A stretch of DNA of 38,332 nucleotides from an uncultured Mycoplasmatota bacterium (GTDB taxonomy: Bacteria; Bacillota_I; Bacilli_A; RF39; UBA660), in contig CANPPW010000014.1 of assembly GCA_947576095.1 (NCBI GenBank), positions 1 to 38,332 on the forward strand, read 5' to 3'. A program made the translations under genes and the position numbers. Below are positions 1-38,332 of this stretch, one piece after another (positions within the stretch are counted from its first letter, which is position 1; every line of letters starts with the position of its first letter). The notes beneath the pieces were generated by a model, which had not been told where the DNA came from, searched no databases, and was given only the letters and a program-made list of their open reading frames with translations.

Positions 1-57
1 ACCATTTTTCAATGGCTTCCTAGATTTTTGATTCTTAAAAGTGTTTAAGTTCCGAGC

Positions 58-86
58 TTGAATTTGTTTGATGAACTATGTATAAT
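58..86 (+). promoter_or_regulatory. Candidate sigma-A promoter, distal, capsule operon
   Basis: TTGAAT (58-63) and TATAAT (81-86) are separated by 17 bases. It lies about 190 bases upstream of the first capsule gene, so it would give a long leader. No riboswitch or other structured element was recognised in 87-225. Confidence 0.5.
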
Positions 87-225
87 AAAATATAGTAAGA
101 TAGAGTTAGTGAAGTATATAAAGTGTAATCAATATTCTGATAAAAATATCTTATATATATTTAAAAAGGGTTAATTTAAAACTTATTTTTAGCAAAAACT
201 GGTATAGTTTTTTAGATCTATTCAA

Positions 226-254
226 TTGACAAATATTTTCAAATAGTATAGTAT
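226..254 (+). promoter_or_regulatory. Candidate sigma-A promoter, proximal, capsule operon
   Basis: A perfect -35 TTGACA (226-231) is followed 17 bases later by TAGTAT (249-254); TATAGT at 247-252 is an alternative -10 with 15-base spacing. The start of transcription would fall just before the GGAGG ribosome-binding site at 267-271, giving a very short leader. Confidence 0.5.
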
Positions 255-278
255 AAGCAAAAGTTTGGAGGAGTGAAT

Positions 279-956
279 ATGGAAGAGACGGATTTAACAG
301 AGTTTATAAAGTATTATATGGCCAATATTATGTTTGTATTTGTGGCGATTTTTTTATTAATCATTTTGGGAAATGCGTATCATTTATTATTTAGAAATCC
401 TTTATATCAAAGTAGTACCACAATTGTTCTTGCTAAAGAATTAAAGGCGGATCAAACCTATACCCAAAGTGACTTACTATTAAATCAAAATCTGGTTACT
501 ACTTATAGTAAAATTATTAAAAGTAGAGATGTTATGGAACAAGTGATTGCATCAGAAATGCTAGATTATAGTGTTTCTGAACTTTCTAGTCATATTTCTG
601 TATCTAGAGTTGAAGATACAGAAATTATTAAAGTGACTGTTACAGATGCCGATAAAAGTCTTGCTAAAAACGTGGCCAATGCTATTATTCCTGTATTTTC
701 TGATAAAGTAAAAAAAATATATAATATTGATAATGTAAATATAGTAGATTCTGCAGTAGAATCAGATACACCATATAATATAAATTATGTGAAGGAAAAT
801 ATTATTTATATATTAGCAGGATTTGTTATTTCTACTGGAGTGCTTTTTTTGGTTTATTATTTTGATACCACAGTGAAATCGGTAGATGAGCTCGAAGATA
901 AACTGGAACTTACTGTATTGGGTGTCGTACCTAAAGTTATAGATAGGGGGCAGTAA
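279..956 (+). CDS. cpsC: Capsule chain-length regulator / tyrosine-kinase adaptor (Wzz/CpsC/YveK family)
   Basis: Membrane protein of about 225 residues with the CpsC layout: a short cytoplasmic N-terminus, a transmembrane helix at about 15-35, an extracellular loop of about 130 residues, and a second helix at about 172-193 followed by a cytoplasmic tail. In Gram-positives this tail activates the separate kinase CpsD, and the pair controls polymer length and export. I chose ATG 279 because GGAGG (267-271) sits 7 bases upstream; an in-frame GTG at 273 overlaps the ribosome-binding site. It is the first gene of the operon, one base before cpsD. The family assignment rests on architecture and gene order and is fairly safe. 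Confidence 0.88.
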   Translation: MEETDLTEFIKYYMANIMFVFVAIFLLIILGNAYHLLFRNPLYQSSTTIVLAKELKADQTYTQSDLLLNQNLVTTYSKIIKSRDVMEQVIASEMLDYSVSELSSHISVSRVEDTEIIKVTVTDADKSLAKNVANAIIPVFSDKVKKIYNIDNVNIVDSAVESDTPYNINYVKENIIYILAGFVISTGVLFLVYYFDTTVKSVDELEDKLELTVLGVVPKVIDRGQ

Positions 957-957
957 T

Positions 958-1731
958 ATGACGACTATAAAAACAAAAAGAAGACCTGATATGTCAAGTA
1001 TTGGTAGCAAAGATTTGATTTTAAATGTAAATCCCAAATCTAGATTTGCAGAATCTATTAAAACCATTCGAACCAATCTTGCTTTTACAGAGATTGATAA
1101 AGATTTAAAGACGATTTTATTGACTTCACCAGAACCAGGTGATGGAAAAAGTTTTATTGCGGCAAATCTTGCAGCAGCCTATTCGCAAGAGGGAAAAAGG
1201 GTACTTATTATTGATGCCGATTTAAGACGTGGTAGACAGCATGAGATTTTTGGTGTAATGAATGTGGCAAGTGGTGGATACTCTAATTTAATTCTTGGAT
1301 ATCAGTTTGAGGAGATGGCTATTACACAACAAAGAGAGTTTTTTGATATTAATGATTATATAAAAAAAACGGGTGTTAATAATGTAGATTTAATTCCTAA
1401 TGGACCAACACCACCTAATCCAGTAGAACTTTTAGCCAGTAGAAGTAATTCTAGGTTATTAAATCATTTAAGAAAAAGGTATGATATTATCATACTAGAT
1501 TGTGCACCTGTTTTAGGAATTAGCGATACTCCTATCATGACTAAATATAGTGATGCAAATATTTTGGTGATTTCAAATAAGAAAACAAAGCGGGAAATAT
1601 TAGAGCGAACAAAAAAAATATTCAGTCAAGTTAATGCTAAAATTACAGGTGTGGTTGTAAATAAAGCGGACGCCAAAGGAAATGGTTATTCTGGATATTA
1701 TTGTGAGCGTTACTACGGAGATGCAAAATAG
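958..1731 (+). CDS. cpsD: Capsular BY-type tyrosine kinase (CpsD/YwqD)
   Basis: Cytoplasmic P-loop tyrosine autokinase of 257 residues, partner of the preceding membrane adaptor. Walker A is SPEPGDGKS (57-65), Walker A' is LIIDADLR (83-90) and Walker B is IIILDCAP (177-184). NPVELLAS at 154-161 is typical of the family. The C-terminus carries a tyrosine cluster (Y244, Y247, Y248, Y252, Y253), the usual autophosphorylation tail. In this family, cycles of phosphorylation and of dephosphorylation by CpsB set polymer output. The stop codon overlaps the GTG start of the next gene by one base (TAGTG), indicating translational coupling. Confidence 0.95.
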   Translation: MTTIKTKRRPDMSSIGSKDLILNVNPKSRFAESIKTIRTNLAFTEIDKDLKTILLTSPEPGDGKSFIAANLAAAYSQEGKRVLIIDADLRRGRQHEIFGVMNVASGGYSNLILGYQFEEMAITQQREFFDINDYIKKTGVNNVDLIPNGPTPPNPVELLASRSNSRLLNHLRKRYDIIILDCAPVLGISDTPIMTKYSDANILVISNKKTKREILERTKKIFSQVNAKITGVVVNKADAKGNGYSGYYCERYYGDAK

Positions 1732-2450
1732 TGAAGGATTTACATTCACATGTGCTTCCAGGAATTGATGATGGATGCAAAACACTAGATGAGAGTATAC
1801 AGGTTTTAAAGCATTTGGCAAGTTCTGGAGTGACAGAACTTGTTTTTACGCCACATTATATAGAAAATAGTAAATTTGATTGTAACAATCGAGAAAAGAT
1901 AAAGTTATATCATTTACTTTGTGAAGAAGTAGTGAAACAAAATATAAATATAAAATTATATTTGGGAAATGAAATTTATTTTTGTGAAAATATTTTGGAT
2001 TTATTAAAAAAAGAGGAGGTCCAAAGTATTCATAATTCTGGTTATTTACTTATTGAATTTCCTGTTATGAATTTACCATATTATGCGAAAAATGTTTTTA
2101 GTGAACTGATTGGAAATGGTTATAAAATTATTTTAGCTCATCCTGAAAGATATGAATATGTAAAAAATAATATAGATATTTTAAAGGATTTTCTTAAAAT
2201 GGGAGTATTATTACAAGGAAATTATGAATCCTTATTTGGATTTTATGGAAAAGAGAGTAAAATTATATTAAAAAAATTATTAAAAAGAGGATGGATTACT
2301 TTTTTAGCAAGTGATATTCATTATGGAAAGACAGAAAATTTAAAGAAACTAAGAAAAAAGTTAAGACATTATCTTTCAAAAGAAGAAATAGATGAAATTC
2401 TTGAAAAAAATTTTGATTTAGTGATTCAAAATCAACAACTGACGAGGTAG
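1731..2450 (+). CDS. cpsB: PHP-type manganese protein-tyrosine phosphatase (CpsB/YwqE)
   Basis: 239-residue PHP-domain phosphatase that would dephosphorylate the C-terminal tyrosines of CpsD. The metal-binding pattern is visible: DLHSHVLPGIDDG (3-15), the acidic GNE at 79-81, HPER at 137-140 and the terminal ASDIH at 193-197. The start is GTG 1731, inside the cpsD stop; GGAG at 1717-1720 is the ribosome-binding site. The kinase-then-phosphatase order differs from the streptococcal cpsA-B-C-D arrangement, but the set of functions is the same. Confidence is high because motif and context agree. Confidence 0.93.
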   Translation: MKDLHSHVLPGIDDGCKTLDESIQVLKHLASSGVTELVFTPHYIENSKFDCNNREKIKLYHLLCEEVVKQNINIKLYLGNEIYFCENILDLLKKEEVQSIHNSGYLLIEFPVMNLPYYAKNVFSELIGNGYKIILAHPERYEYVKNNIDILKDFLKMGVLLQGNYESLFGFYGKESKIILKKLLKRGWITFLASDIHYGKTENLKKLRKKLRHYLSKEEIDEILEKNFDLVIQNQQLTR

Positions 2451-2462
2451 GGGGGGAGCAGT

Positions 2463-3167
2463 ATGTATCAATATTTAAAACGATTTTTAGATTTCATCAT
2501 GGCACTACTTTGTTGTATATTGTTTTTTGTACCTATCATTATTATTGCTATATGCATTAAAGTAGATAGTAAAGGACCTATTATTTTTAAACAATTTCGA
2601 ACTGGAAAAAATGGAAAGCCTTTCATGCTTTATAAATTTAGAAGTATGATAAAAGATAATGATGTTCATGATTTTACCTGTAGTGATCAACATACTCGTG
2701 TTGGAATATTTTTGCGTAAATTTAGTTTAGATGAACTTCCACAAATCATTAATATTTTGAAAGGAGAAATGTCTTTTATTGGACCAAGACCATGGATTTT
2801 TGATTATTACGAGAATATGACAGAGGAGCAAAGACATCGCTATGATGTACTACCTGGTGTATCTGGTCTTGCCCAAATTAAAGGACGAAATAATATAAGT
2901 ATTATCAATAAAATTCAGTATGATTTAGAATATGTAAAAAATTATTCCTTTTATCAAGATATTAAAATTATCTTTCTTACTATAGGGACTGTTTTATCTA
3001 AAGAAGGTGCTGAAGCGGGAAAAAGTACCATTCAATTAGAACTTGAAACGTTAAAAGCAAATAAAGCAGAAGTTTCAATAAAAAATAGAAAAAAAACATT
3101 GCCAATTGAAAATGATGCTTATAAAGATCATATAAAAGTTCAAGGTGGAATTCATAGTGATGTATAA
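2463..3167 (+). CDS. Initiating polyprenyl-phosphate sugar-1-phosphate transferase (bacterial sugar transferase family)
   Basis: Would start repeat-unit assembly by transferring a sugar phosphate to undecaprenyl phosphate at the inner face of the membrane. A single hydrophobic segment (about 8-32) is followed by the cytoplasmic catalytic domain with KGPIIFKQFRTGKNGKPF, LYKFRSM, the Asp-Glu dyad in FSLDELPQI, FIGPRPW and the LPGVSGLAQIKGR loop. This is the short, PglC-like form without the extra N-terminal membrane domain of WbaP/WcaJ. A charged C-terminal extension of about 50 residues follows the end of the usual domain. The donor sugar cannot be told from sequence. A G-rich ribosome-binding site precedes ATG 2463. 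Confidence 0.92.
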   Translation: MYQYLKRFLDFIMALLCCILFFVPIIIIAICIKVDSKGPIIFKQFRTGKNGKPFMLYKFRSMIKDNDVHDFTCSDQHTRVGIFLRKFSLDELPQIINILKGEMSFIGPRPWIFDYYENMTEEQRHRYDVLPGVSGLAQIKGRNNISIINKIQYDLEYVKNYSFYQDIKIIFLTIGTVLSKEGAEAGKSTIQLELETLKANKAEVSIKNRKKTLPIENDAYKDHIKVQGGIHSDV

Positions 3168-4011
3168 AAAAAAGAATAATCAAATGAATATAAATAAAAT
3201 GAAATATACAGTATTATCGACTGTTTATGAAAGAGATAAGGTAGATTGGTTAAAACAGAGTATCGATAGTATGTTACAGCAAACTATCCAACCTAGTGAG
3301 TATTTACTATTAGTAGATGGACCAGTTTCTTCTGATATAAGAAACTTTCTTTTATCTTATAAAAGAAAATTTAAACAAGTGAAAGTGATTTTTTTTGAAA
3401 AAAATAGAGGGCTTGGACCTACTTTAAAAGATGGAGTAGAGATGGCAAAATATGAGTATATTGCTAGGATGGATTCTGATGATATAGCTGTTAAGGATAG
3501 ATGTGAAAAACAACTTTTGACGTTCCTTATGAATCCTAAATTAGATATTGTAGGTGGGAATGTTGCCGAATTTATGGAAGATATAAGTCATATTTGTAGT
3601 TACCGGATATTACCTGAATCTGATCCTGCTATTAAAAAATTTGCAAGAAGAAGAAATCCTTTTAACCATCCATCTGTTATGTTTAAAAAAAATACTATTT
3701 TAAAGGCTGGAAACTACAGAGAACGACATTTATGTGAAGATTATGATTTATGGGCCAGACTCATTATAAATAATGCACAATGTTATAATATTCAGGACTT
3801 TCTTTTATATATGCGTATTAATGAAAATTTTTATAAAAGAAGAGGTGGGAAAAAATATTTATCTTCCATGTTATCTTTAAAAAAAGAATTTTATGATATG
3901 GGTTTTTATCACTTTAAAGATTATTTCATAAGTTGCATCAGTCATATTATGGTTTGTTTAATTCCAAATGCCATGAGACATATCATTTATACAAAGATTT
4001 TAAGGAAGTAA
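3160..4011 (+). CDS. Family 2 glycosyltransferase
   Basis: Inverting GT-A fold glycosyltransferase of about 284 residues. It starts with the family strand YTVLSTVYERD (16-26) and has the metal/nucleotide-binding acidic motif RMDSDDIA at 103-110; an EDYDLW motif further on is typical of this family's acceptor side. It overlaps the end of the sugar transferase gene by 8 bases. AAGGTGG at 3142-3148 supports GTG 3157 or ATG 3160; a more upstream GTG at 3145 overlaps that site and is unlikely. It probably adds one sugar to the lipid-linked repeat unit; donor and linkage are unknown. Confidence 0.85.
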   Translation: MYKKKNNQMNINKMKYTVLSTVYERDKVDWLKQSIDSMLQQTIQPSEYLLLVDGPVSSDIRNFLLSYKRKFKQVKVIFFEKNRGLGPTLKDGVEMAKYEYIARMDSDDIAVKDRCEKQLLTFLMNPKLDIVGGNVAEFMEDISHICSYRILPESDPAIKKFARRRNPFNHPSVMFKKNTILKAGNYRERHLCEDYDLWARLIINNAQCYNIQDFLLYMRINENFYKRRGGKKYLSSMLSLKKEFYDMGFYHFKDYFISCISHIMVCLIPNAMRHIIYTKILRK

Positions 4012-4020
4012 GGTATAAGT

Positions 4021-5094
4021 ATGAAAATTGTATATGTTATAAATACCATAAAACAAGGTGGACCTAGTTATGTAATACAAAATTTAATCAATTCATTTCT
4101 TCAAAAAAATAATGATATTACTTTAATGACACTTTTTAAAGGCAATGATAAAGATTTAATTTTATCCTTAAAAAAACGTGGTGTATATGTAATTGAATGT
4201 GAAGAAGAAAGTAAGATGAAATATCTTTTAAAAGGGCATAAAAAGTTTGAAAAGATTATTATATCAGGTAAGTATGATATTATTCATACACATGGTTTTA
4301 TCCCTGATATTGTTTCTTCTAAATGCCATTTTAAAGGAAAGCGTATTACGACCATTCATAATAATATGTTTGAGGATTATCGAAATGTATATGGCTTTTT
4401 TAAAAGTAAGATTTATATTATGATGCATATAGTAGCACTTCGAAATCTAGATTCTTGTGTATGCTGCTCTAAATCGGTATATGATGTAATGGAAAAATAT
4501 TTAAAAAATAGTTCCTACATTAGAAATGGGATCTCTACAAATGTTGATATAAATGCTTCTATTAATAGGGAATCTCTTGGAATAAAGAAGGATGATATTG
4601 TTTATATCTTTGTAGGACGTCTTACTAAGAAAAAGGGAATTTTATACTTAATTTCCCAATTTCTTTTATACCATGAATCCAATGAATATCTTCTTGTTTT
4701 AGGAAGTGGACAGGAATATAATAAATGTTTGCAAATGGCTGATTCTCATATAAAAATACTAGGTTTTCAAAAAGATCCAGTATCTTATATGAATCTTTCT
4801 GATATATATATATCAGCATCAGACTCGGAAGGGTTTTCCATTTCTATTTTGGAGGCATTACGAAGTGGACTAGGTTTATTTTTATCTGATATTCCATCTC
4901 ACAAGGAAGTGTTTGAAATCAGTAAAGATTGTTATCTAGGTGAATTTTTTTCTAAAAAAACTTTTAAAGAACAATGGTTTCAATTCAGGAAAAATAGAGA
5001 TAGAATTGATAAAAATAAAATCAAGGACTTACAAAAAAATACTCTTTCTGATAAAATTATGGCAGATGATTATGAAAAAATATATAAGAAGTAG
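4021..5094 (+). CDS. Family 4 (GT-B fold) glycosyltransferase
   Basis: Retaining glycosyltransferase of 357 residues. The N-terminal domain begins KIVYVINTIKQGGP, with the glycine-rich acceptor loop. The C-terminal nucleotide-sugar domain has GRLTKKKG (199-206) and the E-x7-E motif EGFSISILE (270-278), the signature of Glycos_transf_1. Nine bases separate it from the previous gene and eight from the next. It most likely extends the capsule repeat unit on the cytoplasmic side. The exact sugar is not predictable. Confidence 0.9.
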   Translation: MKIVYVINTIKQGGPSYVIQNLINSFLQKNNDITLMTLFKGNDKDLILSLKKRGVYVIECEEESKMKYLLKGHKKFEKIIISGKYDIIHTHGFIPDIVSSKCHFKGKRITTIHNNMFEDYRNVYGFFKSKIYIMMHIVALRNLDSCVCCSKSVYDVMEKYLKNSSYIRNGISTNVDINASINRESLGIKKDDIVYIFVGRLTKKKGILYLISQFLLYHESNEYLLVLGSGQEYNKCLQMADSHIKILGFQKDPVSYMNLSDIYISASDSEGFSISILEALRSGLGLFLSDIPSHKEVFEISKDCYLGEFFSKKTFKEQWFQFRKNRDRIDKNKIKDLQKNTLSDKIMADDYEKIYKK

Positions 5095-5102
5095 GAGAAA
5101 AA

Positions 5103-6050
5103 ATGAAAAAGGTAAGTATCATTATACCTGTATATAATGTTTGTTTATATATAGATGATTGTTTAAAATCGGTTGTAGAACAAACATATCAAAATTTGGA
5201 AATATTACTTGTTGATGATGGTTCTACGGATGGTTCCTCTCAAAAATGTGATACATGGGCACAAAAAGATGACCGTATTTTTGTTTATCATCAAACCAAC
5301 CATGGTGTTTCTTATGCTCGTAATTTGGCTATTTTAAAAAGTACAGGTGTTTATTTGTCCTTTGTAGATCCAGACGACATTTTAGATGAAAAGTTTATAG
5401 AAAGTTTGGTTTATTATATTGAAACATATGATGCAGACTTGAGTGTATGTGGAATTTATAAATTTTATGATAGTACATCTGTTTCATCCAATATAAAGAC
5501 AGTCGAGCTATTAGAGGGAAATGATATGAAAAAAGCTCTATTTGATGAGATTGGTGGTTTTCTTGCTAATAAACTATATAAAGCAGAAATTTTTAGATTG
5601 AATCATTTATATTTAGATGAATCTATTTCTATATCTGAGGATTTACTTTTGAATTTGGACTATTTAAAGCATACACTTCGAATTGTTTATAATAAAAAGT
5701 ATTTATACTTTTATCGTCAGTATAGTCAAAGTGCTTATCATTGTTTAGAAAATCCTAAATGGTTTAGTGTATTAGATACTTATTTGAAGATTATACATAA
5801 TACTTTACCAAATGAAGAAGTTTATTCTACTATTTTGTATCATTTTATTATGATTATTTTGGAAGCAAAGTATCGTTTAAAATTTCAAAAAAAGATAGAT
5901 GATTCATTAAAGAAAAAAATAGAAGTTTTACAAAAAAAATATATAAAAAGATCATACTTAAAAAAAGTGAGGGGAAAAAAGAGGTATAAAATTTATTTAT
6001 TCAGGTGTTTTCCCAATATTGTAATGAAATATAGAAGAAGGGAAGGATAA
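5103..6050 (+). CDS. Family 2 glycosyltransferase
   Basis: 315-residue GT-A enzyme beginning VSIIIPVYNV (4-13), with LVDDGSTDGS at 36-45, NHGVSYARN at 66-74 and the DxD-like motif FVDPDDIL at 87-94. The C-terminal 40 residues are very rich in Lys and Arg, consistent with membrane association. AGGAG sits just upstream of ATG 5103. It is closely similar in pattern to the next gene, so the two may have arisen by duplication and then diverged in specificity. Confidence 0.9.
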   Translation: MKKVSIIIPVYNVCLYIDDCLKSVVEQTYQNLEILLVDDGSTDGSSQKCDTWAQKDDRIFVYHQTNHGVSYARNLAILKSTGVYLSFVDPDDILDEKFIESLVYYIETYDADLSVCGIYKFYDSTSVSSNIKTVELLEGNDMKKALFDEIGGFLANKLYKAEIFRLNHLYLDESISISEDLLLNLDYLKHTLRIVYNKKYLYFYRQYSQSAYHCLENPKWFSVLDTYLKIIHNTLPNEEVYSTILYHFIMIILEAKYRLKFQKKIDDSLKKKIEVLQKKYIKRSYLKKVRGKKRYKIYLFRCFPNIVMKYRRREG

Positions 6051-6052
6051 AA

Positions 6053-7042
6053 ATGCAGTTATCCATTATTATTCCTGTTTATAACGCAGAAGTCTATTTA
6101 AAAGCATGTCTTGATTCTATTGTGCAAGAAATGAATGAACAAACAGAAGTTTTGTTAATTGATGATGGTTCTAAAGATCATACGTCTCTTATATATAACA
6201 CTTATAAAGATAAAATTCACATTTTCCAAAATAAAAATCATGGTGTTTCTTATGCTCGGAATTTTGGGATGAAACATGCATCAGGAAAATATATTATGTT
6301 TGTGGATGCTGATGATGTATTGATAAAAGGATGGCAACAAAAAATAAATAATTTTCTTTCATCTTCAGCCGATATTCTATATTTTTCGAAATATAAAGTA
6401 TCATCTAATATTTCCCAAAATGATGTGATTCAATCTATAATTGGGTATCCTCAAAATAAGATCCTTACTCCCTTATCTGCAGTGTGGTCAAAACTTTTTA
6501 AAAGACAATTTCTCTTAAAAAACAATTTATCATTTTCTGAAAATATTATCAATGGAGAAGATATGTTATTTAATTTGAAGGCTATTTTATGTACTGATTC
6601 TTTTCGTTTTGTAGAGGCTTCTATTTATCAGTACCGTATTCACTTTCATTCAGCTACTCATGTTTTTGAAAAAAAAATATTTGATTCTAATATATTATTT
6701 TTAAAGCAATTTTATCGTATTTTAAAAGATGATCCATCTATTTTTCATGATTTTCAAAAGTATTATGATTGTTGTTTATTCAATAGTATTTATATATTTC
6801 TTTATCGAATTTCACGGATTGAGAAAAAACAAGAAAGAAAACAAATTTATCCCATTTTTGAAGAATCTATTTATGCCAATTTTTTAAAACGGTATCACAG
6901 TCAATATATTTATGGTATGTATAAAAATATGATTTTGTTTTTGATTAAACATAAATTATATAATCAGGCCATTTTTATTATGAGAATGAAAGAGAAAATA
7001 GGCATGCGACATCATAAAAAAGAAGTATTGGAGGAGATATAA
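6053..7042 (+). CDS. Family 2 glycosyltransferase
   Basis: 329-residue GT-A enzyme with LSIIIPVYNA (3-12), LIDDGSKDHT (35-44), NHGVSYARN (62-70) and FVDADDVL (83-90). It shares the exact block NHGVSYARN with its upstream neighbour, suggesting paralogy. The start lies two bases after the preceding stop, with the ribosome-binding site (GAAGGGAAGG) inside the upstream gene. It is the third GT2 and fourth glycosyltransferase in the operon, implying a repeat unit of about five sugars including the initiating one; that count is an inference. Confidence 0.9.
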   Translation: MQLSIIIPVYNAEVYLKACLDSIVQEMNEQTEVLLIDDGSKDHTSLIYNTYKDKIHIFQNKNHGVSYARNFGMKHASGKYIMFVDADDVLIKGWQQKINNFLSSSADILYFSKYKVSSNISQNDVIQSIIGYPQNKILTPLSAVWSKLFKRQFLLKNNLSFSENIINGEDMLFNLKAILCTDSFRFVEASIYQYRIHFHSATHVFEKKIFDSNILFLKQFYRILKDDPSIFHDFQKYYDCCLFNSIYIFLYRISRIEKKQERKQIYPIFEESIYANFLKRYHSQYIYGMYKNMILFLIKHKLYNQAIFIMRMKEKIGMRHHKKEVLEEI

Positions 7043-7044
7043 TC

Positions 7045-8169
7045 ATGGAAAAGAAAAAAAAAGTAGGAATCATTACTTTTCATAATTCATATAATTGTGG
7101 TTCCATGTTACAAACATATGCACTTTCTACAGTTCTTACCAAAATGCATATTGAAAATGAAGTGATTGATTTTGCAAATGAGGGACAAAGAAAAGTTTAT
7201 AGTATTTATAGTAAGGAAAAATCATTAAAAAGTTTGATTAAAAATGTAATTATATTTTTTCATAAGAAAAAAATTGCGGCAAATTTTAATAGTTATGAAA
7301 ATTTTAAAAATAAAAACTTTCCTTTATCAAAGAAAAAATATGTAAAATGTGAAACCCTTAGTGATGAAAATTATGATATTGTAATTACAGGAAGTGATCA
7401 AGTTTTTAATATTACAATTGCAGATGGAGATGATGCTTATTTTCTTCCATGGGTTAAGAAAGCCAGAAAAGTGGCTTATGCACCATCTTTTGGCGCTAAA
7501 AATATTATGAAAAATACGAAAGATGTAGAAAAGTATAGAGCGTATTTAAGTAAGTTTGATTTTCTATCAATCCGAGAGAATAATGGTCAAAAATGGATAG
7601 AAGAGTTGATTCATAAAAGAGTTCCTGTCTTACTAGACCCAACTTTACTATTATCTATGGAAGATTATGAAATGATTTTAGATCATCATATTAAATTACC
7701 AAAACAGTATATATTTTATTATGCACCAGGATATCATTTAGAAATTAATAAACTAGTAAAAAAAATCTCTAAAAAATATCAACTTCCTGTGATTGCTTTT
7801 AATGCTAAAAACTTTTTTGTAAAAGGAATGAATTTTTCCTCATTTGAACTTGCAAGTATAGAAAATCCTTCTGTATATCTAGCTCTTATTAAACAAGCCA
7901 CTTTAGTAATAACTACATCATTTCATGGTACCATTTTTTCAACCATTTTTAGAAAAAAATTTTGGACCATTAAAAATGGTGCTATGTATGAAGATGATGA
8001 TAGGGCATTGACACTTATGCAATGTCTAAAATTAGAAGAACGTATGATTTTATCTTCTTTTGATGATACATTTGACTATTTAAAAGAGGTTGATTATCAT
8101 ACTTATCAAAAAGAACTCATAAAAGAACAAAAGGTAGCCAAAGAATATTTAGAAGAAAGCTTGAGGTAG
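7045..8169 (+). CDS. Polysaccharide pyruvyl transferase family protein
   Basis: 374 residues. The family opening KVGIITFHNSYNCGSMLQTY (6-25) is followed by VITGSDQVFN (113-122), LLDPTLLL (196-203) and TSFHGTIFS (291-299), all hallmarks of the CsaB/WcaK-type pyruvyl transferase domain. Members transfer pyruvate from phosphoenolpyruvate to a sugar to form an acidic ketal. In this operon it would give the polymer negative charge. Some members of the family have other or unknown acceptors, so the family is sure and the exact reaction is inferred. Confidence 0.88.
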   Translation: MEKKKKVGIITFHNSYNCGSMLQTYALSTVLTKMHIENEVIDFANEGQRKVYSIYSKEKSLKSLIKNVIIFFHKKKIAANFNSYENFKNKNFPLSKKKYVKCETLSDENYDIVITGSDQVFNITIADGDDAYFLPWVKKARKVAYAPSFGAKNIMKNTKDVEKYRAYLSKFDFLSIRENNGQKWIEELIHKRVPVLLDPTLLLSMEDYEMILDHHIKLPKQYIFYYAPGYHLEINKLVKKISKKYQLPVIAFNAKNFFVKGMNFSSFELASIENPSVYLALIKQATLVITTSFHGTIFSTIFRKKFWTIKNGAMYEDDDRALTLMQCLKLEERMILSSFDDTFDYLKEVDYHTYQKELIKEQKVAKEYLEESLR

Positions 8170-8172
8170 AAT

Positions 8173-9594
8173 ATGAAAACAGAAAATAAAAATTTTCTTT
8201 ATAATGTTGTTTATCAAATGCTTATCTATATTTTTCCTCTTATTACAATTCCTTATATATCAAGGGTTTTAGGAGTTGATAATATTGGAATTTATTCCTA
8301 TACATATTCTATTGTGTACTGTTTTATGCTTGTAGCAATGTTAGGTATTAATAATTATGGAAATAGGTCTATATCAAGAGTTCGTGATGATCCTAAACTA
8401 CTTTCTAAAACATTTTTTTCTATTTATTTTTTACAACTCATATTATCTATAATAATGTGTATTGTTTACACATGTTATGTATTTTTCTTTTGCAAGGAAT
8501 ATAAATTTATATTTTATATTCATTTGATACATTTATTATCTGTCTGCTTTGATATCAATTGGTTCTTTTTTGGATTAGAAAAGTTTAAAATGACAATTAG
8601 AAGAAATCTTTTTATTAAAATTTTTTCTTTAATTTTAATTTTTCTTTTTGTAAAAAAAACAGAGGATTTATGGATTTATACATTTATTATGGCATTTGCC
8701 ACTCTGCTAAGTCAGCTTTACCTTGTATTCAAGATTCCATTTTATGTGCATTATGAAAAGGTAAAAATCAAAGAGGTTTTTAACCATTTAAAAAGCTGTA
8801 TTATATTATTTATACCAGTTCTTGCTTATGGGATTTATAGAGTTATGGATAAGACGATGCTTGGTAGGATTTCTTCTGTAACTGAACTTGGTTATTATGA
8901 AAATGCTGAAAAATTGATTAATATTCCTATATCGGTTATTACAGCATTAGGAACAGTGATGCTTCCTCATATGTCTTATCTTTTGAAAGATAACAACAGT
9001 GAATATAAACAAAAAATATGGGAATCTATGAAACTTGTTTTAATTCTCTCTGTTACAATGGCTTTTGGACTTGTTTTAGTTGCAAGAGATGCTTCTATTA
9101 TTCTGTTTGGACGAGAGTTTACAAAAAGTGGATTGATCATTCAGCTATTATCAATAACTATCATAGCCTCAGCATGGGCCAATGTGATTCGTACACAATA
9201 CTTAATTCCTAAAAACCAAGATAAAATTTATATATTTTCTACTTTGGGTGGAGCTATTATTAATTTTGTATGTAATTTGCTTTTTATTGGTAAATTTGGT
9301 GCTTTTGGTGCTTGTATTGGCACTGTGCTTGCTGAGGTTTTTGTTATGACTTATCAATGTATTTATACAAAAGATGTATTAGAAATGAAAAGATATTTTC
9401 TCTTTTTGCTTAAGGCTTTAGGAAAGGGGAGTTTAATGATTGGCGTGTCCTTTTTACTTACATTTTTTATTTCTAATATGTATATTCGTTTTGTTTTACA
9501 AATCATTATTTGTATTATAATGTTTTTGTTTACATATTATGATTATATTTTACATGAGTTTTTAAATGTGAATCAAAAGAAAAAAGGAGGGTAA
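8173..9594 (+). CDS. Oligosaccharide flippase, Wzx/PST family
   Basis: 473-residue polytopic membrane protein with 12-14 predicted helices. The start (NFLYNVVYQMLIYIFPLITI) and the IPYISRVLGVDNIGIYSY segment at about 22-40 are characteristic of polysaccharide transporters. It would flip the lipid-linked repeat unit to the outer face for polymerisation by the next gene product. It is three bases downstream of the pyruvyl transferase gene. Internal blocks such as LIPVLAYGIYRVMDKTMLG-like residues fit the PST family. Confidence 0.92.
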   Translation: MKTENKNFLYNVVYQMLIYIFPLITIPYISRVLGVDNIGIYSYTYSIVYCFMLVAMLGINNYGNRSISRVRDDPKLLSKTFFSIYFLQLILSIIMCIVYTCYVFFFCKEYKFIFYIHLIHLLSVCFDINWFFFGLEKFKMTIRRNLFIKIFSLILIFLFVKKTEDLWIYTFIMAFATLLSQLYLVFKIPFYVHYEKVKIKEVFNHLKSCIILFIPVLAYGIYRVMDKTMLGRISSVTELGYYENAEKLINIPISVITALGTVMLPHMSYLLKDNNSEYKQKIWESMKLVLILSVTMAFGLVLVARDASIILFGREFTKSGLIIQLLSITIIASAWANVIRTQYLIPKNQDKIYIFSTLGGAIINFVCNLLFIGKFGAFGACIGTVLAEVFVMTYQCIYTKDVLEMKRYFLFLLKALGKGSLMIGVSFLLTFFISNMYIRFVLQIIICIIMFLFTYYDYILHEFLNVNQKKKGG

Positions 9595-9598
9595 TATT

Positions 9599-10720
9599 TT
9601 GAAAATTTCGCTTAGTAAATTAAACCAAATTTTATTATTTATATCTTATTTTATATATTTATCTTTTTCTCTTTTAGCACGTGTTACATTTTTAGGTTCA
9701 TTTTTAAAACTATGTACGAATATAGCTGTTTTCCTTTTGATATTTTCTATTATTTTGCAATTTAGAAAATATAAAAAAACCGATCTTTTAATTTTTATGT
9801 TTTTATTTTGTTTGTCATTTTTACTAATTTGGAAAAATCATGATTCTAATTTTTTTAAGTTTTCACTTTTTTTAATGGCAATGAAAAATGTCGAATTTAA
9901 AAAATGCGTTAGATTTGATTTTTTCTTACGTCTTTTCTTAATTTCCCTTGTATTATTATTTTATATTTTAGGATATACACCTGATGTGATTTCCTATTTT
10001 GAAGGGAAGATCAGGAGAAGTCTAGGTTTTACCAATCCTAATTCTTTAGGAATGCATTTTTTGATTTTATGTTTTGATATGATATATCTAAAGCAATTTA
10101 AAATTTCTCATCTTCAAATCATACTGATGATTTTACTACTTTTATTTGTAGATTATTTTTCAGGAAGTAGAACTGCAGATTTAGTTCTTGTAGTTATGAT
10201 TATTCTTTGTCTTATCTATAAATATAAACCTAATTTTTTTGAAAAATATTGGGTAAAAAAGATAATGTGTAACAGTTTTCTTATATTTTCGCTTCTCACT
10301 TTATTAGGGGTATTCACTTTTAATAAGGGGAGTACTTTGGGGAGGGAATTGAATTTACTATTATCCAATCGTCTTAAAAACATTCAAATTTATCAAAATT
10401 TTTATAAAATATCATTGTTTGGAAATGATATTACCAATGCAGGGCTTACTATTGATAATACCTTTGCTTATCTATTGTATGGATTAGGTATTATTCCATA
10501 TGTATTTTTCTTAATTATGTTTAAAAAATTATTGACAAAGATTCTAAAGCAGAAGGATTATTTGCTTTTGATTATTATGACTTGTTTTACTTTTTATGGG
10601 CTTAGTGAACGTTTATGGTTTTTTGTGGATTATAATATTTTTATGCTTTCTTTTTCCATTTTATTTCAAGTATCTTCGGGTATAGAGAAAAAAGAGATAA
10701 ATGTTCAAGATAAAAATTAA
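9599..10720 (+). CDS. Wzy-like capsule repeat-unit polymerase (O-antigen ligase/polymerase type)
   Basis: 373-residue membrane protein with about ten hydrophobic segments and a large central extracytoplasmic loop (roughly 235-290), the usual polymerase architecture; sequence motifs are weak in this family. NPNSLGMHF (about 145-155) and SGSRTADLVLV (about 185-195) resemble conserved polymerase positions. The start is TTG 9599, supported by AGGAGG at 9585-9590 with 8-base spacing and no closer alternative. It is the last gene of the operon, next to the flippase and followed by a strong terminator. Confidence 0.78.
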   Translation: MKISLSKLNQILLFISYFIYLSFSLLARVTFLGSFLKLCTNIAVFLLIFSIILQFRKYKKTDLLIFMFLFCLSFLLIWKNHDSNFFKFSLFLMAMKNVEFKKCVRFDFFLRLFLISLVLLFYILGYTPDVISYFEGKIRRSLGFTNPNSLGMHFLILCFDMIYLKQFKISHLQIILMILLLLFVDYFSGSRTADLVLVVMIILCLIYKYKPNFFEKYWVKKIMCNSFLIFSLLTLLGVFTFNKGSTLGRELNLLLSNRLKNIQIYQNFYKISLFGNDITNAGLTIDNTFAYLLYGLGIIPYVFFLIMFKKLLTKILKQKDYLLLIIMTCFTFYGLSERLWFFVDYNIFMLSFSILFQVSSGIEKKEINVQDKN

Positions 10721-10722
10721 AG

Positions 10723-10753
10723 GATAGAGAAGACAAATTTTCTATCTTTTTTT
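10723..10753 (+). terminator. Intrinsic terminator of capsule operon
   Basis: A nine-pair stem (GATAGAGAA with TTTTCTATC, one G-U pair), six-base loop and seven T residues. It starts three bases after the polymerase stop codon. Confidence 0.85.
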
Positions 10754-10789
10754 GCTTTCTATTTACATATATTAAATAGAGGTGAGCAA

Positions 10790-12697
10790 ATGTTTGTAAA
10801 AGAGATTCATAGTCGTATTAAGATAGTTTTATTTATGATTATTTGTTTATTTTTACTGATTGTTTTGAAAGTATTTTACATTCAGGTTATTGATTACAAA
10901 AAATTGAATAAATTTGCTTCTAATTTATGGAGTCGAAATTTGCCTGTTGAAGCTTCAAGGGGACTTATTTATGATCGAAATGGTGTTGTTTTAGCGGATA
11001 ATTTGACTACAACATCACTTGTTCTTATACCAAATCAAATTAAAGACAAAAAAATGGTTACAGAAAAGCTTGCTGCTATATTAAATGTTTCCTATGATGA
11101 TATGTATAAACATGTAGCGAAAAAGACATCTATAGAAAGAGTTCATCCTGAAGGTAGGAGACTTTCATATGAAGTCGCAGATCAAATTGCCGAGTTAAAG
11201 CTAGATGGTGTTTACTTAGTTAAAGAGTCAAAAAGAAATTATCCTTATGATACTTATATGTCACATACATTGGGGTTTGTTGGTATTGATAATCAGGGGC
11301 TTAGTGGTTTGGAACTTATGTACAATGATTATTTAACAGGGACATATGGCTCTATTAAGTATTTTAGTGATGCCAAAGGGAATAAACTAGATGTATCAGA
11401 AGTATATGAAAAACCACAAGATGGTGTTAATTTGACATTAACTATTAATCATGAAATTCAACTTTCATTGGAAAGAGAATTAAATAATGCTGTGAGTAAG
11501 TATAACCCAGATCAAGCTATTGGTTTAGCAATGGATCCTAAAACTGGGGAAATTCTTGCCATCTCTTCTAGACCTAATTTCTCACCTAGTCGGTATCAAG
11601 AATACTCAATAGAAGAAATTAATCGAAACCTTCCTATATGGTCTACTTATGAACCTGGTTCTACTTTTAAAATTATAACATTAGCTGCTTCACTCGAAGA
11701 AAAAACAGTTAATTTAAAAGATGAACACTTCTATGATGGAGGGAGTATTCATGTTGAAAATGCAAGAATAAAATGTTGGAAACATGGGGGACATGGGGAA
11801 CAAACTTTTTTGCAAGTTGTAGAAAATTCTTGCAATCCAGGGTTTGTGATTTTAGGACAGAGATTAGGGAAGGAAAAGTTGTTTCAATATATTCGAAAAT
11901 TTGGCTTTGGAACAAAAACGGGTATTGATTTGAATGGAGAGGGATCAGGAATCTTATTTAATCTAGATAGAGTGGGTCCTGTTGAACTTGCTACAACAGC
12001 ATTTGGACAGGGTGTATCTGTTACGCCTATACAACAAGTAACAGCTGTTAGTGCAGCTATTAATGGGGGGATATTATACAAACCTTATATTGTAAAAAGT
12101 TTAAATGAACCAGAAACCAATACAGTTATAAAGGAAAACAAGAAAACCAAGGTAAGAAGAGTTATCAGTGAAAAAACAAGTCAAGAAGTAAGGGAAACTT
12201 TAGAAAGTGTTGTAACAAATGGGACTGGTAGAACTGCTTTTATTGATGGATATCGTGTTGGAGGAAAAACAGGAACAGCCCAAAAGGTAAAAGATGGAAA
12301 ATATATGGTAGGCAATTATACGGTCTCTTTTATGGGGTTTATGCCAGCTAATGATCCTGAGATTGTTGTTTATATTGCGATTGATAATGCTAAGGGTGTA
12401 ACCCAATATGGAGGAACTATAGCAGGGCCTATTGTTCGAAATGTATTACTGGATGTAATTGATATTTTAGACATAAAAAAACCAAAAGGTGCTAGTGAAA
12501 AAGAATATAATATAGGTGATAAAAAGTATATTACAGTTCCGAGTGTAATAGGTAAGACAAGAAAAGAAGCAAGTGAATTATTAAAAGGTCTTACAATTCG
12601 TTATAGTGGAACAGGAGATGTTGTAACTTATCAGTCACCTAAAGCAGGACAACGAATTTTAGAAGATGATATTGTGCGAATTATGTTAGATGAATAA
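10790..12697 (+). CDS. ftsI: Class B penicillin-binding protein 2 (FtsI/SpoVD type) with PASTA domain
   Basis: 635-residue septal transpeptidase that cross-links peptidoglycan. It has an N-terminal membrane anchor (about 12-33), a dimerisation domain with EASRGLIYDRNG (54-65), and a transpeptidase domain with STFK (291-294, catalytic Ser291), SCN (347-349) and KTG (493-495). A single C-terminal PASTA domain lies at about 579-633. One PASTA resembles SpoVD more than PBP2B, which usually has two; there is no other sporulation gene in the window, so the cell-division role is the safer call. The start at ATG 10790 follows AGAGGTGA. It is followed by its own terminator. Confidence 0.93.
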   Translation: MFVKEIHSRIKIVLFMIICLFLLIVLKVFYIQVIDYKKLNKFASNLWSRNLPVEASRGLIYDRNGVVLADNLTTTSLVLIPNQIKDKKMVTEKLAAILNVSYDDMYKHVAKKTSIERVHPEGRRLSYEVADQIAELKLDGVYLVKESKRNYPYDTYMSHTLGFVGIDNQGLSGLELMYNDYLTGTYGSIKYFSDAKGNKLDVSEVYEKPQDGVNLTLTINHEIQLSLERELNNAVSKYNPDQAIGLAMDPKTGEILAISSRPNFSPSRYQEYSIEEINRNLPIWSTYEPGSTFKIITLAASLEEKTVNLKDEHFYDGGSIHVENARIKCWKHGGHGEQTFLQVVENSCNPGFVILGQRLGKEKLFQYIRKFGFGTKTGIDLNGEGSGILFNLDRVGPVELATTAFGQGVSVTPIQQVTAVSAAINGGILYKPYIVKSLNEPETNTVIKENKKTKVRRVISEKTSQEVRETLESVVTNGTGRTAFIDGYRVGGKTGTAQKVKDGKYMVGNYTVSFMGFMPANDPEIVVYIAIDNAKGVTQYGGTIAGPIVRNVLLDVIDILDIKKPKGASEKEYNIGDKKYITVPSVIGKTRKEASELLKGLTIRYSGTGDVVTYQSPKAGQRILEDDIVRIMLDE

Positions 12698-12718
12698 GAA
12701 CAAATTATGTTCTTTTTT
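12696..12718 (+). terminator. Intrinsic terminator after the PBP gene
   Basis: A seven-pair stem AAGAACA/TGTTCTT with a five-base loop runs into six T residues and, after CG, a second T-run. It overlaps the last base pairs of the stop codon. Confidence 0.75.
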
Positions 12719-12773
12719 CGTTTTTTTTTAATATTTTATAATAAAAGAGAATCTTCATATAAGGAGGAATATT

Positions 12774-13766
12774 ATGTTAATACTTACCAAATCAGCCTTA
12801 GCACTTATGACAAGTTTTTTACTAGCAACCACTACTGCTCTTATTTGTATTCCAATGCTTAGAAAATTGAAAGCAAGACAAAGTCTTAGTATTTATTTAG
12901 AAGATGCACATAGAAAAAAACAAGGGACCCCCACTATGGGAGGAATTATTTTTGTCACTTCTACATTTTTAACTGTTTTTCTTTTATTATTTACATCTAA
13001 AATGCAATTTACTAATAGTTTGTTTATTGTACTTTTTACATTTTTAGGATATTTTTTAATAGGTTTTATCGATGACTTTCTTATTATTAAAAGACACAAT
13101 AATAAGGGACTTACAGAAGGTCTTAAGATGGGAATGCAGATACTAATTGCGACCATTTTCTTTTATTTGTTTATGAAAGATGGAAATGAGCCTTTACTTT
13201 GGATTCATTGTTTAGGAATTAAATGGGATATTGGTTGGTTTTATGGACTTTTCATCTTATTTGTTTTAGTAGCTTGTTCCAACGCTGTAAATTTAACTGA
13301 TGGACTTGATGGACTTGCAGGTGGATTATCCGTTATTGTACTGCTTGCTCTTGGGATTATTTCGTATGGGAGTGATTGGCTAGCTGGGTATAAAGAAATT
13401 TCTTTATTTTGTTTTATTTTAGTAGGTGCTATATTGGGGTTTTTAGTGTTTAATATAAGTCCTGCTAAAGTATTTATGGGTGATACTGGTTCTTTAGCTT
13501 TAGGTGGTGTATTTGGAGCCATTGCAATTTTAACAAGGCATGAACTTTTACTTGTTCTTTTAATGATTGTATTTGTAGTTGAAACTATTTCTGTTATATT
13601 GCAAAGGTATTATTATAAACTTACTAAAAAAAGATTGTTTCCGATGGCTCCTTTACATCATAGTTTTGAGAAAAAAGGATGGGAAGAGAGAGATATTGTA
13701 AAGCTTTTTTTGGTGATTGGTCTCATTGGTGCTCTTTTGGCAATTATTTATGGTGCTTATCTGTAA
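12774..13766 (+). CDS. mraY: Phospho-N-acetylmuramoyl-pentapeptide transferase (MraY)
   Basis: 330-residue integral membrane enzyme that makes lipid I from UDP-MurNAc-pentapeptide and undecaprenyl phosphate. Family signatures are GTPTMGG (51-57), the Asp pair in GFIDDF (97-102), NAVNLTDGLDGLAGG (170-184), FNISPAKVFMGDTGSLALGG (226-245) and PLHHSFE (293-299). AAGGAGG at 12761-12767 fits ATG 12774. A TATAAT at 12737-12742 could be a -10 box, but no good -35 is visible. The usual dcw neighbours murE and murD are absent on both sides. Confidence 0.97.
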   Translation: MLILTKSALALMTSFLLATTTALICIPMLRKLKARQSLSIYLEDAHRKKQGTPTMGGIIFVTSTFLTVFLLLFTSKMQFTNSLFIVLFTFLGYFLIGFIDDFLIIKRHNNKGLTEGLKMGMQILIATIFFYLFMKDGNEPLLWIHCLGIKWDIGWFYGLFILFVLVACSNAVNLTDGLDGLAGGLSVIVLLALGIISYGSDWLAGYKEISLFCFILVGAILGFLVFNISPAKVFMGDTGSLALGGVFGAIAILTRHELLLVLLMIVFVVETISVILQRYYYKLTKKRLFPMAPLHHSFEKKGWEERDIVKLFLVIGLIGALLAIIYGAYL

Positions 13767-13770
13767 TGTA

Positions 13771-13790
13771 GAAAAGCTTGTCTTTTTTAT
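13771..13790 (+). terminator. Weak terminator-like hairpin after mraY
   Basis: A five-pair AAAAG/CTTTT stem (plus a G-U pair) with a five-base loop leads into a short T-run. It is short and AT-rich, so it may only attenuate read-through into ftsW. Confidence 0.35.
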
Positions 13791-13824
13791 TCCGTACTTG
13801 CATATATATTTATAGGTGATTCGT

Positions 13825-14916
13825 ATGAAAAACAAAAAACTAGATTTTTTATTGCTCGGATCTATTATTATTATTTCTATTTTTGGTCTTATTATGATTT
13901 ATTCAGCTTCTTATGTTTGGGCTGCATATAAATTTGCAGATCCTTTTAAATTCGTGAAAAATCAGGGAACGTTTTTTATTCTAGGTCTTTTTATGTTGTG
14001 GTTTGTTAGCAAAGTAGATTATCATATCTACTATGAAAAAGCCAATCTTATCTTTACGATTTGTTTGATTTTATTGATTTTGGTTTTGATTCCAGGAATT
14101 GGAACAGTACGAAATGGAAGTCGCAGTTGGTTTGGAATTGGTTCTTTTGGTATTCAGCCAAGTGAATTTATGAAATTGGCTCTTATTATATTCACTTCTA
14201 AATATCTTTGCCGAAATGAAAAAAATATGAATTTGATTGTAAAAGGTGTTCTTCCTATTTTGGCAATTACAATGCTCGTGTTTGGTCTTATTATGTTACA
14301 ACCTGATTTTGGAACAGGTATGATTTTGGTTATGAGCATTATAGGGCTTTTGTTTATTGGGGGTGTTCCTTTTCAGTTTTTCTTTAGGTCTTTCTTAGTA
14401 GGAGTAGCTGGAATTGTTGGTCTAATTTTGTCAGCACCTTACCGTTTGGAGAGAATTCTATCTTTTTTAAACCCATGGAAAGACCCTTTAGGGAGTGGTT
14501 TTCAAATTATACAGAGTTTATATGCAATTGGTCCAGGCGGTCTCTTTGGGATGGGTTTTGGAGCTTCTAGGCAAAAGCACTTTTATTTACCAGAACCTCA
14601 AACAGATTTTATTTTCTCTATTATTAGTGAAGAATTTGGTTTTTTAGGCATTTTACTTGTTACATCTTTATTTTTAATTATTATTATAAGGGGATTTAAA
14701 ATTGCATCTCATACCAATGATTTATTTAGTAAATATTTAGCTTTTGGTATCACATTTGGACTTTCTTTTCAGGCACTTTTAAACCTTATGGTGGTAGTTG
14801 GGTTAATTCCAGTTACAGGAGTTACTTTGCCATTTTTATCTTATGGGGGAAGTAGTTTACTAATTACACTTGCGTCTATGGGAATTGTTCTTAATATTAG
14901 TAGACATCAAAAATAA
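13825..14916 (+). CDS. ftsW: SEDS-family peptidoglycan polymerase FtsW/RodA
   Basis: 363-residue, ten-helix SEDS glycosyltransferase that polymerises lipid II. Visible motifs are GSRSWFGIGSFGIQPSEFMK (98-117), LQPDFGTGMI (158-167), the extracytoplasmic loop with EPQTDFIFSIISEEFG (257-272, containing the catalytic Asp261) and PVTGVTLPFLSYGGSS (329-344). I prefer FtsW over RodA because its cognate class B PBP is two genes upstream, but the sequence alone is not decisive. ATG 13825 is chosen over the in-frame GTG 13816, because AGGTGA at 13814-13819 is the ribosome-binding site and overlaps that GTG. Confidence 0.9.
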   Translation: MKNKKLDFLLLGSIIIISIFGLIMIYSASYVWAAYKFADPFKFVKNQGTFFILGLFMLWFVSKVDYHIYYEKANLIFTICLILLILVLIPGIGTVRNGSRSWFGIGSFGIQPSEFMKLALIIFTSKYLCRNEKNMNLIVKGVLPILAITMLVFGLIMLQPDFGTGMILVMSIIGLLFIGGVPFQFFFRSFLVGVAGIVGLILSAPYRLERILSFLNPWKDPLGSGFQIIQSLYAIGPGGLFGMGFGASRQKHFYLPEPQTDFIFSIISEEFGFLGILLVTSLFLIIIIRGFKIASHTNDLFSKYLAFGITFGLSFQALLNLMVVVGLIPVTGVTLPFLSYGGSSLLITLASMGIVLNISRHQK

Positions 14917-14927
14917 CTGTCTTTTTT
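14902..14927 (+). terminator. Possible terminator at ftsW end
   Basis: AGACA/TGTCT stem of five pairs with an 11-base loop overlaps the last codons of ftsW and is followed by six T residues. Confidence 0.4.
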
Positions 14928-14943
14928 CAAAAAAGCAAAACCG

Positions 14944-14952
14944 TGTTATAAT
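14944..14952 (+). promoter_or_regulatory. Extended -10 promoter of the oxidoreductase pair
   Basis: TGTTATAAT is a full extended -10 element; the -35 region (TTTTCA, 14924-14929) is poor. The start codon is only 17 bases beyond TATAAT, so transcription would begin at the GAGGTG ribosome-binding site. Confidence 0.55.
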
Positions 14953-14969
14953 AAAAACGAGGTGTTGTT

Positions 14970-16190
14970 ATGCAGGATGTTATAGTGATTGGTGCAGGGG
15001 CATCAGGTCTTATTGCCGCCATTTTTGCCGCTAAATCTAAAAAAAAAGTACTACTTTTAGAGAGAAATCAGCAGTGTGGTAAAAAAATTCTTGTTACAGG
15101 AAATGGAAGATGTAATTATTTTAATGACGATTATGATGTATGTCGGTATATTACAAAAGATGAAAATTTGTTAAATCAAATTATGACAGATCAAAATAGG
15201 GATGATGTTCTATCATTTTTTGAATCAATAGGAATTACTCCTAGAATTAAGGAACATTATTATTATCCATATTCGAATCAAGCTGTTAGCGTAAAAGAAG
15301 CCCTTTTATTAGAGGCGAAACTTTCTCATGTGCAGATTCAAAATGATATTTTGGTAGAAGATATTGTAAAAGAAAAAGACCAGTTTATCATCAATCCTAA
15401 AAAGGATCATCTTGTATCTCACTTTCTTATATTGGCAGCAGGATCAAAAGCATCACCTAAAACAGGGACAGATGGAGTAGGATATGCTCTTGTTCAAAAG
15501 TTTGGACATATAATAGAACCTGTTTTACCTGCACTTGTCCCTTTAAAAGGACAAGCTTCTTACTTGAAATCATGGAGTGGCGTACGCATTCATGCAGGTG
15601 TATCTTTATATGAAGATGGAGTAAAAATAAAAGGGGAAGTTGGAGAAGTCCAACTTACAGAATATGGGATTAGTGGTATTTGTGTTTTTAATATCAGTGG
15701 TCTTGTATCCTTAAAATTGAAAGAGAAAAAAAATATAGAAGTTAGACTTGATTTTTTACCTGAGTTGGCTTTAGGGGATAAGAGACTGCAATGGTTTGAA
15801 AAACGAAATCGATTGATCAAAAATAGAACGATAGAACAATTACTAGAAGGACTTATTCCTTATAAGTTAGTGAGTATTTTATTAAAAATAGCTAAAATAT
15901 CTTCTTTCAAACATTGGGATGAACTTACTTTAAAAGAAAAAGAAACCCTCATTTATACGATTAAGAGCTTTTCATTTCCTTTAGAAGGAACTCTTTCTTA
16001 TGATAGAGCTCAAGTTTGTTTGGGTGGTGTCTCTTTAAAGGAAGTAAATCCAGATACTATGGAGTCTTTATTGTGTTCTAATCTTTATATAGTAGGGGAG
16101 ATTTTGGATGTATGTGGTGATTGTGGTGGATATAATTTAGCTTTTGCTTGGGTATCAGGAATGCTTGCAGGAAAAGGGGTAGGAGAATAA
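14970..16190 (+). CDS. FAD/NAD(P)-dependent oxidoreductase, HI0933/YhiN (BaiN-like) family
   Basis: 406-residue flavoprotein. The Rossmann FAD-binding loop is VIGAGASGLIAA (6-17). The family-specific block GKKILVTGNGRCNYF (37-51) and the C-terminal GEILDVCGDCGGYNLAFA region identify the HI0933-like group. BaiN of bile-acid-converting clostridia belongs to it, but most members have no proven substrate and none is implied here. GAGGTG at 14961 precedes ATG 14970. The gene ends one base before the next, so both oxidoreductases are probably made from one transcript. Confidence 0.9.
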   Translation: MQDVIVIGAGASGLIAAIFAAKSKKKVLLLERNQQCGKKILVTGNGRCNYFNDDYDVCRYITKDENLLNQIMTDQNRDDVLSFFESIGITPRIKEHYYYPYSNQAVSVKEALLLEAKLSHVQIQNDILVEDIVKEKDQFIINPKKDHLVSHFLILAAGSKASPKTGTDGVGYALVQKFGHIIEPVLPALVPLKGQASYLKSWSGVRIHAGVSLYEDGVKIKGEVGEVQLTEYGISGICVFNISGLVSLKLKEKKNIEVRLDFLPELALGDKRLQWFEKRNRLIKNRTIEQLLEGLIPYKLVSILLKIAKISSFKHWDELTLKEKETLIYTIKSFSFPLEGTLSYDRAQVCLGGVSLKEVNPDTMESLLCSNLYIVGEILDVCGDCGGYNLAFAWVSGMLAGKGVGE

Positions 16191-16191
16191 A

Positions 16192-17784
16192 ATGATTCGG
16201 ATTAGACAGGTTAAAATAAATATAGAAAAGGATTCCCCTGATTTTTGGATTCAGAAGGTAGCCAAAACTCTTTTTTTGCTTCCTCAGGATATTTTACATA
16301 TTATGATTCATAAAAAATCACTCGATGCAAGGCAAAAAGGAAATTTGTTTTATGTTTATGAGTTTGATGTAGAGGTAGAAAATGAAGAAAAAGTTTTAAA
16401 AAAGTGTGCTTCTATTGATATTATGCGTTCAAAAAGTGAGATTTATATGTTTCCAAAACCAGGAATGAGGAAATTATTACATAGACCTATTATTGTAGGA
16501 TGTGGTCCAGCGGGTTTCTTCGCAGCATATTTACTTGCTGAAAACGGATATGCACCTATTTTAATAGAAAGAGGAGAGTGTGTAGAAAATCGCGTCAAAA
16601 CAGTCGAATCTTTCTGGAATACAGGAGTATTTGATGAAAATTCAAATGTGCAATTTGGTGAAGGTGGAGCAGGAACTTTTTCAGATGGGAAATTGAATAC
16701 ATTAGTGAAAGATCCTTTTTTTAGAGGAAAAAAAGTTTTTGATATTTTTGTGAAACATGGGGCTCCTAAAGAGATTTTGTATGAAAATCATCCTCATATT
16801 GGAACAGATATTTTAAGAACTGTTGTGAAAAATATGAGAGACTATATTTTAAATAAAGGGGGTCAGATTTACTATAAAACGAAACTTACCAATTTAATAA
16901 TAGAACGAGATCAAATTATAGGAATTGAAGTGAATCAGAAAGAGGTCATTGATTGTGATGTTTTGGTTTTAGCACTTGGACATAGTGCTAGAGATACATT
17001 TGAGATGCTTTATCAAAGAGGCTTACTTATGAGAGCTAAACCATTTGCAATTGGACTTCGCGTGCAACATCCACAGAACATGATAGATGATTCGCAGTAT
17101 GGTTCTGTAAGAAGCGTTTTATTACCTAAAGCCAGTTATAAACTCACTTATAAATCGTCTATGGGGAGAGGGGTTTACTCTTTTTGTATGTGTCCTGGTG
17201 GATATGTAGTGAATGCATCTTCAGAAAAAGGAAGACTTGTTATTAATGGAATGAGTAATTATGCACGGGATAGCGAAAATGCCAATAGTGCAATTGTAGT
17301 TACTATCTCACCTGCTGATTTTGGTTCTCACCCCTTGGATGGGATTCGCTACCAGAGAAATTTGGAACAAAAAGCCTATCAAATAGGACAGGGGAAAATT
17401 CCTGTACAGTTATGGGGCGATTTTTATAAGAATCAAACCTCTACCCATTTTAAAGAAGTTTCTCCTGTCTTTAAAGGAGATTATTGTTTTGCTAATCTAA
17501 ATGATATTTTTCCTACATATATTTGTGATGCGATCAAAGAGTCTATTCCTTTTTTTGATAAAAAAATTAAAGGATATGCGAGGGAAGATGCGATTTTAGC
17601 GGCGATTGAAAGTAGAACTTCTTCTCCTGTTCGTCTAGAGAGAGATGAAAATCTGGTTGCCAATATAAAAGGTATTTACCCTTGTGGTGAAGGAGCTGGT
17701 TATGCTGGAGGTATTACCACATCTGCAATGGATGGGGTGAAGGTAGCAGAAGCAATTGCTAGATTATATCAGAAATGGGACTAA
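16192..17784 (+). CDS. FAD-dependent dehydrogenase of the COG2509 type
   Basis: 530 residues. An N-terminal domain of about 95 residues (RIRQVKINIEKD start, KKSLDARQKG at 41-50) is followed by an FAD-binding fold with IIVGCGPAGFFAAY (100-113). The block NVQFGEGGAGTFSDGKLNT at about 155-173 and C-terminal GEGAGYAGGITTSAMDG are diagnostic of this uncharacterised dehydrogenase family. The physiological substrate is unknown. The last five codons and part of the downstream DNA (17768-17794) are repeated exactly at 21982-22008; the gene therefore sits at the left edge of an inserted segment and appears intact. Confidence 0.9.
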   Translation: MIRIRQVKINIEKDSPDFWIQKVAKTLFLLPQDILHIMIHKKSLDARQKGNLFYVYEFDVEVENEEKVLKKCASIDIMRSKSEIYMFPKPGMRKLLHRPIIVGCGPAGFFAAYLLAENGYAPILIERGECVENRVKTVESFWNTGVFDENSNVQFGEGGAGTFSDGKLNTLVKDPFFRGKKVFDIFVKHGAPKEILYENHPHIGTDILRTVVKNMRDYILNKGGQIYYKTKLTNLIIERDQIIGIEVNQKEVIDCDVLVLALGHSARDTFEMLYQRGLLMRAKPFAIGLRVQHPQNMIDDSQYGSVRSVLLPKASYKLTYKSSMGRGVYSFCMCPGGYVVNASSEKGRLVINGMSNYARDSENANSAIVVTISPADFGSHPLDGIRYQRNLEQKAYQIGQGKIPVQLWGDFYKNQTSTHFKEVSPVFKGDYCFANLNDIFPTYICDAIKESIPFFDKKIKGYAREDAILAAIESRTSSPVRLERDENLVANIKGIYPCGEGAGYAGGITTSAMDGVKVAEAIARLYQKWD

Positions 17785-17794
17785 TTTTGACTAT
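17768..17794 (+). repeat. Left copy of 27-bp direct repeat (att-like)
   Basis: Begins ATCAGAAATG and ends TTTTGACTAT. It covers the last codons and stop of the FAD dehydrogenase gene plus ten bases downstream, and is identical to 21982-22008. The bases just outside differ in both copies. Confidence 0.9.
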
Positions 17795-17845
17795 GTAGAG
17801 ATATAATACATATGTCACAGAAAATAAAATAAAAAAAATACCGTC

Positions 17846-18020
17846 TGGTATAATTAAGTTGAAAGACAAAAATTATACGAAAGGGTGGTATCTATGAAGA
17901 TTATAACAGAAGAAATGAGATATAGGAAGAGATTATGTGTTTGATTTTTGGTTTTTTACGAAAATTTAAAAGTCCAAACCAAATTGTTGAAGAATATTTA
18001 TGTACGACTTAATTATACAA
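17846..18020 (+). mobile_element. MITE-like internally deleted IS relic
   Basis: A 12-base perfect inverted repeat, GTATAATTAAGT at 17848-17859 and its complement at 18007-18018, bounds about 170 bases. Inside is the beginning and the end of a transposase reading frame with the middle missing. The stop codon of the C-terminal fragment lies in the right inverted repeat, as often seen in compact IS elements. Confidence 0.6.
17894..18012 (+). pseudogene. Transposase remnant (start and end only)
   Basis: ATG 17894, behind the ribosome-binding site AAGGGTGG, encodes MKIITEEMRYRKRLCV and then stops. This resembles the N-terminus of DDE/integrase-type transposases of Firmicutes, but I cannot name the IS family with certainty. 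In another frame, 17958-18012 reads RKFKSPNQIVEEYLCTT and stop, resembling a transposase C-terminus. The catalytic core is missing, so it cannot be functional. Confidence 0.5.
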
Positions 18021-18093
18021 ATATCTTTAATTTTATAAAAAGTGTAACTTATGTTTAATTTCCCTAAAAAAGTCAACAATTTTGCAATTTTCG

Positions 18094-18122
18094 TTGAAAG
18101 ATATAGGTTTTATTGTTATAAT
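18094..18122 (+). promoter_or_regulatory. Strong sigma-A promoter of the ABC exporter genes
   Basis: TTGAAA (18094-18099), 17-base spacer, TATAAT (18117-18122), with TG one base before the -10. The leader would be about 75 bases; no regulator gene is adjacent. Confidence 0.7.
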
Positions 18123-18123
18123 T

Positions 18124-18152
18124 TTGAATATCAAAGTGGATTTTAATATAAA
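18124..18152 (+). promoter_or_regulatory. Second candidate promoter of the ABC exporter genes
   Basis: TTGAAT (18124-18129), 17-base spacer, TATAAA (18147-18152), immediately downstream of the first promoter, so the two may act in tandem. Confidence 0.45.
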
Positions 18153-18205
18153 AGAAAGTAACATTAAATATAAATAAGTAGAATAAGAATTTTAGGAGAT
18201 AAAGA

Positions 18206-19975
18206 ATGAAAATTTTTAAAACAATAATATCAAGTTTTAAGCATACAAAATTACTAATACTTGTGTTTTTTATATTAAGCATAGTGCTAAACTATTTAAC
18301 GACATATATACCAGTAGTGATACAATATTTTATAGATGTATTATTAAACCAAAATACAAGTAATATACTAATAGAAAATTTTATTAGAGTATTTAATGAT
18401 AAACTCTCATTTATTCCAATCATATGTATATTATTGTTATTGATTGAAGTGATAATTGTTTTATCAACATACATAAGAACCATTGTAAAAAATAAAATAA
18501 TACAAGAATTTCAATTTGACTTAAAATTAAAACTATTTGAGCATATACAAAATTTAACATATCAGGATTTTTATAAAAACTCTCTTGCTGATTTAGTACA
18601 AAATATGGCAGATGATGTAAATAACATAGTAAACTTGATAGAAAAACAATTAACATATATATTAGATATTGTATTAATAATTATTTTTGCGATAATTCAA
18701 CTTGTAAATTTAGATTTAAGATTATCAATCGTTATGATTATAGCAGTGGGAATTATAGCTTTATTATCAATATGGTATTTTAAGCAATCAAAGCCAATTA
18801 TAGAAAATAGAATAAAAACACAAAAAGAAATGTATGCAAATCTAAATGATAACTATTCAAATATAAAATTTATGAAGATAAATAATCTACAAGAAAAAGA
18901 GAAGGAAAGATTTAATAAAATAAATATTAAAAATTATGAAGCAAATAAAAGCAAAGTAATAATTGATACTTGGTATAAGCTATTGATTGATGGAATTGTA
19001 AGAATACAAACCCCTTTTATATTTATTTTGAGTTCATATCTATATATGCAAAACACTATTACAATTGGAAGCATATATGTAACAATAAACTATTCTAATA
19101 AAGTAACAAGAGCATTTACAAATTTGACAGAAATCCTTGAAGTTTTTAATTTATGTATTGCTTCATATAAAAGATTAAATAATTTATTAAATTTAACATT
19201 AGAAGATGAAAAAACAGTAAATAACAATATTGAGATAAAGGATACAACAATAACATTTAAAGATGCTAATATCAATATAAATGGGAAAACAATTTTAAAA
19301 AATTTGAATTTTACAATTCAACCAAATGAAAAAGTAATGATAGTAGGTAGTACAGGAAGTGGGAAATCTATATTAGTAAAAACATTGGTAGGATTTTATG
19401 ATTATGAGGGTAGTATAAAAATAGGTGAGTATGAAGTTAGAGATTTAAATAAAAAGATAGTAAGAGAAAATATTTGTTTATTATTGCAAGATTCGTATTT
19501 GTTTTCAAGAACAATAGCAGAAAATATAAAAATATTAGTACCTCATATAACATATCCAGAGATAGTAGAACTTTCAAACTTTTTTTCATTTCATAATGAT
19601 GTAACAAAATTTGATAAAGGATATGATAGTGAAATTGGCAGAAATGGTATGGTACTATCAAAAGGTCAAAAACAAAGGTTAGTCTTAGTAAGAGCATATA
19701 CAAAATCAAAGCCAATCATGATTTTTGATGATTCTTTTAGTGCAATTGACAGAATAAATAAAAAGAAAATCTTAAACAATTTATTAACATTAGAAGATCA
19801 TTCAAGTAAAATATTTATTACTCACAATATTGAATTGGCACCAAAATTTGAGAAAATAATTTATATAAACAATGGACAAGCAATATGTGGTACGCATAGC
19901 GAATTATTAAATAATCAAAATTATAAAAAAATATATAGTTTAGATATAAATAAAATAGGAGAGGAATATGTTTAA
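18206..19975 (+). CDS. ABC exporter half-transporter, degenerate-site subunit
   Basis: 589 residues: a six-helix exporter domain (about 1-320) fused to an ATPase domain. Walker A is GSTGSGKS (381-388), the Q-loop Gln is 428, the signature is LSKGQ (484-488) and the H-loop His is 540. Walker B reads IMIFDD (504-509): the catalytic Glu is replaced by Asp509, as in the non-catalytic half of heterodimeric exporters such as TM287/288 and BmrCD. There is no N-terminal peptidase domain. The gene overlaps the next by 8 bases. Its AT-richness and frequent ATA codons contrast with the flanking chromosome, and it lies inside a repeat-bounded insertion. The substrate is unknown; a drug or small peptide is possible. 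Confidence 0.9.
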   Translation: MKIFKTIISSFKHTKLLILVFFILSIVLNYLTTYIPVVIQYFIDVLLNQNTSNILIENFIRVFNDKLSFIPIICILLLLIEVIIVLSTYIRTIVKNKIIQEFQFDLKLKLFEHIQNLTYQDFYKNSLADLVQNMADDVNNIVNLIEKQLTYILDIVLIIIFAIIQLVNLDLRLSIVMIIAVGIIALLSIWYFKQSKPIIENRIKTQKEMYANLNDNYSNIKFMKINNLQEKEKERFNKINIKNYEANKSKVIIDTWYKLLIDGIVRIQTPFIFILSSYLYMQNTITIGSIYVTINYSNKVTRAFTNLTEILEVFNLCIASYKRLNNLLNLTLEDEKTVNNNIEIKDTTITFKDANININGKTILKNLNFTIQPNEKVMIVGSTGSGKSILVKTLVGFYDYEGSIKIGEYEVRDLNKKIVRENICLLLQDSYLFSRTIAENIKILVPHITYPEIVELSNFFSFHNDVTKFDKGYDSEIGRNGMVLSKGQKQRLVLVRAYTKSKPIMIFDDSFSAIDRINKKKILNNLLTLEDHSSKIFITHNIELAPKFEKIIYINNGQAICGTHSELLNNQNYKKIYSLDINKIGEEYV

Positions 19976-21701
19976 TAAAAAAGCCTTAAAAGAAATGTTT
20001 GATTTTACAACAAATAAAAAGAAAACTATTAAAATTGGAATAACTATAATTTTAGCATCTTTACCTTATCTTATATTTTACCAATATGTGTTATCTAAAG
20101 TAATTGATAAATATATACCAGATAAAAATTTAAATATGGTATGGATATTATCTTTAATATTAATTGCAATTATAATCATTCGATTTTTGTTTGACCAATA
20201 TTCAGAGATACAAAGAAAGATGTGCTATTATGATAACGACATACAAATAAAAAACAAAATATTTAATAGTATACAGTATGCAAATATAAGCAAATTAGAT
20301 AAAATACAAGTAGGAAAACTATTTAATTTAACAACAACGCAAAGTTTTGAAGCATCACAAATGTTTGTATGGAATGGTTTAGGAATATTTGCTATTAGAT
20401 TAAAAAGTATAATAGTTATATCCATTATAATGCTATTTATAGATTGGAAAATTGCATTAGTTGTGATAGGAATATTTATTTTATCGTATTTTGTATTAAT
20501 ACCTTTTTATAATAAAAGCATGAAAACTTATAAAAGATTGCAATTATCTATTATTAATTTGCAAGGAAAAATTAATGAATATATAGATAGCTTTTCAACT
20601 ACTAAAACATTAAGATTAGAAGAGGTAAATATTAAAGATATAAAAACAATGCTAAAGACAAGTAAAAATGAGTTAATTAAATCCAGTAAAATTTTGGGAC
20701 TACATACGGCATTATTTATATTATTAACATTTTTATCAATAATAGCTACTTTAGTTATTGGAGGCAATCAAATTATACTAGGAATTGGGTTAGGTTCTAC
20801 AATAATGTTAATAGTAGATTATATAAATGATATAAATAGTCATATGCAAAGCTTGTTAGATCATGTTCATGGTATAGTAAATAAATATAATTGTTATATC
20901 AATATTTTTAATATTATTTGCATTGATAAAGAAAAAGATGATGGAACATTAGAACTAGAAAAAATTAAATCAATAGAATTTAAAAATGTGGAATTAAGCT
21001 ATGATGGTGTAAACACAATATTAGATAATATAAATTTAAAAATAGATAAACCAATGACTGTTGCAATTGTTGGAAAAAGTGGTACAGGAAAAACTTCATT
21101 AGTCAATTTAATTCCTAGATTTTACAATTTAACCAAAGGTCAAATTTTAATAAATGGAATTGATTATACAAGGTATAAATTAAATGAATTAAGAAAAAAT
21201 ATTTCATATGTGTTTCAGGAACCTGTTATATTAAATATGTCTATAAAAGATAATTTAATGTATGGTAATGATAATATTCAACTAGAAGATGTTATTAATG
21301 TTTGTAAAAAATTAGATATAGATGAGAAAATACAAACTTTTTCTACAGGATATGACACAATAATAAATGCTGAAACGGATATATTATCGTATGGAGAAAA
21401 ACAACTATTAAGTTTTGCTAGAGCAATTTTAAAGAATGGGAGCATTGTAATATTGGATGAAGTAACATCTAATTTAGACTTGCAATTTGAAAAAAATGTT
21501 ATGGAAGCTAATAAAGCAATTTTAAAAAATAAAATATCATTTGTAATTGCACATAGAATAAATACAATAAAAGCTGCCGATTTAATTATATTTATAGATG
21601 ACAAACGAATTGTAGAAATGGGTAATCATCAAGAACTTATTGAAAAACATGGATATTATTATAATTTATATATGAGTAAGGAAAAAGGCTTAAATAATTA
21701 A
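19968..21701 (+). CDS. ABC exporter half-transporter, catalytic subunit
   Basis: 577 residues with the same plan as the gene it overlaps: six transmembrane helices, then an ATPase domain with GKSGTGKT (369-376), Q-loop Gln417, signature LSYGE (473-477), Walker B VILDE with Glu498 present, and H-loop His529. The non-consensus signature here pairs across the dimer with the Asp-bearing Walker B of the partner, while this subunit's intact Walker B pairs with LSKGQ of the partner. One site is thus degenerate and one competent, as expected for a heterodimer. GGAGAGG just before ATG 19968 is the ribosome-binding site. No precursor peptide or immunity gene is visible nearby. Confidence 0.92.
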   Translation: MFNKKALKEMFDFTTNKKKTIKIGITIILASLPYLIFYQYVLSKVIDKYIPDKNLNMVWILSLILIAIIIIRFLFDQYSEIQRKMCYYDNDIQIKNKIFNSIQYANISKLDKIQVGKLFNLTTTQSFEASQMFVWNGLGIFAIRLKSIIVISIIMLFIDWKIALVVIGIFILSYFVLIPFYNKSMKTYKRLQLSIINLQGKINEYIDSFSTTKTLRLEEVNIKDIKTMLKTSKNELIKSSKILGLHTALFILLTFLSIIATLVIGGNQIILGIGLGSTIMLIVDYINDINSHMQSLLDHVHGIVNKYNCYINIFNIICIDKEKDDGTLELEKIKSIEFKNVELSYDGVNTILDNINLKIDKPMTVAIVGKSGTGKTSLVNLIPRFYNLTKGQILINGIDYTRYKLNELRKNISYVFQEPVILNMSIKDNLMYGNDNIQLEDVINVCKKLDIDEKIQTFSTGYDTIINAETDILSYGEKQLLSFARAILKNGSIVILDEVTSNLDLQFEKNVMEANKAILKNKISFVIAHRINTIKAADLIIFIDDKRIVEMGNHQELIEKHGYYYNLYMSKEKGLNN

Positions 21702-21713
21702 ATTTAAAAAGTT

Positions 21714-21987
21714 CTAAATTCTTCCTTCAAAAATTATTGATAATTCTTCTAGTATTAAATTCCAGTTACAGTATCTTTTGTTCCATTTTTTAGTAATATT
21801 TACAGTTGCTAGATAAAGGCATTTCATTAAAGATTCATCCAATGAAAATAAAGATTTTTTTGTATATTTACTTTTCCATTTTTCTTTTATTTTTGGAAGT
21901 ATTTTATCTGTTATATTGCTGATCATAGTACTAGATACTTCTATACCATACAAATTTTGTATTTGCTCATTGATTTCTCTAATCAGA
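21714..21987 (-). pseudogene. IS256-family (Mutator-type) transposase relic, internally deleted
   Basis: Read on the minus strand, the frame starts without a start codon at the repeat boundary (IREINEQIQNLYGIEVSS), matching the region before the first catalytic Asp of IS256-type transposases. It then jumps from DKILPKIKE to a C-terminal portion (LFSLDESLMKCLYLATVNIT and the terminal ILEELSIIFEGRI). Roughly 200 or more residues of the DDE core are missing, and the N-terminus is absent. It ends at TAG 21714-21716. The similarity runs right up to the right 27-bp repeat. Confidence 0.7.
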
Positions 21988-22008
21988 AATGGGACTAATT
22001 TTGACTAT
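21982..22008 (+). repeat. Right copy of 27-bp direct repeat (att-like)
   Basis: Identical to 17768-17794. It is followed after three bases by the native -35 box TTGACT of the prepilin genes. Confidence 0.9.
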
Positions 22009-22011
22009 ACC

Positions 22012-22040
22012 TTGACTTTCATTTAAAACTTCATTATACT
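22012..22040 (+). promoter_or_regulatory. Sigma-A promoter of the prepilin pair
   Basis: TTGACT (22012-22017), 17-base spacer, TATACT (22035-22040), then AGGAGGTG at 22054-22061 and ATG 22066. Confidence 0.75.
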
Positions 22041-22065
22041 GAATATAAATTATAGGAGGTGCTAT

Positions 22066-22428
22066 ATGAAAGAAAAAGGATTTACGATGGTAGAATTATT
22101 AGGTGTTATAACTCTTTTAGGATTACTTGCTATGATTCTGTATCCTACTATAAATCGTTATATTACCAATTCTAAAAATCAATTGTCTTCGGTACAGACA
22201 GATAATATTTTAAAGGCAGCGAAAACTTGGGGGGCCGATCATATTACCTCTTTACCTACAGAAGAAGGGGAAAGTTTGGAAGTGGATTTAAAAACGTTGC
22301 AGGATGAGGGATATATTGATTCTGATTTAAAGGATCCTGAAACGAAAAAAACTTTGAATGCGACTGCTATAAAAGTTAGAATTTCTTATCAGAATGGAAA
22401 TTTAAAATATAGAATGGTGGGCAAATAA
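22066..22428 (+). CDS. Type IV prepilin-like protein
   Basis: 120 residues. A short basic leader MKEKG is followed by FTMVELLGVITLLGLLAMIL, the class 3 prepilin signal: cleavage after Gly5, N-methylation of Phe6, and the conserved Glu at mature position 5. The helix continues into a small globular domain (about 45-120). It would be processed by a prepilin peptidase and assembled into a pseudopilus or competence-like fibre; none of those partner genes is in the window. Its neighbour one base downstream is a paralogue. Exact role (competence, adhesion, secretion) is unknown. Confidence 0.85.
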   Translation: MKEKGFTMVELLGVITLLGLLAMILYPTINRYITNSKNQLSSVQTDNILKAAKTWGADHITSLPTEEGESLEVDLKTLQDEGYIDSDLKDPETKKTLNATAIKVRISYQNGNLKYRMVGK

Positions 22429-22429
22429 A

Positions 22430-22789
22430 ATGAAACAAAGGGGATTTACAATGGTGGAGTTGCTTGGTGTACTCTCACTTTTAGCCATTTTATCACTTCT
22501 TATTATACCAATTGTCAGTAACAGTGTTCATGATTCTAATCAAGATTTATACAATGTACAAATAGAAAATATCAAAGAAGCTGCCCGTTTATGGTCGGCA
22601 GATCATGTAGGTGAATTACCAGATGAAGGGGATACAAAAGAAATTTATTTATCTGATTTAACAAATGGTGGTTATATTGGGGAAGATTTAAAAAATCCTC
22701 ACACTAAAAAAAATTTTTCATCTGATCTTCAAATTCAAATTACATGTAAAAATGGAAATTATCAGTATACAGTAAAAGAAAGCAAGTAG
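22430..22789 (+). CDS. Type IV prepilin-like protein, paralogue
   Basis: 119 residues starting MKQRGFTMVELLGVLSLLAI, with the same Gly5/Phe6 processing site and Glu5. It aligns with the upstream gene along most of its length: NIKEAARLWSADH against NILKAAKTWGADH, GGYIGEDLKNPHTKK against EGYIDSDLKDPETKK. The two genes are therefore a tandem duplication, co-transcribed with a one-base gap. Strong conservation of the pair's globular half suggests both are functional subunits. A terminator overlaps its 3' end. Confidence 0.85.
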   Translation: MKQRGFTMVELLGVLSLLAILSLLIIPIVSNSVHDSNQDLYNVQIENIKEAARLWSADHVGELPDEGDTKEIYLSDLTNGGYIGEDLKNPHTKKNFSSDLQIQITCKNGNYQYTVKESK

Positions 22790-22797
22790 CTTTTTTT
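22775..22797 (+). terminator. Terminator of prepilin pair
   Basis: AAAGC/GCTTT core extended by A-T and G-U pairs, five-base loop, then a T-run. It overlaps the final codons and stop of the second prepilin gene. Confidence 0.65.
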
Positions 22798-22821
22798 GTT
22801 TTTACAATCAAAAATGAATGA

Positions 22822-22850
22822 TAGACTTCTTTTATCTTTTTTGATACAAT
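22822..22850 (+). promoter_or_regulatory. Extended -10 promoter of the rRNA methyltransferase/rimM/trmD genes
   Basis: TAGACT (22822-22827), 17-base spacer, TACAAT (22845-22850), with TG one base upstream of the -10. ATG is only 15 bases beyond, with GGTGAT in between. Confidence 0.55.
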
Positions 22851-22865
22851 TATGATGGTGATATT

Positions 22866-23606
22866 ATGCATTATACCTCTATACAAAATGATAAAATGAA
22901 AAAACTCCATAAACTTTCCCAAAAAAAATATAGGGATGCGATAAGTCTTTTTTTAGTAGAAGGAGAACACCTTGTTTTAGAAGCTTATAAACAAGGTGTT
23001 TTAGAAGAAGTTTTTTTAAAAGAAGGCGAGATTTTTTCTATAGATGTCCCTATTTCATATGTAAATGAAAAAGTGATGAAATATATCAGTCAACTAGATA
23101 GTCCTCCACCTATATTAGGACTTTGTCATAAATATGATAAAGCAAAATTAGGCAATAGGATATTGGTTTTGGAAGATATACAGGATCCAGGTAATATTGG
23201 AACAATGATTCGAAGTAGTGTAGCGTTTGGTGTAGATAGTATCGTAGTTACTAAGAAAACAGCAGATGTTTACAGCTCTAAAGCCATAAGAGCGAGTCAG
23301 GGAATGTTATTTTATGTTTCTATTTTTGAAATGGAAATCGAACAGTTGGTTCCTATTTTAAAGAAAAATAAAATTCCAATTATTGGAACAAAAGTAAATG
23401 GAGGAAAAATGCTGAAAGATATTGAAAAATTTTCAAAGTTTGCTATAATAATGGGCAATGAAGGACTGGGTGTGACACAAAAAACGTTAGATGTATGTGA
23501 TACCTATCTTTATATTCCTATGCAAAAACAATGTGAAAGCTTGAATGTAGGAGTTGCTGCCTCTATTATTTTATATGAATTAGATAAGAAGGAATCATAT
23601 GAATGA
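22866..23606 (+). CDS. SpoU/TrmH-family RNA 2'-O-methyltransferase
   Basis: 246-residue SPOUT enzyme, probably methylating 23S rRNA or tRNA ribose using S-adenosylmethionine. An N-terminal substrate-binding region (about 10-90, with FLVEGEHLVLEA) precedes the knotted domain with motif 1 DPGNIGTMIRS (107-117), motif 2 MGNEGLG (196-202) and motif 3 IPM-ESLNVGVAASI (217-234). The target nucleotide cannot be assigned from sequence. It overlaps rimM by 8 bases, so it is part of the translation-related operon that follows. Confidence 0.92.
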   Translation: MHYTSIQNDKMKKLHKLSQKKYRDAISLFLVEGEHLVLEAYKQGVLEEVFLKEGEIFSIDVPISYVNEKVMKYISQLDSPPPILGLCHKYDKAKLGNRILVLEDIQDPGNIGTMIRSSVAFGVDSIVVTKKTADVYSSKAIRASQGMLFYVSIFEMEIEQLVPILKKNKIPIIGTKVNGGKMLKDIEKFSKFAIIMGNEGLGVTQKTLDVCDTYLYIPMQKQCESLNVGVAASIILYELDKKESYE

Positions 23607-24087
23607 TATTTATATTGGAAAAATTGTAAATACACATGGTCTTTTAGGAGAAGTACGTATTATTTCGAAATTCGCTTATAAAGAATCTGTCTTTCAGAAG
23701 AATGTTCCTATTTATATAGGATCTAAAAGAAGAAAACATCTGATTTTATCTTATAGAAAGCATAAGATGTATGATATGGTTTTCCTTGACGGAGTTGATT
23801 CTATTGAAAAAGCAGAATTATATAAAGGAATGGATGTATATGCAAAGAGAGAAGATTTAAATGTAGATGGATATTATGATGAAGATTTATTGGGACTTCA
23901 TGTTTATGTAAAAGAAACGGATAAGGGTGAAATTATAGATATTTTAGAAAATGGAGCACATAAAATATTAGTAGTTGGGAAAAGGCGATACATGATTCCT
24001 TATGTAGATTCTTTTATTGAAAAAATAGATTTAGAAAATAGGAGAATTGACATAATAGAAATGGAGGGTCTTTTCAATGAAGATTGA
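23599..24087 (+). CDS. rimM: Ribosome maturation factor RimM
   Basis: 162 residues, the usual RimM length. The N-terminal beta-barrel begins IYIGKIVNTHGLLGEVRI (4-21), and the C-terminal PRC-barrel includes GYYDEDLLG and the end VGKRRYMIPYVDSFIEKID, both typical. RimM binds S19 and assists 30S subunit assembly. AAGGA precedes ATG 23599, and the gene overlaps both neighbours (8 and 11 bases). The rimM-trmD-rplS order is the classical arrangement in bacteria. Confidence 0.95.
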   Translation: MNDIYIGKIVNTHGLLGEVRIISKFAYKESVFQKNVPIYIGSKRRKHLILSYRKHKMYDMVFLDGVDSIEKAELYKGMDVYAKREDLNVDGYYDEDLLGLHVYVKETDKGEIIDILENGAHKILVVGKRRYMIPYVDSFIEKIDLENRRIDIIEMEGLFNED

Positions 24088-24745
24088 TATTTTAACTTTG
24101 TTTCCAGATATGTTTACGGCCTTTTTAAATGAATCTATCATAGGTAGAGCCATAAGGAATAAACAGGTGGAAGTAGAAGTTCACGATATTCGTTTTTATA
24201 GTAAAGATCCTCATAAAAAAGTAGATGACTATGGTTTTGGAGGAGGAAGAGGCATGGTTTTGATGTGTCAGCCTATCTTTGATGCTGTTGATGCTTTAAA
24301 AAGAGAAGATACCATTGTTATTTTGATGACACCACAAGGGAAACAATATAAACAAAAGGATGCAAAGATTTTATCACAATGTCAACATTTACTATTTATT
24401 TGTGGTCATTATGAAGGATTTGACGAAAGAATTCGTTCTATCGTTGATATGGAACTTAGTATAGGTGATTTTATTTTAACAGGAGGAGAAATTCCTAGTA
24501 TGGCGATTATAGATAGTATTATAAGATTGCTTCCTGGCGTAATTACAAAACAATCTCATGAAAAAGAGTCCTTTAATGAAAATTTATTAGATTATCCAGT
24601 TTATACAAAACCAAGGGATTTTAGAGGAATGCTTGTACCTGAAGTGTTGCTTTCAGGGCATCATAAAAATATAGAAATGTTTCGTTTAGAAGAACAATTA
24701 AAAAGGACAAAAGATAGAAGACCAGATTTATTGGAAAAGAGTTGA
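24077..24745 (+). CDS. trmD: tRNA (guanine-N1)-methyltransferase TrmD
   Basis: 222 residues. Methylates G37 of tRNAs reading CNN codons, preventing +1 frameshifting. The trefoil-knot SAM site is visible: DDYGFGGGRGM (50-60), GHYEGFDERI (110-119) and SIGDFILTGGE (128-138). The C-terminal domain has the RDFRGMLVPEVLLSGHH block needed for tRNA binding. ATG 24077 lies within the end of rimM. It terminates with TGA, one of several proofs that TGA is a stop in this genome. Confidence 0.97.
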   Translation: MKIDILTLFPDMFTAFLNESIIGRAIRNKQVEVEVHDIRFYSKDPHKKVDDYGFGGGRGMVLMCQPIFDAVDALKREDTIVILMTPQGKQYKQKDAKILSQCQHLLFICGHYEGFDERIRSIVDMELSIGDFILTGGEIPSMAIIDSIIRLLPGVITKQSHEKESFNENLLDYPVYTKPRDFRGMLVPEVLLSGHHKNIEMFRLEEQLKRTKDRRPDLLEKS

Positions 24746-24749
24746 TTAT

Positions 24750-25253
24750 ATGTATCAAAAACACTACTTACTTGTAAAAGCACAAGAAAAAGAGAGAGAA
24801 ACAGACTTTTGTGGGAAGGCTATAGAAGGTCTGTCTATTAAACCAAGAAATCATGTAAAGTATGAAGGTATCACTGTTAAAAAGTTATATGTACTTGATA
24901 AAGATTTTATTGTAAGATTGCTTAAGAGAAAAATAAAAATCAAGTTGGATATGTATTTTAATTATTTGATTACATATCTTGAAGAAGGTGGAGAAGACGG
25001 AACAACTGATTTAAGGCATGCTCTTAATGATTTAACACGTTATAAATCCATTATTAAAAACAAATATCAGAAGTTTTTAGATACTAAATATATTCATCTT
25101 TTACAGAAAAAAATAGAAATGCTTGATAAAGAAATTCAAACTAAACTCATGTATTTTGAGATGGCAAAACAGTATGAACAATATTATGGTCAATATGGAA
25201 ATTATATGGGATATCAAGATGAATTTGAACAAAGCAAGGGAAAATCAAGATAG
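24750..25253 (+). CDS. Hypothetical protein between trmD and rplS
   Basis: 167 residues, not recognised. It has no membrane segment or signal peptide. The first 60 residues look globular (LSIKPRNHVKYEGITVKKLY); about 65-140 are rich in Lys, Leu, Glu and Asp and likely helical or coiled; the last 25 residues are Tyr/Gly/Gln-rich (YEQYYGQYGNYMGYQDE). The gene starts four bases after trmD with a weak ribosome-binding site (GGAAAAGAG), so it is likely translated with the trmD transcript. Codon use matches its neighbours. Its position suggests a ribosome- or RNA-linked role, but that is only guilt by association. Confidence 0.75.
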   Translation: MYQKHYLLVKAQEKERETDFCGKAIEGLSIKPRNHVKYEGITVKKLYVLDKDFIVRLLKRKIKIKLDMYFNYLITYLEEGGEDGTTDLRHALNDLTRYKSIIKNKYQKFLDTKYIHLLQKKIEMLDKEIQTKLMYFEMAKQYEQYYGQYGNYMGYQDEFEQSKGKSR

Positions 25254-25289
25254 CTATTGCTTTTCCATATTTTTTATGCTATGATTATA

Positions 25290-25335
25290 AACGTGTAATC
25301 CGCTGAGTTTTATTATTTAAGATTATAACATGATA
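25290..25335 (+). promoter_or_regulatory. Possible structured leader of rplS
   Basis: In the 98-base gap before rplS, TGTAATC and GATTATA can form a seven-pair stem with one G-U pair, closing a 20-base loop that includes CCGCTGAG. Firmicute rplS genes often carry an L19 autoregulatory leader here; I could not confirm that this matches its consensus. A TATAAA at 25286-25291 may be a -10 box. Confidence 0.35.
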
Positions 25336-25351
25336 GAAAGAGAGTGATAGT

Positions 25352-25717
25352 ATGAATTTGATTGAAAAAATAACTCAAAATCAAATTAGAACAGATATTC
25401 CAGAATTTAGAGTTGGGGATACTGTGCGTGTTGATGTAAAAATTACAGAAGGAAAAAGAAGTAGGATTCAGGCTTTCGAAGGACTAGTTATGTCTATTCA
25501 AGGTTCTGGCGTTAGTAAGAATTTTATTGTACGAAAAGTATCTGGTGGTATAGGAGTGGAAAGAACATTTCCAATAAATTCACCTATTATCGATAAACTA
25601 ACAGTTGTTAGAAAAGGTAAGGTAAGACGTGCGAAACCAAATTATATTAGAAACTTAAAAAGTCAACCAAGAATTAAAGAAAGAAGAGATAAGGCACCAA
25701 AAGCTAAAGCTGCGTAA
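25352..25717 (+). CDS. rplS: Large-subunit ribosomal protein L19
   Basis: 121 residues, full length for bacterial L19. Diagnostic segments are [20 protein letters not shown] (18-37), [16 protein letters not shown] (39-54), the [19 protein letters not shown] block and the basic [13 protein letters not shown]-terminus. L19 sits at the 30S-50S interface near bridge B8. AGAGAGTGAT precedes ATG 25352. An intrinsic terminator overlaps the end of the gene, separating it from lepB. Confidence 0.97.
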
Positions 25718-25730
25718 GCCTTATCTTTTT
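25686..25730 (+). terminator. Terminator overlapping rplS 3' end
   Basis: GATAAGGC (25688-25695) pairs with GCCTTATC (25718-25725), extended by A-T and G-U pairs; the 22-base loop contains a small AGCT/AGCT stem; five T residues follow. The left arm lies within the coding sequence. Confidence 0.65.
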
Positions 25731-25737
25731 AAAATTG

Positions 25738-26235
25738 ATGAAAAACAAATTCAAAGAACTCTTACCTTATATAATTATTATTATCAGTGTTGTTGTAATT
25801 CGTACTTTTATTGTGACACCTGTTAGAGTAGATGGAGAATCGATGTCTCCTACTTTAGAAAATAATGATATATTAGTTTTAAATAAAATGAACCATACTT
25901 ATCAAAGATTTGATATTGTTGTAATTCGTTATAATGGAGTAAGACTAGTAAAGAGAATTATAGGCCTTCCAGGTGAAATGATTGTGTATAAAAACAATAA
26001 ACTTTACGTGAATGGAAAATATATAAAAGAAGAATTTTTGTCTGCTTCAACCGATGATTTTACAATTCAGTATCTAGGAGAAAATAAAGTGCCTGCTGAT
26101 TCTTATTTTGTTATGGGTGATAATAGAGGAAATTCCATGGATAGTCGTATGATAGGTTTTATTTCCTCTAAGGATATTTTAGGTAAGACGAAATTTACCT
26201 TATTTCCTTTACATAAGTTTGGAAAGATTGAGTAG
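25738..26235 (+). CDS. lepB: Type I signal peptidase
   Basis: 165-residue membrane-anchored Ser/Lys protease that removes signal peptides on the outer face. It has one N-terminal helix (about 8-26), box B with the nucleophile GESMSPTL (34-41, Ser36), box D with the general base RLVKRIIGLPGE (69-80, Lys72) and box E MGDNRGNSMDSR (126-137). It is the short Gram-positive form. The start is ATG 25738 or TTG 25735; neither has a recognisable ribosome-binding site, because the region just upstream is the rplS terminator. It could process the precursor of the adhesin encoded at 32406. Confidence 0.95.
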   Translation: MKNKFKELLPYIIIIISVVVIRTFIVTPVRVDGESMSPTLENNDILVLNKMNHTYQRFDIVVIRYNGVRLVKRIIGLPGEMIVYKNNKLYVNGKYIKEEFLSASTDDFTIQYLGENKVPADSYFVMGDNRGNSMDSRMIGFISSKDILGKTKFTLFPLHKFGKIE

Positions 26236-26245
26236 ATATATTTAT

Positions 26246-26277
26246 AAAAGATGATTTGTAAAAATGATCTTTTTTTT
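26246..26277 (+). terminator. Terminator of lepB
   Basis: AAAGAT-G-ATT pairs with AAT-G-ATCTTT with one internal G-G mismatch and a six-base loop, followed by a T-run. Confidence 0.65.
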
Positions 26278-26313
26278 GATGTACATTTAAAAAATGCCTT
26301 TACAGTCTAATCA

Positions 26314-26342
26314 TTGAATTCTTTTCTTAGGCATGATATAAT
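26314..26342 (+). promoter_or_regulatory. Sigma-A promoter of ftsK/spoIIIE
   Basis: TTGAAT (26314-26319), 17-base spacer, TATAAT (26337-26342) with TG one base upstream (extended -10). ATGGAGG lies just before ATG 26372. Confidence 0.75.
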
Positions 26343-26371
26343 GAGTTTATTAAAATGATGGAGGTATTGAT

Positions 26372-28576
26372 ATGGCAAAGAAAAAAACAAAGAAAGCTCC
26401 CCAGAAAAAGGGAAGTAATTATCAGGTAGAATTAATTGGGCTTTTGTTTATTATTCTTGCTATTATAGGTTTTGGAAGATTTGGTCTTGTAGGAGAACTG
26501 ATCAGCAATTTTGCTGCTTTTTTAGTGGGAACATGGAATGCTGTGGTGCTTCTTTTACTTCTCATAACTGGTATATATATGATGGTAAAAAGAGAAAAAC
26601 CCAATTATTTTACATCTAAACTTATTGGATTTTATATTATTTTAATTAGTATTTTGATTTTTTCACATTTAAATTATATTCAAAATGGGAATGTAAAACC
26701 AGCAGATATTTTAAAATCAACAATTGATAATTTTTTAGCATCTACCAAAGTAATTGCCAATATTGAAGGTGGTGGCATTATTGGTGCTGTATTTTCTGTG
26801 CTGTGTGTAAAACTTTTTGATATGGAAGGAACTAAAATTGTTGCTTGGGCACTTATTATTTGTGGAATTGTTATGTTTACAGGCATGAGTATTGCGGAAA
26901 GCTTGACAAAGGCAAGAGAAAAGGCAAAAAAAACATTGAAGAAGAAACCAAAGGAAGAAAAAGAAAAGGAAGAAGTTATTATCCATACTGGAGAAGAGAA
27001 GGAAGTAGAAAAGGTTGTTGTTGCAAGTATGGATGAACTGATACATGTTGGGGATGCAAAGGAAGAACCTGTCAGGGAACCTACTGTTAAACAAGAGGAA
27101 GTTTCTGAAGAAGAAGTATCTAATAAAAAATATCAATATCCACCAATGAATTTATTAAAAAAACCAGTAAAAAATACAAATAAAGAAAATGAAAAAGTTA
27201 TTAAAGAAAATGTACCTATTTTAATTCAAGTTTTTAAAGACTTTGGAATTGAGGGGAAGGTTGTTGCTATTAATGTAGGGCCTTCTGTTACACAATATGA
27301 AATGGAAATAAAAGCAGGAACAAAGGTAAATAAAATATTAAGTATTCATAGAGAAATTGCCCTGGCCTTAGCGGCTAAAGATGTCCGTATAGAAGCTCCT
27401 ATACCAGGGAAGAAGACTGTTGGAATAGAAATTCCAAATAAAAGTATTTCTATGGTAACTGTTAGAGAAGTTTTAACAAGTGTTCCTAAACATTTAGATG
27501 GAAGTAAACTTCTAACTGTCTTAGGTAGAGATATTATGGGGCAAGCTAAATGGATGGAAGTTAATAAGACACCACATCTTTTAGTAGCTGGTTCTACAGG
27601 AAGTGGTAAATCTGTTTGTATTAATAGTATCATTGTATCTATTTTAATGCGTGCAAAACCAGATGAAGTGAAACTTGTGTTAGTTGATCCTAAAAAAGTT
27701 GAACTTTCTATGTATAATGGTGTACCTCATTTATTGACTCCTGTAGTTACAGATCCTAAAAAAGCAAATATTGTTCTTAAAAAAATTGTTGTTGAAATGG
27801 AAGATCGATATGAAAGATTTAGTAATAGTGGAACTAAAAATATTGCTGGATATAATGAATATTTAGAGAAAAAAAATGAGGGGCGTTCTGATTCTGAGAA
27901 AATACATAAAATGCCTTATATCGTAGTGATTATAGATGAACTTGCAGATTTGATGTTAGTAGCAGCAAAGGAAGTGGAGGATTCTATTATGCGTATCACA
28001 CAGATGGCAAGAGCAGCGGGGATTCATTTGATTGTAGCAACGCAAAGGCCTTCTACAGATGTCATTACGGGTGTTGTAAAAGCAAACATTCCATCTCGAA
28101 TTGCCTTTGCTGTTGCATCTAATATTGATTCTAGAACCATTTTAGATTCACCAGGTGCTGAAAAATTATTAGGAAAAGGGGATATGCTATTCTTGCCGCA
28201 AGGAGAAAATGTTCCAATACGAATTCAGGGAACTTTTATATCAGAAGAAGAGATTAAAAGTGTAGTTGATTATACAATTGCGCAGCAAAAGGCGAGGTAT
28301 GATGAGACTCTCACTATGGATGATGAAGAGTCAAGAGCAACTTCTATGGTAGAAGGAGAAAGTGATTATGAGGAACCTTTATATAATGAAATTGTAGAAT
28401 TTGTAGTAACACAAGGAAAAGCTTCAGCCTCTTTATTACAAAGAAGGTTTAGACTTGGGTATAATAGAGCTGCTAGGTGTATTGATTTATTAGAGGATCG
28501 TGGTATTATTGGTCCTGCGAATGGTTCTAAACCAAGAGAGGTACTTGTAAAGGTAGAGGGAGAAAATAGGGATTAG
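26372..28576 (+). CDS. ftsK: DNA translocase FtsK/SpoIIIE
   Basis: 734-residue septal DNA pump that clears chromosome DNA from the closing division septum. Four or five N-terminal helices (about 17-190) are followed by a Lys/Glu-rich linker (about 190-280), the alpha/beta motor with Walker A GSTGSGKS (407-414) and Walker B IIDELADLM (Asp522, Glu523), and a C-terminal winged-helix gamma domain (about 665-730, with LLQRRFRLGYNRAARCIDLL). The gamma domain reads polar KOPS/SRS sequences. Flanked by terminators on both sides, it is probably monocistronic. FtsK and SpoIIIE cannot be told apart from sequence alone here. Confidence 0.95.
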   Translation: MAKKKTKKAPQKKGSNYQVELIGLLFIILAIIGFGRFGLVGELISNFAAFLVGTWNAVVLLLLLITGIYMMVKREKPNYFTSKLIGFYIILISILIFSHLNYIQNGNVKPADILKSTIDNFLASTKVIANIEGGGIIGAVFSVLCVKLFDMEGTKIVAWALIICGIVMFTGMSIAESLTKAREKAKKTLKKKPKEEKEKEEVIIHTGEEKEVEKVVVASMDELIHVGDAKEEPVREPTVKQEEVSEEEVSNKKYQYPPMNLLKKPVKNTNKENEKVIKENVPILIQVFKDFGIEGKVVAINVGPSVTQYEMEIKAGTKVNKILSIHREIALALAAKDVRIEAPIPGKKTVGIEIPNKSISMVTVREVLTSVPKHLDGSKLLTVLGRDIMGQAKWMEVNKTPHLLVAGSTGSGKSVCINSIIVSILMRAKPDEVKLVLVDPKKVELSMYNGVPHLLTPVVTDPKKANIVLKKIVVEMEDRYERFSNSGTKNIAGYNEYLEKKNEGRSDSEKIHKMPYIVVIIDELADLMLVAAKEVEDSIMRITQMARAAGIHLIVATQRPSTDVITGVVKANIPSRIAFAVASNIDSRTILDSPGAEKLLGKGDMLFLPQGENVPIRIQGTFISEEEIKSVVDYTIAQQKARYDETLTMDDEESRATSMVEGESDYEEPLYNEIVEFVVTQGKASASLLQRRFRLGYNRAARCIDLLEDRGIIGPANGSKPREVLVKVEGENRD

Positions 28577-28581
28577 AAGAG

Positions 28582-28618
28582 AAGAAGGAGCAAATATTTG
28601 TCCTTTTCTTTTTTTTTT
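28582..28618 (+). terminator. Terminator of ftsK, overlapping the parE promoter
   Basis: AAGGA and CAA pair with TTG and TCCTT around a one-base bulge, with a small ATAT loop and a long T-run. The parE -35 box (TTGTCC, 28598-28603) lies inside the right arm. Confidence 0.7.
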
Positions 28619-28626
28619 GTTATAAT
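28598..28626 (+). promoter_or_regulatory. Promoter of parE
   Basis: TTGTCC (28598-28603), 17-base spacer, extended -10 TGTTATAAT ending at 28626. The spacer consists mostly of the upstream terminator's T-run. ATG lies 16 bases beyond, with AAGGTGAT in between. Confidence 0.65.
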
Positions 28627-28642
28627 GACTAAGGTGATAAAC

Positions 28643-30547
28643 ATGAAAAATTATGATGAAAGCTCAATAAAAATATTAGAAGGATTAGAAGCCGTTCGAA
28701 AAAGACCAGGTATGTATATTGGTTCTACTGATAAAAGAGGGCTTCATCATTTAGTTTGGGAGATTGTAGATAATGCAATTGATGAGGTGATTAATGGATA
28801 TGGTCATAAAATAAAAATCATGATTCAAAAAGATGGTAGTATCACTGTTGAAGATGAGGGCAGGGGTGTACCTGTTGGTTTGCATGCTAGTGGGAAATCA
28901 ACCCCTGAGGTGATTTATACAGTACTGCATGCGGGTGGAAAATTTGAAGAAGGTGGCTATAAGGTTTCTGGTGGTCTTCATGGTGTCGGAGGCTCTGTAG
29001 TGAATGCTTTGAGTAAATGGATGGAAGTTGTTATAAAAAGAGATGGGTATGAACATTATATTCGTTTCGAGAATGGTGGAGAGACAAAAATACCATTGAC
29101 CCAAAGAGGCAAAACATCTAAAACTGGTACAAGTGTAACTTTTATGCCTGATGATACAATCTTTAGTACAACTCATTTCTCTTTTACAACGATTTGTGAA
29201 AGAATGCAAGAATGTGCCTTTCTATTATCAGGGCTTTCTGTAGAAGTTATAGATGTTGAAGATGAAAAGAGAGAACATTTTCATTATGAAAATGGAATAG
29301 AAGCGTTTGTAGAATATATCAATGATGGAAAGAAATCTTTACATAAAGTAGTTCATTTTAATGGAAATAAAAATGGAATTCGGGTAGAGGTAGCTTTCCA
29401 ATATACAGATACATATAATGATAATTTAATTTCTTTTGTAAATAATGTAAAAACAAATGATGGTGGAACACATGAAGTTGGCTTTAAAACGGCTTTAACA
29501 CGAATTTATAATGATTATGCTAAAAAAAATGGTTTTTTAAAAAATAAAGATAAAAATTTAGAAGGTCCCGATACAAGAGAGGGGTTAACTGCTGTTATTA
29601 GTCTTCAAATTCCTGAGAATATGTTACAATTTGAAGGACAAACCAAGGGAAAACTAGGAACACCTGAAGCAAGAACCATTGTTGAAAATATTGTGTCTGA
29701 ACAACTGCAGTTTTTCTTAGAAGAAAATAATCAAGTGGCGACAGAAATTTTAAATAAAATGGTAAAAAGTAAAGTTGCAAGAGAGGCTGCCCGAAGGGCA
29801 AGAGAAGCCGCTAGAGGTGGGAAAGATAAAAATAAAAGAGAAAAATTGATTAGTAGTAAACTTACACCTGCTCAGGGAAAAGATGCGAGCAAAAATGAAT
29901 TATTTCTAGTAGAAGGAGACTCAGCTGGTGGATCTGCGAAACTGGGGCGAGACAGGAAGTATCAAGCAATACTATCGCTTAGAGGAAAAGTAATTAATAG
30001 TGAAAAAACAAGATTAGAAGATCTTTTGAAAAACGAAGAAATTAATACAATTATTCATACCATTGGTGCAGGGGTAGGAAGTGACTTTGATGTAAAAGAT
30101 TCTCATTATGATAAAGTCATTATTATGACAGATGCCGATGTTGATGGAGCACATATACAAATTTTGTTACTAACCTTTTTCTATAGATATATGAGACCAC
30201 TTATTGAAGAGGGTCATTTATATATTGCGATGCCACCTCTTTATAAATTACACAATAATAAAGAATTTTATTATGCATGGACTGAAGAAGAAAGACAGGA
30301 TATTCTTATGAATAGTAAAGTGAAATTAGAAACACAACGCTATAAGGGACTTGGTGAAATGAATGCTGATCAACTATGGGAAACAACCATGGATCCTACC
30401 GTTCGTAATTTAATTAAAGTTAGTATTAATGACGCTGCATTAGCAGAAAAAAGAGTTAGTGTTTTGATGGGTGATAAAGTGGAACCTAGAAAAGCTTGGA
30501 TTGAAGAAAATATAGAATTTTCTTTGGAAGATGATTATCAAATTTAA
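28643..30547 (+). CDS. parE: DNA topoisomerase IV subunit B (ParE)
   Basis: 634-residue ATPase subunit of a type IIA topoisomerase. The GHKL ATPase domain has EIVDNAIDE, DEGRGVPVG and GGLHGVGGSVVNALS; the TOPRIM domain has EGDSAGG (424-430) and TDADVDG (496-502). The blocks INTIIHTIGAGVGSDFD and HIQILLLTFFYRYMRPLIE favour ParE over GyrB. ATG 28643 behind AAGGTGAT is chosen; an in-frame TTG at 28598 lies inside the terminator and promoter. Unusually, parC does not follow; the next gene is unrelated. Confidence 0.9.
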   Translation: MKNYDESSIKILEGLEAVRKRPGMYIGSTDKRGLHHLVWEIVDNAIDEVINGYGHKIKIMIQKDGSITVEDEGRGVPVGLHASGKSTPEVIYTVLHAGGKFEEGGYKVSGGLHGVGGSVVNALSKWMEVVIKRDGYEHYIRFENGGETKIPLTQRGKTSKTGTSVTFMPDDTIFSTTHFSFTTICERMQECAFLLSGLSVEVIDVEDEKREHFHYENGIEAFVEYINDGKKSLHKVVHFNGNKNGIRVEVAFQYTDTYNDNLISFVNNVKTNDGGTHEVGFKTALTRIYNDYAKKNGFLKNKDKNLEGPDTREGLTAVISLQIPENMLQFEGQTKGKLGTPEARTIVENIVSEQLQFFLEENNQVATEILNKMVKSKVAREAARRAREAARGGKDKNKREKLISSKLTPAQGKDASKNELFLVEGDSAGGSAKLGRDRKYQAILSLRGKVINSEKTRLEDLLKNEEINTIIHTIGAGVGSDFDVKDSHYDKVIIMTDADVDGAHIQILLLTFFYRYMRPLIEEGHLYIAMPPLYKLHNNKEFYYAWTEEERQDILMNSKVKLETQRYKGLGEMNADQLWETTMDPTVRNLIKVSINDAALAEKRVSVLMGDKVEPRKAWIEENIEFSLEDDYQI

Positions 30548-30561
30548 TAAAATTCTGGTTT

Positions 30562-30586
30562 AAAGATGAGTTTATCATCTTTTTTT
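30562..30586 (+). terminator. Terminator of parE
   Basis: Perfect eight-pair stem AAAGATGA/TCATCTTT, five-base loop, seven T residues. Confidence 0.88.
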
Positions 30587-30591
30587 GGGCA

Positions 30592-30620
30592 TTGACGAAA
30601 AAAGGGTTATCCATTATAAT
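30592..30620 (+). promoter_or_regulatory. Promoter of the membrane protein-sortase pair
   Basis: TTGACG (30592-30597), 17-base spacer, TATAAT (30615-30620). A second TATAAT at 30634-30639 is just upstream of the GGAG ribosome-binding site. Confidence 0.78.
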
Positions 30621-30650
30621 AATTGTAGAAGAATATAATGGAGTTGGAAT

Positions 30651-31685
30651 ATGGAGACAATGACAATTTTTGATAAATGTTTTGTTTTTTTTGAATTTTT
30701 AATGAAAAATCCTACTATTATTTTCATTTTTTTTCTTATCTTTTTATTAGGTATCTTTTTATTAAATAAGAAAATTTCTCCAAAAATAAAAAACGTTTTT
30801 TTTGTAATTCTTTATTTCTCTATAATGATTATTTTATGGATTCGTTACCATAAATATTTTTTAGAGAGTGTGGATTCTGTTGTAACAATATTATTATCCA
30901 ATTTGTATTTTCCATCTCTAGGTCTTGTTTTTCTACTATTTATTATTGCTGTTTTGTTAGAATTGTATATTCTTTGTAGTAAAACATCTTCCAATATAGA
31001 AAAAAACATATATACCTTCTTTTTTAGTATTTATCAGTTTTTTTTCATAAGTTTATTTTGGTTGATAGAAAAATATCACATAGATTTATCTGATTCTTTG
31101 GCACTTTATGAAAATAAAAATATGATGTCCATTTTGAATCTTGAAATTTTAACTTTTATATTATGGATTTTGGTTTATATAGGTATTAAGTATTTTTATT
31201 TTTTAAAAAATAGAGTTGAAAAAAAGCACTCCATTTTGGAAATAGAAGATTTGAAACGTAAGTTAAAAAATGAAAAAATAGATGCTTTACAAAAAATAAA
31301 GAAAGAACTTCAAGAGAATAAAGAAAGAGAAATATCTTTATTTAAAGTAGCACTGGTTGAAGAAGTTAAAAGACAATTTCAAGGTATGAAGGATTGCATG
31401 AAAAAGCAAAAAGAAGAGGATCTTCTTCAAATAGAAAAAGAAATAGAAAGACAAAAAAACGAGCAATTGCTCCAAAGGGTAAAACAAATAGAACTTGCAC
31501 AACAAAGAGAATTTGCCATGTATAAGGAAAAACTTGAAAAAGAATTAAGAATAGAACTTCAAGTGGAAGCAGAAAAGAAAAAAATCTCCTCTGCTTTTAT
31601 ATCTCAAAATTTAGATGATATAGAAATATTGGAGGTAACACAGCCACCTTCTATAGAAATTCTTGATTTAGGAGATGATGTGTGA
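30651..31685 (+). CDS. Polytopic membrane protein with long coiled-coil tail
   Basis: 344 residues, not recognised as a known family. Five or so hydrophobic segments fill residues 18-188. A charged, heptad-like segment rich in Glu, Lys, Gln and Leu (about 195-310) would form a long cytoplasmic coiled coil, and the tail is acidic (DDIEILEVTQPPSIEILDLG). The gene overlaps the sortase gene start (TGATG), so the two are translationally coupled, and a good promoter precedes it. The pairing suggests a role in positioning or controlling surface-protein anchoring, but that is an inference from gene order only. Confidence 0.8.
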   Translation: METMTIFDKCFVFFEFLMKNPTIIFIFFLIFLLGIFLLNKKISPKIKNVFFVILYFSIMIILWIRYHKYFLESVDSVVTILLSNLYFPSLGLVFLLFIIAVLLELYILCSKTSSNIEKNIYTFFFSIYQFFFISLFWLIEKYHIDLSDSLALYENKNMMSILNLEILTFILWILVYIGIKYFYFLKNRVEKKHSILEIEDLKRKLKNEKIDALQKIKKELQENKEREISLFKVALVEEVKRQFQGMKDCMKKQKEEDLLQIEKEIERQKNEQLLQRVKQIELAQQREFAMYKEKLEKELRIELQVEAEKKKISSAFISQNLDDIEILEVTQPPSIEILDLGDDV

Positions 31686-32317
31686 TGAAAAAAGTAAAGT
31701 CTTATTATTGGTTTTTTCTTTCTTCTATTTTAATTGTGATAGGTATTTTTATCTGCTTATTCAATTATATATCACAAAAGAAGATTTTTATTTTTAAACT
31801 ATTTGAATCTGAAAAATTTTTACAAGAGATATCTATGCCACAGGTTGTAGAAGAAACCTCCGAAGAACATCCAGAAAAAAAAACAAAAACAAAAGAGAAA
31901 GAATCCTATATAGCAGTTTTAGAAATTCCTAAAATTGGTTTGAAACAAGGGTTTTATGCATTAAATTCTCCATTAAATACTGTGGATTATAATATTACGA
32001 TCATTAGTCCTTCTAATTTTCCGAATGTAAATGGTGGGAATTTAATTTTAGCGTCTCATTCTGGGAATAGTCCTATTGCATATTTTCGAAATTTATATAA
32101 AACCGAAAATGGCAATCTTGCATTTGTTTATTATAATAAAATGAAATATACATATAAAATGGTAAATCGTTATGATGTTCCCAAAGTAGGGTATGTTGAT
32201 ATTCATAGAGATAAGAGTAAAACAACACTGACTTTGATTACTTGTACCCACAATGATTCTAATAGCCAAACTATCATTATAGCCGAACTTTTAAAAACAG
32301 AACCATATTCTGTGTAA
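31685..32317 (+). CDS. Sortase-family transpeptidase, atypical active site
   Basis: 210 residues: N-terminal membrane anchor (about 8-29), an acidic/Lys-rich stalk (40-73), then a sortase beta-barrel starting YIAVLEIPKIGL (75-86). The catalytic His is in LASHSGN (H125) and the Cys in TLITCTHND (C187). The Arg usually found a few residues later (R197 in S. aureus SrtA) is replaced by Gln195 in SQTIIIA, as judged by eye. It would attach surface proteins to peptidoglycan or to each other. The start at ATG 31685 overlaps the upstream stop; GTG 31682 is an alternative. The likely substrate is the next gene, whose motif is VPKTD. Confidence 0.9.
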   Translation: MKKVKSYYWFFLSSILIVIGIFICLFNYISQKKIFIFKLFESEKFLQEISMPQVVEETSEEHPEKKTKTKEKESYIAVLEIPKIGLKQGFYALNSPLNTVDYNITIISPSNFPNVNGGNLILASHSGNSPIAYFRNLYKTENGNLAFVYYNKMKYTYKMVNRYDVPKVGYVDIHRDKSKTTLTLITCTHNDSNSQTIIIAELLKTEPYSV

Positions 32318-32332
32318 AAAATTCGACATCAA

Positions 32333-32389
32333 TTGACATTTTTTTGAAAAAGTATTGTACTTTCATCAATAATGTGTTATTTTTATAAT
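32333..32389 (+). promoter_or_regulatory. Promoter region of the surface protein gene
   Basis: Two options: TTGACA (32333-32338) with TGTACT 17 bases later (32356-32361), or the consensus TATAAT at 32384-32389 that lacks a good -35. The second would start transcription next to GGGAGTGA, as at several other genes here. Confidence 0.5.
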
Positions 32390-32405
32390 AGATGGGAGTG
32401 ACATT

Positions 32406-34304
32406 ATGAAACAAATAAAAATGATAACTTTATTTTTATGTTTATTTATATTAGGTGTAGTAAATGTAAGTGCGGAATCGTTCACTTTACAGTTAGCTAG
32501 TCCAGACCATAAAAGTAATATTTATTTTAAAAGGGATGGAGTAAATATGCCATATCAAGCAACACTTACACAGATGCATAATAGTAGTAGGTTTTACTAT
32601 ACTTACTGTATGGATCATGGAAGAAATATTTCAGAAGGAGCTAGTTATACAAGACATACTTTGCGTTCTATGAAAGATTCCATTTATTCAAATAGGAGCA
32701 ATATGGCAAAGAATGAAAATAAAGTCATTGCAGTTATGAATAATATATTTCCTTATATTACTTTAGCTGAGATGAATAAAAGAGTTAATGCACATTATGG
32801 ATATAGTACAGGAAATAGTAAATATATCAATCTTACAGAGAGAAAAGCAATTGCGGCAGCACAAGCCAGACTTTGGCAACTAAGTGGTGTTACAGGTAAT
32901 TATACTGTTGATATGAGCCGTTCAAAATCAATAACAGAAAAAGATGCAACAGATATTGAAAAAACGATAGATTGGCTTAAAACATTAAAAGATTTTGAAT
33001 TGGATGAACCTCGCATTTCGATTGTATCTAGTTCTTATAAATATGATAGTAGTAAAGCAAAATATGTTGCTACAGTGAACTATAAGGTTACAGTAAAACA
33101 AACAGATGGGGCTAAAGTAACACATAAAATTTCAAATAATGCAAATAGTCAGGTTGATACATATAATAGATCTAGTGGTAATTATACATATAAAGCAGAA
33201 TTTGATTCAGCTGTAGATGATGTAACTATTACAATTAAAGTTGCTAATAAAATGAGTAATTTTAGAGAAGTTAGAGTTTATGAAAATAATACTTGGCAGG
33301 ATCTAATTGGTTCTACTTCTACTGAGGAAGGAGATAGTGCAAGCACATTTGTACGTTTGACAGGCAACAATACAGCAACATATCGTGTGTATAAAAAAGA
33401 TACTGCAGGAAGGATTGTACAAGGTGTTAAATTTCGTTTGGCAGGATATGGGAAAAACTTAGTTTGTACTGTCGATCATACTGGTTTTTGTGATTTTCCA
33501 AGTCTAGAGCCTGGTACTTATACATTAACAGAGGAAAGTGTGCCTCAAGGGTATATTAAACTCATCAGTACAAAATCAGTTGTAATAAAAGATTCTGATG
33601 TGGGGCATTTAGTAGAAGATAATGTAGTGAATGATGTTACGAAGGTTCAAATATCAAAACAAGATATTACAACAGGAAAAGAACTTCCAGGAGCTCAATT
33701 ACAAATTAAAGATAGTAGTGGCAATATTTTATATAGTTGGACTTCTACCAATACACCTTATTATATAGATAGGTTGCCTTTTGGTAAGTATACATTGGTT
33801 GAGACAATTGCTCCAAAAGGATATAAAAAATTAAAAACTGAAACTACTTTTGAAATAACTAATGGAAATCTAGTAAAAATTATTGTTTCCAATGCACCTA
33901 CTAAAATTAAAATTTCGAAGAAGGATTTAACAACAGGAAAAGAACTTCCAGGAGCACATTTACAAATTAAAAATAGTGCTGGGGATATTGTAGCTGAGTG
34001 GGTTTCGACAAGTGAACCTCACTATATTGAAGGTCTTCCACTAGGAAAATATACTTTAACTGAAACAATTGCCCCTGATGGATATAAAAAATCAGAGAAA
34101 GAATATCCTTTTGAAATTACCAATGATAATGAAGTAGATATTACAGTATATAATGAATATATTGTTGTAGATACTAAGGAAGAAGAAATCAAAGTTCCTA
34201 AAACGGATTCTTATGCTAAAAATATCATTTATATTGTTGGTGGTGCGATTATGGTAGCGGGTACTTTAATGGGCGTTCATGCCTTAAAGAGTAAAAAAGC
34301 ATAG
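32406..34304 (+). CDS. Cell-wall-anchored surface protein with thioester-like and SpaA/Cna-B domains
   Basis: 632 residues. A signal peptide (about 1-23, ending VSA) is followed by a domain containing YYTYCMDHG (Cys68) and AAQARLWQ (Gln153), the paired motifs of TQXA-type thioester adhesin domains. Next come an all-beta spacer (about 200-330) and three SpaA/Cna-B-like domains (about 335-413, 414-500 and 501-586). Each has the Lys-bearing first strand (such as VQISKQD), TLTE/TLVE with the catalytic Glu, and ETIAPxGY where expected. The sorting signal is VPKTD (597-601), a hydrophobic span and the tail KSKKA. It lies just downstream of the sortase, which is the probable anchoring enzyme. It probably acts as an adhesin or pilus-like subunit. 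Confidence 0.88.
   Translation: MKQIKMITLFLCLFILGVVNVSAESFTLQLASPDHKSNIYFKRDGVNMPYQATLTQMHNSSRFYYTYCMDHGRNISEGASYTRHTLRSMKDSIYSNRSNMAKNENKVIAVMNNIFPYITLAEMNKRVNAHYGYSTGNSKYINLTERKAIAAAQARLWQLSGVTGNYTVDMSRSKSITEKDATDIEKTIDWLKTLKDFELDEPRISIVSSSYKYDSSKAKYVATVNYKVTVKQTDGAKVTHKISNNANSQVDTYNRSSGNYTYKAEFDSAVDDVTITIKVANKMSNFREVRVYENNTWQDLIGSTSTEEGDSASTFVRLTGNNTATYRVYKKDTAGRIVQGVKFRLAGYGKNLVCTVDHTGFCDFPSLEPGTYTLTEESVPQGYIKLISTKSVVIKDSDVGHLVEDNVVNDVTKVQISKQDITTGKELPGAQLQIKDSSGNILYSWTSTNTPYYIDRLPFGKYTLVETIAPKGYKKLKTETTFEITNGNLVKIIVSNAPTKIKISKKDLTTGKELPGAHLQIKNSAGDIVAEWVSTSEPHYIEGLPLGKYTLTETIAPDGYKKSEKEYPFEITNDNEVDITVYNEYIVVDTKEEEIKVPKTDSYAKNIIYIVGGAIMVAGTLMGVHALKSKKA
33642..34163 (+). repeat. In-frame tandem duplication of a SpaA domain
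   Basis: Two units 261 bases (87 codons) apart. The longest perfect block begins ACAACAGG and runs 26 bases, at 33669 and 33930, encoding TGKELPGA in both. The rest has diverged, so the copy is not recent. Confidence 0.75.
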
Positions 34305-34311
34305 TGAATGG

Positions 34312-34340
34312 AAAAAGATGATGAAATTCATCTTTTTTTT
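34312..34340 (+). terminator. Terminator of the surface protein gene
   Basis: Ten-pair stem AAAAAGATGA/TCATCTTTTT, six-base loop, T-run. The core of the stem equals that of the parE terminator. Confidence 0.88.
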
Positions 34341-34420
34341 ATAAGATATATATATTTGAAAAAATTTCTTATAAATATAAAACGAATAGTTATTTTTAAA
34401 ATCATTTGTTCTTTAAAAGA

Positions 34421-34457
34421 AAAACATCTTATATAATATAATAAAATAAGATGTTTT
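34421..34457 (-). terminator. Terminator of the convergent minus-strand gene
   Basis: Perfect 12-pair stem AAAACATCTTAT/ATAAGATGTTTT with a 13-base loop. On the minus strand it is followed by a T-rich run; it lies six bases beyond the gene's stop and may act in both directions. Confidence 0.8.
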
Positions 34458-34462
34458 AAATA

Positions 34463-35089
34463 TTAATTCATTTCATGTAAAGATAAAATTTTTTGATTGG
34501 CTTTGGCTACATTCCGTTGGAATTCGAAACGTGCATGCTCAAATTTGCTTTCGTCATTTTTTCGCATAACTTTCTTTTGTGTTTCTATAAATTCAAAATG
34601 TTTTAAATATTCTTTTACAATTTCTAGATATTCTAGATAATCAGAGTGGTATAAATGATCATTACAATATAAAAACTCATAAAGATGATAAAAACAAAAG
34701 TTATCAAAGAAATTACACTCCATGGAATAATATATGCCGAACATTGCTACGTGTTTCTGACGATAATAGGTCGCTAATAGTTTTTTTATAATGAGAGGTT
34801 CATTATGATAAATTCTAAAGGTGCCAGGTATTATATTATCTTTAAAAAGGCCAAGACGATTACGCCGAGATTCATTATGATAGGATCTCTGTGTAATTTG
34901 TTCCATCCTAAGACCACGTTGTTTTGCACAAAAGTATTCTATGTCATTGTCCTTCACATCTTCAGTAGTAGCCCCTAGTTGTAATGATGTTTCATTAATC
35001 CACTTCGTGAATTTGATTGGATCATATATAACCTGATTTACATATAACTCTTCATCAGATTTGTATAAATAAATTTCTTCTTTTTCCAT
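34463..35089 (-). CDS. Hypothetical protein, minus strand
   Basis: 208 residues, not recognised. No signal peptide or membrane helix. It starts MEKEEIYLYKSDEELYVNQV, is rich in Tyr, His, Phe and Glu, and has an aromatic helical middle (YSMECNFFDNFCFYHLYEFL). The start at 35089 is chosen because AAAGGAGAT precedes it and TATAAT (35114-35109) lies 19 bases further up; a longer in-frame start at 35149 lies upstream of that promoter. It is the only minus-strand intact gene in the window and converges on the surface protein gene, with a terminator for each. Confidence 0.7.
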   Translation of the reverse strand: MEKEEIYLYKSDEELYVNQVIYDPIKFTKWINETSLQLGATTEDVKDNDIEYFCAKQRGLRMEQITQRSYHNESRRNRLGLFKDNIIPGTFRIYHNEPLIIKKLLATYYRQKHVAMFGIYYSMECNFFDNFCFYHLYEFLYCNDHLYHSDYLEYLEIVKEYLKHFEFIETQKKVMRKNDESKFEHARFEFQRNVAKANQKILSLHEMN

Positions 35090-35108
35090 ACGTTTATCTC
35101 CTTTTTTT

Positions 35109-35114
35109 ATTATA
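35109..35114 (-). promoter_or_regulatory. -10 box of the minus-strand gene
   Basis: TATAAT on the minus strand, 19 bases before the start codon, with AAAGGAG between. The -35 is unclear. Confidence 0.4.
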
Positions 35115-35238
35115 ATAGCACCATGATATGTAAAATGCAACGTTTTCATAGAAAATGTGATTTACTGTTATATTTTTATTATAGGAGATTAAATGTAGAT
35201 TGATGAACTGCTATTCATTTAAAATAATTATAAGTATC

Positions 35239-35267
35239 TTGTAAAATATAATGATTTGATTTATAAT
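35239..35267 (+). promoter_or_regulatory. Promoter of the WG-repeat protein gene
   Basis: TTGTAA (35239-35244), 17-base spacer, TATAAT (35262-35267). It gives a leader of about 70 bases ending in AGAAAGAAGG before ATG 35344. Confidence 0.6.
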
Positions 35268-35343
35268 ATTAGACATATTTTGAAAGAAGCTTTGCTTTAT
35301 CATAAAGTATTAGAGGGGATTTTTAAGAAAGAAGGATTTATTT

Positions 35344-37392
35344 ATGAAAAAAAATACTGTGATAAAATCTACTGCTGTAGATTCAAATTCAATTGGTAAA
35401 ATTTTAGTTACTATTAACAATACCGCTTATATAAAATCTAAAACAGGTAAAACAGGATTATTCAATATTCAAACAAACCAGCTCATAGGAGAAATGGACG
35501 ATTTTTATTTAATGTATAATAAAGGGGAACAAATGTATTATCTACTGAAAAATTATAATTGCGATGATAAACCAACATTTCTTAGTGTTTATGATGCTTT
35601 GCATGAAAATATGATTTTTGAAAATTTTGAAGTTGTTCGATCTTATTATGATTTTTCTATTGCTGTACTTAGATCTCCAATAGATGGAAAAATACACTTT
35701 TTTGATGAACAGGCTTACCTAAATTCAGCTAGCGTATTTGATATGGCTTTAGATGATGCTGAAAAACTGGTTGGAGACGGTTTTAAAAATGATTATTTTG
35801 TATTTACTATGAATGGAAAAAAGGGTTTATATCGTAGATATGATTTTGGAAGGTTGCAATGTTTAGAACTTCCTATTGAGATGGATAGTATTGAAGTAAT
35901 GTCTAATGTAAATCATCAAATAACTTGGGCTATTGTGTATACAAAGGGTGAAGAGCAAAACTTCTTATATTTTATAGATGGTAAAAAAAGTGATGCATTT
36001 GATAGAATCATTTTAGATCCTGAAAAAATTAATATTTGTTATTGTATAAAGGATAAAACAATTTCTGTCTATGATATATATAGACAAATTCTATTATTAA
36101 AAGAGGAATGTGAAGAGATTAAATATCTGTTATGTGGAGGAATTGAAAAAGATGATATTAGTATTAAGTTTCAAAGGCTAGAGTATTTCTTTTCTATTAA
36201 ACAAAATGGAAAAGTAGGACTTAGGAAAATTGAATGGAATTATCAGGAGAAATCTGTAAAACAGACAAAGTTACTAGAATCTTTCTATGATAATATTATT
36301 GAGTATCAAAAGAATGATACAGGTGTACCTGAGTTTTATTTAGAAAAAAACAAAAAAATAGGTATATTTGTAGCATATTTTACCAACAAGTTAATTGAAC
36401 CGATATATGACCATATACAGAATTTGGGTAATCAGTACTATGCTTTATATCAAGGGGAAGTTTGTGATATTGTCAAAATACGATATTCATTTCGTAAGAA
36501 AGTTACTGAATTTAAGGTAGTTATTCAAAAATGCTCAATTGTAGAAATCACACCTTATGAAATTATTTATCAAAAAGAAAATCAATTTGGAATGTTACTA
36601 CCATATTGCAAAGCTGATGGCACTGTTGTGCCAGCTGAGTATGATGATATAACTTCTATGAAAAATTTTTCTGAACCATATTCTTATTATATGGTAGAAA
36701 AGGATGGGAAAAAAGGACTTATGTATTTGGGAGATAGCGTTTTAGATGCTGAATATGATACTATACATATAGGTCCCAGATTTACCCCAGGATTTGATTG
36801 GTTTGATCCTGACGATCCTTGCAGGTTTATTCCTGGCGTTGAAATCACTTATTTTGCTGTAAAAAAGGAAAAATATGCATTAGCTCAAGGAAAAAGTGTG
36901 CGACGTAATAACTATAGTGGGCAATGTGATATAGCCTATAAAGCTCAATTTATAAGTCCATATATTTATGATGAAATAAAAATTTTTAAAGAAATAATTG
37001 TTTTTAAAGACCAAAAACAAACATATATTTATGATCATCAACAAAAATTATTAAAAAACTTTCCAGCTGCTGCTTCTATTAGCGAGGTTGCATATTCTTC
37101 TGGAAGAAATTGCATAGATAAATCTTATTGCTATTATATAGATGGTGATTATTATTGTTATAAGTTTGGAAGACTTATGGCAGAAGAAGTTTATGTAACC
37201 ACTTATGAAACAGAAAAAGATTGTTTTGAAGTAAAAACACCTTATCAAGTGGAGCATGATTTATTTTGTGATATGATTGATGCAAAGGGAGATGCTGCAG
37301 CGGAACAATGTTTAACAGATATGATAGATCATGAAGATATGAAAACAAAATATCCAACCTTAGTACTAACAAGAAGAACTAAAAACCAATAA
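35344..37392 (+). CDS. WG-repeat-containing protein
   Basis: 682 residues without a signal peptide. Several degenerate repeats have the WG pattern: a basic turn followed by Gly and a strand, then a DxI or YDxI element. Examples are NGKKGLYRRYD, QNGKVGLRKIEW, KNKKIGIFVAYF with EPIYDHI, and DGKKGLMYLG with AEYDTI. Such proteins are all-beta and bind unknown partners; no enzyme motif is visible. A C-terminal stretch of about 50 residues looks helical. It has its own promoter. The IS3 element begins about 30 bases after its stop, so the original downstream context is lost. Confidence 0.8.
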   Translation: MKKNTVIKSTAVDSNSIGKILVTINNTAYIKSKTGKTGLFNIQTNQLIGEMDDFYLMYNKGEQMYYLLKNYNCDDKPTFLSVYDALHENMIFENFEVVRSYYDFSIAVLRSPIDGKIHFFDEQAYLNSASVFDMALDDAEKLVGDGFKNDYFVFTMNGKKGLYRRYDFGRLQCLELPIEMDSIEVMSNVNHQITWAIVYTKGEEQNFLYFIDGKKSDAFDRIILDPEKINICYCIKDKTISVYDIYRQILLLKEECEEIKYLLCGGIEKDDISIKFQRLEYFFSIKQNGKVGLRKIEWNYQEKSVKQTKLLESFYDNIIEYQKNDTGVPEFYLEKNKKIGIFVAYFTNKLIEPIYDHIQNLGNQYYALYQGEVCDIVKIRYSFRKKVTEFKVVIQKCSIVEITPYEIIYQKENQFGMLLPYCKADGTVVPAEYDDITSMKNFSEPYSYYMVEKDGKKGLMYLGDSVLDAEYDTIHIGPRFTPGFDWFDPDDPCRFIPGVEITYFAVKKEKYALAQGKSVRRNNYSGQCDIAYKAQFISPYIYDEIKIFKEIIVFKDQKQTYIYDHQQKLLKNFPAAASISEVAYSSGRNCIDKSYCYYIDGDYYCYKFGRLMAEEVYVTTYETEKDCFEVKTPYQVEHDLFCDMIDAKGDAAAEQCLTDMIDHEDMKTKYPTLVLTRRTKNQ

Positions 37393-37426
37393 TAATGATT
37401 TTATGAAAATAACCTTTATTGATATG

Positions 37427-37460
37427 AACCCCGTTTCTTGGACATAGAAACGAGGTTTTT
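37427..37460 (+). terminator. Hairpin terminator at the IS left end
   Basis: AACCCCGTTTCT (37427-37438) pairs with AGAAACGAGGTT (37446-37457), one C-A mismatch, seven-base loop, then T residues. It would stop outside transcription from entering orfA. Confidence 0.7.
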
Positions 37461-37462
37461 AT

Positions 37463-37963
37463 ATGAGTAAATTAAGTTATGAAGGTAAAATAAATATTTA
37501 TAATGAAAGAAAACAAGGAAACAGTGTAATTAATATTTCTAAGAGATATGATGTTAGAAAAGATGTAATAAAGTATTTGATTAGATTAATAGATAAACAT
37601 GGTTATAATATTTTATTACAAGAAAGAACTGTGAGTTATCCTGCTCAATTTAAACAAGAAGTAATTGATAGAATATTAATAAATCATGAATCAATTAGAG
37701 AAGTAGCAATAGATTTGGGTCTACCTAGTCATGGAATAGTAAATAGATGGCTTAAAATTTATAAAGAAAACGGTTATAATATAGTTGAACCAAAACGGAG
37801 GTCGACTATGAATAATAAGAAAAAGAAAAATGAAGAAACAAAAGATGAAAAAATAAAAAGACTAGAGATTGAAAATACATATCTAAAAGCGGAGCTAGAA
37901 TATGTGGGAAAATTGAGAGCTGTTGTTCAAGCAAGGAAGAATCAACAACAGAAGAAAAAGTAA
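37463..37963 (+). CDS. IS3-family transposase OrfA
   Basis: 166 residues. Two helix-turn-helix units (about 12-50 and 65-105, with SIREVAIDLGL and VNRWLKIY) are followed by a coiled/leucine-zipper region (KIKRLEIENTYLKAELEYV). This matches the regulatory/DNA-binding OrfA of IS150-group elements. It starts at ATG 37463, three bases beyond the hairpin terminator. Near its stop, AAA AAG at 37955-37960 is a likely -1 frameshift site giving the OrfAB transposase. Confidence 0.92.
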   Translation: MSKLSYEGKINIYNERKQGNSVINISKRYDVRKDVIKYLIRLIDKHGYNILLQERTVSYPAQFKQEVIDRILINHESIREVAIDLGLPSHGIVNRWLKIYKENGYNIVEPKRRSTMNNKKKKNEETKDEKIKRLEIENTYLKAELEYVGKLRAVVQARKNQQQKKK

Positions 37964-38332
37964 GTGTTGTTAGTGGACTTCGGCTAAAATATCCAATAAA
38001 GATTCTTCTAAAAGTATCAAAATTAAGTAAATCAACTTATTATTACAATATAAGTAAAAATGACAAAGATGATAAAAATACAGAAATAATAGAAAAAATA
38101 AAAGAAATATTTTATTATCATAAACAAAGATATGGATATCGTAGAATAACATTAGAACTTCGAAATCAAGGCTATAATGTAAATCATAAAAAGGTATATA
38201 GATTAATGGTTAAATTAAACCTAAAACCTTTAAAAAGAAATAAAAGAAAGTATTTATCTTATAAAGGAATAATTGGAAAAATCGCAGATAATTATATTAA
38301 TCGAGAATTTTATGCAGATAAACCAAATCAGA
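37957..38332 (+). CDS. IS3-family transposase OrfB, partial (runs off window)
   Basis: In the -1 frame relative to OrfA, the reading frame is open to the window end: KVSVVSGLRLKYPIKILL, then SKSTYYYNISK, the HTH_21 block HKQRYGYRRITLELRNQGY and VYRLMVKLNLKP, and the beginning of the rve region (ADKPNQ). No start codon of its own is evident, so expression by frameshift is likely. The DDE catalytic residues lie beyond the window. Confidence 0.88.

Follow-up and report, generated by a model that had tools for sequence, protein, structure and literature searches.

Locus organization

The window, i.e. the whole 38,332-nt stretch of DNA analysed here, from an uncultured Mycoplasmatota bacterium, carries neighbouring genes for a membrane protein (P0003), a sortase (P0001) and a secreted adhesin (Table 1), the stop codon of the P0003 gene overlapping the start codon of the sortase gene. 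P0001 is matched by the sortase models PF04203 of Pfam (52 bits, cut-off 26.6) and TIGR01076 (42.9 bits, cut-off 39.35), its AlphaFold model (pLDDT 91.8) has the sortase β-barrel fold, and a Foldseek search against the PDB returned sortases of classes A, C, D, E and F, with matches to SrtA/C/D/E at probability 1.00. As regards the features of the sortase superfamily (C60), P0001 contains the Cys of the TLxTC motif (C187) and the catalytic His (H125), but Gln instead of the catalytic Arg at the start of strand β8. Its fold, His and Cys make it a sortase, yet it lies outside all tested NCBIfam class models, scoring below every cut-off (class C, 49.5 vs. 160 bits; SrtD, 39.1 vs. 140; class E, 32.1 vs. 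160; class D, 25.5 vs. 165); the class F model matches only 13 of 31 members (best E 1.5e-07). Two proteins beside these genes (35344-37392, 682 aa; 34463-35149, 228 aa) have no Pfam match, and a short protein encoded at 22066-22428 has a type IV prepilin-like N-terminus (KGFTMVELLGVI).

Table 1. Features of the locus and related Arg-less sortases (window positions unless a locus is named).
Feature	Position	Strand	Remarks
Partner membrane protein P0003	30651..31685	+	344 aa; multi-pass (about 5 TM helices predicted), with a long coiled-coil tail after the helices
Sortase P0001	31685..32317	+	210 aa; one N-terminal TM helix; predicted His-Cys-Gln active site
Catalytic His125 codon	32057..32059	+	139/139 unique relatives
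Arg175 codon	32207..32209	+	before β7; the one Arg shared by most members of the clade, 117/139
Thr186 codon	32240..32242	+	139/139; by its place before Cys the equivalent of the oxyanion-hole Thr207 of S. pyogenes SrtA
Catalytic Cys187 codon	32243..32245	+	139/139
Gln195 codon	32267..32269	+	catalytic-Arg column; Gln in 135/139
Substrate adhesin	32406..34304	+	632 aa, secreted; Pfam TED and SpaA (x3); C-terminal sorting signal
VPKTD sorting motif	34194..34208	+	family consensus V-P-x-T-x
Arg-less LQTC class-B-like sortases	L006:1240-1935 (G000:C31)		own genome; further members L227, L229-L234, L237, L240, L247, L250

Gln at the position of the catalytic Arg

The initial annotation had assigned His125 and Cys187 to the active site and placed Gln195 where sortases usually have Arg. 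Reading of the ORF and location of the codons confirm all three residues, and the equivalence of Gln195 to the Arg is borne out in three ways. In an L-INS-i alignment of Gln-type and Arg-type sortases, in which one Gln-type row (L023) is off by one position, all 14 Arg-type rows have Arg in the column of Gln195; in profile alignments the Arg of the solved class D sortases 4d70 and 2kw8 pairs with Gln195; and in the AlphaFold model β7 ends at Cys187, with residue 195 being the second residue of β8. The Arg-type rows together with the class D pairing rule out an alignment slip as source of Gln195. Alignment and strand position suggest that the Gln195 side chain is directed into the active site.

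Gln is strongly conserved among the unique relatives of P0001, the four exceptions having His, Tyr, Arg or a gap, and His125, Thr186 and Cys187 are each invariant (Table 1), which rules out a chance mutation or a pseudogene. The sequences L132 and L133 carry Arg on realignment; L132 was miscalled as Gln-type by the profile alignments because a Gln precedes the Arg. Its locus (L132:2163-3862) encodes two adjoining class C-like sortases, one of which has this Gln directly before Arg (NYQRYV). A literature search covering open-licence papers found no Arg-less sortases.

The mechanism could be unchanged if another Arg, most likely R175 of the β6/β7 loop, swung into the active site. An Arg placed there by alignment, which the initial annotation had named as evidence against its own reading, was looked for across the 139 unique relatives, and no general one was found: no other Arg is invariant, and only R175 is frequent. 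Although most members have this residue, many short Gln-type sortases have K, D, P or a gap at its position (L119, L120, L123, L124, L125, L127, L129, L131), and the alignment places R175 12 residues N-terminal to Cys187, at the far side of the β6/β7 loop. As R175 is not universal, a compensating Arg is rejected as general answer, and we regard a contribution of this kind as unlikely.

Distribution and phylogeny

Of 98 genomes, 42 contain relatives of P0001, and with one exception these belong to the window's own family. A profile search of the order, which we infer to be RF39, gave matches in 238 of 288 genomes, which represent 82 of 102 genera, the carriers including Candidatus Onthousia, Pelethosoma, Coprosoma and other gut MAGs, and this wide distribution argues against decay of the Gln-type sortases. 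Broader class and phylum samples from outside the order contained no Gln-type match, their single match (G473) being an Arg-type sortase.

In the tree, in which the placement of several long branches is weak, the Arg-bearing relatives branch at the base, whereas the Gln clade is derived, with a minimum of 5 state changes over 85 tips. This topology suggests that the catalytic Arg was replaced by Gln essentially once, in an order-wide clade. L134 has Arg although it is located, with weak placement, inside the Gln clade, and a few members (L117, L118, L025) have Tyr or His instead of Gln.

Substrates and sorting motif

The neighbour of the sortase does end in VPKTD, as initially annotated, and the complete signal, VPKTD-SYAKN-(hydrophobic)-ALKSKKA with its KSKKA tail, has the layout of LPXTG-type signals; the sorting signal of one relative passes PF00746. 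Sorting signals in the genome were counted by pattern and by family, and the count of VPKTD proposed in the initial annotation gave one occurrence, as DNA reading, in the whole genome. SpaA domains are present in 7 of 8 scanned neighbouring substrates of relatives and TED domains in 6, so that these proteins are predicted to be covalent (thioester) adhesins. Operon linkage is also seen in relatives: in 82 loci the gene order is substrate-sortase-partner, and the substrate ORF overlaps the sortase start (median overlap about 25 nt).

Across 109 substrates adjacent to sortases, P3 Pro and P1 Thr are present throughout, both being demanded by the search pattern. The Leu at P4 and Gly at P1' of LPXTG are not the rule: P4 is Val in 93 substrates, and P1' is Gly in only 45, the others having A (22), D (12), S (8), N, L, F or E (4 each), Y (2), K (2), P (1) or M (1). 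Arg-bearing relatives, including Arg-type relatives in the same genomes, likewise have signals with a P1' other than Gly (MPITS, MPDTY, VPDTY, LPNTE). Because P1' varies in both groups, VPKTD is an ordinary V-P-x-T-x member. The initial proposal that enzyme and substrate co-evolved therefore holds in part: gene overlap in relatives indicates that the sortase belongs with the neighbouring signal, whereas co-evolution of Asp at P1' with Gln195 is rejected. Val at P4 is the mark of the clade and may be matched to Gln195, but since Gln originated about once, such a match is inseparable from descent. Of the two consequences envisaged initially, a specificity differing from the standard one, V-P-x-T-x, is likely, and a differing mechanism is possible.

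The unconstrained P1' would also be in line with cleavage of V-P-x-T-x that leads mainly to hydrolysis or to transfer to an unusual acceptor, i.e. the adhesin would be released or polymerised rather than anchored to the wall, and the predicted incompleteness of peptidoglycan synthesis in RF39 (PMC10868615) points the same way. Yet a wall is predicted in most RF39, with m-DAP peptidoglycan (PMC10868615), and polymerisation into a pilus is less likely because P0001 has neither the class C lid motif DP[WFY], which was not seen when residues 50-75 were read by eye, nor a C-terminal TM helix, the only TM helix found being N-terminal. We consider release or polymerisation distinctly unlikely.

The partner membrane protein

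No Pfam family was found for P0003, but it is homologous to proteins adjoining other Gln-type sortases (E 1.7e-19, leave-one-out profile). A same-strand homologue lies beside the sortase in 102 of 137 loci with enough sequence, in 100 of them downstream and in 2, as in the window, upstream. P0003 represents a family undescribed until now that adjoins most of these Gln-type sortases. In the same genome, a second Gln-type sortase (L004:1195-1893, G000:C20) is followed by a partner membrane protein and adjoins cotJB/cotJC-like genes; no substrate gene is present within the sequence covered at this locus. The partner model (pLDDT 78.8, pTM 0.55) is too uncertain for a fold search, and our guess would be that the protein acts as scaffold or localisation factor.

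The association is tight, the partner being found in 17 of 19 genomes with a long Gln-type sortase and in 0 of 36 without, and 22 of 23 partner genes adjoining a sortase, as would be expected if the partner supplied the missing charge or activated the sortase in trans. Nevertheless, short Gln-type sortases and the long L019, L020, L023 and L028 keep Gln with no partner nearby, and the only near-invariant residues of the partner are D75, F87, P88 and Y153, i.e. conserved charge is almost nil, which makes such an activation very improbable.

Other sortase loci

Class-B-like sortases of the same order that have an LQTC motif contain mostly Phe/Tyr, occasionally another residue, in the Arg column (Table 1; ambiguous in L228), whereas their LSTC relatives have Arg or Lys there. 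Provided that a tree confirms this, loss of the Arg would have occurred at least twice within the order. The LQTC sortase of the window's own genome (L006) adjoins a protein with an APKTG signal.

Three further loci of this genome are of note. At L002:711-1890 (G000:C12) a sortase adjoins a secreted protein with the C-terminus LVQTGHS, in which Val takes the place of the Pro of the sorting motif. At L003:234-1875 (G000:C2) a class-D-like sortase overlaps a SpaA-type substrate with an MPITS signal. In L202 (G000:C18, around 6400-6640) the frame of a SpaA-repeat protein of about 1500 aa ends directly after LPRTGF before a membrane helix is reached, possibly owing to a frameshift or an assembly error.

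Proposed mechanism

On balance we favour, as a reasonably probable reading of the sequence data, that P0001 is active as a transpeptidase, its oxyanion hole being built by Thr186 and its neutral Gln195 only holding the substrate backbone, and that the three genes form a module, consisting of partner membrane protein, sortase and adhesin, for anchoring of the latter. The adhesin would be exported by Sec and kept in the membrane by its C-terminal helix. His125 would then activate Cys187 for attack on the Thr carbonyl of V-P-K-T|D, with the hydroxyl of Thr186 and backbone amides stabilising the oxyanion. Through its carboxamide, Gln195 would take over the structural part of the work of Arg, i.e. 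hydrogen bonds to the P4/P3 carbonyls of the substrate, without providing a positive charge. Finally, a cell-wall amine would accept the acyl group from the enzyme, so that the thioester adhesin would end up covalently attached to the surface.

Studies on S. pyogenes SrtA are instructive here. Its Arg touches the P4/P3 carbonyls and is >6 Å away from the P1 carbonyl, and its oxyanion hole is formed by Thr207, the required Thr before Cys, and the backbone (PMC9520033). Exchange of the Arg for Ala inactivates the enzyme (PMC9520033), so a neutral replacement may not suffice. On the other hand, an engineered, evolved SrtA with Ser in place of Arg is, as cited in PMC9520033, still an efficient transpeptidase. 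The combination of invariant Thr186 and Gln195 fits a mechanism that does not need the charge of Arg.

That P0001 is without catalytic activity and its sortase fold serves only to bind or escort the adhesin, with anchoring by another of the six sortases of the genome, is highly unlikely: mutation of the lost residue usually proves fatal, but a dead enzyme would not need invariant His, Thr and Cys.

A functional transpeptidase with Thr186 in the oxyanion hole would have broader implications. The His-Cys-Arg triad is said to be present in all sortases, and more work is regarded as warranted on whether its Arg stabilises the oxyanion or positions the substrate (PMC9520033). A natural clade with Gln for Arg is an experiment already run by nature that could show the purpose of the Arg, and as this Arg-less clade has an invariant Thr before Cys, the role of Arg becomes directly testable by a one-residue swap. 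We give roughly even chances to the more far-reaching view that natural, order-wide His-Cys-Gln sortases employ Thr186 as true oxyanion residue and are paired with both V-P-x-T-x substrates, in which P1' is free, and a dedicated membrane partner, and that, since a separate class-B-like clade of the same order is also Arg-less (Phe/Tyr), Arg is dispensable and was lost at least twice. A free P1' would be useful in sortase-based protein ligation. Moreover, the Gln-type sortases are predicted to attach adhesins to the cell surface of gut bacteria belonging to an uncultured order, and the partner would add a new gene family with a link to adhesin anchoring in these little-known organisms.

Comparison with known sortases

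The nearest basal relatives of the Gln clade are the Arg-bearing sortases L126 and L128 of the same order, which share the HSG motif after the catalytic His but have kept the Arg, and no VPxTx substrate was found beside them in the loci examined. Among solved chains, the best profile match of P0001 is to class D sortases (E 7e-19), e.g. SrtD from Clostridium perfringens (4d70) and 2kw8 from Bacillus anthracis, with which it has in common the fold, a solely N-terminal TM helix and a short β7/β8 loop; they differ in having Arg at the position of Gln195, and class D models give only 25-39 bits against cut-offs of 140-165. Class C (pilus) sortases provide the best-scoring NCBIfam class model for Gln-type sortases, and VPxTG-type motifs occur in pilins, e.g. 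VPDTG of RrgC (PMC5640630), whereas P0001 has no class C lid or C-terminal TM helix and has Gln for Arg. Finally, the engineered, LMVGG-specific S. aureus SrtA with Arg exchanged for Ser, as cited in PMC9520033, resembles the Gln-type sortases in working without the conserved Arg and with altered specificity, but is a laboratory product with many mutations, whereas here a natural clade combines Gln with V-P-x-T-x.
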